Part shown: positions 1 to 64,000 of the stretch, one piece after another | Numbering within the stretch: position 1 is the first letter of the stretch | How the letters are laid out: the number at the start of each line of letters is the position of its first letter | Origin: Rhodovulum visakhapatnamense | Lineage (GTDB): Bacteria > Pseudomonadota > Alphaproteobacteria > Rhodobacterales > Rhodobacteraceae | Direction: 5' to 3' | NCBI RefSeq assembly: GCF_004365965.1 | Contig: NZ_SOEB01000014.1 | Location: forward strand, 1 to 64,000 | DNA length: 64,000 nucleotides | Made by a program: the position numbers and the translations under genes | The notes under the pieces: generated by a model | Database searches by the model: none | Seen by the model: the letters and a program-made list of their open reading frames with translations, nothing else | Told to the model about the DNA's origin: nothing

Positions 1-398
1 GATTTTGGTCGTAAAGCCACCTCGAGAACGGCCGAAACCCTGTCGTGGAGTCCCCCTTTAGCGCCCGCTGCCTGATGGTGGGCGCGGATCACGGTGCTGT
101 CGATCATCTGCAGGGCGCTTGGCACGGCTCCGCTCTGGTTCAGGGCCTCCATGATGTCCTCCCAGAGCCCGGCCAACGTCCAGCGCCGGAATTGCCGATA
201 GACGCTCGACCATTTGCCGAACTCCCCGGGAAGATCGCGCCATGGCGCCCCGGTTCGGGCAATCCAGAAAATCCCATCAAGAACGAGGCGGTGGTTGGTG
301 GGTTTGCGCCCGTTCGGGGCGCGGACGGCGAGGATGAAGCGCTCAAAGAACGCCCATTCCTCGTCCGACATAAGGTCTCGTGCCAAGCTGGTCTCCAT
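1..398 (-). CDS. IS5-family transposase, partial, with probable -1 programmed frameshift
   Basis: Translation from the ATG at 398 gives METSLARDLMSDEEWAFFERF, then a GRKPTNHRLVLDGIFWIA segment and MIDSTVIRAHH. These match the DUF4096 N-terminal domain and the first catalytic Asp region of IS5/IS427 transposases. The reading frame breaks at the A3G5 tract (plus-strand positions 52-59). A slip of -1 there joins AKGG to TPRQGFGRSRGGFTTK, the expected continuation. IS427-type elements commonly use two overlapping frames fused this way, so this is probably normal expression rather than decay. The C-terminal two thirds lie outside the window. Confidence 0.8.
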   Translation of the reverse strand, partial: METSLARDLMSDEEWAFFERFILAVRAPNGRKPTNHRLVLDGIFWIARTGAPWRDLPGEFGKWSSVYRQFRRWTLAGLWEDIMEALNQSGAVPSALQMIDSTVIRAHHQAAGAKGGLHDRVSAVLEVALRPK

Positions 399-459
399 CG
401 CAGATGCCAGTTTGAATCATGCTCAAAGCCTGATGTGAATCCCTTTTGTCAACACGACC
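1..459 (-). mobile_element. IS5-family (IS427-like) insertion sequence, one end, cut by window edge
   Basis: The minus strand carries the 5' part of an IS5-type transposase, and the element runs off the left edge of the window. Read on the minus strand, the terminal bases start at about 459 with GGTCGTGTTGACAAAAGGG, which resembles the terminal inverted repeats of IS427-group elements as I remember them. The other end is outside the window, so the repeat cannot be confirmed. The element abuts a methyltransferase gene that has lost its 5' part, so it is the likely cause of that truncation. Confidence 0.75.
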
Positions 460-1216
460 TAAGAAGGCTGACGAAGAGGGGCGCCTAATTTGGAAGCAGG
501 ATGAAGAAACTGGCCGATGGAAGCCCTACGTTCGCGAGTTTGCGAAAGAGATACCGACAAGACCATATCCAACGATCCTGTTGGATGTAAAAACGACACG
601 ACAAGCCAAAGCCCACATCACTGCGCTAGAGCTTTATAACGTTGACTTTGATACAATTAAGCCAGAGCAGTTGATTGAGCGTATCTTTGAGATTTGCACT
701 GATCCCGGTGACATTGTTCTGGATTTCTTCGCCGGTTCCGGCACTACGGCAGCTGTTGCGCTCAAGATGGGCCGCCGGTGGATCGCGGTCGAACAGATGG
801 ACTATATCCAAGACCTGACCGCGACCCGGCTGAAAAAGGTGATCGAAGGCGAACAGGGCGGGATTTCCAAGGCGGTGGAATGGCAGGGCGGCGGATCGTT
901 CGTTTATGCCGAACTTGTCTCTTGCAACGCCACCTTTGCGGACCGGATCGGCGCGGCGGATACGTCCGAGGCGCTGCAAACCATCTACGCCGACATGCGG
1001 GCCACCGGGTATCTGCGCTATGACGTGGACCTGTCGGACTTCGACACCGACGATTTCGCCGCCCTGCCGCTGGAGGATCAGAAGCGCGTTCTGATGGACT
1101 GTCTCGACGCAAACCACCTCTACGTCAATTTCGGCAGCCTGGGCGACGAGGCCCACGCCGACATTGCCGAGGAAGATCACCGCCTGACTCGCGCCTTCTA
1201 TGGGGTCGAGGGATGA
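460..1216 (+). pseudogene. Type III DNA methyltransferase (Mod) subunit, 5'-truncated by the IS
   Basis: About 250 codons of the C-terminal part of a Type III restriction-modification Mod protein remain. The AdoMet-binding motif I (LDFFAGSGTTA) is clear near codon 90, followed by the usual RRWIAVEQ segment. Beta-class N6-adenine methyltransferases place the catalytic DPPY motif and the target recognition domain upstream of motif I, and both are missing. The frame stays open into the IS end through a TTG at 446, so a short product is possible, but it could not methylate DNA. The stop overlaps the start of the restriction subunit gene (ATGA), the normal mod-res arrangement. Confidence 0.85.
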
Positions 1217-3834
1217 GCCAGAGCCTCAACCAAGAATTCGACGCGCTGGAAAAATACGGCGCGCTCAAGGCAGACCTTCCGGCGGACATCACCGACAATC
1301 TTGCCGGAAAGATCGTGCTACGGCCCTATCAGGTCCGGGCGCTGCAACGGTATCTGTTCTATATCGAGAAATACGAAGCACGTCCCAGCCCTACGCAGCT
1401 CCTGTTCCACATGGCCACTGGCAGCGGCAAGACGGTGCTGATGGCGGCGCTGATCCTGGACCTGTACCGGCGCGGCTATCGCAACTTCCTGTTCTTCGTG
1501 AACTCCGCCCAGATCATCGAGAAGACCAAGGACAACTTCCTCAACCCGGTCTCTGCCAAATACCTGTTCGCCCCGCAAATCCGCATTGACGACAAGCTGG
1601 TGGAGGTGCGCGCCGTGGACACGTTCGACGCAGCCAGCGGCGAGGCGATCAACATTCACTTCACCACCATTCAAGGGCTGCACCGCCGCATGACCGAGCC
1701 GCGCGAGAATGCAGTCACGATGGAGGATTTCCGCGATTACAAGGTGGTCATGATCTCGGACGAGGCGCACCACCTGAACGCGGAGACGAAAAAGACGCTG
1801 ACCCGAAACGAAGCCGAGGAAAAAGCGAGCTGGGAAAGCACTGTGAACGGGATTTTCGCCCAGCACCCGCAGAACATGCTTTTGGAATTCACGGCGACCG
1901 TGGATTTGGAACACGATGCGATCCGCGCGAAGTATCAGGACAAGATTCTCTACGACTATTCGCTGCGCCAGTTTCGGGAGGATGGGTATTCCAAGGACAT
2001 CGAGTTGCGCCAAGCGGACCTGCCGCCGGTGGAGCGGATGCTGCAAGCCGTGGTCCTCAGCCAATACCGCCGCAAGGTGGCCGAGGCGCATGGGCTGCAT
2101 TGCAAGCCGGTGATCCTGATGAAATCCAAAACGATCGCTGCCTCATCGGACAACGAGGCGGCGTTCACCGAGCTTGTGGAAGGCCTGACCGGGGAGCGGA
2201 TTGAGGCTTTGCGTGCGGCCTCTCAGGGCGACGACACGCTGTCCCGCGCGTTCGCTTTCATCCTTGATGAGCGGGGCATGACCGCCGACGATTTCGCGCG
2301 GGAGCTGCAAGGCGATTTTGCGCTCGACAAGGTTGTGAACGTCAACAACCCCAAGGATTTGGAACAACGGCAGATCGAGCTGAACACGCTGGAAAGCCGG
2401 ACCAACGAGATTCGTGTGATCTTCGCCGTGGACAAGCTGAACGAGGGGTGGGACGTGCTCAACCTGTTCGACATCGTGCGGCTCTACGACACCCGCGACG
2501 GGCGCGAGAACAAGGTCGGCAAGACCACGATGGCCGAGGCGCAGTTGATCGGGCGCGGTGCGCGCTATTTCCCCTTCACGGCCCCGGAGAAGCCCGATGC
2601 GGCCCCGGAGAAGCGCAAGTATGACAGCGCCGTGGACCATCCGTTGCGGGTGCTGGAGGAGCTGCACTACCACTGTTCGCACAACCCGAAATACATTCAG
2701 GACATCCGCAACGCCCTGCGCGAAACCGGAATGCTGGACGACACGGCGCGCACCGTCACTCTGCGTCTGAAAGAGAGCTTCAAGGCGTCGGATTTCTACA
2801 AGTCCGAGTTGGTCTGGGTGAACGAGCGAGTGAAGAACACGCGCGAAGGTGTGGACGGGCTAGAAGCCTACAAGGTCGAAAGCCGCTTCACCTATCCGAC
2901 CCTCATGACCGGCAGGATCACGGAAAGCTCTGCCTTCGGCGGGGGAAAGGATCAGAAGCAATCAGCGCAGGGCGAACCCGTGGCGCGGGATTTCAAGTTG
3001 GCCGAGTTCGCCGCGCCGATCCTGCGCTTCGCGCTCGACGCCAACGAGTTCTTCCACTTCGCCAATCTGCGAGCATATTTCCCCCAGCTCAGCGGAATTG
3101 CCGAGTTCATCGCGTCAGAGAATTACCTTGGCAGTGCAAACGTGTCCGTCCGTGGACTGCCCGACGATCTCGACAACCTAACGGCTCGCCAGAAACTCGA
3201 TATTGCGCACTTCGTGCTTCACCAGATCGAAGCGGGCATCAAGCGCGAGAGCGTCGAGTTCTTGGGGAGCAAGGATTTCAAGCCCTACCCGATCAAAGAC
3301 CGCTTCATTGACAAGACCCTCAAGCTGAGCAAAGAGGGAGAAACGGGGCGGAGCTGGTCCGAAAGCAACATTCCTGGGCTGGATCAGATCGACCTGTCGG
3401 CCAAGGAATGGCACGTCTACGATGACAACTACGGCACCGATCAGGAAAAGCATTTCATAAAATACCTAAACGATCACGCTAAGAGTCTCAGCGAGCGATA
3501 TGAAGAATTCTATCTGCTGCGGAATGAGAAAGTCGTGAAGCTCTATGCGTTCGACAACGGCCAAGCATTTGAGCCGGATTTCCTTCTCTTTCTTCGCCGG
3601 AGGGGTGACGACAAGAGCACAATCCACCAGCTATTCATCGAACCAAAGGGCGACCATCTGAAACAGGTGGACGGCTGGAAAGAGGCGTTCCTGAACCAAA
3701 TCAATGCCGAAGGCAGGATTGAGACGGTGTTTCAGGGAAAGGATTACGCTGTCTATGGGCTTCCGTTCTATAACGAACAGGGGCAAAGCAATGCCGATTT
3801 CAGGGCCAGCTTCGACCACTTTCTTGAGAAATAG
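1213..3834 (+). CDS. Type III restriction enzyme, Res subunit
   Basis: This 873-residue protein is the ATP-dependent translocase/nuclease subunit of a Type III restriction-modification system. Walker A is ATGSGKT at residues 68-74 and the DEAH box is at 183-186. A second helicase half follows, containing VDKLNEGWDVLN and QLIGRGARYFPF. The C-terminal nuclease domain shows PDF at 788-790 and EPK at 810-812, fitting a PD-(D/E)XK site. Length and motifs look complete. Res enzymes need Mod to recognise DNA, and the neighbouring mod has lost its catalytic and recognition parts, so this enzyme is probably idle unless another Mod supplies specificity. Confidence 0.93.
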   Translation: MSQSLNQEFDALEKYGALKADLPADITDNLAGKIVLRPYQVRALQRYLFYIEKYEARPSPTQLLFHMATGSGKTVLMAALILDLYRRGYRNFLFFVNSAQIIEKTKDNFLNPVSAKYLFAPQIRIDDKLVEVRAVDTFDAASGEAINIHFTTIQGLHRRMTEPRENAVTMEDFRDYKVVMISDEAHHLNAETKKTLTRNEAEEKASWESTVNGIFAQHPQNMLLEFTATVDLEHDAIRAKYQDKILYDYSLRQFREDGYSKDIELRQADLPPVERMLQAVVLSQYRRKVAEAHGLHCKPVILMKSKTIAASSDNEAAFTELVEGLTGERIEALRAASQGDDTLSRAFAFILDERGMTADDFARELQGDFALDKVVNVNNPKDLEQRQIELNTLESRTNEIRVIFAVDKLNEGWDVLNLFDIVRLYDTRDGRENKVGKTTMAEAQLIGRGARYFPFTAPEKPDAAPEKRKYDSAVDHPLRVLEELHYHCSHNPKYIQDIRNALRETGMLDDTARTVTLRLKESFKASDFYKSELVWVNERVKNTREGVDGLEAYKVESRFTYPTLMTGRITESSAFGGGKDQKQSAQGEPVARDFKLAEFAAPILRFALDANEFFHFANLRAYFPQLSGIAEFIASENYLGSANVSVRGLPDDLDNLTARQKLDIAHFVLHQIEAGIKRESVEFLGSKDFKPYPIKDRFIDKTLKLSKEGETGRSWSESNIPGLDQIDLSAKEWHVYDDNYGTDQEKHFIKYLNDHAKSLSERYEEFYLLRNEKVVKLYAFDNGQAFEPDFLLFLRRRGDDKSTIHQLFIEPKGDHLKQVDGWKEAFLNQINAEGRIETVFQGKDYAVYGLPFYNEQGQSNADFRASFDHFLEK

Positions 3835-3908
3835 AGCCCCAAGGATGAGTAACCCGCGCTGCGCCCTGAAAACGAAAGACAGATAGTCGAGGCCGAACGG
3901 CGAAAACC

Positions 3909-4478
3909 TTACGAGTTCGCGGGGCTTTCCTCGCTGAGTATCCTGTAGACGCTCGCCCTGCCGATGCCCACGCGGCGCGCAATCTCGGTCCCGCCTACGC
4001 CCTCGCGGTGCAACTTCAAGACCTCATCCGCCTTCGCCCGTGCCGTGGGCTTGCGGCCCTTGTATTTCCCCGCGGCCTTGGCCTTGGCGATGCCCTCCCG
4101 CTGGCGCTCCAGCATGATCTCCCGCTCAAACTGAGCGATGCCGCCAAGGACGGTGAGAAGCAGCCGCCCCGTGGGTGTCCCGGTGTCCAGGTTCAGGTCC
4201 AGCACCCGCAGCGCAGCGCCGCGTTCGGTCAGGGTGTCGAGGATGTCCAGAAGGTGGGCCACCGACCGGGCCAGCCGGTCCAGCTTGGTGACAACCAGCG
4301 TGTCACCCTCGCGGACATAGGCTAGCGCCTCGGCCAGCTTCGCCCGCTCCTTCACGTCCACCGATGAGACCTGTTCCACGAACAGCCGTTCGCACCCGGC
4401 AGCCCTCAAGTCCCGCTCCTGCCCCTCCAGGCCCGCTGTCTGGTCCAGCGTCGAGGTGCGCGCATATCCCACAAGCAT
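3909..4478 (-). CDS. Serine recombinase, resolvase/invertase family
   Basis: This 189-residue site-specific recombinase has the N-terminal signature GYARTS with the catalytic Ser at residue 9. It also has TKLDRLARS, a long E-helix region (GGIAQFEREIMLERQREG), and a C-terminal helix-turn-helix (GTEIARRVGIGRASVYRIL). Size and order match Tn3-type resolvases. GGAGG lies 8 bases before the ATG. Half-sites that could form its res site sit just upstream at 4505-4545. No Tn3 transposase is present on either side, so this looks like a remnant of a transposon, or a plasmid-type resolution gene, that was left in the island. Confidence 0.93.
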   Translation of the reverse strand: MLVGYARTSTLDQTAGLEGQERDLRAAGCERLFVEQVSSVDVKERAKLAEALAYVREGDTLVVTKLDRLARSVAHLLDILDTLTERGAALRVLDLNLDTGTPTGRLLLTVLGGIAQFEREIMLERQREGIAKAKAAGKYKGRKPTARAKADEVLKLHREGVGGTEIARRVGIGRASVYRILSEESPANS

Positions 4479-4504
4479 CGTCTCGCCTCCTGCGTCTCGG
4501 AATG

Positions 4505-4545
4505 TGTCTTACAAGATCTTAGACGTGATAGGCTGAGCTGTCTTA
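4505..4545. promoter_or_regulatory. Candidate res site / resolvase operator
   Basis: TGTCTTA at 4505-4511 faces TTAGACG at 4519-4525 (7 bases between), and a third TGTCTTA lies at 4539-4545. Resolvases bind such inverted 7-9 base half-sites upstream of their own gene, both for recombination and for autorepression. The assignment rests on position and symmetry only. Confidence 0.55.
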
Positions 4546-4895
4546 GAATGTCAAGGCCACTCCATTGGGACAGATTTCCGGGCAGCCCAAGACGACTCGC
4601 TAGGGCAAGCCCTGTGAGACAGAAGGAGGCAGCGCGAGCGTGGCGCGAAGGTGGTCCGGTGCGAGTGTCGCGCGGGAGTTCCGGGGGCTGGTGGGTCGGC
4701 TTCAGAGACCGGGGGCGCGGTGCATGGGCGACATGCCCGGCCAGCTACACCGAGAACGCCACCCCCCACGGGGGGACGCGCGGAGCATCAACCGTCGAGT
4801 TCGGGGCCTGAGATTTTTCTACGATTTTCGAATGGGCTTTCCAGTGGTGCGCTTGACCGCATAGAAAGCGAAGTCGGCAGAAACGGAGATTGACA
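4546..4895. other. Intergenic stretch with no convincing gene
   Basis: Several open frames cross this stretch, for example 4548-4811 on the plus strand and 4551-4769 on the minus strand. Their translations are Arg/Pro/Gly-rich with no recognisable domain, and no two frames stand out. I see no complete gene, tRNA or repeat here. Confidence 0.5.
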
Positions 4896-5150
4896 GTGTT
4901 CTTCACGAAGACGGCAAAGGCTATCGCTTGGTTGATGGTCGTGCTTGGCGGCTCTCACGCAGTTCTCGGCTTCGCAATGGCGATCTTGGGAGATCAAGCA
5001 ATGGCACCTAGGTATCTTGGGACAGACACCACCGGCGAGGCAATTGACGAGGGCCTAAAGGTGCTCTTGATCGGCGCTGTGGTGGGCATGTTGGCGGAGA
5101 TCAGCGGTTCCATAGCGGCAATCGCGCCCCAGGATGCAGAAGAGGAATAA
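4896..5150 (+). CDS. Small two-helix membrane protein, paralogue A
   Basis: This is an unrecognised 84-residue protein starting MFFTKTAKAIAWLMVV. Two hydrophobic segments (about residues 9-31 and 54-76) flank a polar loop containing TDTTGEAIDEG, and the end is acidic (DAEEE). I chose GTG 4896 because GGAG lies 7 bases upstream and because the start then matches the downstream gene (MFFTRVGRIVAWIGAV). The TTG at 4890 would leave only one base after the GGAG. The second helix ends in GMLAEISGS, mirrored by GILTEISRS in the next gene. It lies in the accessory island; its function is unknown. Confidence 0.6.
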   Translation: MFFTKTAKAIAWLMVVLGGSHAVLGFAMAILGDQAMAPRYLGTDTTGEAIDEGLKVLLIGAVVGMLAEISGSIAAIAPQDAEEE

Positions 5151-5225
5151 CCTCCAGCCTTGTTATTCCTTCCAGAACGTTTCGGAGTGGAATAAACCGG
5201 CGACAGAAAAGTTGAAGGAGCGAAG

Positions 5226-5513
5226 ATGTTTTTTACGAGGGTCGGGCGGATTGTCGCATGGATTGGAGCCGTTGTGGGCTTCCTCATCGTGATCCAAGGA
5301 TACGAAGTTCAAATAAATCAAACAGCGTCGGTGGCTGCAAATATACTTCCCATAGACACAGCACAAAAAGCGTCTGCACAGGCAAAGGCGTTCATCAGCC
5401 AAGGATATGTCGTGCTTTTTTGCGCCCTTGTCTTGGGCATCTTGACCGAAATCAGCAGGTCAGTTGCCCGACGCAGCGAAGACCTCTTGCCAGAAGCTAA
5501 GGAAAGCCAGTAG
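5226..5513 (+). CDS. Small two-helix membrane protein, paralogue B
   Basis: This is an unrecognised 95-residue protein with AAGGAG 6 bases before the ATG. It has hydrophobic segments at about residues 9-28 and 58-77, a polar loop between them and a charged tail (RRSEDLLPEAKESQ). It aligns end to end with the product of the gene 75 bases upstream: MFFT at the start, IAW/VAW in helix 1, and GILTEIS against GMLAEIS in helix 2. The pair probably arose by tandem duplication. Base composition is less G+C-rich than in the core genes, consistent with acquisition with the island. No function can be inferred. Confidence 0.65.
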   Translation: MFFTRVGRIVAWIGAVVGFLIVIQGYEVQINQTASVAANILPIDTAQKASAQAKAFISQGYVVLFCALVLGILTEISRSVARRSEDLLPEAKESQ

Positions 5514-6111
5514 TTTCAAGCACACAAATCCACCACGTCCGGCACACACGCCGGGCAGCCGGGTTGAAGCGCATGTCGCGCAAAGCGTTGATATAAAGGC
5601 GCTTGAGGCCAGTGAGACCACGTTAGGTTTGGTCCCGCCAGCCCTACCGCCGGAGCCAAAATATCTCAATAATATCAGAGATATAGGCAACAGGTCGCTT
5701 CCGGTGGCCTTTAGCCTTTTGGTCTGAATCGCCACGGAGTCTCCACCGTGAGCACGATTCATTGACCGTCAGCGCGCTTCGTTTCCCGTCCTGCCCCGAA
5801 CGCGGCAGGCCGCAACGGCGACGCACTCCGCATAGGTTGTGGACTAAAGTCGCCTCCGCCCTCCGCCGGAGCTTCAGTGCAGGGCCGACCGCGTCACTCA
5901 GATTCAAGCGCATCCTTTCGCCCATGGAAATGCTGAGGCGGGGATCGACCACGAAATTTCGTCAAAAACATCAGACAGTTCTGCAAGAATACGCAGACTG
6001 CGGGGCTCCGAACTCAGGGAGGGCCAGCCCGCCCGGGACAGACTCCCCCCAAAGCGGGACAAACTGGCCCGATTTGGGAGGAACTTTCGCCGGAGCGACA
6101 TTTACCCGGTC
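5514..6111. other. Gene-poor spacer between the island and the core chromosome
   Basis: About 600 bases without a convincing gene. Open frames on both strands (for example 5762-6115 plus and 5644-5952 minus) have no ribosome site and no domain I recognise. Near the right end, the similar phrases GGGACAGACT and GGGACAAACTGG, 22 bases apart, could be remnants of an insertion sequence. I cannot name it. Confidence 0.45.
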
Positions 6112-9100
6112 TTAGCTGCAGCCGCTCGTCGCACCGCAGGTGTTGCACTTCATGCAGGTGCCGTTCCGGACCAGCGTGTAGTTGCCGCATTCGCCGCAAG
6201 GATCGCCCTCGTAGCCCTGCATCTTGGCCTTGACGCGGGCATCCATCGGCACCGTGCCCGTGGCAAGCGCCGTGGCCGCGCCAGAGGCCGGACCCGCTGC
6301 GGGCAGCGCGACCGCCGTGTCGATGCTGCTGGCGAAGGCGACCGCCCCCATGCCGCCCTGCAGCACCACCAGTTCCTGCGGCAGGCGCTTGCGCAGATAG
6401 CCGGTCGAGCTGATCTGCTTGAGCACCTCCAGCGACTTCGACGCGGCGCTGTCCGAGACCGGGGCGACATTCGCCTTGCCCTCTTCATGGCCGCTGCCCA
6501 GTTCCTCGAAGGCGGCGCCGGTCGGCTTGACATGGGCCAGATCGGTCCGGTCGAGATAGCTGACCGCCAGTTCGCGGAAGATGTAGTCGAGGATCGAGGT
6601 CGCGTTCTTGATCGAGTCGTTGCCCTGCACGATGCCCGCGGGCTCGAACCGGGTGAAGGTGAAGGCCTCGACGAATTCCTCGAGCGGTACGCCGTATTGC
6701 AGGCCCACGGACACAGCGATGGCGAAGTTGTTCATCATCGCCCGGAAACCCGCGCCTTCCTTGTGCATGTCGATGAAGATCTCGCCCAGCGTCCCGTCCT
6801 GATATTCGCCGGTGCGCAGATAGACCTTGTGGCCGCCGATGATCGCCTTCTGGGTATAGCCCTTGCGCCGGGTCGGAAGCTTTTCGCGGTGGCTGCGGAC
6901 GATTTCCTTGACCACCACCTTCTCGACGATCTTCTCGGCGATGACCTGCGCCTTCTCGGCCGGGGTGCCGGTCGCGAGGATCTCTTCGGCCTCCTCGTCA
7001 TCCTCGACGAGCGCCGAGGCCAGCGGCTGGCTGAGCTTGGACCCGTCGCGGTAAAGCGCATTGGCCTTCACCCCCAGCGACCAGCTGAGTTCATAGGCCG
7101 ACAGGCAATCCTCGATGGTGGCATCGTTGGGCATGTTGATCGTCTTCGAGATCGCGCCCGAGATGAAGCTTTGCGCGGCCGCCATCATCTTGATGTGGCT
7201 GTCGACGCTGAGGAAGCGCTTGCCCTTCTTGCCGCAGGGATTGGCGCAGTCGAAGACCCGGTAATGCTCGGGCTTGAGATGCGGCGCGCCTTCCAGCGTC
7301 ATCGTCCCGCAGACATGGTCGTTCGCGGCCTCGATATCGGCCCGGCTGAAGCCCAGATGGCGCAACAGGTCGAAGCCCGGATCGGCCATCTTGGCGGCGG
7401 GGATGCCCAGCACGCGGGTGCAGAATTCCTCGCCCAGGGTCCACTGGTTGAAGACGAAGCGGATGTCGAAGGCCGAGGGCAGCGCCGCCTCGATCTTGTC
7501 GATCTCGGCCTGACCGAAGCCATGGCCGATCAGCGAGGTGTGGTTGATGCCGGGGCAGTTGCCCAGCGTGCCATGGCCCACCGCATGGCCGATGATTTCT
7601 TCGATCTGGGCCGGGCCGTAGCCCAGCGCCTCGAGCGCGGCCGGGACAGACCGGTTGATGATCTTGAAATAGCCGCCGCCCGCGAGCTTCTTGAACTTGA
7701 CCAGCGCAAAATCGGGCTCGATGCCGGTGGTGTCGCAATCCATCACCAGACCGATGGTCCCGGTCGGCGCGATCACCGAAACCTGCGCGTTGCGGAAACC
7801 ATGTTTCTCGCCCAGCGCCAGCGCCTCGTCCCAGGCCGACATCGCCATCTCGACCAGGCGTTCGTCGGGGCAGTTGGCGTGATCGAGCGGCACCGGCGGC
7901 ACGGCGAGCCCGTCATAGCCCTTGGCCTTGCCCCAGGCGGCGTTGCGGTGGTTGCGGATCACCCGCAGCATGGAGGCGGCATTGCGCTTGTGGCCCGGGA
8001 AGGCGCCCAGCTCGCCCGCGATCTCGGCCGAGGTGGCATAGGCGATGCCGGTCAGAACGGCGGTCAGCGCGCCGCACAGCGCCCGGCCCTCGTCGCTGTC
8101 ATAGCCGAGCCCCATGGTCATCAGAAGCCCGCCGATATTGGCATAGCCAAGCCCCAGCGTGCGGAAATCGTAGGACAGGCGCGCGATTTCCTTCGAGGGG
8201 AACTGCGCCATCATCACCGAAATTTCCAGCGTCAGCGTCCAGAGCCGGGTGGCATGGGCATAATCCTCGGCCTGGAACGCGCCGTCGCCCCAGAAGGTCA
8301 GCAGGTTCATCGAGGCGAGGTTGCAGGCCGTGTCGTCGAGGAACATGTATTCCGAGCACGGATTCGAGGCGCGGATCTCGCCATCGGCCGGGCAGGTGTG
8401 CCAGGCGTTGATGGTGTCGTGGAACTGGATGCCCGGATCGGCGCAGGACCAGGCGGCGTGGCCCACCTGGCTCCACAACTCGCGGGCCTTGACGGTCTTG
8501 GCGACTGTGCCGTCGGTCCGCCGGACCAGTTCCCAATCTGCATCCTCGCGGACCGCCTTCAGGAAGGCGTCGGTCACGCGGACGGAGTTGTTGGAATTCT
8601 GGCCCGACACCGTGGCATAGGCCTCGCTGTCCCAATCGGTGTCGTAGGTGGGGAACTCGATCGAGGAATACCCCTGGCGCGCATAATCGAGCACGCGCTT
8701 GACATAGGCTTCGGGCAGCATCGCCTTCTTGGCGGCCCGGATCGCGGCCTTCAGGCCGTCATTCCTGCCCGGGTCGAAGGCCGCGTCGGCATTGCCGTCC
8801 CAAACGCGGATCGCATCGAAGATCGCGTTCAGGTGCTTTTCATGGGTCTTGGAGCCCGCCACGAGGCTCGCGACCTTCTGTTCCTCGATGACCTTCCAGT
8901 TGATGAAGGACTCGATATCTGGGTGATCCATGTCGCAGATCACCATCTTCGCTGCTCGACGGGTCGTACCGCCCGACTTGATTGCGCCCGCGGCCCGGTC
9001 GCCGATCCGAAGAAAGCCCATCAGACCCGAGGACTTGCCCCCGCCCGACAGCGCCTCGCCCTCGGCGCGGAGCGACGAGAAGTTGGTGCCGGTGCCCGAG

Positions 9101-9783
9101 CCGTACTTGAACAGCCGCGCCTCGCGGACCCAGAGGTCCATGATGCCGCCCTCGTTCACCAGATCGTCCTTGATCGACTGGATGAAGCAGGCATGGGGCT
9201 GCGGGTGTTCATAGGCCGAGCCCGACTTGGTCAGCTTGCCCGACTTGTAGTCGACATAGTAATGCCCCTGCCCCGGACCGTCGATGCCATAGGCCCAGTG
9301 CAGCCCGGTATTGAACCATTGCGGGCTGTTGGGCGCGGCCATCTGGGTCGCCAGCATGTAGCGCATCTCGTCGTAATAGGCGCGGGCGTCTTCCTCGGTG
9401 GTGAAATAGCCGCCCTTCCAGCCCCAATAGGTCCAGGCGCCCGCCATCCGGTCGAAGACCTGCCGCGCCGAGGTCTCGCCGCCGAAGCGCGCATCCTCGG
9501 GCAGGGCTTCCAGCTCGTCCGTATCGGGCACGGATCGCCACAGGAAGGCGGGAACGCCCTCTTCGGGCACCGGGGTCCGTCGCGCCGGAACGCCGGCCTT
9601 GCGGAAGTACTTCTGGGCGATCACGTCGCTTGCGACCTGGCTCCAGCCCGCGGGGACCTCCACCTCGTCGAGCCGGAACACCACCTTGCCATCGGGATTG
9701 CGAATCTCCGACGTCGTCGACACGAACTCGAGCGCGCCGTAGGCGCCGGTCTCTTCGGTGGTGAATTTGCGTTCGATCTTCAT
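6112..9783 (-). CDS. nrdJ: Vitamin B12-dependent (class II) ribonucleotide reductase
   Basis: NrdJ reduces ribonucleotides to deoxyribonucleotides using adenosylcobalamin, so it works with or without oxygen. The 1223-residue protein is the length of the long alphaproteobacterial type. It contains [20 protein letters not shown] in the catalytic barrel, and the C-terminus is cysteine-rich ([23 protein letters not shown]), the metal/redox tail of this subclass. No class I or class III enzyme appears in the window. A palindromic NrdR-like box lies about 190 bases upstream of the ATG and suggests repression by NrdR with dATP/ATP. Confidence 0.96.
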
Positions 9784-9970
9784 GGATCTGCCCCGTATCC
9801 CGTATTTTTCTGTCCCGGCGCCGCGAAAGCGTCCCGGGCCCGTCTGCCGTCAGGCAAACGCATGGCCTCACCGGCGGTCTTGCCGCCGGATCCGGCATGC
9901 GCGCCGCAGCCCGTGTTCTGTGCCCTTGGTCCTGTCCCGCCGAGGCGCTGTTCCCGACCCTCGGTCGAGC

Positions 9971-9984
9971 CACTAGATCTAGTG
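9971..9984. promoter_or_regulatory. NrdR-box-like palindrome upstream of nrdJ
   Basis: CACTAGATCTAGTG is a perfect 14-base palindrome, and it extends as CACTAGATCTAGTGTT. It closely matches the NrdR consensus, roughly ACACWATATMTWGTGT. NrdR normally binds two boxes about three helical turns apart. A degenerate partner (ATACAAATTGAC, near 10001-10012) is about 30 bases away, but it is weak. Confidence 0.7.
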
Positions 9985-10099
9985 TTGCCTCACCCAGCCC
10001 ATACAAATTGACGGAAAATTAGGGGATTGGTCAACGCGATTCTTGCGCCCAAGGCCAAGTTTTTGGGGTTGACTGAACGGCTGACCACAAGGGCTTGAG

Positions 10100-10120
10100 T
10101 CATCCACAGCTTGTGGAAAA
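10100..10120. promoter_or_regulatory. Pair of inverted DnaA-box-like sequences
   Basis: TCATCCACA at 10100-10108 and TGTGGAAAA at 10112-10120 (TTTTCCACA on the other strand) face each other with 3 bases between. The second fits the DnaA box TTWTNCACA exactly; the first differs at one base. They lie in the intergenic region upstream of nrdJ. DnaA is known to regulate nrd genes in enterobacteria. No other origin features are nearby. Confidence 0.4.
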
Positions 10121-10256
10121 CAGAATGGGGATGGAAAACCGCGCCAGAAGAAGGGCTTGCACGCGAAGGTTGAGATTCGTCCCCCGCGTTGACGAATATG
10201 AGCAGAACCTGCGGCGAAAAAGCCGAATACGCTCAAAAGGTTAACAAAGTGGGTTA

Positions 10257-10333
10257 TGGTCGGGGCGGCGGGATTCGAACCCACGGCCTACGGCACCCAA
10301 AGCCGTCGCGCTACCAGGCTGCGCTACGCCCCG
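10257..10333 (-). tRNA. tRNA-Pro (anticodon TGG)
   Basis: On the minus strand the cloverleaf starts CGGGGCG and closes with CGCCCCG plus discriminator A. The anticodon stem ACGGC/GCCGT encloses the loop TTTGGGT, giving anticodon TGG. The T arm contains GGTTCGAATCC. The 3' CCA is encoded (positions 10257-10259), giving 77 bases in all. Confidence 0.96.
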
Positions 10334-10382
10334 TGGCCGCCTCCATAGCGCCCAGGCCGCCCCAAGGAAAGAGGCTTGGGTC

Positions 10383-10892
10383 CTAGTCGCAGGGCCAGGC
10401 GGCGTCTGGCCCGAAGGCGGGATGGCGCAGCTCGGTGCCGGGCGCGATGCCCAGCCGCCCGGCCAGCCCGCCATTGATCTCGAGCACCGCCAGAATGCCC
10501 GGCCCGCCGTCGATGGGCCTCCGGTCCAGCGGCACCGCGTCGGCATGGACCTTCTTCACCCGACCCGCCCCGTCGAGGAAGATCATGTCGAGCGGGATCA
10601 GCGTGTTCTCCATCCAGAAGGCGACGGGCTGCGGATCGGGATAGACGAAAAGCATCCCCGCCGATCCGGCCAGATGCGTCCGGTTCATCAGGCCAAGCGC
10701 CCGCTCGGCCTCGTCATCGGCGATCTCGACCGTGAACCGCGCCGTGCCCCAGTCGCCGCGCAGATCGACCCGGGTCTCGGCGCAATCGGCGGCACGCGCC
10801 GCCCCCGCAACCGCCCAGACCAGAAGACCGGCCGCCGCCGCCCGGACCGCTATCTTGCGAAGGCCCCGTCCGGACCGAGCGCGCTTTCCCAT
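10383..10892 (-). CDS. DUF192 family exported protein
   Basis: This 169-residue protein starts MGKRARSGRGLRK, followed by a hydrophobic signal segment ending in AGAARAADC. The body shows the DUF192 signature: RALGLMNRTHL, FWMENTLIPLDMIFLD and INGGLAGRLGI. The family is common in alphaproteobacteria and cyanobacteria, and its biochemical role is not established. The start codon lies inside the 3' end of the upstream cold-shock gene (43-base overlap), so the two are probably translationally coupled. Longer starts would run further into that gene and lose the N-terminal signal. Confidence 0.88.
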   Translation of the reverse strand: MGKRARSGRGLRKIAVRAAAAGLLVWAVAGAARAADCAETRVDLRGDWGTARFTVEIADDEAERALGLMNRTHLAGSAGMLFVYPDPQPVAFWMENTLIPLDMIFLDGAGRVKKVHADAVPLDRRPIDGGPGILAVLEINGGLAGRLGIAPGTELRHPAFGPDAAWPCD

Positions 10893-11395
10893 GGACCCAC
10901 CGATATTGCGAGGCGGCCGCGCTGGCCTTCGGTGACCCGCACCGCGATGGCCTCGCCCGGCTGCAGATCGGCCAGTCCCGACCGCCGCAGCACCTCGATA
11001 TGAATGAACACATCGTCGTCGCGGCCGAAGACATTGGCAAAACCGAAGCCCTTGGCCTTGTCGAACCATTTAACGCGTGCGGGTTCCAGCGGCAATGCCG
11101 CGACCTGTTCGGCCGTCAGATGCATCGCATCCTCGAGCGCGGGCGCCCCGGCGGCAACGGGCGGCTCGATCTTCAGAACCTCTGTCGCCTGTAGCCCGCG
11201 GGCCGTCCGGTTCACGACCAGAACGATGCCCGCCCCGTCCGAAACCGAATTCTGTCCGAAGTTCCGCAGCACATTCGCGTGCAGCAGGATATCGGGGCCG
11301 CCTTCGTCGGACACGACAAAGCCGAACCCCTTTGACGGATCGAACCACTTAACACGCCCTTCGACGCGCAACGCCGTGTCGCTGTCCTTGTCCAT
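10850..11395 (-). CDS. Double cold-shock-domain protein
   Basis: This 181-residue protein has two cold-shock domains. Domain 1 contains VKWFDPSKGFGFV; domain 2 contains VKWFDKAKGFGFANVFG. A Pro/Ala-rich linker joins them. Cold-shock domains bind single-stranded RNA or DNA through the KGFGF and VFIH-type motifs. Two-domain versions are typical of alphaproteobacteria. The ATG at 11395 begins MDKDSDTALRVEGRVKW, directly before the first domain; the frame is open further upstream but that part is low-complexity. It overlaps the DUF192 gene at its 3' end. Confidence 0.92.
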   Translation of the reverse strand: MDKDSDTALRVEGRVKWFDPSKGFGFVVSDEGGPDILLHANVLRNFGQNSVSDGAGIVLVVNRTARGLQATEVLKIEPPVAAGAPALEDAMHLTAEQVAALPLEPARVKWFDKAKGFGFANVFGRDDDVFIHIEVLRRSGLADLQPGEAIAVRVTEGQRGRLAISVGPWESALGPDGAFAR

Positions 11396-11515
11396 ACGTC
11401 CGGTCCCGGTCGTCTTTGATGCCTCAGGCGCCTGGACGCTGGCCAGACGCACTCCCCAAAAAGAGTTCGACGCCCCATCGTCCCGCCGCGCGTTGCCCGG
11501 ACCGCCTCCGGGCAA

Positions 11516-12121
11516 TCAAGGGTAGAGTCTGGCGATCTTCCACTCAGCGTCAAGTGTATCTCTGCACCAGCGAAACCGGTCGTGCAGGCGGAAGGCCCCG
11601 TCGGCCCAGAATTCTATCTCGAGAGGCCTCAGCCTGAAGCCTCCCCAGAAGGGCGGCCGTTGCGGCGACACGCCGCGCCTGGCGGTGACAAGCGCCACCT
11701 CGGCCATCAATTCGCGCCGCGACGCCAAGGGTCGCGACTGCTGCGACGCCCAGGCTCCAAGTCGGCTTTGCAGAGCACGAGAGGCATAATAGGCATCGGC
11801 TTTTTCGCCTTCTTCCTTCTCGGTCACGCCACGGACCCGGATCTGGCGCCGCAATGATTTCCAGTGTAACACGAATGCCGCTTTATTCGTTAGGGCAATT
11901 TCGCCCGCCTTTACACTATCGTAATTGGTGTAGAACAGGAAAGCGTCGTCCTCGATCTCCTTCAACAGCACCATCCGCGCATTCGGCAATCCCTGCGCGT
12001 CGACCGTGGCCAGCGCGATCGCATTCGGATCGTTCGGTTCGGTCTTTTCGGCTTCGGCCAGCCAGGCGCGCGCGATCGCGAAGGGATCGTCGCCCACAAA
12101 TAGTCCGTCCCTGTCGCTCAT
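11516..12121 (-). CDS. pdxH: Pyridoxamine 5'-phosphate oxidase
   Basis: PdxH oxidises pyridoxine and pyridoxamine 5'-phosphate to pyridoxal 5'-phosphate with FMN. The 201 residues are the family's normal length. Visible family segments are [52 protein letters not shown] and [20 protein letters not shown] at the C-terminus. It is transcribed away from fabI across a 100-base gap. The B6 biosynthesis gene pdxA is also in this window but is not linked. Confidence 0.96.
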
Positions 12122-12221
12122 GGCCTGCGTCCTCCTGGTTGACCCTGTGGCACTTGATGGGTTCGTGCATTTGCCCTACACCGGCGGCAAATTTTTGAAC
12201 AGATGGTCGAGGGGACCTCGG

Positions 12222-13046
12222 ATGTCGACAAAGCTGATGGAGGGCAAGCGGGGCCTGATCATGGGACTCGCCAACGACAAGTCCATCGCCTGGGGGATCG
12301 CGCGGCAATGCGCGGACGCCGGCGCTGAGCTGGCTTTTTCCTATCAGGGCGAAGCACTTAAGAAGCGCGTGATGCCGCTGGCCGAGAGCCTGGGCAGCGA
12401 TATGGTGCTGGAATGCGACGTCGCCAGCGAAGAGTCGCTCGACGCCCTCTTCGCCGCGCTCGAGGCGCGCTGGGGCCGGCTCGATTTCATCGTCCATGCC
12501 ATCGGTTTCTCGGACAAGAACGAGCTGCGCGGCCGCTATGTCGACACGTCCCGGTCGAACTTCCTGATGTCGATGGACATCTCGGTCTACTCCTTCACCG
12601 CCGCCGTCCAGCGCGCCGCGCGCCTGATGACCGAAGGCGGTTCGGCGCTGACGCTGACCTATTACGGGGCCGAGCGGGTGATGCCTCACTATAACGTGAT
12701 GGGCGTCGCAAAAGCCGCTCTCGAAGCCTCGGTCCGCTACATGGCCGAAGACCTCGGCAAGGATGGAATTCGCGTCAATGCCATTTCCGCCGGACCGATC
12801 AAGACGCTGGCCGCCAGCGGCATTGGCGATTTCCGCTATATCTTGAAATGGAATGAACTGAATTCGCCGCTTCGGCGCAATGTGACCCAGGACGAGGTCG
12901 GAAAATCGGCGCTTTATCTTCTGTCGGATCTCGGCAGCGCGGTCACCGGCGAGGTGCACCATGTCGATGCCGGCTATCACAGCGTCGGCATGAAAGCGGT
13001 CGACGCCCCCGATATCGACGCGGTCACCGGACGCAAGGACGGCTGA
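12222..13046 (+). CDS. fabI: Enoyl-[acyl-carrier-protein] reductase (NADH)
   Basis: FabI catalyses the last reduction of each fatty-acid elongation cycle and is the target of triclosan-type inhibitors. The 274-residue protein starts MSTKLMEGKRGLIMGLAND. The catalytic residues are Tyr147, Tyr157 and Lys164 (GAERVMPHYNVMGVAKAAL), the Y-x6-K spacing of FabI. The nucleotide-binding GLANDKSIAWGIA segment replaces the usual SDR glycine motif, as is normal for this enzyme. GGGGAC precedes the ATG. The longer open frame upstream overlaps pdxH and is not used. Confidence 0.96.
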   Translation: MSTKLMEGKRGLIMGLANDKSIAWGIARQCADAGAELAFSYQGEALKKRVMPLAESLGSDMVLECDVASEESLDALFAALEARWGRLDFIVHAIGFSDKNELRGRYVDTSRSNFLMSMDISVYSFTAAVQRAARLMTEGGSALTLTYYGAERVMPHYNVMGVAKAALEASVRYMAEDLGKDGIRVNAISAGPIKTLAASGIGDFRYILKWNELNSPLRRNVTQDEVGKSALYLLSDLGSAVTGEVHHVDAGYHSVGMKAVDAPDIDAVTGRKDG

Positions 13047-13128
13047 GCGGTCCGCGCCCGCCCGCGGCAGCGCTTGACGCGGGCGCGCGCGACCTGCCAT
13101 TCGTCGAAGGCACGCACAGGAGACACCG

Positions 13129-13635
13129 ATGGCCCCCGACCGTCTGCCCCATGAAAAAGGCTTTCACGTCAGCTGGGATCAGCTGCACCGCGATGCGCGG
13201 GCGCTGGCCTGGAGGCTCGACGGACAGGGGCCCGACAACGGCGCCTGGCGCGCGGTGGTCGGGATCACCCGGGGCGGCATGGCCCCGGCGATGATCGTCT
13301 CGCGCGAACTCGACATCCGCCTGGTCGACACGATCTCGGTCAAGTCCTACAACCACCAGTCCCAGAGCGCGCCGGTCATCATCAAGATGCCCGACCGCGA
13401 TCTGGTGGGCGACGGCACCGGGGTGCTGATCGTCGACGATCTGGTCGATACCGGCCGGACGCTCGAGGTGGTCCGCGCGACCATGCCCAAGGCCCATGTC
13501 GCCACGGTCTATGCCAAGCCGATGGGCCGGCCGCAGGTCGACACCTATATCACCGAGGTCAGCCAGGACACCTGGATCTTCTTCCCCTGGGACATGGCGC
13601 TGCAATACGTCAAACCCTACCGCGCGGGCGAATAG
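13129..13635 (+). CDS. gpt: Xanthine phosphoribosyltransferase
   Basis: This 168-residue purine salvage enzyme transfers phosphoribose from PRPP to xanthine and guanine. The PRPP loop is [13 protein letters not shown], and the C-terminal [16 protein letters not shown] matches the enterobacterial Gpt tail. AGGAG lies 6 bases upstream of the ATG. A PLP aminotransferase gene begins 8 bases after its stop, so the two may share a transcript. Confidence 0.95.
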
Positions 13636-13643
13636 CCGCCGCG

Positions 13644-14828
13644 ATGCCCGCCCGCCAGCCACCGCGCGGCGGCACCGCCGCCACCTTCGCCCCGCCGATC
13701 ATGGAGGCCCGGCGCTGGCTTGACGGGATCGAGTTTCCGCCCGACCGGCCGCTTCTCGATGTCAGCCAGGCCGCGCCGATGGACCCGCCGCCCGCGGCGC
13801 TGCGGCAGGCCATCGCCGAGGCCGCGCTGAACGATCCGGGCGCGCATCTTTACGGCCCCGTGCTGGGCCTGCCCGAGCTGCGCGCCGAAATCGCCGACCA
13901 GTGGTCCTCGGCCTATGGCGGCGCGATCCGGCCCGAACAGGTGGCCATCACCCAGGGCTGCAACCAGGCCTTCTGCGCGGCCGTCTCGGCCATCGCCGCC
14001 GCCGGGGACGAGGTGATCCTGCCCACGCCCTGGTATTTCAATCACAAGATGTGGCTCGACATGGCCGGCGTGCGGGCGGTGCCGCTCTCGACCGGGGCCA
14101 ACCTGCTGCCCGAGGTCCAGCGCACCGCGGCCCTGATCACGCCGCGCACCCGCGCCATCGTGCTGGTCACGCCCAACAACCCGACCGGGCTCGAATATCC
14201 GGCGGGGCTCGTGGCCGAGGTCCTGGCGCTTTGCCGCAATCACGGGATCGCCCTGATCCTCGACGAGACCTATCGCGATTTCGACGGGCGCGACGGCGCC
14301 CCGCACCGGCTGTTCGCCGATCCCGACTGGGGCGACACGCTGATCCAGCTTTACTCCTTCTCCAAGGCCTACCGGCTGACCGGGCATCGCGTGGGCGCGC
14401 TGGTGGCCGCCGAACCGATCGTGGCCGAGGTCGGGAAATTCCTCGACACGGTGGCGATCTGCGCCAACCAGCTTGGCCAGCGCGCGGCACTTTGGGGGCT
14501 GTGCAACCTCGCCGCCTGGAAGGCCGACGAACGGGCCGAGATCCTCGCCCGCCGCACAGCCGTCGAAACCGGCTTCGCCGCCCTGCCGGGCTGGGATCTG
14601 ATGGGCGCGGGCGCCTTCTTCGCCTGGGTGCGCCACCCCTTCGCCATCGACTCGACGACGCTCGCCCGGCGTCTCGTGGCCGAGGCGGGCGTGCTCCTGC
14701 TGCCCGGGTCGATGTTCCTGCCCGAGGCCGATCCGGGCAGCCGCGACCAGCTGCGGATCGCCTTTGCCAATATCGGCCGTCCGGGCCTTCGGACGCTGTT
14801 CGAGCGGCTTGCGGCCTTCCGCCCCTGA
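13644..14828 (+). CDS. PLP-dependent aminotransferase, class I/II
   Basis: This 394-residue fold-type I aminotransferase has the PLP lysine at Lys241 in YSFSKAYRLTGHRVGA. VTPNNPTGLEY is the conserved cofactor/substrate segment, and DQLRIAFANIG lies near the C-terminus. The substrate cannot be told from sequence. It follows gpt closely and precedes a ppiD-like gene and trpE. The ATG at 13644 has no strong ribosome site; the ATG at 13701 (MEARRWLDG) is a possible alternative that would keep the whole catalytic domain. Confidence 0.9.
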   Translation: MPARQPPRGGTAATFAPPIMEARRWLDGIEFPPDRPLLDVSQAAPMDPPPAALRQAIAEAALNDPGAHLYGPVLGLPELRAEIADQWSSAYGGAIRPEQVAITQGCNQAFCAAVSAIAAAGDEVILPTPWYFNHKMWLDMAGVRAVPLSTGANLLPEVQRTAALITPRTRAIVLVTPNNPTGLEYPAGLVAEVLALCRNHGIALILDETYRDFDGRDGAPHRLFADPDWGDTLIQLYSFSKAYRLTGHRVGALVAAEPIVAEVGKFLDTVAICANQLGQRAALWGLCNLAAWKADERAEILARRTAVETGFAALPGWDLMGAGAFFAWVRHPFAIDSTTLARRLVAEAGVLLLPGSMFLPEADPGSRDQLRIAFANIGRPGLRTLFERLAAFRP

Positions 14829-14894
14829 CGCTTGCGGGGGGCCGCGCAAAGACCTACACAGCAGCGAACCCAGATCCGGCAGGGAGGCGGCCCG

Positions 14895-16745
14895 ATGTCC
14901 AAGTCCAAAGGCAAGCAATTCTCGAAGACGCTCGTCTGGCTGATGCTGATCTTCGTGGTGCTGGGCCTCGGCGGGTTCGGGGTCAGTAATTTCGGCGGCC
15001 GGGTCGAAGCCATCGGCAGCGTCGGCGACACGAAGATCAGCACCGACACCTATGCCCGCGCGCTGCAGCGCGAATTGCGCGCCCGCGCGGCGGCAACCGG
15101 CGGCCAGACCATGAGCATCGCCGAGGCCCAGTCGACCGGGCTGGTCGATGCCATCCGCGCCCAGGTGATCTCGAATGCCGCGCTCGACAACGAGATGGCC
15201 CGGATCGGCGTGTCGGTCGGCGACGATCAGGTCGCCCGCGAGGTGATGCGGATCGACGCCTTCAAGGGCCCCGATGGCAGCTTCGACCGCGAGGCCTATC
15301 GCTACACCCTGTCGCAGAACGGCCTGACCGAGGCGCAGTTCGAAACCTCGCTCCGCGACGAGGCCGCGCGCTCGCTGCTGCAGACGGCCGTCGTTGCCGG
15401 GCTGAACCCGCCCAAGACCTATGTCGACACGCTGTACACCTTCATCGCCGAACGGCGCAGCGTCAGCCTGATCCACCTGACCGCCGAGGATCTCGACGCG
15501 CCGGTGCCCGACCCGACCGGGGACGATCTGACCGCCCAGTACGAAGCGACCCCCGCTGCCTACACCGCCCCGATGACGCGCAAGATCACCTATGCCTGGC
15601 TCACCCCCGAGATGATGGCGGACCGGATCGAGCCCGACGAAGAGTTGCTGCATCAGCTTTATCAGGAACATATCGACGAGTTCGTGCAGCCCGAGAAACG
15701 TCTTGTCGAACGGCTGGTCTTTGCCGACATGACCGAGGCCCAAGCCGCCTGGGACAAGATCGCCTCGGGCGAAGAGAGCTTCGACGACGCGGTGGCGGCG
15801 CGGGGCCTCTCGATCGACGATATCGACCTTGGCGACGTCTCCGAGGTGCAGATCGGCGGCGCGGCCGGACAGGCGGTCTTTGCGCTGACCGAACCCGGTC
15901 TTGCCGGGCCGGTGATGTCGGATCTCGGGCCCGCGATCTTCCGGGTGAACGCGATCCTCGCCAAGCAGGAAATCCCCTTCGAGGAGGCGCGCGAAACCCT
16001 CGCCCCCGAGGCGGTGCACGACCGCGCGGTTCGGATGATCGCCGACAAGATGTCGGACTTCGACGACCTGCTGGCGGCGGGCGCGACGCTTGAGGATCTG
16101 GCACGCGAAACCGACATGGAGCTGGGCGAGATCGACTATACCGCCAATAGCGACCAGGGCATCGCCGCCTATCAGGACTTCCGCGAGGCCGCCAATGCGG
16201 CGGTCGAGGGCGATTTCCCCGAAGTGAAGGAACTGGACGACGGCGGCATCTTCGCGCTGCGGCTCGACGGGGAAACCCCGCCCACCCTGCGTCCGCTCGA
16301 CGCCGTGCGCGACCAGGTCGCCGAGGATTGGCGCGCGGCCGAAACCGCGCGCGAGCTTGCCGCCAAGGCCGAGGCGCTGAAGGCGCGGGTCGAGAATGGC
16401 GAGGACATGGCCGCGCTCGGGCCCGAAGTGACGTCGGAAAGCGCCCTGTCGCGCGGCGGGCTGATGCCCCAGCCGCTGTCCGATGCGCTGTTTGCGCTGG
16501 GGGCCGAGGGCGACACCGCCGTCGTGCCCTCGGGCGACGAGGTCTGGCTGATCCGGCTCGACGCCATCCTGCCGCCCGACGGCAACGATCCGGGCGCCGA
16601 GGCGCTGCGCCAAAGCATCGCCTCGCAGGCCAGCCAGGGGATCGCCCAGGACCTTTACAGCTCGTTCGCCCAGGCGGTGATCAACGCCGCCGGGCTGTCG
16701 CTCGACCAGGCGGCGATCAACGCCGTCCATGCCCAGTTCCGGTAA
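14895..16745 (+). CDS. ppiD: PpiD/SurA-type periplasmic peptidyl-prolyl isomerase
   Basis: This 616-residue membrane-anchored folding factor has a short cytoplasmic start and one transmembrane helix (about residues 12-31). A SurA-like N-terminal region follows (GSVGDTKISTDTYARALQREL), then an extended parvulin-type region and a C-terminal chaperone segment. PpiD assists proteins leaving the Sec translocon. The central isomerase region is diverged, as in other alphaproteobacterial copies, so isomerase activity is not assured. GGGAGG precedes the ATG. trpE starts 6 bases after its stop, an arrangement I believe is common in Rhodobacterales. Confidence 0.9.
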   Translation: MSKSKGKQFSKTLVWLMLIFVVLGLGGFGVSNFGGRVEAIGSVGDTKISTDTYARALQRELRARAAATGGQTMSIAEAQSTGLVDAIRAQVISNAALDNEMARIGVSVGDDQVAREVMRIDAFKGPDGSFDREAYRYTLSQNGLTEAQFETSLRDEAARSLLQTAVVAGLNPPKTYVDTLYTFIAERRSVSLIHLTAEDLDAPVPDPTGDDLTAQYEATPAAYTAPMTRKITYAWLTPEMMADRIEPDEELLHQLYQEHIDEFVQPEKRLVERLVFADMTEAQAAWDKIASGEESFDDAVAARGLSIDDIDLGDVSEVQIGGAAGQAVFALTEPGLAGPVMSDLGPAIFRVNAILAKQEIPFEEARETLAPEAVHDRAVRMIADKMSDFDDLLAAGATLEDLARETDMELGEIDYTANSDQGIAAYQDFREAANAAVEGDFPEVKELDDGGIFALRLDGETPPTLRPLDAVRDQVAEDWRAAETARELAAKAEALKARVENGEDMAALGPEVTSESALSRGGLMPQPLSDALFALGAEGDTAVVPSGDEVWLIRLDAILPPDGNDPGAEALRQSIASQASQGIAQDLYSSFAQAVINAAGLSLDQAAINAVHAQFR

Positions 16746-16751
16746 GCGCCC

Positions 16752-18266
16752 ATGTCGAAGATCATTCCCGAGTTCGCCGCCTTCGAGGCAGGTTACGAGG
16801 CCGGTCGCGCCCAGGTCGTCTATGCCCGGCTGGCCGCCGATCTCGATACACCGGTCTCGCTGATGCTGAAACTCGCGGGCGCCCGGACCGACAGCTTCAT
16901 GCTGGAATCGGTCACGGGCGGCGAGGTGCGCGGCCGCTATTCGGTGGTCGGCCTCAAGCCCGACCTGATCTGGGAGTGTCGGGGCGAGACCAGCCGCGTC
17001 AACCGGATGGCGCGTTTCGATCCCGACGCCTTCGAGCCGATGGAGGGCCATCCGCTGGCCAGCCTGCGCCGGATCCTGGCTGAAAGCGCCATCGACATGC
17101 CCGAGGACCTGCCCTCGATCGCGGCGGGGCTTTACGGCTATCTCGGCTATGACATGATCCGGCTGGTCGAGCGGCTGCCGAACGTTAATCCCGACCCGCT
17201 GGGCCTGCCCGATGCGCTGATGCTGAGGCCCTCGGTCGTGGCGGTGCTGGACGGGGTCAAGGGCGAGGTGACGGTGGTTTCGCCCGCCCGGCCCGAACCC
17301 GGGCTGTCGGCCCGCGCCGCCTATGCCCAGGCCGCCGAGCGGGTGATGGACGCGCTCCGCGATCTCGACCGGGCGGTGCCCGCCGAGACCCGCGATTTCG
17401 GCGAGGCCCGCGAGATCGGCGAGCCGGTCTCGAACTTCACCCGCGAAAGCTACATGGCCGCGGTCGAGACCGCGAAGGACTATATCCGCGCGGGCGACAT
17501 CTTCCAGGTCGTCCCGGCCCAGCGCTGGACCCAGGACTTTCCGCTGCCGCCCTTCGCGCTTTATCGCAGCCTGCGGCGCACCAACCCTTCGCCCTTCATG
17601 TTCTTCTTCAATTTCGGCGGTTTCCAGGTCGTGGGCGCCAGCCCCGAGATCCTGGTGCGGCTGCGCGGCGGCGAGGTCACGATCCGGCCCATCGCCGGCA
17701 CCCGCCCGCGCGGCGCCACGCCCGCCGAGGACCGCGCGCTCGAGGCCGACCTGCTCTGCGACCAGAAGGAACTGGCCGAGCATCTGATGCTGCTCGATCT
17801 GGGACGCAACGATGTGGGCCGGGTCGCGAAGATCGGCACCGTCCATCCGACCGAGAAATTCATCATCGAGCGCTATTCCCACGTCATGCATATCGTCTCG
17901 AACGTGGTGGGCGAGATCGCCGAGGGCGAGGATGCGCTGTCGGCCCTGCTGGCGGGGCTGCCTGCGGGCACGGTCTCGGGCGCGCCCAAGGTCCGCGCGA
18001 TGGAGATCATCGACGAGCTCGAACCCGAAAAGCGCGGCGTCTATGGCGGCGGCGTGGGCTATTTCGCGGCCGGTGGGGACATGGACATGTGCATCGCGCT
18101 GCGCACGGCCGTCCTCAAGGACGAAAAGCTGTACATTCAGGCAGGCGGCGGCGTCGTCTACGATTCCGACCCGGCCGCCGAATGGCAGGAAACCGTCAAC
18201 AAGTCGAACGCGCTCCGCGCTGCCGCCGCCGAGGCCGCCCGCTTCGTGCGCCGCGGCAACGGCTGA
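16752..18266 (+). CDS. trpE: Anthranilate synthase component I
   Basis: TrpE converts chorismate to anthranilate using ammonia from the TrpG subunit, the first step of tryptophan synthesis. The 504-residue protein shows the feedback-site segment FMLESV, then NPSPFMFFFNF, GASPEILVRLRGG, IRPIAGTRPRG and the catalytic HIVSNVVGEI. It ends in a GAPKVRAMEIIDELE and VYGGGVGYF block. trpG does not follow; the next gene downstream is convergent. The usual TrpE length and all core motifs are intact. Confidence 0.96.
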   Translation: MSKIIPEFAAFEAGYEAGRAQVVYARLAADLDTPVSLMLKLAGARTDSFMLESVTGGEVRGRYSVVGLKPDLIWECRGETSRVNRMARFDPDAFEPMEGHPLASLRRILAESAIDMPEDLPSIAAGLYGYLGYDMIRLVERLPNVNPDPLGLPDALMLRPSVVAVLDGVKGEVTVVSPARPEPGLSARAAYAQAAERVMDALRDLDRAVPAETRDFGEAREIGEPVSNFTRESYMAAVETAKDYIRAGDIFQVVPAQRWTQDFPLPPFALYRSLRRTNPSPFMFFFNFGGFQVVGASPEILVRLRGGEVTIRPIAGTRPRGATPAEDRALEADLLCDQKELAEHLMLLDLGRNDVGRVAKIGTVHPTEKFIIERYSHVMHIVSNVVGEIAEGEDALSALLAGLPAGTVSGAPKVRAMEIIDELEPEKRGVYGGGVGYFAAGGDMDMCIALRTAVLKDEKLYIQAGGGVVYDSDPAAEWQETVNKSNALRAAAAEAARFVRRGNG

Positions 18267-18272
18267 GCCGCT

Positions 18273-18294
18273 CCCGCGCCCCGGCGGGCGCGGG
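18273..18294. terminator. GC-rich hairpin between convergent trpE and tamB
   Basis: CCCGCGCC at 18273-18280 pairs perfectly with GGCGCGGG at 18287-18294 around a 6-base loop. There is no strong T run on either side, so it may be a pause or protection hairpin rather than a full intrinsic terminator. Confidence 0.5.
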
Positions 18295-18305
18295 CCATGT
18301 CGTTT

Positions 18306-21300
18306 TCAGTAATCGCGTTCGTAGAAGATCCCGATGCCGGTATCGCCCTCGGCGCCGACATGGCCCTTGACGGTCACATAAGGCGACACGTCGAGATTGA
18401 GGTTGATCTCGCTCTCGCCGTCCGGATTGACGATCACCTGCGAATAGACGTTGTCCGACAGGTACTTGCCCGCACTCAACTCGGTGCCGCCCTCTTCGGT
18501 CGAATTCACGTCCAGATCGTCGAGCCCGGTCGCGCTGCGCAGCGTGCCCAGAATCCCCTGCCCGCCCCGGCCCATCAGCGTGGCCACCGCCGAGGCCAGC
18601 TCGGCCGCCTGCAAGGGCGACAGCGTATCGAGCCCACGGCCGAACAGGATCCGCGAGATCACCTCTTCCTGCGGCAGATCGGGGTCCGACTGGAACGAGA
18701 TATCGGGGGAACTGGCGCGCCCGTCGACGAGGATTCGCGCGGTCACGTCGCCCGACTGGGTCGCCGCCACGAAATGCAGCTGCGGATCGAACGGGCCGGA
18801 CAGCGTCACCTGCCCCTCGTCCAGCGTGAAACGCTGGGCCAGGATGTCGAGCCGCCCGCGGATCAGCTGGAACTGGCCCGTGGCCGCGACATCGGCGGTG
18901 GTCCCGCCCAGAACCAGCCGCCCGCCCAGCTCGGCATCGAGCCCCCGGCCCCGCACGAAGACCTGCGAGGGCGCCGACACCGTCAGGTCCAGCGGATAGG
19001 GCCGTCCGCCCCCGCCGCCGCTGTCGGTCTCGACCAGTCCGGCGCGCACCCGCGTCGCCTGCACCGCCGCCGGGGCGCCCCGATGCACGAGATCGGGCAG
19101 CTCGCCGCCGCCGCCAAGCCCGGTCGAGGGCACGGTTATCTCGGTCCGCCCCAGATCCAGCCGCCCGGCGATCCGCGCGCCGCCGGTCAGCGGGCCGGTG
19201 ACCGTCACGGTGCCATCGACGCTGGTTTCATAAAGCGCCGGGTCCTGCAGGCGCGCCTGCGTCAGCCGGATGGCCAGTTCGGCCGGGAAGGCCCCGGACA
19301 GCGCGATCGGCCCCGCGACGGAGACCTGCCCGCCGCCCAACCGTCCGCCAAGGTCCAGCCGCGCGCGTCCGCCCGACAAATCCACCCGACCGCCGATATC
19401 GGTCAGCGCCGCGCCCAGCGTCGGCGCCGACAGCCGCGCGCCCGAGGTCGTGGCCCGGCCCGACAGCGCCGACAGCCCCGGCGGGCCTTTCAGCGTCAGA
19501 TCGTAGGCCGCCACCCCGTCAAGGCTGCGGGGTTCGATGAACGGATTGGCCAGCGACAGCGGCGCCCGGCCGTTCAGGCTCAGATCGGCCGACGAGGCAT
19601 CCCGGGCCAACGTGCCCGCAACGGCCGCGGTTGTACCGCTCGGCCCGGTCGCGTCGAGTTTCAGGCGCCAGTTGGCCCCGTCGGGCCGGGCCGTGCCCTT
19701 CAGCGCGACCGGCCCCGGGAAGCCCTCGACCAGCAGCGCCAGATCGGACAGCCGTGCCGCCAGATCGAGCGTGCCGTCGCCCGCGCTGTCCTCGGCCTTG
19801 ACGGTGAGCCGTGGCGTCGCGATGTCGACCCGCCCGACCGAGATCGCGCCGCCCTTGCGCGCGCCTTCGGCCTCGATGGTGGTCTTGCCGCCGATCACCC
19901 GGTCGATCTGGGCCAGACCGATGGCCAGCCCCTGCGCCTCGGCGCTCAGCGCGGCCTCGAAATCGCCCTTGACCGCGCCCTGCCCGGTCAGCGTCGCGTC
20001 CACCGATCCCGACAGCCGCCGTCCGGCAAGCCCCGAAAAGACCGACAGCTTCGGCGCGTTCAGCGTCACTTTGCCTTCGGCGGGCAGCGCCGGGTCGCCG
20101 GGGGTCAGCGCGCCCTGGGCGGCAATCTCGGCCCCGGCCGCCCGGGCCTCGAACCGGTCGAGCCTGAGCCGCCCGCCCGATTCCCAGCCGAAGGCGGTGT
20201 CCAGCGTGCCCGCCCCGGTCAGCTTCGGATCGACCAGCGCCAGATCGGGCACCTGCCCGGTCAGGGTCAGCCCGCCCGAGGCGGTCGACAGATCGCCTTT
20301 GCCCTCAAGACGGATGCCCGGAGTTTCAACCTGCAGCGCCTTCAGCGCGGTCCCCTCGGGCCCCCGCGCCGCCGCCACCTGCACCTGTCCCTTCCCGGCC
20401 AGAAGCGGATCGAGCCGGGGCGTGCCGGTCTTGAGATCGGTGGTTTCGGCCGCGAGCGTCAGATCGAAGATCCCGTCCAGCAGCCGGTAGCGCCCGGTCA
20501 GATCGGCCCGGGCCGCGCCGCCCAGCGCCCGGCCCGCCAGCGCCGCAAAGCGCGACAGGTCGTCCAGCGCCGCGCCGATCTCGCCGTCGAAGGGCAGCCC
20601 GTCGGCGGCGGCGCCCAGCGTACCCTTGGCCGTCAGCCGCGCATCGCCCGCCGCGATTGCCAGATCGCTCAGCGAAAACGGCGTCCCGGCCTGCCAGAAG
20701 AGGCGCGCGCGGCCCTCGGCCGTCGCGCCCAGCGCGCGCGCCAGCGCAGGGTCGGCATGGCTCAGCCCGGTGGCGCGGAAGGCGATGTCAGCGTCCAGCG
20801 CCGGAGCCTCGGGCCGGATCGTGCCGGTGCCGGTCAGATCGGCATGGCCAAGCTTCAGCGGGCCGCTGGTCAGCCCGTCCAAAGCGATGTCGGCCTGCCA
20901 GGCCTCGCCGGTCGCGGCATCGAATTTGGCCTCCAGCGACACGCCCTCGACCGTGGTGTCCAGCCCCGAGACCGGCAGCACCACGGGCCCCGACAGCCGC
21001 CCTGACAGATCGACCTTTTCCGGCAGGCCAGTCGGGGCCAGCGCCAGCGTGCCGCCCAGCTGCAAGGCCCCGGTCGCGACTTCGAGCCGCGAGATGTCAA
21101 GCCGGCGGTCGGCGCCGCGCGTGCCCTCGACCGCCAGCTCGGACGAGTCGCCGAAGAAGGGGCGCAGCCGCTCGGCCACCAGCGGGCCGAGATCGCCCGC
21201 AAGGGTCGCGGCAAAGGCCCGGGCCTCGGGCGCATCCTCGGGCGCGGCGATGGTCAGTCTGCCCGCGACCCGGGGCTCGCCCTCGGTCGCCAGCGCCAGA

Positions 21301-22004
21301 TCGGCCGCGAAATCGCTGAGCGGCCCGTCGCCCTCGACCGTCAGCGCCAGCGGCGGCGCGCCCGGCAGACCCGCCAGGCTCGACACGATGCCGCCCGCGC
21401 CTTCGGTCAGCGACAGGTCCAGCGACAGGGTCTGGCTGTCATTGGCATAGGCGGCCTTCAGCGCGAAGGCGCCATCGGCATCGCTGCGGGTGGCGGTGAT
21501 ATCGGCCTCGCCCGCGCCGCCCGCGAGGCTCAGCGCCCCGTCCAGCGCCATCTCGGCCTCCTGGCCGATCAGCGCCTCGCCCAGCACCAGCCGGGGCGTC
21601 CTGACCCGGCCGATGTCGATCGAGACCGGCAGGTCCGGCAGCGCGAAGGGCGTGGCCTCGGATTGCTCGACGCTGGCACCCTCGCCCTTGGGCAGGCGCG
21701 GCAGCAGGATCTCGTCGGCCGACAGTTCCTCGACCTTGATCTCGCCCCGCAGAAGCGCCGCCCGCGACCAGTCGAGCACGGCCCCGCGCACGGTCAGCCA
21801 CACGCCATCCTCGTCGGCGATGGTCAGCTCTTTCAGGGTCGCCCGCGAGGACAGCGCGCCCTCGAATCCCTCGATCCGGATCTCGCGCCCGGCCGAGGAC
21901 AGCTTGTCCTCGAGAAAGCGCACCAGAACGCCGCGGTCGTCCTCCTGCGCGGCCAGCGGCAGCGCGGTGAGAAGAAGCAGAAGAAAACCGAGAAACGCGC
22001 GCAT
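18306..22004 (-). CDS. tamB: TamB, inner-membrane subunit of the translocation and assembly module
   Basis: This 1232-residue AsmA/DUF490-type protein has an N-terminal hydrophobic anchor (MRAFLGFLLLLLTALPLAA). A very long repeated beta-strand region follows, rich in GxxxLxGxxxxDL patterns. The C-terminal TamB domain contains ILFGRGLDTLSPLQAAELA and ends GIGIFYERDY. TamB proteins bridge the periplasm, work with TamA on outer-membrane protein insertion, and have been linked to phospholipid transport. The start overlaps the stop of tamA by one base (TGATG on the minus strand), so the two are translationally coupled. Confidence 0.94.
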   Translation of the reverse strand: MRAFLGFLLLLLTALPLAAQEDDRGVLVRFLEDKLSSAGREIRIEGFEGALSSRATLKELTIADEDGVWLTVRGAVLDWSRAALLRGEIKVEELSADEILLPRLPKGEGASVEQSEATPFALPDLPVSIDIGRVRTPRLVLGEALIGQEAEMALDGALSLAGGAGEADITATRSDADGAFALKAAYANDSQTLSLDLSLTEGAGGIVSSLAGLPGAPPLALTVEGDGPLSDFAADLALATEGEPRVAGRLTIAAPEDAPEARAFAATLAGDLGPLVAERLRPFFGDSSELAVEGTRGADRRLDISRLEVATGALQLGGTLALAPTGLPEKVDLSGRLSGPVVLPVSGLDTTVEGVSLEAKFDAATGEAWQADIALDGLTSGPLKLGHADLTGTGTIRPEAPALDADIAFRATGLSHADPALARALGATAEGRARLFWQAGTPFSLSDLAIAAGDARLTAKGTLGAAADGLPFDGEIGAALDDLSRFAALAGRALGGAARADLTGRYRLLDGIFDLTLAAETTDLKTGTPRLDPLLAGKGQVQVAAARGPEGTALKALQVETPGIRLEGKGDLSTASGGLTLTGQVPDLALVDPKLTGAGTLDTAFGWESGGRLRLDRFEARAAGAEIAAQGALTPGDPALPAEGKVTLNAPKLSVFSGLAGRRLSGSVDATLTGQGAVKGDFEAALSAEAQGLAIGLAQIDRVIGGKTTIEAEGARKGGAISVGRVDIATPRLTVKAEDSAGDGTLDLAARLSDLALLVEGFPGPVALKGTARPDGANWRLKLDATGPSGTTAAVAGTLARDASSADLSLNGRAPLSLANPFIEPRSLDGVAAYDLTLKGPPGLSALSGRATTSGARLSAPTLGAALTDIGGRVDLSGGRARLDLGGRLGGGQVSVAGPIALSGAFPAELAIRLTQARLQDPALYETSVDGTVTVTGPLTGGARIAGRLDLGRTEITVPSTGLGGGGELPDLVHRGAPAAVQATRVRAGLVETDSGGGGGRPYPLDLTVSAPSQVFVRGRGLDAELGGRLVLGGTTADVAATGQFQLIRGRLDILAQRFTLDEGQVTLSGPFDPQLHFVAATQSGDVTARILVDGRASSPDISFQSDPDLPQEEVISRILFGRGLDTLSPLQAAELASAVATLMGRGGQGILGTLRSATGLDDLDVNSTEEGGTELSAGKYLSDNVYSQVIVNPDGESEINLNLDVSPYVTVKGHVGAEGDTGIGIFYERDY

Positions 22005-23803
22005 CAGAAGGCCTGCCCGATACCGATATAGAACTGAACCCCGTCGCCGGTATCGCCGTCGACCGGCGCCGCGATGTCGAAGCGGATCGGGCCGATCCCG
22101 GTGTCATAGCGCAGCCCGAGCCCCGCGCCCGAATGCCAGTCGCCGTCCGACACCCACGAGTCGGGCCCGACGAAGCCCGCATCGTAGAAGGCCACCATCT
22201 GGATCGCGCGGGTGACGCCGATCCGCGCCTCGCCCGACAGCCCGACGAAGGACCGCCCGCCGATCCGGTCGCCATTCGGCAGATCGACCGCGAGCGACTG
22301 ATAGGGCTGGCCGCGCACCGTGCCGCCGCCGCCCGAAAAGAACAAAAGCGCGGGCGGGACGCCATCGCTCGACGCGCCGACCACGGACCCGATCTGCGCC
22401 CGCCCGGCCAGCACGACCCGGGACCCGAGCGGCTGGTAGATCCGCGCATCGGCCTTGATCAGCGCGCCGCTTTCGGCCGCGCCGCCCACTGCCAGAAGCG
22501 GGGTCACGCTGCCGTCGAGATAAAACCCGTCATGGGCGTCGAGCGCATCGTCGCGGCGGTCCCAGGTCAGGCTGACGGGAAAGGTCAGATGGGTCAGTTG
22601 CCGGTCGCCGAGATCGTCGCTGACATCGGAATAGCGCAACAGCACCCCGGCCTCGCCGCTCAGATGCGGCGTGAAGATCCGGGTCAGGCCGCCGCCCACC
22701 CGGGCGTTGGTCTCGGTATAATCGGGCTCGTCCAGATCCTCGACGGCGCCCAGCAGGTAAAGCCCGGTATCGGCGTAGATCACCGCCGGGCGGTCGAAGC
22801 GGGCCGACAGCGACAGGTCCTCGCCGCCGCCCTCCTGCCCGCCGATCCCCGCGATCTCGAAATCGAAGCGCAGCCGCTCGGCCCCGCCCAGAAGGTTTCG
22901 ATGCATCCAGTAGCCCGAGACCGTCGCGCCCTCGAGCGACGAGAGCTCGATCCCGAAGCCCAGGCGGCGTTTCTTCTGGTCGACCACCTCCAGCCCGATA
23001 TCCATGCTGTTGCCGGGTCCGAGCGTCTCGGCCTCGGTCAGGCGCACCGACCGGAAAGCGCCGGTCCGGCGCAGCCGCTCGGCGCTTCGGTCCAGCGCCT
23101 CGGGATCGAAGGGTTCGCCCATCGGCAGCCCGGCAATGGCCCGAAGCCGCTCTTCGCGGACCCGCGAGCCCGAGGCGATCACGAGATCGCCGAACCGGAC
23201 CGCAGGCCCGGGATCGAGCCGCACCCGGGCGGCCAGCGTTGCCCCCGGGTGATTGGCGATCAGGCTTTGTCCCGCGACCCGGGCCCTGGCATGACCGGCG
23301 GTACGCCAGCCATCGACCCCGGCCTCGGCCGCAGCGCGAATGGTGCCCGCCTCGGCGGGCCGCCCCGGGGCAAACCCCTCGGGCAGGTCGGTGCCGGGGG
23401 CCAGCGGGTCGATCTGGGCTTCGGAGAAGGCGAAAGGCCGCCCGGTCGCCACCCGGATCTCGACCCGGCCGATCCGGGCGGGCACCGACAGGGGCGACAG
23501 ATCGGCCGCCTCGCGCCCGTCGAGGGTGACATGGACCTCGGGACCGTAATAGCCGCGCGCATAGAGCACGCCGACAAGACGGGCGTAATCTGCCCGGGCG
23601 GCGGCAAAGATGTCCTGCGCGCTGGCATCGGGTTCGCTGGCCGCCTGCAGCGACAGAGCCGAGTTCTCAAGCGCCTGCCGCACCGCGTCGGGTGCGCCGG
23701 GCGCGCTCAGCACGGCTTGGGTCGCGGCGGCCGGTCGCGGGGCGACAGACAGCAGGATCGCCGTCAGGACGGCGAACGAGGGAATGCAACGCGAGTCGAT
23801 CAA
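22004..23803 (-). CDS. tamA: TamA, Omp85-family outer-membrane protein
   Basis: This 599-residue outer-membrane barrel protein has N-terminal POTRA domains and an Omp85 C-terminal barrel ending in YIGIGQAF, with a terminal Phe as BAM substrates require. A signal peptide is visible (LTAILLSVAPRPAAA). The start is a TTG at 23803; no ATG or GTG keeps the signal peptide, and the ribosome site is weak. It is coupled directly to tamB. pucC ends 121 bases upstream on the same strand; a functional link with the puc genes is not implied. Confidence 0.93.
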   Translation of the reverse strand: MIDSRCIPSFAVLTAILLSVAPRPAAATQAVLSAPGAPDAVRQALENSALSLQAASEPDASAQDIFAAARADYARLVGVLYARGYYGPEVHVTLDGREAADLSPLSVPARIGRVEIRVATGRPFAFSEAQIDPLAPGTDLPEGFAPGRPAEAGTIRAAAEAGVDGWRTAGHARARVAGQSLIANHPGATLAARVRLDPGPAVRFGDLVIASGSRVREERLRAIAGLPMGEPFDPEALDRSAERLRRTGAFRSVRLTEAETLGPGNSMDIGLEVVDQKKRRLGFGIELSSLEGATVSGYWMHRNLLGGAERLRFDFEIAGIGGQEGGGEDLSLSARFDRPAVIYADTGLYLLGAVEDLDEPDYTETNARVGGGLTRIFTPHLSGEAGVLLRYSDVSDDLGDRQLTHLTFPVSLTWDRRDDALDAHDGFYLDGSVTPLLAVGGAAESGALIKADARIYQPLGSRVVLAGRAQIGSVVGASSDGVPPALLFFSGGGGTVRGQPYQSLAVDLPNGDRIGGRSFVGLSGEARIGVTRAIQMVAFYDAGFVGPDSWVSDGDWHSGAGLGLRYDTGIGPIRFDIAAPVDGDTGDGVQFYIGIGQAF

Positions 23804-23924
23804 ATCCGGCCCCTTTTCCCGGCATACTTAGCCAAGACGGCGGCAGGGGAAACCCCGGGGGCCGGATTTTGCCGCGAAAGGGCGTGCCGCCGCCGCGCCT
23901 GGCGCGGGGGCACGGGCGCCCGCG

Positions 23925-25334
23925 TCAGTCGGGCGCGTTCTCGATGCCGAAGGCGCGGCTCAGCATCAGCCGGTAGCCGACGACGATGGTCGCCACCAGC
24001 AGCGCCAGCTCGATCGCGTAGACGAAGAAATAGGGCGTGGCCGCGCCGAACATGTCGCCGATGGGCGAATGCAGCACCGCATCGCGGAAGACGCCGCCCA
24101 GCGCGATCCCGGCACCGGCCGAGGTCGCCTGCACCGCGCCCCAGGCCCCGAGCGCCAGCCCGACCTGGGCCTTCGGCGCCGAGCGCATGGTGGCCGTCAG
24201 CGTGCCATGGCTGAACAGCCCCGCCCCGAAACCCGCCAGCATCGTGCCCAGCACGAAGATCGGTTCGGATTGCAGCGTCGCCGAGAAGGTGATCGCGGCG
24301 AAGGCAGGCAGGCCCACCAGCGCGCCCCAACCGGCCATCGCCATCGGGTCATAGCCCCGCGACAGCACCCGAGAGGCCCAGGCGAAGCCGACCAGCGTGC
24401 CACCCGCGACCGAGGCGGTCAGCTTGGTGGTCGCCGCCACCGACATGTCCAGAACCTGACCCCCGAAGGGTTCCAGCAGAACGTCCGACAGGCCGAAGCC
24501 CAGCGTGCCGAGCCCGATCACCCACAAGAGCCTGCGGGCGTTGGGGCCGCGCGTGAACAGCCCCCAGGCCTCGCGAAAGCTGGGTTCCGGCTCGCTTTCG
24601 GGGCGCGGCCTGGCGCGGGTACGGTCGCGCGCCTCCATCTTCCACAGCGCGATGACGTTGAAGACCATAGTCGCGACGGCCGCGCCCTGGATCACCTTGA
24701 TCAGCTTGGCGTGGTAGAAGTCCTCCAGCCACATCCCGAACAGCAGGGCACTGACGATCATGCCGACCAGCAGCATGACATACATCAGTCCGACGACATT
24801 GGGCTGGTCCTCGCGCGGCGCGAGGTCGGTCGCCAGCGCCAGCCCCACGGTCTGCACCGTGTGCACGCCCGCGCCGACCAGCAGGAACGAGATGGCGGCA
24901 CTGAGAATACCAATCCATTCCGGCGCACCGGCCGCACTTTCCTGCCCCGACAACACGATCAGCGCGAAGGGCATGATGGCGAAGCCACCCCATTGCAGCA
25001 ACGTGCCCTTCCAGATGTAGGGCACCCGCCGCCAGCCCAGCGCCGAGCGGTGCGTATCGGACTTGAAGCCGATCAGCGCGCGGAAGGGTGCGAACAGAAG
25101 CGGCAGGGAAATCATGATGCCGACGATCGATGCCGGGACTTCGAGCTCGACGATCATCACCCGGTTCAGGGTGCCGACCAGCAGCACCATCGCCATGCCG
25201 ACAGAGACCTGGAACATCGACAGCCGCAACAGGCGGCTGAGCGGCAGGTCTTCGCTGGCGGCATCTGCAAAGGGGAGGAATCGGGGGCCGACCGTGGCGA
25301 TACGGTTTACCGCCATCTTGCTCAGTCGATTCAT
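23925..25334 (-). CDS. pucC: PucC, light-harvesting 2 assembly / BChl delivery protein (MFS-like)
   Basis: PucC is a 12-helix membrane protein needed for normal LH2 levels. It belongs to the bacteriochlorophyll delivery branch of the major facilitator family. The protein contains FAPFRALIGFKSDTHRSALG, WRRVPYIWKGTLLQWGG and VGLALATDLAPREDQPNVVG, hallmarks of PucC/LhaA. I chose ATG 25334 (MNRLSKMAVN, 469 residues) because GGAG lies 9 bases before it. A GTG at 25349 would add five residues. It is the third gene of a pucBAC operon, separated from pucA by hairpins that probably reduce its expression. Confidence 0.95.
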   Translation of the reverse strand: MNRLSKMAVNRIATVGPRFLPFADAASEDLPLSRLLRLSMFQVSVGMAMVLLVGTLNRVMIVELEVPASIVGIMISLPLLFAPFRALIGFKSDTHRSALGWRRVPYIWKGTLLQWGGFAIMPFALIVLSGQESAAGAPEWIGILSAAISFLLVGAGVHTVQTVGLALATDLAPREDQPNVVGLMYVMLLVGMIVSALLFGMWLEDFYHAKLIKVIQGAAVATMVFNVIALWKMEARDRTRARPRPESEPEPSFREAWGLFTRGPNARRLLWVIGLGTLGFGLSDVLLEPFGGQVLDMSVAATTKLTASVAGGTLVGFAWASRVLSRGYDPMAMAGWGALVGLPAFAAITFSATLQSEPIFVLGTMLAGFGAGLFSHGTLTATMRSAPKAQVGLALGAWGAVQATSAGAGIALGGVFRDAVLHSPIGDMFGAATPYFFVYAIELALLVATIVVGYRLMLSRAFGIENAPD

Positions 25335-25410
25335 GCGGTCACACTCCACACGCGGCCCGACACAGGGGGCCCGTGTCCTATTGCCCGCTGGGGCGCGTTT
25401 CCAGTAGGGC

Positions 25411-25428
25411 CGGGGCGTCGCCGCCCCG
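25411..25428 (-). terminator. Intra-operon hairpin between pucA and pucC
   Basis: CGGGGCG (25411-25417) pairs with CGCCCCG (25422-25428) around a 4-base loop. There is no long T run. In other purple bacteria a hairpin at this place stabilises the abundant pucBA message and lowers pucC expression. That role is inferred here from position and structure. Confidence 0.65.
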
Positions 25429-25490
25429 AAGGCACGAAGGCCGAGGCTGAAACCCCGGCCCTCGCAAATTCCTGTCTCGAGCCGAAAGGC

Positions 25491-25682
25491 TTACGAGAGC
25501 AGCGTGGTGGCGTTGGTGACCAGCGACGCGGCTTCGAACGAGCCGGCGTAGTAGTCGCCCATCCAGCCGGTGGTCAGAACCAGCATCAGGTGCACCAGGA
25601 AGGAAGCGATGGCGCAGGCAACCAGGAAGAGCGGGATACCAACGGTGGGCTTCACGACGAGCCACATTTTCGCGTTGTTCAT
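25491..25682 (-). CDS. pucA: Light-harvesting 2 alpha polypeptide
   Basis: This 63-residue antenna polypeptide has one transmembrane helix. It opens MNNAKMWLVVKPTVGIPLF. His31 in FLVHLML is the axial ligand for the B850 bacteriochlorophyll. Tyr44-Tyr45 in GDYYAG are the hydrogen-bonding residues found in B800-850 complexes rather than B800-820 types. The C-terminal extension (FEAASLVTNATTLLS) is longer than in Rhodobacter sphaeroides. It lies 21 bases downstream of pucB. Confidence 0.97.
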   Translation of the reverse strand: MNNAKMWLVVKPTVGIPLFLVACAIASFLVHLMLVLTTGWMGDYYAGSFEAASLVTNATTLLS

Positions 25683-25703
25683 GATCTATATCCTCTCTCT
25701 AGA

Positions 25704-25859
25704 TTAGCCGAGCCACGGGGTGGCGATGGCAGCCAGGAAGTGGGCGAACAGCGCGATCGCGCCGAACACGCGGGTGCCGTCGATGAGTTGCTTGTGCACT
25801 TCTTCGGCTTCGGCAAGGGTCAGGCCGGTCGGCCAGACTTTGTCCATATCGTCAGTCAT
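25704..25859 (-). CDS. pucB: Light-harvesting 2 beta polypeptide
   Basis: This 51-residue antenna polypeptide starts [20 protein letters not shown]. It has one transmembrane helix; His40 in [13 protein letters not shown] ligates a B850 bacteriochlorophyll and His22 lies in the B800 region. GGGGAG precedes the ATG on the minus strand, which fixes this start; the longer open frame (to 26000) has no antenna features. It is the first gene of the puc operon and lies downstream of a tandem PpsR-type operator at 25995-26037. Confidence 0.97.
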
Positions 25860-25994
25860 ATTGTCGTCTCCCCAATATGGTTTTCGACTGTGGTACGTGC
25901 AGAGCCTGCACGCAGGCGTCGACAACGCAGACCGGAGATATCCTTCGCGATTTCTCGCTGGGCTACCCGACCCGGCATCGTCACAAGCAAACGA

Positions 25995-26037
25995 TGTCAC
26001 AAGCGATTGACGTTGGCAATGTCAACGCAGCCTGACA
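25995..26037 (-). promoter_or_regulatory. Tandem PpsR/CrtJ-type operator of the puc promoter
   Basis: TGTC-N10-GACA is perfect at 26020-26037. A second copy with one mismatch (TGTC-N10-GACG) lies at 25995-26012, offset by 25 bases. PpsR/CrtJ represses photosynthesis genes under oxygen by cooperative binding to two such sites. On the minus strand TTGACA (26025 to 26020) could be the -35 element of pucB, inside the perfect site. No good -10 is seen. Confidence 0.8.
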
Positions 26038-26250
26038 TGGCCCCAGAATCGTGCGACATATCGAACCCTCTTGACAGCACGTCGCAGCCCCTGCGGCGCC
26101 CCGTCCTGCGACCGTCAGGACCCTTGAATTTTCCACACGCAGGTGGGGTAATATCAAAGCGCCCAACTGCAATTCGCCGTACTCGTCGGGCCCGGACCGA
26201 AGCTCTGCTCCTGTCGTCGACGATCGCGGACGCAACAACCTGGAGGATCC

Positions 26251-26574
26251 ATGAAATATTTCTGGGACGACTGGATGCCGAAGCTTTCCAGCAAGCAACG
26301 CCTGCTCACCGACGTCGAGACCGACGGCGAAAGCACCACCACGCCCTTCTCGGACGCGCTTGGCTTCAAATGCCTGTCCGAGGACAACACCTCGAAAACC
26401 GAACTGATGACCAACAACCCGACCCCGCTGTCGCGTCAGATGAACTGGCCGCTGCTGGGCGGCATGGGCGAAGGCCATGTCGAGCTGAAGACTGCGGATC
26501 CGACCCCGCTGTCGTCGCGCATGGGCTGGCCGCTCCTGTCCAAACGCGCTCATTACGCGGTGGCCGAGAAGTAA
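26251..26574 (+). CDS. Unrecognised puc-linked protein with three 27-residue repeats
   Basis: This 107-residue soluble-looking protein has GGAGG 4 bases before its ATG. I do not recognise it. Three repeats start at residues 31, 58 and 85, each exactly 27 residues apart: TPFSDALGFKCLS, TPLSRQMNWPLLG and TPLSSRMGWPLLS. The spacer ELxTxxP is also shared by the first two units. The N-terminus is aromatic and acidic (MKYFWDDWMPKL). There is no signal peptide or transmembrane helix. It is divergent from pucB across a 391-base region holding PpsR-type sites, so a photosynthesis role is likely but unproven. A strong terminator follows. One possibility is an LH2-associated polypeptide; similarity to PucE of Rhodobacter capsulatus would need testing. 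Confidence 0.85.
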   Translation: MKYFWDDWMPKLSSKQRLLTDVETDGESTTTPFSDALGFKCLSEDNTSKTELMTNNPTPLSRQMNWPLLGGMGEGHVELKTADPTPLSSRMGWPLLSKRAHYAVAEK

Positions 26575-26599
26575 TTCGGCCCCCGTTCGGCGCAGATGC

Positions 26600-26630
26600 G
26601 CCCGCGCGATCCCCCGCGCGGGCGTTTTTT
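26600..26630 (+). terminator. Intrinsic terminator after the repeat-protein gene
   Basis: GCCCGCGCG (26600-26608) pairs with CGCGCGGGC (26615-26623) around a 6-base loop and is followed by six T (26625-26630). It ends the transcript of the 107-residue protein gene. Confidence 0.9.
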
Positions 26631-26888
26631 GTTGCCCGGCCCCCCCCGGTGCCCCCCCCCTCTGCCCCCCTTTTTGCCCGTCGCTCCTGCCCCCCCCTGC
26701 CCAGCGGTCCGACCCGGGCTGTCCGCTCGCCCGCCGGGCGTCCGCGCGGGCCTGTGCCGCGCCGCAGCAGGATGGCCGCGTTTTGCCCGACTCTTGCCCG
26801 GACGCCGCCCGGTTTCTGCGATCTGGTGAGACCCGCCGGACGCGCGCGTGTCCCGGCGCCCAGCCCATGCCGCGAAAGGAGCCCGACG
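26631..26888. other. C-tract-rich spacer, G-quadruplex potential on the minus strand
   Basis: Between the terminator and the microprotein gene, the plus strand carries C runs of 8, 9, 6, 3 and 8 bases within 26640-26697. No gene is seen in the spacer. The complementary strand has five G runs with short loops, enough for a G-quadruplex. The promoter of the microprotein gene should lie between about 26700 and 26870, but no clear -35/-10 pair is visible. Confidence 0.6.
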
Positions 26889-27002
26889 ATGGCCAACCCC
26901 ACCTCTTCCCACCCGCGTCCGGTGTCGCCGAAGGGCGACTCGGCCCGGCCGCTTCCCGAACCCACCAAAGGCGCGGTGTTCAAGGACTGGGCCAGCATCT
27001 GA
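26889..27002 (+). CDS. 37-residue basic, Pro-rich microprotein
   Basis: This short reading frame starts MANPTSSHPRPVSPKGDS and ends GAVFKDWASI. AAAGGAG lies about 6 bases before the ATG, and a hairpin terminator starts 9 bases after the stop, so it has a full expression unit. No membrane segment or known domain is seen. It is the second small gene next to the puc operon, and its compact ending (KGAVFKDWASI) looks selected. Function unknown. Confidence 0.7.
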   Translation: MANPTSSHPRPVSPKGDSARPLPEPTKGAVFKDWASI

Positions 27003-27010
27003 CCCGACAG

Positions 27011-27053
27011 AAAGAAGGGGCCGGTTCCAGCGGAACCGACCCCTTCCTTTTTC
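27011..27053. terminator. Intrinsic terminator between the microprotein gene and ndk
   Basis: GGGGCCGGTTCC and GGAACCGACCCC form a 12-base stem with one mismatch around a 3-base loop. CTTCCTTTTT follows on the plus strand. On the other strand the stem is preceded by A-rich sequence, so it may also serve convergent ndk. Confidence 0.85.
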
Positions 27054-27108
27054 CGCCGCGCGCCAATGTGGCACCGCGGCGAGTACGGTCTGCGACTCGA
27101 CCGGCGAC

Positions 27109-27531
27109 TCAGCCGACCAGTTCGAGACCCGAGAAGAAATAGGCGATCTCTTCCTTGGCGGTGTCCGCACCGTCCGACCCGTGGACCGAGTTCTCGCCGA
27201 TCGACAGGGCGAATTCCTTGCGGATGGTGCCCTCGGCGGCTTCGGCCGGGTTGGTCGCGCCCATCACTTCGCGATTCTTGGCAATCGCGTCCTCGCCTTC
27301 CAGCACCTGCACGACGATCGGCTCGGAGGCCATGAACTCGCAGAGTTCGTCGTAGAAGGGCCGCTCCTTGTGCACCGCGTAGAAGACGCCGGCCTGGGCC
27401 TTGGTCAGGTGAATGCGCTTCTGCGCCACGATGCGCAGGCCCGCGGCTTCGAGCTTGGCGTTGATCGCGCCGGTCAGGTTGCGGCGGGTCGCGTCGGGCT
27501 TGATGATCGAGAAGGTGCGTTGAATCGCCAT
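27109..27531 (-). CDS. ndk: Nucleoside diphosphate kinase
   Basis: Ndk balances nucleoside triphosphate pools by moving phosphate from ATP through a phospho-histidine. The 140-residue protein has the usual length. It starts [14 protein letters not shown] and contains [11 protein letters not shown] and the active-site histidine in [22 protein letters not shown]. It lies convergent to the 37-residue microprotein gene and divergent from the AGCS symporter gene. Confidence 0.97.
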
Positions 27532-27710
27532 GTCTTGCGTCCTCTTGGGCGCCGCCCGGGGACGGCGGGGAAAAATCGCGGCCCTGCTAGCACGCGCCCC
27601 GGCCCTTGAAAACAGGCTTTCGCCGCAGTCGCGGGCGAGCCGCGCGGGAACCGGCCCCGCCCGCTCACGTTGGGGTGCGTGTTCGCGCGCCTCTGTGAAA
27701 AGGGCTTTTC

Positions 27711-29156
27711 ATGACCGTGATTGTAGATTTCCTGAACACCGTACTCTGGGGCTATGTCCTGATCTGGGGGCTGATCGGAGCCGGGCTTTACCTGACCATC
27801 CGCCTCGGCGGGCTCCAGTTCCGCCACTTCCCCGAATTCATCCGCGTCGTCGTCAGCTCCAGCGAGTCGGACCGCAGCGGTATCACCCCGCTGCAGGCCC
27901 TGACCGTCAGCCTCGCCAGCCGGGTCGGCACCGGCAATCTCGCGGGCGTCGCGGTCGCGATCTATCTGGGCGGGCCGGGCGCGGTCTTCTGGATGTGGAT
28001 GGTGGCGCTGGTCGGCATGGCCACGGCCTATGCCGAATCGACGCTTGCCCAGCTTTACAAGGTGCGCAACGCCGACCGCCAGTATCGTGGCGGCCCGGCC
28101 TATTACATCTGGCACGGGCTCAATGCCAAATGGCTGGGCTATGTGTTCTGCTTCTTCTTCCTCTGTTCCTTCGGGCTGATCTTCAACGCGGTCCAGTCGA
28201 ATTCCATCGCCGACGCCGCCGACGGCGCTTTCGGCATCCCGAAACTCGCGACCGGCATCGCCATCGGCGCGCTGACGGGCGTGGTGATCTTCGGCGGCAT
28301 CCGCTCGATTGCCAGCGTCGCCGAACGGGTCGTGCCGATCATGGCCGGGATCTACCTGCTGGTCGCGGCCTATGTGCTGGTCGTGCACGCGACCGAGATC
28401 CCGGGCCTTCTGGCGCTGATCGTCAAAAGCGCCTTCGGCATCGACCAGGCCGTGGGCGGATTCGCCGGGGGCTTTGCGGCGGCTGCGCTGAACGGCGTCA
28501 AGCGCGGGCTGTTCTCGAACGAGGCCGGCATGGGCTCGGCCCCGCATATCGCGGCCGTCGCCGTGCCCGACCCGCATCACCCGTCGAGCCAAGGCATGGT
28601 GCAGGGGCTTGGCGTCTTCATCGACACGCTGCTGATCTGTACCGCGACCGCGCTGATGATCCTGCTGTCGGGCGTGGTCGATTACGGCCCCGACGGAATC
28701 ACCGGAACCGAGCTGACCCAGAACGCGCTGTCGGCCCATATCGGCGCCTTCGGCCCGCCCTTCATCGCGGTGGCGATTCTTTTCTTCGCCTTCACCTCGA
28801 TCATCGGCAACTACGCCTATTCCGAAAACGTGATGGAGTTTCTCGGGCTTGGCCGCGGTGTGCCGCTGGCGATCCTGAAGGCCGCACAGGTCGGCATGGT
28901 GATCTGGGGCGCGGTGCAGCCGGTGACCAAGGTCTTCAACTTCGCCGATGCCTCGATGGCGACCATGGCCACCATCAACCTGGTCGCGCTGATTCTGCTG
29001 TCGGGCACGGTGATCCGGCTGACGAAGGACTATTTCGAACAGCGCAAGATCCGGGCCGAGCCCTATTTCCGGCTGTCGAAGCATCCCGAGATCGACCCGA
29101 AGGGAATCGACCGCACGATCTGGAACGAGGATGTTGCCGCCGAGCGGGGCGCCTGA
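27711..29156 (+). CDS. Alanine/glycine:cation symporter (AGCS) family protein
   Basis: This 481-residue inner-membrane transporter imports alanine or glycine with Na+ or H+. Signature segments include TIRLGGLQFRHFPEF, ASRVGTGNLAGVAVAI, RGLFSNEAGMGSAPHIAA and SIIGNYAYSENVMEF. Length and about ten hydrophobic segments match the family. AAAAGG precedes the ATG. The exact substrate and cation are not determined by sequence. Confidence 0.95.
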   Translation: MTVIVDFLNTVLWGYVLIWGLIGAGLYLTIRLGGLQFRHFPEFIRVVVSSSESDRSGITPLQALTVSLASRVGTGNLAGVAVAIYLGGPGAVFWMWMVALVGMATAYAESTLAQLYKVRNADRQYRGGPAYYIWHGLNAKWLGYVFCFFFLCSFGLIFNAVQSNSIADAADGAFGIPKLATGIAIGALTGVVIFGGIRSIASVAERVVPIMAGIYLLVAAYVLVVHATEIPGLLALIVKSAFGIDQAVGGFAGGFAAAALNGVKRGLFSNEAGMGSAPHIAAVAVPDPHHPSSQGMVQGLGVFIDTLLICTATALMILLSGVVDYGPDGITGTELTQNALSAHIGAFGPPFIAVAILFFAFTSIIGNYAYSENVMEFLGLGRGVPLAILKAAQVGMVIWGAVQPVTKVFNFADASMATMATINLVALILLSGTVIRLTKDYFEQRKIRAEPYFRLSKHPEIDPKGIDRTIWNEDVAAERGA

Positions 29157-29227
29157 CCCGGTTGTCCCCGACCCGGCTTTTCCTGACCCGGCTTTCCCCG
29201 GGGCCCGCACCCTGTTAAAGCCGGGCC

Positions 29228-31090
29228 ATGCTGCGCATCGACGATCTTCGCTATTCCATCGAGGGGCGCCCTTTGTTCGAGGGCGCCTCTGCCGTCATTC
29301 CCGATGGCCACAAGGTCGGCCTGATCGGCCGGAACGGGGCCGGGAAGACCACGCTCTTCCGGCTGATCCGTGGCGAGCTGACGCTCGATTCGGGTGCGAT
29401 CGCCTTCCCGCGCCACGCCCGGATCGGCGGCGTCGCGCAAGAGGTGCCCTCGTCCGAGACCTCGTTGCTGGACACGGTGCTGGCCGCCGATACCGAACGC
29501 GCGAGCCTCATGGCCGAGGCCGAGACCGCGACCGACCCCCACCGCATCGCCGAAATCCAGACCCGTCTGGCCGATATCGACGCCTGGTCGGCCGAGGCGC
29601 GGGCCGCCTCGATCCTGAGGGGGCTCGGGTTCACCGAAGCCCAGCAACACATGCCCTGTTCGGACTTTTCGGGCGGCTGGCGGATGCGGGTCGCGCTGGC
29701 GGGTGTGCTGTTCGCGCGCCCCGACCTGCTGCTTCTGGACGAGCCGACCAACTATCTGGACCTCGAAGGCGCGCTCTGGCTTGAAAGCTATCTGGCGCGC
29801 TACCCCCATACGGTAATCCTGATCTCGCACGACCGCGGGCTTCTGAACCGTGCGGTCGGCCATATCCTGCATCTCGAAAACCGCAAGCTCACGCTGTACG
29901 CGGGCGGCTACGACGCCTTCGCCCGGGCGCGTGCCGAACAGCGCGCAGTGCAGGCCGCCGAGGCCAAGAAACAGGACCTGCGGCGCGCGCATCTGCAAAG
30001 CTTCGTCGACCGCTTCCGCTACAAGGCCTCGAAGGCCAAGCAGGCCCAGGCCCGCATCAAGATGCTGGAGCGGATGACCCCCATCGCCGCGCCCGAGGAT
30101 CTGGCGCGCGTGGTCTTCACCTTCCCCCAGCCCGACGAGCTGTCGCCGCCCATCGTGGCGCTGGAAGGGGCCGCGGTCGGCTATGACGGCACGCCCGTCC
30201 TGCAACGCCTGTCGCTGAGAATCGACCAGGACGACCGGATCGCGCTTCTGGGCCGGAACGGCGAGGGCAAGTCGACATTTTCCAAGCTGCTGGCGGGCAA
30301 GCTCGACAAGCTCTCGGGCCGGATGACCACGGCCAACCGGCTGAGAATCGGCTATTTCGCCCAGCATCAGGTGGACGAGCTGCATCTGGACGAAACCCCT
30401 CTGGACCACCTGCGCCGCGAACGCCCCGACGAGGCGCCCGCGAAGCTGCGCGCGCGCCTGGCCGGATTCGGTCTGGGCGCCGACCAGGCGGAAACCGAGG
30501 TCGGCCGGCTTTCGGGCGGGCAGAAGGCGCGGCTGTCGCTGCTTTTGGCCACGCTCGACGCGCCGCATCTGCTGATCCTCGACGAGCCCACCAACCACCT
30601 CGACATCGAAAGCCGCGAGGCGCTGTCCGAGGCGCTGAACGACTATTCGGGCGCGGTGATCCTCGTCAGCCACGACATGCACCTGCTGTCGATGGTGGCC
30701 GACCGGCTCTGGCTGGTGCAGGGCGGCCGGGTCACGCCCTACGAGGACGACCTCGACGCCTATCGCCGGATGCTGCTGGGCACCGACCTGCCCGAAAAGG
30801 TCGCGGGCACCGACCGGCCCGCGCGGCCCGAAGCGCCCAAACGCGCCTCGCGGGACGAGATCCTGACGCTGCGCGCCGAGGTCCGCAAATGCGAGCAACG
30901 GGTCGAGAAACTGGACGAGATGCGCAGTCGCTTGCAGGAAAAGCTGGCCGATCCCGAGCTTTACGACCCCGCCCGCACCGACGAGCGGATCCTCTGGCAG
31001 AAGAAATTCGCCGAGGCCGAAGAGGCGATGGAGCGGGCCGAGGCCTTGTGGATGGCCGCGCTGGAAAAGCTCGAATCGGCCGAGACCTGA
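29228..31090 (+). CDS. ABC-F family ATP-binding protein
   Basis: This 620-residue cytoplasmic protein has two ABC ATPase domains and no membrane part. Domain 1 has GRNGAGKTT, FSGGWRMRVALAG and LLLDEPTNYLD. Domain 2 has GRNGEGKST, LSGGQKARLSLL and LILDEPTNHLD. The basic linker between them (RFRYKASKAKQAQARIK) contacts tRNA in ABC-F proteins, and a charged coiled coil ends the chain. Such proteins act on ribosomes, like YheS or Uup. The domain layout is closest to YheS, but the exact ortholog is not certain. Confidence 0.94.
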   Translation: MLRIDDLRYSIEGRPLFEGASAVIPDGHKVGLIGRNGAGKTTLFRLIRGELTLDSGAIAFPRHARIGGVAQEVPSSETSLLDTVLAADTERASLMAEAETATDPHRIAEIQTRLADIDAWSAEARAASILRGLGFTEAQQHMPCSDFSGGWRMRVALAGVLFARPDLLLLDEPTNYLDLEGALWLESYLARYPHTVILISHDRGLLNRAVGHILHLENRKLTLYAGGYDAFARARAEQRAVQAAEAKKQDLRRAHLQSFVDRFRYKASKAKQAQARIKMLERMTPIAAPEDLARVVFTFPQPDELSPPIVALEGAAVGYDGTPVLQRLSLRIDQDDRIALLGRNGEGKSTFSKLLAGKLDKLSGRMTTANRLRIGYFAQHQVDELHLDETPLDHLRRERPDEAPAKLRARLAGFGLGADQAETEVGRLSGGQKARLSLLLATLDAPHLLILDEPTNHLDIESREALSEALNDYSGAVILVSHDMHLLSMVADRLWLVQGGRVTPYEDDLDAYRRMLLGTDLPEKVAGTDRPARPEAPKRASRDEILTLRAEVRKCEQRVEKLDEMRSRLQEKLADPELYDPARTDERILWQKKFAEAEEAMERAEALWMAALEKLESAET

Positions 31091-31093
31091 GCG

Positions 31094-31714
31094 ATGGATC
31101 TGGGCTTTCACGTCAGCGCCTTCATCACCCTCTTCGTGATCGTCGATCCGATCGGGCTGGCGCCGGTCTTCGTGGCGCTGACCCAGGGCATGGGCACCCG
31201 CCAGCGCCGCGCCATCGGCCTGCGCGCCGCCGCCATCGCGGTCGGGCTGCTGACGCTGTTCGGGATCTTCGGGGAAAAGGTGCTGGCCTTTGCCGGGATC
31301 TCGATGCCCGCCTTCCGCATCGCGGGCGGCATCCTGCTGTTCCTGACCGCGCTCGAGATGCTGTTCGAGCGGCGCAGCAAGAAGCGCGAGGACCGCGCCC
31401 ATGAAGAGCTGCCCGACCCGTCGGTCTTTCCGCTGGCAACCCCGCTGATGGCCGGGCCGGGCGCGATGGCGACGATGATCCTTCTGAACGGACAGATCGA
31501 CCGCGCGCCGCTGGACATGCTGCTGATCCATCTGTCGATGATTGCGGTGATCGGGATCTGTGTCGCGCTGTTCCTGGCGGCAAGTCTTCTGGAACGGGCG
31601 CTGGGCCATACCGGCATCGTCGTCGTCTCGCGGCTGCTGGGAATGCTGCTGGCCGCCCTCTCGGTGCAGTTCATCCTCGACGGGCTCAGGGATTTCGGCC
31701 TTGCCCCGGCCTGA
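31094..31714 (+). CDS. MarC family (UPF0056) membrane protein
   Basis: This 206-residue protein has about six transmembrane helices. Family segments are FVIVDPIGLAPVF near the start, RIAGGILLFLTALEMLF, and PLATPLMAGPGAMATMILL in the middle. The once-proposed link with multiple antibiotic resistance was not upheld, and the function is not known. It starts 4 bases after the ABC-F stop, so the two genes are probably co-transcribed. Confidence 0.93.
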   Translation: MDLGFHVSAFITLFVIVDPIGLAPVFVALTQGMGTRQRRAIGLRAAAIAVGLLTLFGIFGEKVLAFAGISMPAFRIAGGILLFLTALEMLFERRSKKREDRAHEELPDPSVFPLATPLMAGPGAMATMILLNGQIDRAPLDMLLIHLSMIAVIGICVALFLAASLLERALGHTGIVVVSRLLGMLLAALSVQFILDGLRDFGLAPA

Positions 31715-31774
31715 GACCCTTCGAGTTTCGCACCCCGCCGCCTATATCGGTCCTATCCCCGGGAAAGGAGTGTC

Positions 31775-32356
31775 ATGACCGGCGACGATTTCGGACGGCT
31801 GATCTATCTTGTCCTGCTGGCCACGGTCATCGCGGGCTATTTCCTGCTGTCGCACCGTCGGCGGCTTGGTCAGGTCGCCCAGCAGGCAGCGATCTGGGGG
31901 CTGATCTTCATCGGCGTGATCGCGGGATTCGGGCTTTGGTCCGACATCCGCAACGACGTGGCCCCGCGCCAGACCGTCTTTGCCGAAGAGAACCGGATCG
32001 AGGTGCCCCGCGCGCCCGATGGCCATTACTACATGACCCTGCGGATCAACGATGTCCCGATCCGCTTTGTCGTCGATACCGGCGCGACCGATGTGGTGCT
32101 GACCCGCGACGATGCCGAACGGGTGGGGATCGACCCGCGCAGCCTGCAATTCTTCGGCGAGGCCCACACCGCCAATGGCGCGGTCCGCACCGCGCCGGTC
32201 CGGCTCGATGTGGTCGAGCTGGGGCCGGTCACCGACCGCAACCTGCGCGCCTTCGTCAATTCCGGCGAAATGCGCGAATCGCTTCTGGGCATGGCCTATC
32301 TCAACCGGTTCGAGCGGATCGAAGTCGTCCGCGACCGGATGATCCTGACGCGCTGA
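31775..32356 (+). CDS. Retropepsin-like aspartic protease, TIGR02281 type
   Basis: This 193-residue protein has a membrane anchor near the N-terminus (LIYLVLLATVIAGYFLL) and a second hydrophobic segment. A single-domain aspartic protease fold follows, with the active site FVVDTGATDVVLT and the flap-like AHTANGAVRTAPVRLD. ESLLGMAYLNRFERIEV closes the fold. Such proteins act as dimers in alphaproteobacteria; their substrates are mostly unknown. GGAAAGGAG precedes the ATG. Confidence 0.9.
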   Translation: MTGDDFGRLIYLVLLATVIAGYFLLSHRRRLGQVAQQAAIWGLIFIGVIAGFGLWSDIRNDVAPRQTVFAEENRIEVPRAPDGHYYMTLRINDVPIRFVVDTGATDVVLTRDDAERVGIDPRSLQFFGEAHTANGAVRTAPVRLDVVELGPVTDRNLRAFVNSGEMRESLLGMAYLNRFERIEVVRDRMILTR

Positions 32357-32418
32357 ACCGCTCGCCCCCGCCGTCGCGGCCCGCTAGGTTGGGCGCAAAC
32401 AGCGAGGAGGCGCCCCCG

Positions 32419-32865
32419 ATGACAGACCCGACCCAAGGCCCCGGACCCGACAGCGACCGGATCGCAGAGATCGCGGCGAACCAGCCGCCCTTCGCCCGGC
32501 TTTTGGGGCTGACCGTGGTCTCGGCCGCGCCCGACCGGGTCCTGGCCGAGCTTCTGGTGACCGACGATCTGACCAACCGCAACGGTACGCTGCATGGTGG
32601 CGCAATCATGGCGGTTGCCGACAACCTGGGCGGCACCGCGACCTTCCTGAACCTCGATCTCGAGGCGGGCGAAGGCACCTCGACCATCGAGAGCAAGACG
32701 AACTTCTTCCGCACCGTGGCGCTTGGCGACACCGCGCGCTGCGAGACCGTGCCGCTCCATCGCGGGCGCAGCACCATGGTCTGGCAGACGACCATCACCC
32801 GGGGCGATGGGACCCTTGCCGCGAATGTGATCCAGACCCAGATGGTGCTGCGCCCGCGCGGCTAA
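32419..32865 (+). CDS. PaaI-type acyl-CoA thioesterase (hotdog fold)
   Basis: This 148-residue hotdog-fold thioesterase has RNGTLHGGAIMAVADNLGG, the conserved HGG loop and catalytic Asp helix, and a later STIESKTNFFR strand. Members hydrolyse phenylacetyl- or other acyl-CoA thioesters; the substrate here is open. GAGGAGG lies upstream of the ATG. The 3' end overlaps the stop of the convergent shikimate dehydrogenase-like gene by 4 bases. Confidence 0.9.
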   Translation: MTDPTQGPGPDSDRIAEIAANQPPFARLLGLTVVSAAPDRVLAELLVTDDLTNRNGTLHGGAIMAVADNLGGTATFLNLDLEAGEGTSTIESKTNFFRTVALGDTARCETVPLHRGRSTMVWQTTITRGDGTLAANVIQTQMVLRPRG

Positions 32866-33752
32866 CTCCGGGCTCTCCCCGCATCGAAGCGCTCGAACGC
32901 CGCCCGCATCCGCGCCGGGTCGGCGGGGCGGCCGGTGAACAGCTCGAAGGCCCGCACCGCCTGGAACAGCGCCATGCCCGCCCCCGGCAGCACCCGGCAT
33001 CCGGCCCGGCGCGCGGCCGCCAGAAGCGGGGTTTCGAGCGGCACATAGACGATATCGGCCACCCAGATCTCGGGGCACAGCAGATCGGGCGCGACCGCCA
33101 TCCCCGGATGCCCGGCCATGCCCATCGGCGTTGCGTTGACGATCCCGTCTGGCCGGTCGTCCCGGATCAGCGCCGCCGGATCGGCGATGGCCCGGACAGC
33201 ACACCCGCCGCCCGGGTCGGACAGCCGGTCCGCCAGAGCCTCTGCCCGATCCGGCTGGCTGTCATGGATCGACAGCCGCGCCACGCCCGAGCGCGCCAGG
33301 GCGTGGCCGACCGCGCCCCCGGCACCGCCCGCGCCGATCAGCAGGACATGCCCGCGCGGCGCGTCCGCCAGACCGCGCCTCAGGCTTTCGGCAAAGCCCC
33401 AAAGGTCGGTGTTATGGCCGATCCGCTGCCCGTCGCGCAGAAGTACGGTATTGACGGCCCCGACTGCACGCGCGTCTTTCGATACCTCGTCGAGAAGGCC
33501 GGTCACCTCGGTCTTGAACGGATGGGTCACGTTCAGCCCGTCGAAGCCCGCCGCCTCGGCCGCGGCAAGCATCCCGGCCAGATCGAGCCCCCGCCGCGGC
33601 GGCGCGTCCATGTCGAGCACGCGATAAAGCAGCGTCAGCCCCTGCGCCCGCGCCTCTGCCATATGCATGGCGGGGCTGCGCGAGCGCGCGATGCCCCGGC
33701 CGATCAGGCCAAGAAGGATCGGCACCCCATCCCCGGAAATCCCAGACGTCAC
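32862..33752 (-). CDS. Shikimate/quinate dehydrogenase-like protein
   Basis: This 296-residue NAD(P)-dependent dehydrogenase of the AroE family has the substrate loop GIARSRSPAMH, the catalytic lysine in NVTHPFK and the Asp in GHNTDLWGF. The cofactor loop is LIGAGGAGGAVGHAL. I chose GTG 33752 because GGAGGG precedes it and the fold begins soon after; the longer frame to 33812 adds a low-complexity tail. No other aro genes are linked, and the NTDLWGF form occurs in quinate/shikimate dehydrogenases, so a catabolic role is possible. Confidence 0.88.
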   Translation of the reverse strand: MTSGISGDGVPILLGLIGRGIARSRSPAMHMAEARAQGLTLLYRVLDMDAPPRRGLDLAGMLAAAEAAGFDGLNVTHPFKTEVTGLLDEVSKDARAVGAVNTVLLRDGQRIGHNTDLWGFAESLRRGLADAPRGHVLLIGAGGAGGAVGHALARSGVARLSIHDSQPDRAEALADRLSDPGGGCAVRAIADPAALIRDDRPDGIVNATPMGMAGHPGMAVAPDLLCPEIWVADIVYVPLETPLLAAARRAGCRVLPGAGMALFQAVRAFELFTGRPADPARMRAAFERFDAGRARS

Positions 33753-33822
33753 GGCGCCCTCCCAAGCCCGGCCGCGTCGGGCCAGACTGGCGGGGGCAGG
33801 CAGCCCCGTCAAGCCGGACGGC

Positions 33823-34281
33823 TCAGCCGCCGCTTTCGGCCTTCTTCTGCCAGCGCCCCGAGTCCTCGGACCAGTATTGCGCCGCCAGCCCCGCCCCCGA
33901 GATCAGGCGCCACTGGCCCCGCGCCCGCTCGACCGCCGCCGGATCGGTGCCGTCGAACAGGATGCAGACCCGGTCCAGCGCCCGGGTCTCGTCGGGGGTG
34001 ACCTCGGCGCCGTCGACCGCCATCAGGCAGCGCGCGCCGTTCGGCAGGGCCGCCTCGGCGGTCAGCAGCACCGGCTGGTCGGCATCGAACCCGGTCCCGG
34101 CCATGCCGTGCGGCAGAAAGCCGTCGCCCAGCCACAGCCGGTCGTCGAGCCAGGCCAGCCGGTCGCGGTCGGTGCCGCGCACCACCACCCGCATCCCGTG
34201 CTTCAGCGCCTTGTCCAGAAGCACCGGCAGGGTGTCCTCCAGCGGACCGCGGGTCAGATGATAGAACAGCGCCTGTCCCAT
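33823..34281 (-). CDS. holC: DNA polymerase III chi subunit
   Basis: This 152-residue chi-like clamp-loader accessory protein starts MGQALFYHLTRGPLEDTLP. The segments LLDKALKHGMRVVVRG, DDRLWLGDGFLPHG and QPVLLTAE are typical of HolC. Chi links the clamp loader to single-strand binding protein. It lies on the same strand as pepA, as is common in proteobacteria, but here a VOC gene sits between them. Confidence 0.93.
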   Translation of the reverse strand: MGQALFYHLTRGPLEDTLPVLLDKALKHGMRVVVRGTDRDRLAWLDDRLWLGDGFLPHGMAGTGFDADQPVLLTAEAALPNGARCLMAVDGAEVTPDETRALDRVCILFDGTDPAAVERARGQWRLISGAGLAAQYWSEDSGRWQKKAESGG

Positions 34282-34290
34282 GAGCCCCGG

Positions 34291-34692
34291 TCAGCGCCGC
34301 GCGAGGGGGTTGTAGGTGCCGAAGGTCCAGATATGTCCCTCGGGGTCGGCGACCGAAAAGCTGGTGCCGCCATGGCTCTGCTCGGCCAGCGGCATGACGA
34401 TCCGGGCGCCCGCCTCGACCGCGCGCCCGTGCAGATCGGTCGCATCGGGCACCACCGCATAGATCGTCGTCGTCTCGCGCCCGCCGATCTCGCCCGGGTC
34501 GGCCAGATGCGGATCGAGACCGCCCCGTCCGGCAGGGCCGAACATCATCAGCCCCTCCCCCAGCCGAAGCTCGGCATGGATAAGGTTGCCCTCGTCGTCG
34601 CGATAGACGGCCTGCTCTTCCAGGCCCAGAACGCCCACCAGAAACAGCAGCGCCGCCTCGGGGTCGCGGTAGCGGGTCGCAGGAATGATCAT
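34291..34692 (-). CDS. VOC (glyoxalase/bleomycin resistance) family protein
   Basis: This 133-residue single-module VOC protein starts MIIPATRYRDPEAALLFLV and contains GGTSFSVADPEGHIWTFG, the typical C-terminal metal-site strand of glyoxalase-fold proteins. The substrate is unknown; PhnB-like and extradiol-type members look similar. It lies between pepA and holC on the same strand, with gaps of 45 and 9 bases, and is probably co-transcribed with them. Confidence 0.88.
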   Translation of the reverse strand: MIIPATRYRDPEAALLFLVGVLGLEEQAVYRDDEGNLIHAELRLGEGLMMFGPAGRGGLDPHLADPGEIGGRETTTIYAVVPDATDLHGRAVEAGARIVMPLAEQSHGGTSFSVADPEGHIWTFGTYNPLARR

Positions 34693-34737
34693 CGGGCTGT
34701 CCCTCCCTCTCTGCGACCCGATCCTAGCACCGGTCTC

Positions 34738-36207
34738 TCAGTTCTCGAAACGGTCGGCCACCAGCCGGTCGAGCGCCAAAACGCCCCACCCCGTCGCCCC
34801 CTTGGGCGCCAGCGCGGTTTCCTCCTGGACCATGGCGACGCCGGCGATGTCGAGATGGATCCAGGGCGTGCCCGCGGCAACGAAGCGCTGCAGGAACTGC
34901 GCCGCGGTGATCGAGCCCGCGGGCCGGCCGGCCGAGTTCTTGATGTCGGCCAGACGCGACTTGATCAGCTTGTCGTAGGATTCGCCCAGCGGCATCCTCC
35001 AGGCGCCCTCGCCCTCGGCGGCGGCCGCCTTCAGGAAATCGGCGCAGAACCCGTCATCGTTGGAATAGACGCCCGCATTGGCAGTGCCGAGCGCGACGAT
35101 GATGGCCCCGGTGAGGGTGGCAAGATCGATCACGCCCGCGGGCTTGAACCGGTCCTGCGTGTACCAGAGCACATCGGCCAGCACGAGCCGGCCCTCGGCA
35201 TCGGTGTTGATGACCTCGATCGTGTCGCCCTTCATCGAGCGCACGATGTCGCCCGGACGCTGGGCGCGGCCGTCGGGCATGTTCTCGACCAGCCCGACCA
35301 CGCCGACGACATTGGCCTTCGCCTTGCGCAGCGCGAGTGTGCGCATCACGCCCGCGACCACCGCCGCACCGCCCATGTCCATGGTCATCTCTTCCATGCC
35401 CTGGGCGGGCTTGATCGAGATGCCGCCGGTGTCGAAGACCACGCCCTTGCCCACCAGCGCCAGCGGTGCCTGATCGGCCCCGCCGCCATTCCAGCGCATC
35501 ACGACGACCTTCGAGGGGCTCTCGGACCCCTGCCCCACCGCCAGCAGCGCCCGCAGGCCCAGGGCCTTCAGTTCGTCCTCCTCGATGATCTCGACATCGA
35601 GCCCAAGCTCCTGCATCGCGGCCAGCCGCCCCGCGAAATCGTCGGTGGTCAGCACGTTGGCGGGCTCGTTCACCAGATCGCGGGTAAAGAAGACGCCCTC
35701 GGCCAGCGCCGCCATCGGCCCGGCTGCGGCCGCGGTCTCTTCGGGCTTGGCGACCATCACCTTGACCGCTCCCGGCACCACCGGCTCGGCGGTGCGGTGC
35801 GCATCGAAGCTGTAGGCGCGCAGCGCAAAGCCGAAGGCGATGTCGGCCGCGCGCGGATGGCTGCCCGCCAGCAACAGCACGTCGGCCTTGCCCTGCCGCT
35901 TGGCCAGCTCGGCCCCCGCCCGCCGGGCATCGGCCTGGCTGGCCTTGCGGTCCAGCCGCACCACATCGACCGCCTCGGCGGCAAGCCCGGCGGGCCAGGC
36001 CAGCGTCACGATCTCGGCCGGTTTCATCCCGGCGAAGGCCTCGCTGTCGGTGAACCGCGCCAGCGCGCCCTTGGTCAGGCGGTTGACCCGCCGCGCGCCG
36101 GGATCGAGCTTGCCCTCGGCATCGACAAGGACCGCGATCCGGCCCGCGGCACCCGCGACCGCCTCGAGATCGGTTTCGGCAAAGGCAATGGCGACGGGGG
36201 TGCTCAT
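34738..36207 (-). CDS. pepA: Leucyl aminopeptidase (M17)
   Basis: This 489-residue two-metal cytosolic aminopeptidase releases N-terminal residues. Metal and active-site segments are LVGKGVVFDTGGISIKPAQGMEEMT, MDMGGAAVVAG and the signature NTDAEGRLVLADVL. The N-terminal domain is shorter and more variable, as expected. It is divergent from lptF with a 111-base gap, a conserved arrangement in proteobacteria. Confidence 0.96.
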   Translation of the reverse strand: MSTPVAIAFAETDLEAVAGAAGRIAVLVDAEGKLDPGARRVNRLTKGALARFTDSEAFAGMKPAEIVTLAWPAGLAAEAVDVVRLDRKASQADARRAGAELAKRQGKADVLLLAGSHPRAADIAFGFALRAYSFDAHRTAEPVVPGAVKVMVAKPEETAAAAGPMAALAEGVFFTRDLVNEPANVLTTDDFAGRLAAMQELGLDVEIIEEDELKALGLRALLAVGQGSESPSKVVVMRWNGGGADQAPLALVGKGVVFDTGGISIKPAQGMEEMTMDMGGAAVVAGVMRTLALRKAKANVVGVVGLVENMPDGRAQRPGDIVRSMKGDTIEVINTDAEGRLVLADVLWYTQDRFKPAGVIDLATLTGAIIVALGTANAGVYSNDDGFCADFLKAAAAEGEGAWRMPLGESYDKLIKSRLADIKNSAGRPAGSITAAQFLQRFVAAGTPWIHLDIAGVAMVQEETALAPKGATGWGVLALDRLVADRFEN

Positions 36208-36318
36208 CTGCGGCTCCTGATCTGGTATACCTGTCGGCCCCTACCTAATCCGGCACCCCCCGCTTGACCAGATAGCAGTTTTCCCCCCAAGACGATTGGA
36301 CTAGTCTGCCGCCCGATC

Positions 36319-37467
36319 ATGGACCTGCCGGGGATATTTGTGCCCAGATTCGACCGATACTTACTGGCGCAGCTGACGGTCCTGTTCGGCTTTTTCGCGC
36401 TCGTGCTGGTCTCGGTCTACTGGGTCAACCGGGGCGTGTCGCTGTTCAACGAGATCATCGGGGACGGGCAGTCGGCCCTGGTGTTTCTGGAATTCGCGGC
36501 CCTCACCCTGCCGAACGTGATCCGGCTGGTGCTGCCGATCGCGGCCTTCGCGGCCACCGTCTATGTGGTCAACCGGCTGACCAACGAAAGCGAGATGGTG
36601 GTGATGCAGGCGCTTGGCTGCAGCCCCTGGCGTCTGGCGCGGCCGGTCGCGCTGTTCGGCTTGCTGGTGGCGGTCCCGATCTGCATCATGACCCATTTCC
36701 TGGTCCCCGCCAGCCGCGCCCAGCTCGACCTGCGCCAGGCCGAGATCTCGCGCGATTTCACCGCGCGGTTCCTGTCGGCGGGGCAGTTCCTGCACCCGGC
36801 CAGCGGCATTACCGTCTTCATCCGCGAAATCGCCCGGTCGGGCGAACTGAAACAGATCTATCTGTCGGACGCGACCGATCCTGCGACCCGGGTCACCTAT
36901 ACAGCGAACCGCGCGTTTCTGGTGCAAAGCGAGGATGGCCCCAAGCTGGTCATGGTCGACGGCATGGCCCAGTGGCTGCGCGAGGAAGACCGGCGGCTCT
37001 CGACCGCCACCTTCGACGATTTCGCCTATGACATCTCGGGCCTGATCGGCAGCGCCCGGATCCGCCGCCCGTCGCTGGACGAGATGTCGACCCGCGACCT
37101 GCTGTTTCCCAGCCCCGAACTGATCGAAGCCGCGGGCAAGCCGCGGGCGCTCTTTCTCTATGAGGGCCACGCCCGCACCGCCCAGGCCTTGCTGGCCGTG
37201 GCCGGTGCGCTGATCGGCTATGGGGCGCTCATGGCTGGCGGTTTCTCGCGCTTCGGGCTCGGCCGCCAGATCGGGCTGGCCATCGCCCTGCTGATCGCGG
37301 TCAACTTCCTCAGCAACTTGGCTGCGGGCGTGGCGCAAAGCGATGCGGCGCTCTGGCCCGTGACCTACGCCCCGCCGCTGATCGGGATCGCGCTGGGGCT
37401 GGGGCTGATCTGGCTGTCGGCGATGCGCCGCCGCCGTCCCCGTCCGGCCCGGGAGCGCGCCGCATGA
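36319..37467 (+). CDS. lptF: LPS export ABC transporter permease LptF
   Basis: LptF is one of two permease subunits that, with LptB, drive lipopolysaccharide out of the inner membrane. The protein has six helices split by a large periplasmic domain and contains NRLTNESEMVVMQALGCSPWRL, the conserved cytoplasmic coupling segment. ATG 36319 has no ribosome site. GTG 36340 (MPRFDRYLLAQLTVLFGFF) has GGGGA upstream and gives a more family-like start, so the true protein may be seven residues shorter than the 382 given. The stop overlaps lptG (ATGA). Confidence 0.95.
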   Translation: MDLPGIFVPRFDRYLLAQLTVLFGFFALVLVSVYWVNRGVSLFNEIIGDGQSALVFLEFAALTLPNVIRLVLPIAAFAATVYVVNRLTNESEMVVMQALGCSPWRLARPVALFGLLVAVPICIMTHFLVPASRAQLDLRQAEISRDFTARFLSAGQFLHPASGITVFIREIARSGELKQIYLSDATDPATRVTYTANRAFLVQSEDGPKLVMVDGMAQWLREEDRRLSTATFDDFAYDISGLIGSARIRRPSLDEMSTRDLLFPSPELIEAAGKPRALFLYEGHARTAQALLAVAGALIGYGALMAGGFSRFGLGRQIGLAIALLIAVNFLSNLAAGVAQSDAALWPVTYAPPLIGIALGLGLIWLSAMRRRRPRPARERAA

Positions 37468-38564
37468 CCCTGCATTTCTACATCGCCCGCAAGTTCACGC
37501 TCTATCTGCTGGCCATACTGGGTATCTTCGGCGCCATCATGGTGCTGATCGACATGGTCGAGGAGCTGCGCGACTTCGACACCGGAACCCTGGGCATCGG
37601 CGGCGCGCTGCATCTGTCCCTTCTGAAGGTGCCGGGCGATCTTTACACGATCCTGCCGCTGATCGCGGTGATGGCGACGGTCGCGCTGTTTCTGGCGCTG
37701 GCACGCAGCTCGGAACTGGTCGTCGCGCGTGCCTCGGGGCGCTCGGCGCTGCGCAGCCTGACCGCGCCGGTCGTGGTGGCGCTTGTCTATGGCGTCATCG
37801 CGGTCGCGATCTTCAACCCGATCATCGCCGCCACCTCGCGCCAGTATGACTCGGTCTCTTCGCGCCACAAGGGGCGCGAGGCCAGCGTGCTGTCGGTCAG
37901 CTCGGAAGGGCTCTGGCTCCGGCAGGGCTCGCTTTCGGGCCAGACCGTGATCCGCGCCGCGCGCGCCGATGCCCAGGCCACCCGGTTCTACGACGTGACC
38001 TTCCTGTCGCTCGATGCCAAGGGCGCCCCGGTCTGGCGGATCGAGGCCGCCGAGGCCCGGCTGCGGCCCCAGGGCTGGGACATCCGCGACGCCAAGCGCT
38101 GGGGCTTCGGCCCCGAGATCGACAATCCCGAAGCCCGGGCGGCGGTCTCGCCGCAGCTGGTGCTGCCCTCCGACCTGACGCTCGAGAACATCCGCGACAG
38201 CTTTGCCCGCCCCGCCGCCGTCGCGATCTGGGATCTGCCCGCCTTCATCGCGGGGCTCGACCGGGCGGGCTTTTCCGCCCTGCCCCAGCGGGTCTGGTTC
38301 CAGATGGAACTGGCCATGCCGCTGGTGATGGCGGCCATGGTCCTGCTGGGCGCGGCCTTCACCATGCGCCATGTCCGCTTCGGCCGCACCGGCATGATGG
38401 CGATGCTGGCGCTGGGGCTTGGACTGGGGCTGTTCTTCCTGCGCAACTTCGCGCAGGTATTGGGAGAGAACGGCCAGATTCCCGTGGCGCTCGCGGCCTG
38501 GAGCCCGCCGCTGGCGGGGATCTTGCTGTCGCTCGGACTGCTGCTGCATCTGGAGGACGGCTGA
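37464..38564 (+). CDS. lptG: LPS export ABC transporter permease LptG
   Basis: This 366-residue partner of LptF has the same layout: helices at both ends and a periplasmic domain in the middle. It begins MTLHFYIARKFTLYLLAIL. The coupling segment is LARSSELVVARASGRSALR, matching LptG proteins. The C-terminal helices end LLSLGLLLHLEDG. It overlaps lptF (ATGA) and lptD (one base, TGATG), so the three genes are translationally coupled. Confidence 0.95.
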   Translation: MTLHFYIARKFTLYLLAILGIFGAIMVLIDMVEELRDFDTGTLGIGGALHLSLLKVPGDLYTILPLIAVMATVALFLALARSSELVVARASGRSALRSLTAPVVVALVYGVIAVAIFNPIIAATSRQYDSVSSRHKGREASVLSVSSEGLWLRQGSLSGQTVIRAARADAQATRFYDVTFLSLDAKGAPVWRIEAAEARLRPQGWDIRDAKRWGFGPEIDNPEARAAVSPQLVLPSDLTLENIRDSFARPAAVAIWDLPAFIAGLDRAGFSALPQRVWFQMELAMPLVMAAMVLLGAAFTMRHVRFGRTGMMAMLALGLGLGLFFLRNFAQVLGENGQIPVALAAWSPPLAGILLSLGLLLHLEDG

Positions 38565-40732
38565 TGCGGGCCCTTCTTGCCTTCGCCCTGACCACCGCCC
38601 TGACGACGGGCGCAGCCACGCTGCCCGGCCGGCTTTTCGCCGAAGAGACCGCGCGCCCGGCCGCGACCCTGGTCGCCGACCGGATCTCGGTCGGCGATCT
38701 GCGCGAGCTGGTGGCCGAGGGCAATGTCGAGGTCTTCTATGGCAAGACCCGGCTCGAGGCCGCGCGGATCGTCTATGACCGCGACGGCGAGACCCTGGCC
38801 ATCGAGGGGCCGATCACCCTGACCTCGGGGCCCGACACCGTCTTTCTGGCCGACAGCGCAGAGCTTTCGGCCGACATGACCGAAGGCATCCTGCGCTCGG
38901 CCCGGATGGTGCTGGACCAGCAGCTGCAGATCGCGGCGGCCGATATCCAGCGGGTGGCGGGGCGCTACAACCGGCTGGGCGAAACCGTCGCCTCGACCTG
39001 CAAGGTCTGCGTGAACGGCGAGGTGCCGCTCTGGCAGATCCGGGCCAGCCGCATCATCCATGACGAACAGGAAGGCCAGATCTATTTCGACCATGCCCGG
39101 CTCGAGGTCGCGGGCGTGCCGGTCTTCTATCTGCCGCATCTGCGTGTGCCCGACCCCTCGCGCAAGCGCGCGACCGGCTTCCTGACCCCCTCGACCCGGA
39201 TCACCGACCAGCTCGGTACCGGCATCAAGATCCCCTATTTCATCGAACTCGGCCCCTCGCAGGACCTGACGCTGACCCCCTATCTCTCGGGCAGCCAGAC
39301 GCGCACCCTGGAACTGCGCTACCGCCGCGCCTTCACCCGGGGCGAGATCGAGCTGAACGGCGCCATCTCGCGCGACGACATCCTCGAGGGCGAGACCCGG
39401 CATTACCTCTTTGCCGAAGGCCGTTTCGATCTGCCCCGGGACCTCAAGCTCGACTTCGACATCGAGACCGTCTCAGACCGCGCCTATCTGCTGGATTACG
39501 GCTATTCCGAACAGGACCGGCTGGAAAGCTCGGTCGAGATCAGCCGCGCCCGCCGCGACGAGCTGATCCGGGCCGAGATCGGCTATCTCGAATCCCTGCG
39601 CGATTCCGAAAGCAATGCCACGATCCCCTCGATCGTGGGCGAGGCCGAGTATGTGCGCCGGTTCGAACCCGCAATGCTGGGCGGCCTGGCCCGGCTCGAA
39701 TTTTCGGCGGACATGCTGCACCGACGGTCGACCGAAGAGACCGACGGGCCGGATTTCGATGCCTATGGCGACGGCATGGATCTGGGCCGCGTGACCATCG
39801 GGGCCGACTGGCGCCGCGACTGGACGCTTCGGAACGGGATGGTTCTGGCCACGCTGGGCGCGGTCACGCTCGACCATTACGAAATCGGGGACGACGACAC
39901 CTATGGCGGCAGCCAGAACCGGCTGACCCCCGGCGCGGCGGTCGAGCTGCGCTGGCCGATGGTCAAAAGCGCGGCCGATGGCAGCTCGCAGATCCTCGAA
40001 CCCGTGGTCCAGCTGGCCTGGAGCCGCGACGACGACAGCGACATCCCGAACGAGGACGGCGTGCTGGTCGAATTCGACGAGGGCAACCTCTTCTCGATGT
40101 CGCGCTTTTCCGGCGATGACGCCCGCGAAACCGGGCTGCGCGCCAATTTCGGTCTGGGCTGGACCCGCTATGCCCCCAGCGGATGGGCGCTTGGCCTGAC
40201 CGTCGGGCGGATCTGGCGCTTCGAGGATGACGACCAGTTCGCCAGCGGCTCGGGGCTCGAGGGCGACATGTCGGACTGGCTGACAGCGATCAAGCTCGAT
40301 TTCGGCACGGCGGTCAGCCTGACCAACCGCGCCGTTTTCGACGACTCGTTCGACTTCACCAAGAACGATCTCAGGATCGACTGGGAAAAGGACGGGATCG
40401 ACATCGGGTCGAGCCTGCTCTGGGTCGAGGCCAACCCGTCGGAAGAGCGGCTTGACGACCGGTCGGAATGGCTGGTCGACGCCGCCTACGACTTTCACCG
40501 CAACTGGACCGGCAAGGCCAACTGGCGCTACGATTTCGTCGCCGACGAGGCCGCCAAGGCCGGGCTGGGGCTCGAATACAGCAATGAGTGCGTGAGCGTG
40601 GATCTTTCCCTCTCGCGCCGCTTCACCTCGTCCACTAATGTGAACCCGTCCACCGATTTCGATCTGACGGTCTCTCTGGCCGGGTTCGGATCGCGGGGAA
40701 AGAGCGGCGGCGCACGGCGGTGCATGCGCTGA
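38564..40732 (+). CDS. lptD: LPS assembly outer-membrane barrel LptD
   Basis: This 722-residue protein inserts LPS into the outer leaflet. It has a signal peptide (MRALLAFALTTALTTGAATL), a jellyroll OstA-type domain (VADRISVGDLRELVAEGNVEVFY) and a large beta barrel. The cysteines, a CKVC pair early and two near the C-terminus (NECVSV and RRCMR), fit the disulfide pattern that LptD needs for folding. The chaperone gene surA starts 28 bases downstream, so the operon groups the barrel with one of its chaperones. Confidence 0.95.
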   Translation: MRALLAFALTTALTTGAATLPGRLFAEETARPAATLVADRISVGDLRELVAEGNVEVFYGKTRLEAARIVYDRDGETLAIEGPITLTSGPDTVFLADSAELSADMTEGILRSARMVLDQQLQIAAADIQRVAGRYNRLGETVASTCKVCVNGEVPLWQIRASRIIHDEQEGQIYFDHARLEVAGVPVFYLPHLRVPDPSRKRATGFLTPSTRITDQLGTGIKIPYFIELGPSQDLTLTPYLSGSQTRTLELRYRRAFTRGEIELNGAISRDDILEGETRHYLFAEGRFDLPRDLKLDFDIETVSDRAYLLDYGYSEQDRLESSVEISRARRDELIRAEIGYLESLRDSESNATIPSIVGEAEYVRRFEPAMLGGLARLEFSADMLHRRSTEETDGPDFDAYGDGMDLGRVTIGADWRRDWTLRNGMVLATLGAVTLDHYEIGDDDTYGGSQNRLTPGAAVELRWPMVKSAADGSSQILEPVVQLAWSRDDDSDIPNEDGVLVEFDEGNLFSMSRFSGDDARETGLRANFGLGWTRYAPSGWALGLTVGRIWRFEDDDQFASGSGLEGDMSDWLTAIKLDFGTAVSLTNRAVFDDSFDFTKNDLRIDWEKDGIDIGSSLLWVEANPSEERLDDRSEWLVDAAYDFHRNWTGKANWRYDFVADEAAKAGLGLEYSNECVSVDLSLSRRFTSSTNVNPSTDFDLTVSLAGFGSRGKSGGARRCMR

Positions 40733-40760
40733 TGAGGCAGACGAAGAACGGAGGACAGGC

Positions 40761-41996
40761 ATGATCGGACGCGTTGGCCTTGCGGCTGCGGCCGTGGCAA
40801 TTCTGGTGCTGAGCGGTGCCGATGGCAGCATGGCGCAGCAGGGAGGCCCCTTCGCCCCGCGGCTGTTCGTCAACGACAAGGCGATCACCAATTACGAGAT
40901 GGATCAGCGGATCCAGTTCCTGCGGCTGCTCGGCAATCCGCCCGATATCGAGAAGGTCGCGCTGGATGGCCTGATCGACGACCGGCTGCGACTGGACGAG
41001 GCCGAACGGCTGGGGATCACGGTCAGCGACGAACAGCTGAAGGAAGGCATGGAAGAATTCGCCGCGCGCGGGGATCTCGATGTCGACCAGTTCGTGGTGT
41101 TGATCGGCCAGGCCGGCGTGTCCGAGGAGAGCTTCCGCGATTTCGTCAAGTCCGGGCTGGCCTGGCGCGAGGTCGTGCGCGCGAAATACGGGCCGCGGAC
41201 CCAGGTCACCGATGCCGAGATCGACCGCGCGGTGCAATCGGCCGCCGGGGGCGGCCCGGCGGCGACAGCCGGAACCCAGGTGCTGCTGTCGGAAATCGTG
41301 CTGCGGGCCGACACGCCCGATTACCGGCGCGATGCACTGGCGCTGGCGCGCCAGCTGACCGGATCCATCGACAGCGCCGATGCCTTCGCCGCCGCGGCGC
41401 GCAAGTATTCGGTGTCGCGCTCGCGCGATCAGGGCGGGCGCATGGGCTGGATGCCGCTCTCGAAGCTGCCGCCCTCGGTCGCCGGTCAGGTGCTGGCGCT
41501 GGGGCCGGGCAAGGTGTCGGAACCGATCGAGATGGACAATGCCATCGTTCTTTTCCAGCTGCGCTCGATCCGCGAGGACCGGGCCGAGGGGCCGAAGACC
41601 GCCGCTGTCGATTATGCCAAGTTCATCATCCCCGGCGGCACGCTGGCCCAGGCGATGAAGGTGCGGATGCGGGCCGATACCTGCGACGATCTGTACGGCG
41701 TGGCGCGCGGCCTGCCGCCCGAGCGGCTGGTGCGCGAAACCCGCCAGGTGGCCGATCTGCCCCCGGACGTGGCGCAGGAACTGGCCAAGCTCGACGATAA
41801 CGAGGTGTCCTATGCGCTGGGCAATGCCCGGGCCGCGGTGGTGCTGATGCTTTGCGGCCGCACGCCCGATCTGGGCGAGGACGGCGCGATCGACCGCGAG
41901 GCGGTGCGACGGCAGCTGTTCGGCCAGCGGCTGGCCGGCTATGCCGACAGCTATCTTGCCGAGCTGAAGGCCGACGCCATCATCCGCGAGCCATGA
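40761..41996 (+). CDS. surA: Periplasmic chaperone/peptidyl-prolyl isomerase SurA
   Basis: This 411-residue protein has a signal peptide (GLAAAAVAILVLSGADGSMAQQ) and a SurA N-terminal domain (LFVNDKAITNYEMDQRIQFLR). One parvulin domain (ARKYSVSRSRDQGGRMGWMPLSKLP) and a C-terminal chaperone part follow. SurA escorts outer-membrane proteins, notably LptD, to the BAM complex. It follows lptD by 28 bases, with GGAGGA before the ATG, and overlaps pdxA by ATGA. Confidence 0.94.
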   Translation: MIGRVGLAAAAVAILVLSGADGSMAQQGGPFAPRLFVNDKAITNYEMDQRIQFLRLLGNPPDIEKVALDGLIDDRLRLDEAERLGITVSDEQLKEGMEEFAARGDLDVDQFVVLIGQAGVSEESFRDFVKSGLAWREVVRAKYGPRTQVTDAEIDRAVQSAAGGGPAATAGTQVLLSEIVLRADTPDYRRDALALARQLTGSIDSADAFAAAARKYSVSRSRDQGGRMGWMPLSKLPPSVAGQVLALGPGKVSEPIEMDNAIVLFQLRSIREDRAEGPKTAAVDYAKFIIPGGTLAQAMKVRMRADTCDDLYGVARGLPPERLVRETRQVADLPPDVAQELAKLDDNEVSYALGNARAAVVLMLCGRTPDLGEDGAIDREAVRRQLFGQRLAGYADSYLAELKADAIIREP

Positions 41997-42976
41997 CCGG
42001 CCTGCCCATCGCGCTGAGCTGCGGCGAGCCGGCCGGGATCGGCCCCGAGATCGCGGCCCGCGCCTGGCAGAGCCTTGGCGCGCGCCTGCCCTTCTTCTGG
42101 ATCGGCGACCCCCGGCACCTGCCCGAGGGCACCCCCCATGCAGAGATCCACGCGCCCGCCGAGGCGATGCATGTGGCCGCGACCGCGCTGCCGGTGCTGC
42201 GCCTGCCCTTCCCGGCCCCGGCCGTTCCCGGCCGTCCGGACCCCGCCAATGCTGCGGGCGTGATCGAGGCCATCGCCCGCGGCGTCGCGCTGGTGCAGGA
42301 GGGGAAGGCCGCGGCGCTGTGTACCGCGCCGATCCACAAGAAGGCTTTGCAGGACGGGGCAGGTTTTCCGCATCCCGGCCATACCGAGTTTCTGGCCCAT
42401 CTGGCCGGGGTCGATCGGGTGGTGATGATGCTGGCGGCCCCCGCCCTGAAGGTGGTGCCGGTGACGATCCATATTCCGCTGGCCGAGGTGCCGCAGGCGC
42501 TGACCGCCGAACTGCTGGAGAATAGCCTCAGGGTCACCGAGGCCGCGCTGATCCGGGATTTCGGGATCGACAGCCCGCGTCTGGCGGTCGCAGGCCTCAA
42601 CCCCCATGCCGGCGAGGGCGGGGCAATGGGCGGCGAGGAACTTGCGCTGATCGGCCCGGTGCTGGACCGGCTTCGGGCCGAGGGGATGCGGATTGCGGGG
42701 CCGCTTTCGGCCGACACGATGTTTCACCCGCAGGCGCGGGCGCGCTATGACGTGGCGGTGGCGATGTATCACGATCAGGCGCTGATCCCGATCAAGACGC
42801 TGGATTTCGCGGGCGGCGTGAACGTGACGCTGGGCCTGCCCTTCATCCGCACCTCGCCCGATCACGGCACCGCCTTCGACATCGCGGGCAGCGGTCAGGC
42901 CGATCCGTCGAGCCTGATCGCCGCGCTGAAACTGGCGCGCGAGATGGCGCTGGCGCGCGCGGCGGGACGGCGCTAG
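41993..42976 (+). CDS. pdxA: 4-hydroxythreonine-4-phosphate dehydrogenase
   Basis: This 327-residue enzyme of pyridoxal phosphate synthesis (DXP-dependent route) oxidises 4-phosphohydroxythreonine. Metal-binding histidines lie in [23 protein letters not shown] and [14 protein letters not shown]. The start [10 protein letters not shown] matches the family. It overlaps surA by ATGA and precedes rsmA, the widely conserved surA-pdxA-rsmA order of proteobacteria. Confidence 0.96.
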
Positions 42977-42991
42977 GCCATGTGGCCCGCG

Positions 42992-43046
42992 CCGGGGGTG
43001 TGCCACCCCCGGACCCCCGGCGGGTATTTTCGCCAAGAAGAAGAAA
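42992..43046. repeat. REP-like hairpin element between pdxA and rsmA
   Basis: CCGGGGGTG (42992-43000) pairs perfectly with CACCCCCGG (43004-43012) around a 3-base loop. CCCCCGGCGGGTATTTTCGCC and an AAGAAGAAG tract follow. I recall near-identical phrases scattered between genes of Rhodobacteraceae genomes, which would make this a dispersed extragenic repeat. Only one clear copy is in the window, so repetition is not shown here. It may also attenuate rsmA. Confidence 0.5.
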
Positions 43047-43056
43047 GGGCGCTGGC

Positions 43057-43905
43057 ATGAGCACGATCGACGGGTTGCCGCCGCTGCGCGAGGTGATCGC
43101 AGCGCATGGGCTGTCGGCGAAAAAGGCGCTGGGACAGAACTTTCTGCTGGATCTGAACCTGACGGCGAAGATCGCGCGGGTGGCGGGCGATCTTGCCGGG
43201 GCCGACGTGCTGGAGGTGGGTCCCGGCCCCGGCGGGCTGACCCGGGGGCTGTTGGCGGAAGGAGCGCGACGCGTGCTGGCGGTCGAGAAGGACACCCGCT
43301 GTCTGGCCGCGCTGGCCGAGATCGCGGCGGCCTATCCGGGGCGGCTCGAGGTGGTGAATGGCGATGCGCTGGCGCTCGATCCGCTGGCGCATCTGACGCC
43401 CCCGGTGAAGATCGTGGCAAACCTGCCCTATAATGTCGGCACCGAGCTTCTGGTGCGCTGGCTGACGCCCGCCACCTGGCCGCCGGTCTGGTCGAGCCTG
43501 ACGCTGATGTTCCAGAAGGAGGTGGCCGAGCGGATCGTGGCCGAGCCGGGCAGCAAGGCCTATGGGCGGCTCGCGATCCTGGCGCAATGGCGCACGGATG
43601 TACGGATCGCCCTGAAGCTGCCGCCCGAGGCCTTCACGCCGCCGCCCAAGGTGGCCTCGGCCGTGGTGCATCTGACCGCCCTGCCCGCGCCCCGCTTCGA
43701 GGCGGATCCGGCGGTGCTGGAACGGGTGGTGGCGGCGGCCTTCGGGCAACGCCGGAAGATGCTGAGGGCCAGTCTCAAGGGGCTCGCGCCCGGGATCGAG
43801 GATCTGTTGCACTCCGTCGGGATCGCGCCCACCGACCGTGCCGAGCAACTGCCGCTGGAGGCGTTCTGTGCCCTGGCGCGGGCCGTGGCCGGCGCGCGCG
43901 GCTGA
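43057..43905 (+). CDS. rsmA: 16S rRNA dimethyladenosine transferase
   Basis: This 282-residue RsmA/KsgA protein methylates two adjacent adenines near the 3' end of 16S rRNA during 30S maturation. Motifs are [30 protein letters not shown] (AdoMet site) and [13 protein letters not shown] (the catalytic NLPY). I chose ATG 43057 because AAAGG precedes it and [14 protein letters not shown] is a normal start; the frame upstream is the REP-like element. Confidence 0.96.
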
Positions 43906-43945
43906 CGCGGCCACCGGACCGCCGAGGAAGTACCGGACATGAAAA

Positions 43946-43966
43946 CGGCGGCGCATGGCGCCGCCG
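43946..43966. terminator. Hairpin between convergent rsmA and the DUF4167 gene
   Basis: CGGCGGCGC (43946-43954) and GCGCCGCCG (43958-43966) form a perfect 9-base stem around a 3-base loop. An A tract on its left gives a T run on the minus strand, so it should terminate the DUF4167 transcript. Confidence 0.75.
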
Positions 43967-43999
43967 GTCATTCGCAAGATCAGCCGAAGCTTGCGCCGA

Positions 44000-44695
44000 T
44001 CACTCGGCCGCGGGGGCCTCGCGCTGCGGGTTGGCGGAGGATTGGCCGTCATTCGCAGCCGTGCCGCCGCGCCGTTTCCCGGTGCCGGATTTGGGGGCGT
44101 CGGGCTGGTCGTCGCCCTGACCCGAGTCGCCCTGACCCGAGTCGCCTTGAGCCGACTCGCCGCGCTCTGCGGCGCCTCCGGCTTCGTCACCCCGCGGCTT
44201 GACTGCGCGGGGTTTGCGCGGGCGGCGCGGCTTCGGGGCGGGCTTTTCCTCGGGGGTCTCGACCAAGGTGCTTTCCTGACCGTCGTCATCCCCGACGATG
44301 TCGATCACGTCGGTGCCGCTGTCCGACGCCACCTTCGGCGCGGGCGCGAACTCTTCGGGCTCGTCATTGCCCTGAGAGGCTTCCTGCATGTCGTCGCGGT
44401 CGCGCGGACGCGGTTGCTGGGCATCCTGCTGTTCCCGGCGGGCGTCCTGCTCGCGCTGGGCCTCGCCAAGCAGCCGCGCGTAATGCTCGGCATGCTGCTG
44501 AAAGTTCTCGGCAGCGACCCGGTCGTTCCCCAGATGGGCGTCCCGCGCCAACTGGTTATACTTGTCGATGATCTGCTGCGGCGTGCCGCGCACCTTCCCC
44601 TCGGGACCCGAACTGTCGAAGACCCGATTGACGATATTGCCGATCGAGCGCGACCGGTTCGACTTGGAGCGCGAACGTGACTTGGACGGTCTCAT
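44000..44695 (-). CDS. DUF4167 domain protein with disordered repeat tail
   Basis: This 231-residue protein begins with a basic segment (MRPSKSRSRSKSNRSRSIG). The DUF4167 core follows (NIVNRVFDSSGPEGKVRGTPQQIIDKYNQLARDA), then a long acidic, Pro/Gln-rich disordered tail. In the tail a 15-base DNA unit repeated three times encodes QGDSG copies. The family is almost confined to alphaproteobacteria and has no settled function; the basic N-terminus suggests RNA binding. It lies downstream of prfA-prmC on the same strand. Confidence 0.9.
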   Translation of the reverse strand: MRPSKSRSRSKSNRSRSIGNIVNRVFDSSGPEGKVRGTPQQIIDKYNQLARDAHLGNDRVAAENFQQHAEHYARLLGEAQREQDARREQQDAQQPRPRDRDDMQEASQGNDEPEEFAPAPKVASDSGTDVIDIVGDDDGQESTLVETPEEKPAPKPRRPRKPRAVKPRGDEAGGAAERGESAQGDSGQGDSGQGDDQPDAPKSGTGKRRGGTAANDGQSSANPQREAPAAE

Positions 44696-44933
44696 GCGTG
44701 TTCTTGTTTCCAGCCTAGTGGTGGTGTCTTGGGACAGGGCCGCGCGTCGAAATGCGCGGGTCCAAAACGAGCCCCTGTCGACCCTTTTTTGGCTTGTCTT
44801 GCGCGAGGGGCGCCTACCCGGCACCCGGCCAACGCTGCGTGCAGTAAACACGGGCCACAGACGCTGGCAAGAGGTAAATACACCAATTGCGGCCATTTGG
44901 CGAGGGCCACGCGCGGCACGCAACGTTTTGACG

Positions 44934-45779
44934 TTACGTCCCCGGCGCCGCGACGCGTGCCTCGACAACCCGGTCTCTATCATCGAGATCGGGCCGGATC
45001 GCGACGGTTTCAAGGCCGGCCCCGGCAAAGATCGCGGAAACCGCGCGGGCCTGGGTCGGGCCGATCTCGACCAGAAGCCGTCCGCCCGGGGTCAGACGGG
45101 CGGGGGCTGCGCGGGCGATGGCGCGGTAGGCCGACAGCCCGTCGCCGCCATCGGTCAGGGCGCCGCGCGGCTCGAAGGCCAGATCGGGGGCAAGGCCCGG
45201 CATCTCGGCCTCGGCGATATAGGGCGGATTCGAGACGACAAGATCGAACCGCCCCTCGACCGCCGCGTCCCAATCCGACAGCACGAAGCGCGCGCCGTCG
45301 CATCCCAGCCGGTCCGCGTTCTCGCGCGCCACGGCCAGCGCCGGGGCCGAGATGTCGGTGCCGGTCCCGGCTGTGCCGGGCCGGTCCAGCAGCAGTGTCA
45401 GAAGGATGCAGCCCGACCCGGTGCCAAGGTCCAACACATTGGAAAACGGGGCGGAAAGGGCGGCCTCGATCAGCGTCTCGGTTTCCGGCCGGGGGTCCAG
45501 CACATCGCGGCTGACGCGGAAATCGCGCCCCCAGAAGCCGCGCAGGCCGACGATATGCGACACCGGCTCGCGGGCGGCGCGGCGGTCGAGCGCGGCGGCA
45601 AGACGGGCCTCCGCCGCCGGCGACACGGGCTCGGGCAGAACCAGAGTCAGCCGCCCGGGCGCGATTTCCAGCGCATGGGCCAGAAGGCGCCGGGCGTCGC
45701 GCTGCGGATCGGGGATACCGGCCGCGCGCAGCCGCGCCACGGCGCCCGCCAACAGGACCGACCCGGTGGGCGCGGTCAT
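44934..45779 (-). CDS. prmC: Release factor glutamine methyltransferase
   Basis: This 281-residue PrmC/HemK protein methylates the glutamine of the GGQ motif in release factors. The AdoMet motif is [16 protein letters not shown], and the catalytic NPPY lies in [14 protein letters not shown]. It directly follows prfA, whose product is its substrate; the two overlap by 4 bases (ATGA). Confidence 0.95.
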
Positions 45780-46828
45780 CCCTCCATCTCGGCCAGCATC
45801 GTGGCCTGGTCGTCGGCGATCAGCGCGTCGATCACTTCGTCGAGATCGCCCGCCAGGACCTGGTCCAGCCGGTAGAGCGTGAGGTTGATCCGGTGGTCGG
45901 TCATCCGGCCCTGCGGAAAGTTGTAGGTGCGGATCCGTTCCGACCGGTCGCCCGAGCCGACCTGCGCCTTGCGGGCCGCGGCGCGTTCGTCTGCGGCTTT
46001 CTGACGCTCCAGGTCGAACAGCCGCGCGCGCAGCACCGCCATGGCGATGGCCCGGTTCTGGTGCTGCGATTTCTCCGACGAGGTAACGACCAGCCCGGTC
46101 GGCAGGTGGGTGATGCGCACGGCCGAGTCGGTGGTGTTGACGTGCTGGCCGCCCGCCCCCGAGGCGCGCATCGTGTCGATCCGGATGTCACCCGCCGGAA
46201 TGTCGATATCGACCTCCTGCGCCTCGGGCAGCACGGCGACCGTCGCAGCCGAGGTATGGATGCGGCCACCAGATTCGGTCGCGGGAACCCGCTGGACCCG
46301 GTGCACGCCGGATTCGTATTTGAGGCGCGCGAACACGCCCTCGCCCTGCACGGTGGCGGTCACTTCCTTGATCCCGCCCAGTTCGGTCTGGCTTTCCTCA
46401 AGGATCTCGAAACGCCAGCCCTTGGTCTCGGCATAGCGCTGATACATCCGCAGCAGGTCGCCCGCGAAAAGCGCGGCCTCCTCGCCCCCCGTTCCGGGCC
46501 GGATCTCGACGATGGCGGGGCGGGCATCGGCCGCGTCCTTGGGCAGAAGCGCGATCCTCAGTGCCTGTTCCATCTCGGGCAGGCGGGCGCGCAGGTCGGG
46601 CAGCTCTTCCTCGGCCAGCGCACGCATCTCGGGGTCTTTCAGCATCGCCTCGGCGGTGTCGATATCCGACAGCAGCCCGCGATAGGCCTCGATCTCGGCC
46701 ACCACGGGTTTCAGCTCGGCATATTCGCGGCCGACCTGGGCGAAATCGCCGGATGCACCTTCGGCCAGCCGGGCTTCGAGATAGCCGAACCGGCGCGAGA
46801 TCTGTTCGAGTTTGTCTAGCGGGACCAT
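45776..46828 (-). CDS. prfA: Peptide chain release factor 1
   Basis: This 350-residue RF1 reads UAA and UAG stop codons. The GGQ motif lies in [18 protein letters not shown], the peptidyl-tRNA hydrolysis loop. Family segments include [18 protein letters not shown] and [18 protein letters not shown]. Overlap with prmC ensures joint expression. UAG decoding is relevant to the amber-interrupted zntB-like gene elsewhere in the window. Confidence 0.96.
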
Positions 46829-46859
46829 GGCGCTCTGTCGCGCGAAAGCCGGGGGACGG

Positions 46860-47339
46860 TCAAGAGGCAGGCGGGGCCAGCCGGGCCTCCAGCGCGGCCT
46901 GCCAGTCGGCCAGCCGCTTCGCGTTCACGCCAAGGTCGGAATGGCCGTAGCGCGAACGGGAAAACGCGGCCCAGGTCGCCCCGCCCTCGACCGGCAGGAT
47001 GCGGACCGAGATGTAATCGGGAAAGCCCCAGAGCGCCGAGCGCTGGACATAGGTCATGAAGAAAGCGCCGGGCGCGCCCGCAAGGCGGGACGTGCGCGGC
47101 TGGGCCAGCGCCACGGCGTCGAAAGCTTCGGCCAGCGCCTCGGGCGTGACCGGATAGACCGGGGCGGCGCGGTCCCCGCCTTCGGGACGGACGAGCGCCG
47201 CATTGGGCGTCGCGGGTTTCGCGGCGGTCAGCGGGTCGACATGCCAGGTCTCGGGATCGTCGGGGACGGTGCGGAACCAGACCGCGCCGCCCGCCGCGGC
47301 AAGCCCCAGAACCAGCAGGACAAGGGGAAGGATCTTCAT
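46860..47339 (-). CDS. DUF1499 family protein
   Basis: This 159-residue protein has an N-terminal signal or anchor segment ([19 protein letters not shown]). A DUF1499 domain follows, visible in [23 protein letters not shown] and [19 protein letters not shown]. The family is widespread in proteobacteria and its role is unknown. It overlaps speB by ATGA and precedes prfA by 31 bases, so it sits inside a speB-DUF1499-prfA-prmC transcript. Confidence 0.88.
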
Positions 47340-48316
47340 GCGCCGTCCTCGGCATCGGGGCGCCGGGTCCAGCCCCAGAGGCAGATCAGTTCGACCGCCA
47401 CATGCGCCCCGGCAATGGCGGTGACGCCGGTCGGATCGTAGGGCGGCGAGACCTCGACCACATCGCCCCCCACCATGTCGATCCCGCGCAGCCCCCGCAG
47501 GATCGACGCCGCCTGCGCGCTGCTCAGCCCGCCCCAGACGGGTGTGCCGGTGCCCGGCGCGAAGGCCGGATCGAGCGCGTCGATGTCGAAGCTGAGATAG
47601 GCCGGGGCCTCGCCCACGATCTCGCGCACCCGGGCGGCGGTGGCGGCGGGTCCGTGTTCATGCACGAAGGGCGCGTCCAGCACGGTGATCCCCATCGTAT
47701 CGGGGTTGTCGGTGCGGATGCCGATCTGGACCGACCGCGCCGGGTCGATCAGCCCCGCCTTGACCGCCTTGCCGAACATCGTGCCGTGGTCGATCCGGGC
47801 CATGTCGTCATCGGCCCAAGTGTCGGTATGGGCGTCGAACTGCACCAGCGCCAGCGGCCCGTGCTTGGCCGCATGGGCGCGCAGCAGGGCCAGCGACACC
47901 GAATGATCGCCGCCCAGCGCGATGCAGGCCGCGCCCGCCTTCAGGATGCCCGCGACATGGGCCTCGGCCCGGGCCGGAAACTCGGCCACGCTGGCATAGT
48001 CGAAGGCCATGTCGCCGTAATCGACGATGTCGAAGGCGTCGAACGGGTTGTAGCCCCAGCCATAGGGAACGTCGAAGGCCTGCAGCGTGCTGGCCTCGCG
48101 GATCGCGCGCGGCCCGAAGCGGGTGCCGGGCCGGTTCGTGACCGCCTGATCGAAGGGAATGCCGGTGATGGCCAGATCGACGCCCGCAAGATCCTTGGTC
48201 AGGCTGCGGCGCAGGAACGATGTCACCCCCGCAAAGGCGTTCTCGTAGGCAAGCCCCCGGTGCCCCTTGCGGGTGATCGCCCCGTCCACCTCGGATTTCG
48301 CGTCTTCCAGTGCCAT
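47336..48316 (-). CDS. speB: Agmatinase / ureohydrolase
   Basis: This 326-residue arginase-fold enzyme, probably agmatinase, releases urea and putrescine from agmatine. Binuclear Mn site residues lie in GGDHSVSL, FDAHTDTW and SFDIDALDPAFAPGTG. Related guanidinobutyrases and proclavaminate hydrolases share these motifs, so the substrate is likely but not certain. It is the first gene of the speB-DUF1499-prfA-prmC group. Confidence 0.9.
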   Translation of the reverse strand: MALEDAKSEVDGAITRKGHRGLAYENAFAGVTSFLRRSLTKDLAGVDLAITGIPFDQAVTNRPGTRFGPRAIREASTLQAFDVPYGWGYNPFDAFDIVDYGDMAFDYASVAEFPARAEAHVAGILKAGAACIALGGDHSVSLALLRAHAAKHGPLALVQFDAHTDTWADDDMARIDHGTMFGKAVKAGLIDPARSVQIGIRTDNPDTMGITVLDAPFVHEHGPAATAARVREIVGEAPAYLSFDIDALDPAFAPGTGTPVWGGLSSAQAASILRGLRGIDMVGGDVVEVSPPYDPTGVTAIAGAHVAVELICLWGWTRRPDAEDGA

Positions 48317-48435
48317 CGCATGCCCCCTCCTGCACCCCGCGCAGGATAGCGCGCGGGTTCCCTTTCGCCAGCCCCGGCTTTACACCCCGGCCTGTCTTTG
48401 TCCAACTCCTGCCGATGCCAGATTGCGAGGCCCAG

Positions 48436-49269
48436 ATGACCGAGGATTCCGACCGCCTGATCCGTGACCCCAAGGGCGGCCTGCCGCGCCTTCTGGAAAT
48501 CATGCGGCGCCTGCGCGACCCGAGGACCGGCTGCCCCTGGGATATCGAACAGGATTTCCGCTCGATCGCGCCCTATACGATCGAAGAGGCCTATGAGGTC
48601 GCCGACGCCATCGAGCGCGAGGCCTGGGACGAGCTGGAGGGCGAACTGGGCGATCTGCTGCTGCAATCGGTCTATCACGCGCAGATGGGGGCCGAGGCGG
48701 GGCTGTTCGACTTTCACTCGGTCGCCGACCGGGTCTCGGACAAGATGGTGGCGCGGCACCCGCATGTCTTCGGCAGCGAGGATCGCGACAAGTCGGCCGA
48801 ACAGCAGACCCGCGACTGGGAGACGATCAAGGCGGCCGAGCGCGCCGGCAAAGAGGCCAGGGGCGTGCTTGACGATGTGGCGCTGGCGCTGCCCGCGCTG
48901 ACCCGGGCGGTCAAGCTGCAAAAGCGCGCGGCGCGGGTCGGCTTCGACTGGCCCGAGACGGCGCAGGTTCTCGACAAGATCGTCGAGGAGGCGCAGGAAC
49001 TGGCCGAGGCCCGCGACCGGCTGACCGAGGCCGAGGTGTTCGAGGAATTCGGCGATCTTCTGTTCGTGGTGGCCAATCTCGCCCGCCACCTGAAGATCGA
49101 GCCCGAAGAGGCGCTGCGCGCCGCCAATGCGAAATTCACCCGCCGGTTCAACGGGATCGAGGCCCGGCTCGCGGCCATGGGCAAACGCCCCGAGGACTCG
49201 GACCTGGCCGAGATGGACGCGCTTTGGGATGCGGTGAAGGCCGAGGAAAAGGCCAGGGCCGGGCGCTGA
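48436..49269 (+). CDS. mazG: Nucleoside triphosphate pyrophosphohydrolase MazG
   Basis: This 277-residue MazG hydrolyses NTPs and dNTPs to monophosphates and limits (p)ppGpp effects in Escherichia coli. It has two MazG domains. The first contains RDPRTGCPWDIEQDF, EEAYEVADAIE and ELEGELGDLLLQ. The second has EEAQELAEARDRLTEAEVFEEFGDLLF. The ATG at 48436 has GAGG upstream; an in-frame ATG at 48415 would add seven residues. Confidence 0.94.
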   Translation: MTEDSDRLIRDPKGGLPRLLEIMRRLRDPRTGCPWDIEQDFRSIAPYTIEEAYEVADAIEREAWDELEGELGDLLLQSVYHAQMGAEAGLFDFHSVADRVSDKMVARHPHVFGSEDRDKSAEQQTRDWETIKAAERAGKEARGVLDDVALALPALTRAVKLQKRAARVGFDWPETAQVLDKIVEEAQELAEARDRLTEAEVFEEFGDLLFVVANLARHLKIEPEEALRAANAKFTRRFNGIEARLAAMGKRPEDSDLAEMDALWDAVKAEEKARAGR

Positions 49270-49328
49270 CGCCCGAGACCCGTTCACGCCGGATCAAGCG
49301 GATGTGAGCGGGCGCCCCCTGCGGCACC

Positions 49329-49357
49329 TTGACCCGACAAAAATTGTCGGATTTAAC
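49329..49357 (+). promoter_or_regulatory. Promoter with a palindromic operator in its spacer
   Basis: TTGACC (49329-49334) and TTTAAC (49352-49357) are 17 bases apart, a sigma-70-like promoter. The spacer is filled by the inverted repeat CCGACAA-AAA-TTGTCGG (49334-49350). A regulator bound there would block RNA polymerase. Because the gene encodes an iron-type binding protein, an iron-responsive repressor is likely, but the sequence is not a standard Fur box. Confidence 0.7.
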
Positions 49358-49393
49358 CCTGACCGGAACGCACCAGACCGGACAGGAGACCCC

Positions 49394-50401
49394 ATGACCT
49401 TGCGCATTGCCCTTGCGGCCACCGCCGCGGCGGCCACGCTGGCCCCGACTGCCCAGGCCGATGTGAACATCTATTCCTATCGCCAGCCCGAGCTGATCCA
49501 GCCGATCCTCGACGCCTTCACCGAGGATACCGGCATCGCCACCAATATCGCTTTTCTCAACAAGGGCATGGTCGAGCGGCTTCAGGCCGAGGGCTCGCGC
49601 AGCCCGGCCGATATCATCCTGACGGTCGATGTCGCGCGGCTGGCCGAGGCGGTCGATGCGGGCGTGACCCAGGCCGTCGACAGCGACACCCTGGTCGAGA
49701 AGATCCCGGCCGCCTTCCGCGACGCCGACAATCACTGGTTCGGGGTCACCACCCGCGCCCGGATCGTCTATGCCGCCAAGGACCGGGTCGATCCCTCGGA
49801 AATCACCACCTACGAGGATCTGGCCGACCCGAAATGGAAGGGCCGGATCTGCACCCGCTCGGGCACCCATGCCTATACGCTGGCGCTGGTGGCAGCGATG
49901 ATCCACCACCATGGCGAAGAGGCCGCGAAGACCTGGCTTGAAGGCGTCAAGGCCAACCTCGCGCGCAAACCCCAGGGCAACGACCGGGCGCAGGTCAAGG
50001 CGATCTGGGCCGGCGAATGCGACATCTCGCTGGGCAACACCTATTACATGGGCCAGATGCTGAACGACCCCGAGCAGGAGGCCTGGGCACAATCGGTCAA
50101 TGTGCTGTTCCCGGTCTTCGAGCACGGCGGCACCCATGTGAACATCTCGGGCATCGCCATGACCAAGGCCGCGCCGAACCGCGAGGACGCGCTGAGATTC
50201 ATGGAATACCTCACCTCGGACCATGCCCAGGAGATCTATGCCGAGGTCAATTACGAATACCCGGTCGTGCCCGGCACCGGCCCCTCGGATCTGGTGAAAA
50301 GCTGGGGCAGCTTCACCGCCGATGACGTGAACCTCATCGCCCTGTCGCGCGACCGTGCGGCGGCGCTGCGGCTGGTCGAGGAAGTCGATTTCGACGGCTG
50401 A
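49394..50401 (+). CDS. Fe(3+) ABC transporter substrate-binding protein (FbpA/FutA type)
   Basis: This 335-residue periplasmic binding protein has a signal peptide ending AQA before DVNIYSYRQPELIQP. It has the two-lobe fold with the adjacent tyrosines NTYYMG that bind ferric iron in FbpA-class proteins. No permease or ATPase genes follow; the next gene is a nucleoside hydrolase, so the transporter subunits must be elsewhere. The operator in its promoter suggests control by metal level. Confidence 0.92.
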   Translation: MTLRIALAATAAAATLAPTAQADVNIYSYRQPELIQPILDAFTEDTGIATNIAFLNKGMVERLQAEGSRSPADIILTVDVARLAEAVDAGVTQAVDSDTLVEKIPAAFRDADNHWFGVTTRARIVYAAKDRVDPSEITTYEDLADPKWKGRICTRSGTHAYTLALVAAMIHHHGEEAAKTWLEGVKANLARKPQGNDRAQVKAIWAGECDISLGNTYYMGQMLNDPEQEAWAQSVNVLFPVFEHGGTHVNISGIAMTKAAPNREDALRFMEYLTSDHAQEIYAEVNYEYPVVPGTGPSDLVKSWGSFTADDVNLIALSRDRAAALRLVEEVDFDG

Positions 50402-50516
50402 GCCGATTTCGGGCAGGGCCTCCACCGGACAGGGCCACTGACCCGAAAGGCGGGCGCGCTGGACATCCCGGCGCGCCCGCGCCACGTTGCGGGGCCAGCT
50501 TCCCCGGAGACCCCGC

Positions 50517-51458
50517 ATGCCCCGCAAGATCATCATCGACACCGATCCCGGCCAGGACGACGCCGTCGCCATCCTGCTGGCGCTGGCCAGCCCCGACGAG
50601 ATCGAGGTTCTGGGCATCACCGCCGTCGCCGGAAACGTGCCGCTGGCCCTGACCCAGAAGAATGCCCGCATGGTCTGCGAACTGGCCGGACGGCCCGATA
50701 TCCGGGTCTTCGCGGGCTGCGACCGGCCGTTGGCGGGCGCGCTTGTCACCGCCGAGCATGTCCATGGCAAGACCGGGCTCGACGGCCCCGCCCTGCCCGA
50801 CCCGACCATGCCGCTGCAGGATGCCCATGCCGTCGCTTTCCTGATCGAGACGCTGCGCGCCGCCCCCGAGGGCGAGGTCACGCTTTGCCCGCTGGGGCCC
50901 TTGACCAACATCGCGACGGCCCTGCGCGAGGCCCCCGAGATCGCGCCGAAGATCCGCGAGATCGTGCTGATGGGCGGCGCCTATTTCGAGGTCGGCAACA
51001 TCACCCCCACGGCCGAGTTCAACATCTTCGTCGACCCCGAGGCCGCGTCCATCGTCTTTGCCTCGGGCGTGCCGCTGACCGTCATGCCGCTGGACGTGAC
51101 CCACAAGGCGCTGGTCACGAAGCCGCGCAACGACGCGTTCCGGGCGCTTGGAACTGCTGCGGGCGAGGCCGTCGCCGCGATGACCGACTTCTTCGAGCGC
51201 TACGACCGCGAGAAATACGGATCCGAGGGCGCCCCCCTGCACGATCCGTGCGTCACCGCCTATTTGATCCGGCCCGGCCTGTTCCGCGGCCGCCATGTCA
51301 ATGTCGAGATCGAGACCGAGGGTCGCTTCACCCGAGGCATGACCGTCGCCGACTGGTGGGGCGTCTCGGGCCGCACCCCCAATGCGACTTTCATGGGCGA
51401 TATCGACGCAGACGGTTTTTTCGGCCTGCTGACGGAAAGACTTGCCCGACTTAAATGA
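50517..51458 (+). CDS. Nucleoside hydrolase (inosine-uridine preferring type)
   Basis: This 313-residue enzyme cleaves ribonucleosides to base and ribose. The calcium-binding signature DTDPGQDDAVAIL is near the start. AEFNIFVDPEAA and DPCVTAYLIRPGLF are further active-site regions. I chose ATG 50517 because the family starts MPRKIIIDTDPG and GGAG precedes it. Its substrate range (pyrimidine, purine or both) cannot be read from the sequence. Confidence 0.93.
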   Translation: MPRKIIIDTDPGQDDAVAILLALASPDEIEVLGITAVAGNVPLALTQKNARMVCELAGRPDIRVFAGCDRPLAGALVTAEHVHGKTGLDGPALPDPTMPLQDAHAVAFLIETLRAAPEGEVTLCPLGPLTNIATALREAPEIAPKIREIVLMGGAYFEVGNITPTAEFNIFVDPEAASIVFASGVPLTVMPLDVTHKALVTKPRNDAFRALGTAAGEAVAAMTDFFERYDREKYGSEGAPLHDPCVTAYLIRPGLFRGRHVNVEIETEGRFTRGMTVADWWGVSGRTPNATFMGDIDADGFFGLLTERLARLK

Positions 51459-51583
51459 AGGAATTTCAGAATAACAAGAACATGGCCGGTGAAACGCCCC
51501 GAATTCAACTTAAAATCGAAATTGATCCCGCCGAGGTTGCAAACCCTCTCCAAAACCTGAATCTCACGCAACACAAAAGCTAA
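51455..51583 (+). CDS. Possible 42-residue microprotein coupled to the nucleoside hydrolase gene
   Basis: An ATG overlaps the hydrolase stop (ATGA at 51455-51458) and opens a 42-codon frame starting MKEFQNNKNMAGETP and ending LNLTQHKS. It has no own ribosome site, so it would rely on coupling. The A+T content is higher than in nearby genes, and the codon use is not typical of the genome. It may be chance. Confidence 0.25.
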   Translation: MKEFQNNKNMAGETPRIQLKIEIDPAEVANPLQNLNLTQHKS

Positions 51584-51998
51584 CTGTTTGAAAAGGAGAT
51601 CATTCGAGCGTCTTGCCCCGGGGGGTGGGGGCGAATCCACCGAAATCCGCTGCTCCGATGCCGCAATAGAGTCCCCGAGATACACGCGTGCACCGTCCGA
51701 ACGGACAGGTCCAGGATGTCTTCCAGAACAGGCCCGCAGCCTCGCATCCGTGACGCCATGGCGACCTCGCTCGCCTCGGAAAGCCGCGTAGGTACATGAA
51801 TATGATCGAAAAAGCAGTAAACGCCCGGCGCGACACGTACATCCGACCCGCACCGGCCTTTTCACATCGCACCAAACAAAAATCATGCCGACAAAAAAAG
51901 GTACTTTGTCAGTCAATAATGTGTTAACGGTTACGCCGACGGGCGCGTTTCATCGCATTAATGGGGTTGGCCTGTCGGTTCATGAACGGGGGAAAGTT
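51584..51998. other. Low-G+C spacer with no convincing gene
   Basis: About 415 bases upstream of the VPLPA-CTERM gene, with A-rich patches (for example ACAAAAAAAGGTAC near 51895). Open frames on both strands lack domains and good starts. Two GGTTA/TTAAC palindromic phrases near 51924-51937 may be promoter elements of the next gene. Nothing else is recognised. Confidence 0.4.
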
Positions 51999-52766
51999 AT
52001 GAAAACACTTCTTGCGACGACTGCAATTGGCGCAATGATGACCGTCGGCGCGCAGGCCGCGACGATGAGCGGCTCGACCGGCGGCACGTTCACTGCCGTG
52101 GTGGATGGGTACAACGTCGATGGGTCCGGCCCGACCGCTGTCTGGCCGCTTGACAACGACTGGAGCGAGTGCAGTTTGTTCTTTGGCTGCTCGACGCAAA
52201 CGACCGGCAAAAGCACTCTGACGATCGAAGACTATGGCTTCAACTCGAACGTGACGACGCCGGGCGCGGTCACCGTCGGGCAAATCTCCTGGCACAATGC
52301 GGCATCTCAAGCCCAAGGGGACGGCTCTTTGTGGGGGGGGAATCAATACCCCGGCACTGATCCGAAATTCACGCTCAACGCCGACATGAGCATCGACTAC
52401 GCCCAGCCGACCGATCTGCCGGCGACCAGCCAATCTCTGTCTTTCTCGGTCAGGAACACGGACAACCCGACGGGCGACAAGATTTCCAGCCTGATCTTCA
52501 ATAACCTGAACTATGGCTCCGTCCTGCCGCTCGATCTGGGCGAAGGCCTGACCGTCACGGGCTATTCGTTCGAACTGGTCGATGGCACCTACAGCACGTT
52601 CAATGCGGCGACAGGCAAATGGACGCTGCAAGAGGACCGTTCGGCCACCTTGCGCATCGTCGCCAACGTCGATGTCGCGCCGGTGCCGCTGCCGGCGGCG
52701 GGGCTGATGCTGCTGGGCGGGCTCGGCGGTCTGGCCGCGGTCGGCCGTCGCAAGAAGCAGTCCTGA
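51999..52766 (+). CDS. Exported VPLPA-CTERM protein
   Basis: This 255-residue secreted protein starts MKTLLATTAIGAMMTVGAQA, a clear signal peptide. The body is a beta-rich domain with no family I can name. It ends APVPLPAAGLMLLGGLGGL and a basic tail (GRRKKQS). That VPLPA motif, helix and Arg/Lys end define the VPLPA-CTERM sorting signal, processed by exosortase D in Rhodobacterales. The protein is probably placed in the envelope or a surface matrix. GGGGGAAAG precedes the ATG. The role of the body is unknown. Confidence 0.88.
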   Translation: MKTLLATTAIGAMMTVGAQAATMSGSTGGTFTAVVDGYNVDGSGPTAVWPLDNDWSECSLFFGCSTQTTGKSTLTIEDYGFNSNVTTPGAVTVGQISWHNAASQAQGDGSLWGGNQYPGTDPKFTLNADMSIDYAQPTDLPATSQSLSFSVRNTDNPTGDKISSLIFNNLNYGSVLPLDLGEGLTVTGYSFELVDGTYSTFNAATGKWTLQEDRSATLRIVANVDVAPVPLPAAGLMLLGGLGGLAAVGRRKKQS

Positions 52767-52810
52767 GACCGCGCGCAACCGCGGCCCTCACGGCACCTGA
52801 CAGATCGGAA

Positions 52811-52840
52811 GGCCCCCGGCACCACCCCGGGGGCCTTGCC
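52811..52840 (+). terminator. Hairpin after the VPLPA-CTERM gene
   Basis: GGCCCCCGG (52811-52819) and CCGGGGGCC (52827-52835) form a perfect stem around a 7-base loop. A short T-containing tail (TTGCCTGTT) follows, so termination is probable but not strong. Confidence 0.7.
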
Positions 52841-52905
52841 TGTTCCAGGGGACATGACCCTCTGGCCCCGCTGGAAAGCCCCGGCGTCCGGCCTATCTCG
52901 GCGGC

Positions 52906-54345
52906 ATGACCCTTTCGATCCGCTTCGACAATTCCTATGCCCGCCTGCCGGACCGGTTTTTCAGCCGTCAGGCCCCCGAACCGGTGCGCGCGCCGCGGCT
53001 GCTGGCGCTGAACCGGCCGCTGGCCGAGGCGCTGGGGCTCGACCCCGAGGCGCTGGCCGCACCCGAGGGCGTCGAGACGCTGGCGGGCAACCGCCTGCCC
53101 GAGGGCGCCGAGCCGCTGGCCCAGGCCTATGCCGGGCACCAGTTCGGCGGTTTCGTGCCGCAACTGGGCGATGGCCGCGCGATCCTTCTGGGCGAGGTGG
53201 TGGCGCCTGACGGCACCCGGCACGACCTTCAGCTGAAGGGCGCGGGCCGCACCCCCTATTCGCGGATGGGCGACGGGCGCGCCTGGCTGGGCCCGGTGCT
53301 GCGCGAATACCTGGTGTCCGAGGCGATGCACGCGCTCGGCATTCCGACGACCCGGGCGCTGGCCGCCGTCGCGACCGGCGAGGACGTGATCCGCGAAACC
53401 CGCCAGCCCGGCGCCGTGCTGACCCGGGTCGCGGCCAGCCATGTGCGCGTCGGCACCTTTCAATATTTCGCGGTGCGCAAGGATACCGACGCGCTCGAGG
53501 CGCTGGCGCGCCACGTGATGGCCCGCCATTACCCCGAGACCGAAACCGTGCTGGACATGCTGGGCGCGGTGCTGGCCGCCCAGGCCCGGCTGGTGGCGCA
53601 ATGGATGGGGGTGGGCTTCATCCACGGGGTGATGAACACCGACAATACCTCGGTCGCGGGCGAGACCATCGACTATGGTCCCTGCGCCTTCCTGGACGGC
53701 TATCACCCGGACACGGTCTTCAGCTCCATCGACCAGTTCGGGCGCTATGCCTACGGGCGGCAGGCCGATATCGCGGTCTGGAACCTGGCGCAGTTGGCCA
53801 CCTCGCTGCTGCCGCTGATCGACCCCGACCGCGAGCGCGCCATCGAGGCCGCGACCGCAGCCCTGCACGGCTTTCCCGATCTCTTCAAGGCGGCCTGGCT
53901 CGATGTCTTCCGCCCCAAGATCGGGCTTGGCACCGCCGAGGACGGGGATGCCGAGCTGATCCACGGGCTGCTGGACCTGATGGCCGCCGAACGGGCCGAT
54001 TTCACCAACACCTTCCGCGATCTGGCCGAGGGCCTCTCGCCCGGCAGGCTCCGCGACCGCGCGGGGATCGAGGCCTGGACCGGGCGCTGGCAGGCCCGGC
54101 TCGACCGCGAGGGCACCGCCGCCAGCGCGGCCCAGACCCGGATGCGCGCCGCCAACCCCGCCTATATTCCCCGCAACCACCGGATCGAGGCGGCGATCGC
54201 GGCCGCCCGCGCGGGCGATCTGGCCCCGTTCGAGCGGCTGCATCGGGTGCTGGCCCATCCCTTCGATCCCCAGGACGAGGCCCGTGCCTTCCGCGCCCCG
54301 CCCGCCCCCGGCGAAGAGGTCCGCCAGACCTTCTGCGGCACCTGA
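52906..54345 (+). CDS. selO: Protein adenylyltransferase SelO
   Basis: This 479-residue pseudokinase-fold enzyme (formerly UPF0061/YdiU) moves AMP from ATP to protein Ser, Thr or Tyr. Family segments are [13 protein letters not shown] at the start, [37 protein letters not shown] and [23 protein letters not shown], which carries the metal-site Asp and Asn. It ends with a single Cys near the C-terminus (TFCGT), consistent with a redox role. Confidence 0.95.
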
Positions 54346-54348
54346 CGC

Positions 54349-54368
54349 CGCCCCCTGACGGGGCGTTT
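54349..54368 (+). terminator. Short hairpin after selO
   Basis: CGCCCC (54349-54354) pairs with GGGGCG (54360-54365) around a 5-base loop and is followed by only three T. It is a weak intrinsic terminator candidate. Confidence 0.45.
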
Positions 54369-54443
54369 CCGCTTTGCCCCGTGCCGGGATCGGGCTAGCC
54401 ATGGTTCCCGACTGCGTCCCCTCAACGACCCCTGGACCCCGGC

Positions 54444-55709
54444 ATGCCGCCTCTTCAACTCGCCTCCCTGCTGATCGTGCTGGCCGCACTGTTCGGCACC
54501 ATCAACTATTTCGTGCTGCGCCTGCCGCAGGCCATCGGCATCCTGCTGGTCGCGCTCATCGTCTCGCTGGCCGCGATGGCGCTCGATGCGCTGGTGCCGG
54601 GGCTCGGGATCGGCACCGGGTTGCGCGACCTGGTGCTGGGGATCGACTTTTCCGACGCGCTGCTGGAAGGCATGCTGGGCCTGTTGCTGTTCGCGGGCGC
54701 GCTGCATGTCAAGGTCGAGGACCTGCGCGCCCAGGCGCTGAGCGTCTTCGTGATGGCAACCATCGGCGTCGCGCTGTCGGTCGCGGTGGTGGGCGTGGGC
54801 TTTTCCTGGCTGACCGGCATGCCGCTTCTGGTGGCGCTGGTCTTCGGTGCCGTCGTCTCGCCGACCGACCCGGTAGCGGTGCTGGGGGTGTTGCGCGCGG
54901 CCAAGCTCAGCCGGTCGCTGGAAACCACCATCGCGGGCGAGAGCCTCTTCAACGACGGGGTGGCCTATGTGGTCTTCCTGATCCTGATCGGGCTGGCCTT
55001 CCCGGCGGCCCATGCCACCCATGGTGCGGCGGGAGACGGAAACGCGGTCGTTGCCGCGGCGATGCTGTTCCTGCGCGAGGCGGTGGGCGGCGCGCTGCTG
55101 GGCGGCGTGCTGGGCTGGCTGACCTTCCGGGTGATGCGCCGGATCGACGACTATGCGCTTGAGGTGCTGATCACCCTGGCGCTGGCCTTCGGAGGCTACG
55201 AACTGGCGGTGGCGGCCGGGGTCTCGGCACCGATCATGGCGGTGGTGGCCGGGCTGATGATCGGCCATGTCGGCATGAAATACGGCATGTCGGACGAGAC
55301 CCGGAAATATGTCGATGCCTTCTGGAAGATGATCGACGAGATCCTCAACGCGGTCCTGTTCCTGCTGATCGGCATCGAGGTCTTCGCGGTCGCCTTCGAC
55401 CTTGACGGGATCGAGACGCTGGTCGCGGCGGTGGCGCTGTCGCTGGCGGCAAGGCTCGTGTCGGTCGCGGTGCCGGTCTTGCTGATCGGGCGCCGCCAGG
55501 GCTTTGAACGCGGCACCATCCCGATCATGACCTGGGGCGGGCTCAAGGGCGGGATCTCGGTCGCGCTGGCGCTGAGCCTGCCCGAAAGCGAGTGGAAACC
55601 GCTGATCCTGACCGCAACCTATGTCATCGTGGTCTTCTCGATCCTGGTGCAGGGGCTGTCGGTCGGCGCGCTCGCCCGCCGCTTCAGCCGCGAACCCAAA
55701 CTGGTCTAG
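54444..55709 (+). CDS. Na+/H+ antiporter, CPA1 (NhaP) type
   Basis: This 421-residue inner-membrane exchanger has about 12 helices. Ion-path motifs include FGAVVSPTDPVAVLGVL and GESLFNDGVAYVVFL, which holds the paired Asn-Asp of CPA1 antiporters. The protein ends ALARRFSREPKLV without a large cytoplasmic domain, which separates it from NhaP2-type members. It starts MPPLQLASLLIVLAALFG. The zntB-like gene starts immediately after its stop. Confidence 0.92.
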   Translation: MPPLQLASLLIVLAALFGTINYFVLRLPQAIGILLVALIVSLAAMALDALVPGLGIGTGLRDLVLGIDFSDALLEGMLGLLLFAGALHVKVEDLRAQALSVFVMATIGVALSVAVVGVGFSWLTGMPLLVALVFGAVVSPTDPVAVLGVLRAAKLSRSLETTIAGESLFNDGVAYVVFLILIGLAFPAAHATHGAAGDGNAVVAAAMLFLREAVGGALLGGVLGWLTFRVMRRIDDYALEVLITLALAFGGYELAVAAGVSAPIMAVVAGLMIGHVGMKYGMSDETRKYVDAFWKMIDEILNAVLFLLIGIEVFAVAFDLDGIETLVAAVALSLAARLVSVAVPVLLIGRRQGFERGTIPIMTWGGLKGGISVALALSLPESEWKPLILTATYVIVVFSILVQGLSVGALARRFSREPKLV

Positions 55710-55711
55710 CC

Positions 55712-56686
55712 ATGCCCCCCGTCCCGCCCCACCCTCTGGCCGCCTTCGACATCGGCCCCGACGGCACCGCACGGCCGATCGCCGAAGCCTGGCCCGCCGC
55801 CGCCCCCGGCCCCGGTGCCGCCTGGCGGTGGCTGCATTTCGCGCTGGCCGATCCGGCGCTGGCCGACTGGACCGAGGCGCATCTGCCCGCCGTCGCGGCC
55901 GAGGCCATTCTGCAGACCGAAACCCGTCCGCGCTGCACCCCGCTCGAGGGCGGGCTCATCGTCAACCTGCGCGGCGTCAACCTCAATGCCGGCGCCGAAC
56001 CCTAGGACATGGTCTCGCTGAGGATCTGGGTCGCGCCGGGGCTGGTGGTCAGCGTGCGCCGCAGCAAGGTCTTCGCGCTTGACGATCTGCGCCGCGCCGC
56101 CGCGGCCGGGACCGCGCCAACCAGCCCCGGCGCCTTCCTCGCCGAGATCGCCGAGGGCCTGACCGACCGGTTCGAGGCGGTATCGGTCCAGCTCGAGGAC
56201 CTGACCGACGAGCTTGAGGAGGCGATCCTCGAACGCGAGGACGAGGATCGCGCCGTCGATCTCGCGCCGCTTCGGCGCAAGGCAATCCGGTTGCGCCGCC
56301 ACGCCGGGCCGCAGCGCGAGGCGCTGGGGCGGCTGTCCGAGGGGCAGAGCGCGCTGATCGACGCCGAGGCACGCATCCTTCTGGGCGAAAGCGCCAACCG
56401 CGCCGCGCGCACGGTCGAGGAGCTTGACGCCGTGGCCGCCCGGCTGGTGGCGCTGCATGATCATCTGGAAGGCCTGCGCGGCACGGTGATGGCGCGGAAC
56501 GGCTATGTGCTGTCGGTGGTGGCGGCGATCTTCCTGCCGCTCGGGTTTCTGACCGGGCTGTTCGGAGTGAACGTCGCGGGCATGCCGGGCACCGCCAACC
56601 CCTGGGCCTTCGCGCTGCTCTCGGCGGCCAATGTGGTCCTGGCGCTTGGGCTTCTGGCGCTGTTCCGGCTGTTGCGCTGGCTGTAA
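55712..56686 (+). pseudogene. zntB: ZntB/CorA-type divalent cation transporter, interrupted by one amber codon
   Basis: Two reading frames in the same phase form one CorA-superfamily protein of about 323 residues. The first 97 codons (MPPVPPHPLAAFD to GVNLNAGAEP) end at TAG 56003-56005. The protein resumes at once with DMVSLRIWVAP and runs through the cytoplasmic helices to two C-terminal transmembrane segments with the ZntB-like GVNVAGMPG motif. A single G-to-T change in a GAG codon would explain the stop. Truncation removes the pore unless the stop is misread or the base is a sequencing error. The start follows the antiporter gene by 2 bases. Confidence 0.88.
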
Positions 56687-56790
56687 GCCCAGGCCCCGTC
56701 CGGCGGGCCGGACAAACGGCGATTTCACTTTCCTCTGGCGCTTCAGGCCGATAATCGGGACCGACACCCTTTCCTGAGGACGCCCGAAAA

Positions 56791-57666
56791 ATGGACAACA
56801 TGCGCGGCATCATGCTGATGATTGCGGCAATGGCCGCCTTTGCCGTCGAGGACATGTTCGTCAAGAAGGTGGCCGCGACGCTGCCGATCGGGCAGATCCT
56901 CACGCTTCTGGGGCTGGGCGGCGGCATCGTCTTCGCGCTGATGGCGCTGCGGCGCGGCCAGCGGCTCTGGTCGCGGGCGCTTCTGAGCCGACCGGTCCTC
57001 TTGCGCAATTTCGGCGAGATCGTCGGCACGCTCTGCTATGTCACCGCCATCGCGCTGACGCCGCTGGCCTCGGCCTCGGCCATCCTGCAGGCGACGCCCC
57101 TGGCCGTCACGCTGGGCGCCGCCCTCTTCATGGGCGCGCAGGTCGGCCGGCGGCGCTGGACCGCGATCTCGGTCGGCTTTCTCGGGGTTCTTCTCGTCGT
57201 GCGCCCCGGGCTCGACGGTTTCGAGCCCGCCTCGATCTTCGCGGTGATCGCGGTCTTCGGGCTGGCGTTGCGCGATCTCGCGACCCGGGCCACGCCGCGC
57301 AATGTGGGCTCGCTGCAGCTATCGGCCTATGGCTTCTTCATGCTGGTGCCGGTGGGGCTGGTGATGATGGGGCTCGGCCAGGCCCCCGTGGCGATCGACC
57401 GCGCCGATGCGATCTCGCTGTTCGGCGCCTTGGTAATGGGGGTCGCGGGCTATTACGCGATCGTCGAGGGCATGCGCGTCGGCGATGTCGCCGTGGTGAC
57501 CCCGTTCCGCTATACCCGGCTGATCTTCGCCCTCGTCATCGCCATGCTGGCCTTCGGCGAGCGGCCCGACGCGCTGACGCTGGTGGGCGCGGCGGTCATC
57601 ATCACCTCGGGGCTCTATACCCTCTGGCGCGAACGCACCCTTTCCCTTCGCCGCGCCGGACGCTAG
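56791..57666 (+). CDS. EamA (DMT) family transporter
   Basis: This 291-residue drug/metabolite transporter has ten hydrophobic helices in two EamA halves. The first half begins MDNMRGIMLMIAAMAAFAVEDMF. Each half ends in the family's PLxVTxGAxLFxGxxV-like or FGERPDALTLVGAAVII segment. Substrate unknown; it could export amino acids or small metabolites. It lies just upstream of eno. Confidence 0.93.
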   Translation: MDNMRGIMLMIAAMAAFAVEDMFVKKVAATLPIGQILTLLGLGGGIVFALMALRRGQRLWSRALLSRPVLLRNFGEIVGTLCYVTAIALTPLASASAILQATPLAVTLGAALFMGAQVGRRRWTAISVGFLGVLLVVRPGLDGFEPASIFAVIAVFGLALRDLATRATPRNVGSLQLSAYGFFMLVPVGLVMMGLGQAPVAIDRADAISLFGALVMGVAGYYAIVEGMRVGDVAVVTPFRYTRLIFALVIAMLAFGERPDALTLVGAAVIITSGLYTLWRERTLSLRRAGR

Positions 57667-58992
<1,326 letters not shown>

Positions 58993-59017
58993 TCCCGACA
59001 GCCCAATGACAAAAGAA

Positions 59018-59047
59018 AGGCGCGGCCCCCGGGGCACGCGCCTTTTT
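59018..59047 (+). terminator. Intrinsic terminator of eno
   Basis: AGGCGCG (59018-59024) pairs with CGCGCCT (59037-59043) and runs into TTTTT (59043-59047). Confidence 0.88.
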
Positions 59048-59127
59048 CCTGTCCGGCGTCTGCCAATTGGCCGCAGCCGGTCCCGCGACCTGCCGTCGCA
59101 GTTCCGGCTTGCATGCCCCCGTCTACA

Positions 59128-59373
59128 TCAGTATACCAACTTGTAGACCCCGTAGGCCGAATCGCGGCTCATCAGAGCTTCGATAAGGGCTTTGCCATCG
59201 TCTGTCGGCTGGCCCAGATCGTCCAGCCATCCGCGGCCGCGGGCAACCTGATCTGCGGGGGTGCGGGAAAGCCCCATGCAGAAGAGGGTAAACCCCAGAA
59301 TTCGCGACACAATATCGTCGTTGGAAAGGTTCTCGCGCCGCTCGGGCGCATCGGTGTCTTCGGTCATGCTCAT
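59128..59373 (-). CDS. Small conserved-looking orphan protein, 81 residues
   Basis: This unrecognised acidic protein starts MSMTEDTDAPERRENLSND. It has a short hydrophobic stretch (ILGFTLFCMGL) and ends MSRDSAYGVYKLVY. I chose ATG 59373 because the sequence upstream is low-complexity; the longer frame to 59505 starts inside it. It is convergent with eno. No domain is visible; a small alphaproteobacterial protein of unknown role is the fair reading. Confidence 0.6.
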   Translation of the reverse strand: MSMTEDTDAPERRENLSNDDIVSRILGFTLFCMGLSRTPADQVARGRGWLDDLGQPTDDGKALIEALMSRDSAYGVYKLVY

Positions 59374-59638
59374 CCTTGTGTCCCCTTGCATGGCGACAAC
59401 AGGAAAACGCCGCCGACCCCCTGACGGGATCGCCGTTTCAGATCTTGCAGCAGGCGGAAGATTTTCCGCGCGTTTTCCGTTGCCTATGGGACGTGCTCCT
59501 AGCACCTTTCTTATTCGGTTTCATGTCCCCTTCTCGGGGTCCACAGGTATGACCGGCGCCCGCTGGCCGAAATCCGCCGCCCGCCCGCCGGCGGCAAACC
59601 GGCTTCCCCCACAGACCCCGCCCCGCTAGGCTGATGCC

Positions 59639-60067
59639 ATGACTGCGGACGAGATCATCGCGACGCTCCGGCTTGCCCCGCATCCCGAAGGGGGCTGGTA
59701 TCGCCAGACCTGGGTGGCCGAGGCCGCGCCCGGCACCCGGCCCCCCGGAACCGCGATCTACTACCTGCTGGCCGAGGGCCAGCGCAGCCACTGGCACCGG
59801 GTCGATGCCGACGAGATCTGGCTGTATCACGCGGGCGATCCGCTGGAACTGACCGTGTCGGCGACCGACGCAGGACCGGCCGCGCCGATGATCCTTGGGG
59901 CGGATCTGGCCCAAGGCGCGCGGCCCCAGGGCCTCGTTCCCGCCGGTCACTGGCAGGCCGCGCGGCCGCTGGGCGCCTGGACGCTCGTCAGCTGCACGGT
60001 CAGCCCGGGTTTTCGCTTCGAGGGGTTCGAGATGGCCCCGCCCGGCTTCGACATCCCCCGCGCCTGA
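59639..60067 (+). CDS. Cupin family protein (DUF985)
   Basis: This 142-residue cupin has PHPEGGWYRQTW, then TAIYYLLAEGQRSHWHRVDADEIWLYHAGDPLEL, the DUF985 signature with metal-type histidines. FEGFEMAPPGFDIP closes the fold. The family's reactions are mostly unknown. It lies convergent with anmK, whose stop is 3 bases away. Confidence 0.92.
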   Translation: MTADEIIATLRLAPHPEGGWYRQTWVAEAAPGTRPPGTAIYYLLAEGQRSHWHRVDADEIWLYHAGDPLELTVSATDAGPAAPMILGADLAQGARPQGLVPAGHWQAARPLGAWTLVSCTVSPGFRFEGFEMAPPGFDIPRA

Positions 60068-60070
60068 TCC

Positions 60071-61165
60071 TCAGGGCATCGAGATCCGTCCGCCCGAGAC
60101 CGGCCGGTCAACCCCGGTCGTGCCGGGGCAGCAGGTCGGCAGGCCGCGCGCCACCCGCACCGCGAGATAGGCGAAGGCCTGCGCCTCGAGCATGTCGCCA
60201 TCGAGCCCCAGCGCCTCGACCGGCTCCACCGAAAGCCCCGTCCGCGCGGAGATCATCCGCATCAGGACCGGGTTCCGCCGTCCGCCGCCGGTGACCAGCA
60301 GCCGCGCGGGCCGCACCGGGCAAAGCGCGATCCCGGCCGCGACCGAGGCCGCGACGACGGCGGCAAGCGTGGCGGCGGCATCGGCATCATTCAGCCCCGC
60401 GACCCGATCCAACAGCCCGGAAAAGGCGTTCCGGTCCAGCGACTTGGGCGGCGGCGCGCGGAAATAGGGCTGCTCCAGCAACCAGGCCAGCACCGCCTCG
60501 TCCACGCGCCCCCCTGCGGCCAGCGCGCCGTCGCGATCGCAGCTCTGGCCCAGCCGCGTCTGCATCAGATCGTCGATGGGCGCATTGGCGGGGCCGGTGT
60601 CGAAGGCCAGCAGCGCGCCCTCGTCCTCGGGGCGTGCGCGGCCGGGATCGACCCAGGTCAGGTTGCCGACGCCGCCCAGATTGAGGAAGGCGACCGGCGC
60701 CGCCAGCCCGGCCCGGCGCGCGCAGGCGAAATGGTAGAAAGGCGCCAGCGGCGCCCCCTGCCCGCCCGCGGCGACATCGGCACTGCGGAAATCCCAGACC
60801 ACCGGCAGGCCCAGCGCGCGCGCCAGCGCCGCGCCATCGCCCGCCTGATGGGTGCCGCGCCCGCCCGGATCATGGGCCAGCGTCTGGCCATGCACCCCCG
60901 CCAGATCGGCGCCCGGGATCCGCGCCATGACCTCGGCATGGGCGGCCTCGACCACGGCCGCCGCCGCGGCCACGCCCGGATCGCCCGGCCAGCCCCCAAG
61001 GGCTGCCGCCAGCACCGCCCGTTCTTCGGGGGAATAGGGCCGGTAGGCGGAGGGGCCGAAGCCGAAGACGGTCTTGCCATCGGTCTCGATCAGGGCCGCG
61101 TCGACCCCGTCGAGCGACGTGCCCGACATGGTCCCCAGCACCCGCACCGTCCCGCTGTCGATCAT
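60071..61165 (-). CDS. anmK: Anhydro-N-acetylmuramic acid kinase
   Basis: This 364-residue AnmK opens the anhydro ring of 1,6-anhydro-MurNAc and phosphorylates it for cell-wall recycling. It starts [20 protein letters not shown] with the ATP-site [29 protein letters not shown] and [14 protein letters not shown] follow. GGGAAAG precedes the ATG at 61165. The frame upstream of that ATG runs antisense to tyrS and is not part of the gene. It is divergent from tyrS. Confidence 0.95.
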
Positions 61166-61231
61166 GGTCTTTCCCTCCCGGCCTGCCGCCGATATATCAC
61201 GGCGGAACTTTAACCCAAGGGACAAGAGGCA

Positions 61232-62485
61232 ATGACCTATCACCCGAAATCGGACTTCCTGCGCGTGATGATCGAGCGCGGCTTTCTGGCCGACTGCACC
61301 GATTATCAGGGCCTGGACGAGGCTCTGATTGCGGGAGTGGTCCCGGCCTATATCGGCTTCGATGCGACGGCCAAGTCGTTGCATGTGGGCGGCCTGATCC
61401 AGATCATGATGCTGCGCTGGCTGCAGAAGACCGGCCACAAGCCGCTGGTCCTGATGGGGGGCGGTACCACCAAGGTGGGCGATCCGTCCTTCCGGGCCGA
61501 CGAACGCCCGCTGCTGACACCCGACCAGATCGAGGCGAACATCGCGGGCATCCGGCAGGTCTTTGCCAAATACGTCAGTTTCGGCGACGGGCCGACCGAT
61601 GCGTTGATGCTGAACAACGCCGAATGGCTGGACGGGCTGAACTACCTCGATTTCCTGCGCGATGTGGGGCGGCATTTCTCGGTCAACCGGATGCTGTCCT
61701 TCGAGTCGGTCAAGTCGCGGCTCGACCGGGAACAGTCGCTGTCCTTCCTCGAATTCAATTACATGATCCTGCAGGCCTACGACTTCATGGAGCTGAACCG
61801 CCGCTATGGCTGCGGCCTGCAGATGGGCGGGTCGGACCAGTGGGGCAACATCGTCAACGGCATCGACCTGACGCGGCGGATCATCGACCGCGAAGTCTAC
61901 GGCCTGACCTCGCCGCTGCTGACCACCTCGGACGGCAAGAAGATGGGCAAGAGCCAGTCGGGCGCGGTCTGGCTGAATGCCGACATGCTGAGCCCCTACG
62001 AGTTCTGGCAATTCTGGCGCAACACCACCGATGCCGATGTCGGGCGGTTCCTGAAGCTTTACACCGAACTTCCCCTCGGGGAATGCGAACGCCTGGGGGC
62101 GCTGGAAGGCAACGCCATCAACGACGCCAAGATCGTGCTTGCGAACGAGGTCACGGCGCTGGCCCATGGCCGTGCGGCGGCCGAGGCGGCCGAGGCGACC
62201 GCGCGCGAGGTCTTCGAGAAGGGCGGCGTGGGCGAGGATCTGCCGACGGTCGCGCTGAGCGCGGACGAACTCGCCGGAGGCATTTCGGTCGTGCAGCTCA
62301 TCACCCGGGCGGGCCTTGCGAAATCGGGCAAGGAAGCCAAACGGCTGATCGCCGAGGGCGGCGCCCGTCTGAACGATGAACCGCTGTCCGATGCCGGGCT
62401 GATGGTCGATGCCGCGATGCTGGCCGAGCCGATCAAGCTGTCGGCGGGCAGGAAGCGTCACGCGCTGGTGCGGCTCGGCGACTGA
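61232..62485 (+). CDS. tyrS: Tyrosine-tRNA ligase
   Basis: This 417-residue class I synthetase charges tRNA-Tyr. The HIGH-like motif is LHVGGLIQ, and the KMSKS-like loop is [12 protein letters not shown]. The tyrosine pocket contains [14 protein letters not shown] and [13 protein letters not shown]-terminal S4-type RNA-binding domain ends the protein ([20 protein letters not shown]). ATG 61232 has GGGACAAGAGG upstream. A strong terminator follows. Confidence 0.98.
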
Positions 62486-62508
62486 GCCTGAACCGGACCC
62501 GAAAAAGG

Positions 62509-62542
62509 CGCCGCGCGGGGACTGTCCGCGCGGCGTTTTTTT
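62509..62542. terminator. Intrinsic terminator of tyrS
   Basis: CGCCGCGCGG (62509-62518) pairs with CCGCGCGGCG (62526-62535) around a 7-base loop and is followed by seven T (62536-62542). On the left, AAAAAGG gives a T run for the other strand, so it may also end the convergent VPLPA-CTERM gene. Confidence 0.92.
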
Positions 62543-62551
62543 CTTGCCCGA

Positions 62552-63871
62552 TCAGCCGCGGCGCCGCAGCAGTCCGAAGCCCGCCAGCGCGCTGAGGATC
62601 AGCACGCCGCCTGCCGGAAGCGGCACCGGCGCCGGCTGGGCGATGGCGGCGATGTCGTCATAACCATAGGTCGCATCGGCGAAGTTGAAGATCTCGAACC
62701 CGGTCAGCGCGACCGAGAAGCTGTCGGCCCCGTTCTCGAAGCTCAGCCCGAGGATCGAGCCCGTGAGCGTCGCGCTCAGCATGTCGAAAGTGTAGTCGAG
62801 CGCCGAGAACTGGTCCTGCCCCTCGCCGCCGTCGAACAGCGCCCCCGCACCGCCGAAGATGTCCGAGAAGCCGCCGATCAGATCGAAGGCATCGTCGCCT
62901 GCGCCGAACTCGGCCCCGCCGACGACGCTGCTGCCCTCGAAGCTGACGAAGACATCGTTGCCCGCGCGCAGCTGCAGCGCCAGCCCCGTCGGGTCGGCCG
63001 CGCCATCGCGCGTACTCATCAGCGTACCCGCATTGTAGACCGCGATATCCTGGGTCACGGCCTCGTCGGTCTCGACCGCGACGGTGCCCGAGATCAGCCC
63101 GAAGTTGTCGATGACCCCCGTCCCGGTGCCCGGGTCGAAGTCGATGGCGGCATCGACGGTCGAGCGGATCACCCCGGTCGCCTCGTTGCGGATATAGCCT
63201 GAATCGATGTCGATGGCGTCCTGCGGATCGTCGCTGTCGCCGGGGGTCTGGATATTGGCGATGAGCCCCGAATTGACGATGGTCGCGTTCTCGCCGACCT
63301 GAATGGCGTCGTCGAAGCCCTCGATCGTGCCCTTGTTGGTGATGTCGGCACCGTTGCCGGTCTCGATCCCCTCATTGCCGGTCGAGCGGATCACCGCCCC
63401 GGCCGTGTTGACCAGCGTCAGGCCGTTGCCGCCTTCGTCATCGTCGTCGGGCCCGGCCTTGACCGCCTTGCCGGGGGTTTCGATCAGCCCGGTATTGGTC
63501 AGGCTCAGCCCGTCATGGCCTTCGGTGTCGACACCGTCATCGGCCGCGCGGATCGTGCCGTCATTGTTCAGGGTCAGATCGTCGCCCGCCACGACCGCGT
63601 CGTCGCTGCCCTCGATGGTGCCGCTGTTCAGCAGCGTGTTGCCGTCGCCCTTGATCTTGACGGCATCCGTGTCGGCCGCCGCGGGCGCGACCGAGGCCCC
63701 GTCCTGGACATAGACGGTCAGATCGTCCGAGCCGTCCGAAAAGCCGTCGGTATCGGCGCCGGTGCAGAACACGACATCGCCCGCTCCGGGATTGTCCGGC
63801 GCACAGTCGGCCAAGGCCAGCCCCGGCCCCGCCAGCACGCCCATCGTCGTCAGAAGAAGAATCCGTTTCAT
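62552..63871 (-). CDS. VPLPA-CTERM protein with a repeat-rich, probably beta-helical body
   Basis: This 439-residue protein has a signal peptide (MKRILLLTTMGVLAGPGLALA) and an Asp/Gly-rich body. Short repeats of the type NxGxIxxxxDAVxxGxDLTLNNDGTI continue for about 250 residues and suggest a beta-helix, as in adhesins. A C-terminal domain contains GAGDDAFDLIGGFSD. The end is PVPLPAGGVLILSALAGFGLLRRRG, a VPLPA-CTERM sorting signal (motif, helix, Arg-rich tail). It is probably displayed at the cell surface or released. No ortholog is recognised by eye. Confidence 0.86.
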   Translation of the reverse strand: MKRILLLTTMGVLAGPGLALADCAPDNPGAGDVVFCTGADTDGFSDGSDDLTVYVQDGASVAPAAADTDAVKIKGDGNTLLNSGTIEGSDDAVVAGDDLTLNNDGTIRAADDGVDTEGHDGLSLTNTGLIETPGKAVKAGPDDDDEGGNGLTLVNTAGAVIRSTGNEGIETGNGADITNKGTIEGFDDAIQVGENATIVNSGLIANIQTPGDSDDPQDAIDIDSGYIRNEATGVIRSTVDAAIDFDPGTGTGVIDNFGLISGTVAVETDEAVTQDIAVYNAGTLMSTRDGAADPTGLALQLRAGNDVFVSFEGSSVVGGAEFGAGDDAFDLIGGFSDIFGGAGALFDGGEGQDQFSALDYTFDMLSATLTGSILGLSFENGADSFSVALTGFEIFNFADATYGYDDIAAIAQPAPVPLPAGGVLILSALAGFGLLRRRG

Positions 63872-63976
63872 TGGCAGCCCCCCGGCATGAACTCAAATGC
63901 CTTCCCGCTACCCGGCAGAGTTAACAAATCCGTGACAGCCCGGCGAGCCGGAGGCCGGATTTGGGCTCTCGGCCGC

Positions 63977-63994
63977 AAAAAGGGCGGAGCCCGC
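63977..63994 (-). terminator. Minus-strand hairpin with T run near the right edge
   Basis: GGGC (63982-63985) and GCCC (63989-63992) form a short stem on the minus strand, followed there by five T (63981 to 63977). It may end a gene that lies beyond the window. Confidence 0.4.
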
Positions 63995-64000
63995 AGGCCC

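Follow-up and report, generated by a model that had tools for sequence, protein, structure and literature searches.

The LH2 complex is the textbook two-polypeptide antenna, and the locus examined here raises the question of what a small repeat-built protein encoded beside the LH2 genes of Rhodovulum visakhapatnamense might do. The window analyzed, a stretch of 64,000 nucleotides from contig NZ_SOEB01000014.1, carries on its minus strand the genes for LH2 beta (pucB, 25704–25859; Pfam LHC, 2.6e-9), LH2 alpha (pucA, 25491–25682; Pfam LHC, 7.5e-9), and a member of the LH2 assembly factor family (pucC, 23925–25349; Pfam PUCC, 2.1e-151). On the plus strand, divergent from pucB, the repeat protein gene occupies 26251–26574 (an ATG start codon, 107 codons, and a TAA stop codon). 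A GGAGG ribosome-binding site at 26242–26246 (+), which does not vary among the 15 intergenic regions that were aligned, precedes it and a terminator-like stem-loop followed by a T run lies 3' of it at 26598–26625 (+), in agreement with the complete gene described in the initial annotation. An Rfam scan of positions 20000–32000 gave no match. Between the repeat gene and ndk, a 37-codon ORF (MANPTSSHPRPVSPKGDSARPLPEPTKGAVFKDWASI, 26889–27002, plus strand) was also observed, and tblastn found it at the same place in seven of 15 other Rhodovulum loci (L046, L047, L049, L051, L053, L059, and L060).

The encoded protein contains three units that begin at T31, T58, and T85, spaced 27 residues (81 bases) apart as had been claimed. 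Their cores, recognized from the translation, the alignment, and a lag analysis, are TPFSDALGFKCLS (26341–26379), TPLSRQMNWPLLG (26422–26460), and TPLSSRMGWPLLS (26503–26541), all on the plus strand. At a lag of 27, 20 of 80 residues are identical, a value that none of 5000 shuffles reached at any lag from 10 to 53, and the best 13-residue window holds 10 identities (again 0 of 5000 shuffles); the internal repeat is far beyond chance. Units 2 and 3 have 9 of 13 core residues in common, whereas the unit 1 core shares 4 of 13 with unit 2 and 6 of 13 with unit 3, and unit 1 is regarded as degenerate. The units are preceded by an N-terminal W-rich stretch, YFWDDWMPKLSSKQRLLTDV (26257–26316, plus strand), which is conserved in alignment A2 and overlaps a helix predicted by AlphaFold2 (AF2) with low confidence at residues 4–16. 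The protein lies above no curated cut-off in Pfam or NCBIfam, consistent with the remark in the initial annotation that its family was not recognized. When it was used as a query, PDB sequences returned nothing convincing (best E 0.5) and phages returned no matches.

Several candidate resemblances were rejected. Weak Pfam matches (TPP_enzyme_M_2, CBP_BcsR, DUF488-N3a, and others) fell below the cut-off wherever a cut-off was shown. The best of these, to the MenD middle domain, reached E 2.7e-6 and 27.7 bits against a cut-off of 30.1 in the family member L083 and spanned 22 residues around WPLL; among the matches listed with coordinates, MenD and BcsR similarities covered 10–22 residues around WPLL in 10 of 33 members. 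Mimicry of the LH2-alpha N-terminus (PTVGLPLFLG) was not supported, since the score obtained with a position matrix in six PucA sequences was equalled by between 214 and 2586 of 3000 shuffles. Nor did the repeat core behave as an amphipathic membrane helix (median percentile 0.44 of shuffles over 107 cores), and the class A N-terminus was not clearly supported in this role (median percentile 0.71). PucE and PucD of Rhodobacter capsulatus are precedents for non-alpha/beta genes of a puc operon, and PufX, protein-U, and other LH1-RC accessory polypeptides are small accessory membrane proteins of antenna complexes. Unlike the membrane proteins PufX and protein-U, the repeat protein has no membrane span by hydropathy (maximum 19-residue value of 0.67 over the 16 class A members defined below). 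Searching titles and the beginnings of abstracts found no literature on the repeat gene or on the distant relatives described below, which is no proof of absence from print, and excerpts of PMC12700997, PMC5783997, PMC12654162, and PMC10890935 contained nothing bearing on the argument.

The nearest named relative of the window protein is from Rhodovulum kholense (96 percent identity), and six of its seven named matches are from Rhodovulum, with the other from a Rhodobacteraceae MAG. The host genome encodes three further family members, at C19, C5, and C1. A profile built from three host-genome proteins (A1) resulted in two to six matches in each of 16 Rhodovulum genomes and none in 45 genomes of other genera; all 16 Rhodovulum genomes possess reaction-centre genes and LH2-type pucB. 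The 52 Rhodovulum proteins collected were sorted by simple sequence rules into class A (16 proteins, one per genome, puc-type), class B (24 proteins with a C-terminal tail of the FxRxIxTGE type), and class C (11 short, basic proteins), with one protein outside these classes (L083 in G010). Consecutive units in class A proteins are separated by 27 residues (15 times), 26 (13), 35 (2), or 51 (1), and in class B mostly by 26 (36 of 62, a count that takes in some false tail cores). Since the spacing varies among relatives, the exact 27 of the window protein is not a conserved trait, and the proposal that exact spacing implies selection is not supported. The alignment columns invariant in class A include T31, S34, S61, W66, P86, S88, G92, W93, and L96, and the serines S34, S61, and S88 are present in all 16 proteins. 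The nine closest class A pairs (dS < 0.3) gave omega values of 0.12–0.27; over all 120 pairs the median was 0.54 (range 0.12–1.00), an estimate weakened by saturation and alignment.

In 15 of 16 Rhodovulum genomes the class A gene lies next to pucBAC in divergent orientation, with ndk on its other side in 14 of these, and conserved linkage to puc is the rule in this genus. Here and below, ndk, abcF, ispG, DsbA-like, transporter (MFS), selD-like, rnd, rpoD, dnaG, and cbbY are names assigned by eye with no search. In G010 the puc neighbour is retained and the other flank differs; in G009 the class A-like gene adjoins ispG and a DsbA-like gene, away from pucBAC. As these two rearranged genomes split one to one, selection on the linkage is unproven. 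At the puc locus of G009 (L103), the puc promoter block is kept and an MFS transporter gene stands at the position divergent from pucBAC. In a different genus, G164 (L116) has the order pucCAB-ndk-abcF; pucB and ndk are approximately 310 bp apart and the repeat gene is missing, so the gene was either gained in the Rhodovulum line or lost in the G164 line; the former is favoured because the gene is absent elsewhere in the family. The excerpt of PMC9230146 names the Rhodovulum puc operon and does not mention the repeat gene.

Each of the 15 intergenic regions contains one perfect PpsR-type site (TGT-N12-ACA; 26020–26037 in the window), where 0.065 would be expected from mononucleotide shuffles. 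The initial annotation had described PpsR-type sites in the region between the repeat gene and pucB; a perfect site is indeed present, but there is one rather than several. Of 29 other genera that show no repeat gene at this position, 27 have the same type of site in the 450 bases preceding pucB (for L128, one of the 29, the available stretch is 143 bases), and the site is therefore assigned to the puc promoter and does not serve as support for the repeat gene. Nearer the repeat gene, a TTGA...TGGGGTAAT element at 26124–26154 (+), found in 14 of 15 regions aligned and read by eye and absent in L057, could be the promoter of the repeat gene. No promoter common to all repeat classes was evident in alignments inspected by eye.

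To trace the family beyond the genus, a profile was built from 33 Rhodovulum sequences (A3). Among 394 genomes of the family, with at most 11 candidates scored per genome, the 392 non-Rhodovulum genomes yielded no convincing member; a borderline match in G383 (E 0.0069) was attributed to chance, as this translation has no repeat. In a sample of the same size, Photo_RC genes are present in 167 of 394 genomes. In a 295-genome sample, pucB was found in 37 other genera, which gave no convincing repeat-family member, and all 37 lie within the Photo_RC sample of 394, to which the A3-search sample is apparently identical. The repeat gene is accordingly dispensable for LH2 as such. When A3 was searched against 289 genomes of the class, it matched proteins in G471 (4.2e-9), G529 (1.0e-6), G652 (1.2e-6), G434 (1.4e-4), and G554 (2.5e-4), which belong to four other alphaproteobacterial families; against 299 genomes of the phylum, G434 alone matched again besides the host genome. 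A3 was built solely from Rhodovulum sequences, and no information on puc genes entered the search that found these five.

The matched proteins are unnamed and are here called X (L154–L158, with L161 and L162 added below). The five are complete and 229–246 residues long. Each has an N-terminal domain of approximately 100 residues, which in one of the five matches YflT below threshold (E 0.0014), and a C-terminal part that strings together cores such as TPLSSTFGLRVLS and RSSFGLPLLS. The five loci share the arrangement pucB-pucA-X, and pucC lies downstream in each: it follows X directly in G529, G652, and G434, a second pucBA is inserted between X and pucC in G554, and pucC is reached after about 2.3 kb in G471. 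A profile of the five X proteins (A7), searched in 17 genomes of the order of G652, recovered G652 and G554 and added G965 and G970. In both new genomes X follows pucBA; G970 continues with a second pucBA and then pucC, and in G965 the sequence ends. X is thus located directly after pucBA in seven of seven cases, with pucC downstream in six of six that have enough sequence, although these are not seven independent cases because four of them are from one family (f16). This gene linkage favours the initial guess of an LH2-associated protein. Relatives were found in 16 phototrophic Rhodovulum genomes, where paralogs also lie off puc, and in puc operons, with no sign of the wide spread in non-phototrophs away from puc that would have spoken against such a role.

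Aligned with A7 by hhalign, A3 gave a probability of 97.7 (E 1.4e-12) and class C a probability of 95.9 (E 6.3e-9), both single-pair values that are helped by repeats. At the level of sequence, the homology of the Rhodovulum repeat family to X is secure, and the link of the family to LH2 genes is well supported. Common to the X and Rhodovulum proteins are the repeat core [TA]PLSSxxGxPLLS and the LH2 gene neighbourhood. They differ in that the 107-residue Rhodovulum protein consists of the repeat part alone, lacking the N-terminal domain of approximately 100 residues; in that the X gene sits inside the operon between pucA and pucC, whereas the Rhodovulum gene is divergent from pucB; and in that many X units are 16 or 25 residues apart, whereas the Rhodovulum units are mostly 26–27 apart. 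The pucA–pucC gap in the window, 141 bp, leaves no room for an X-type gene.

A small accessory polypeptide of LH2 is known from Rhodopseudomonas palustris. According to the excerpt of PMC9618040, the cryo-EM structure of this LH2 contains a third polypeptide, gamma, that runs as an extended ribbon near the cytoplasmic side; serines in its six repeats act as ligands of six additional bacteriochlorophylls, and the authors found gamma in Rhodopseudomonas only. The repeat period of gamma (RPA1495, PDB 7zcu_S, 97 residues) is 16. Lags of 16 and 32 are present in the X proteins of G529, G652, and G471, and those of G434, G554, and G970 have no clear 16-residue period. Gamma aligned to A7 with E 2.2e-4 and a probability of 45 (hhalign). 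As a control, the unit columns of gamma were permuted with composition and period kept, and the summed score of gamma over these six X proteins was reached by 3 of 500 permuted gammas (individually 4 for G529, 0 for G652, 28 for G434, 9 for G554, 22 for G471, and 17 for G970). The suggestion in the initial annotation to compare gamma polypeptides was therefore apt, as the X set resembles gamma beyond the unit-permuted controls, and kinship of X to gamma is suggestive. Direct comparison of gamma with A3 gave an hhalign probability of 0.2, the class A sum was equalled by 149 of 500 permuted gammas and indicates no direct resemblance, and the class B sum was reached by 14 of 500, a hint. The link from Rhodovulum to gamma is consequently a chain, with a secure step to X, a suggestive step from X to gamma, and no direct match.

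Like gamma, the Rhodovulum protein is small and repeat-built, with charged linkers and no transmembrane helix, and both have a core of G-x-P-L-[LI] with a serine nearby; it would likewise be an accessory of LH2. The serine directly precedes G in gamma and stands four residues before G in the Rhodovulum core, and the period is 16 against 26–27. On the best reading of these data, the protein is a gamma-like ribbon or adaptor that associates with LH2 and docks, unit by unit, on its cytoplasmic face. Confidence in this reading is held at a moderate level because class B and C paralogs lie off puc. Each TP[LF]SxxMxWPLLS unit would dock on one alpha-beta unit, or on a neighbouring pair, at the cytoplasmic face; the multivalent chain would lie along the LH2 ring as the R. 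palustris ribbon does; and extra bacteriochlorophyll may be ligated through the invariant core serine. We infer binding of LH2 or pigment by the repeat protein and would extend a similar role to Rhodovulum, although the gene there diverges from the operon and does not lie within it.

The repeat protein is small and probably disordered. AF2 modelled the window protein with a mean pLDDT of 48.5 and a pTM of 0.16 from eight sequences, a shallow alignment that may itself lower confidence, and placed further low-confidence short helices at the unit cores (residues 32–36, 60–63, and 87–90). A class B protein gave the same picture with an added tail helix (pLDDT 51.3, seven sequences). The low confidence fits disorder of the free chain and does not address a bound form. 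This picture would agree with a multivalent string of docking elements. Counting against the ribbon reading are the absent direct match to gamma, the spacing of 26–27, the three of six X proteins with no clear period of 16, the off-puc paralogs, the G009 exception, the 37 pucB genera lacking a member, and the median omega of 0.54. A projection map of Rhodovulum sulfidophilum LH2 from the 1990s reportedly showed a plain nine-fold ring.

The main rival is a transient assembly scaffold acting with PucC, in which the repeats would gather nascent LH2 polypeptides or PucC during ring assembly and would be absent from the mature complex. The gene for X sits between pucBA and pucC, interruption of pucC greatly lowers LH2 assembly according to the excerpt of PMC4949548, X differs from a pure ribbon in its extra N-terminal domain with the sub-threshold YflT match, and the B-type paralogs have a cationic helix at their end that is strongly amphipathic (median percentile 0.996 of shuffles). 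However, X resembles gamma, which is an LH2 subunit, and the 37 other genera with pucB have no convincing member, and on balance we consider a scaffold somewhat unlikely.

Off-puc paralogs speak for a further alternative, a general disordered adaptor of Rhodovulum with another partner, such as a membrane surface or a carbon-fixation protein, for which the puc position would be incidental in this genus. Three further classes are encoded away from puc. In nine of 11 genomes the class C gene lies no more than 1 kb from a cbbY-like gene that belongs to a RuBisCO cluster, the class B2 gene adjoins a TetR-type gene in 11 of 14, and class B1 genes were seen in at least five different settings in nine genomes (comM-like/gshB, selD-like, rnd-like, and others, with names mostly assigned by eye). 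In addition, where the puc surroundings are rearranged, one genome keeps the neighbourhood and the other does not. Against this, all seven relatives found outside the genus are in puc operons and the first search was blind to puc genes. We consider a general adaptor quite improbable. A lineage-specific gene with no selected role is very improbable, since, despite the absence of a convincing member in 392 other genomes of the family (one borderline chance match) and the related gene order of L116 that has no repeat gene, all 16 Rhodovulum genomes carry class A, which has invariant core residues and shows low omega between its closest pairs.

The paralogous loci have further features of their own. 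At L089:5209–5478 the class C gene overlaps the end of the cbbY-like gene, tail to tail, in a RuBisCO-rpe-pgp-cbbY cluster whose RuBisCO we take to be form II. The varied contexts of the B1 loci (L061, L064, L074–L076, L078, L079, L081, and L009) give the impression of a gene that has moved. The class B2 genes are preceded by a leader of the form GACGCGGCGAAAAA.CACCTTG ... GAAGCCAA ... TTGGTGGA, read by eye, which is strongly conserved in 14 of 15 loci (not L080; for example, L008 upstream of 9204) and is possibly a promoter plus a structured 5' leader. Three B2 proteins (L073:5445–5852, L077:5842–6222, and L082:5929–6303) have extra N-terminal repeats of approximately 10 residues (TNPQVETKTF), which recall the ILGEPKLxSK-type runs of the X proteins from G554 and G970. 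Plasmids searched with one class B protein and one X protein gave no matches. The off-puc Rhodovulum paralogs could represent alternative ribbons, or else the partner of the family could be something common to several systems.

A broader proposal, which we advance tentatively, is that LH2-gamma represents a single branch of a larger family of antenna ribbon subunits in alphaproteobacteria, to which the pucBA-X-pucC and Rhodovulum proteins also belong. Such subunits would wrap the cytoplasmic face of LH2 and might ligate extra bacteriochlorophyll via invariant core serines, and the paralogs would serve as alternative ribbons for different antenna states. If this is true, gamma would not be confined to Rhodopseudomonas, and, with a puc-linked family spread over several alphaproteobacterial families, extra ribbons for pigment binding or assembly would be a more widespread, testable trait of purple bacterial antennas. 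The repeat protein adjoining the RuBisCO genes (class C) merits separate attention, and the X and Rhodovulum repeat genes provide concrete genes with which antenna ribbons may be tested.
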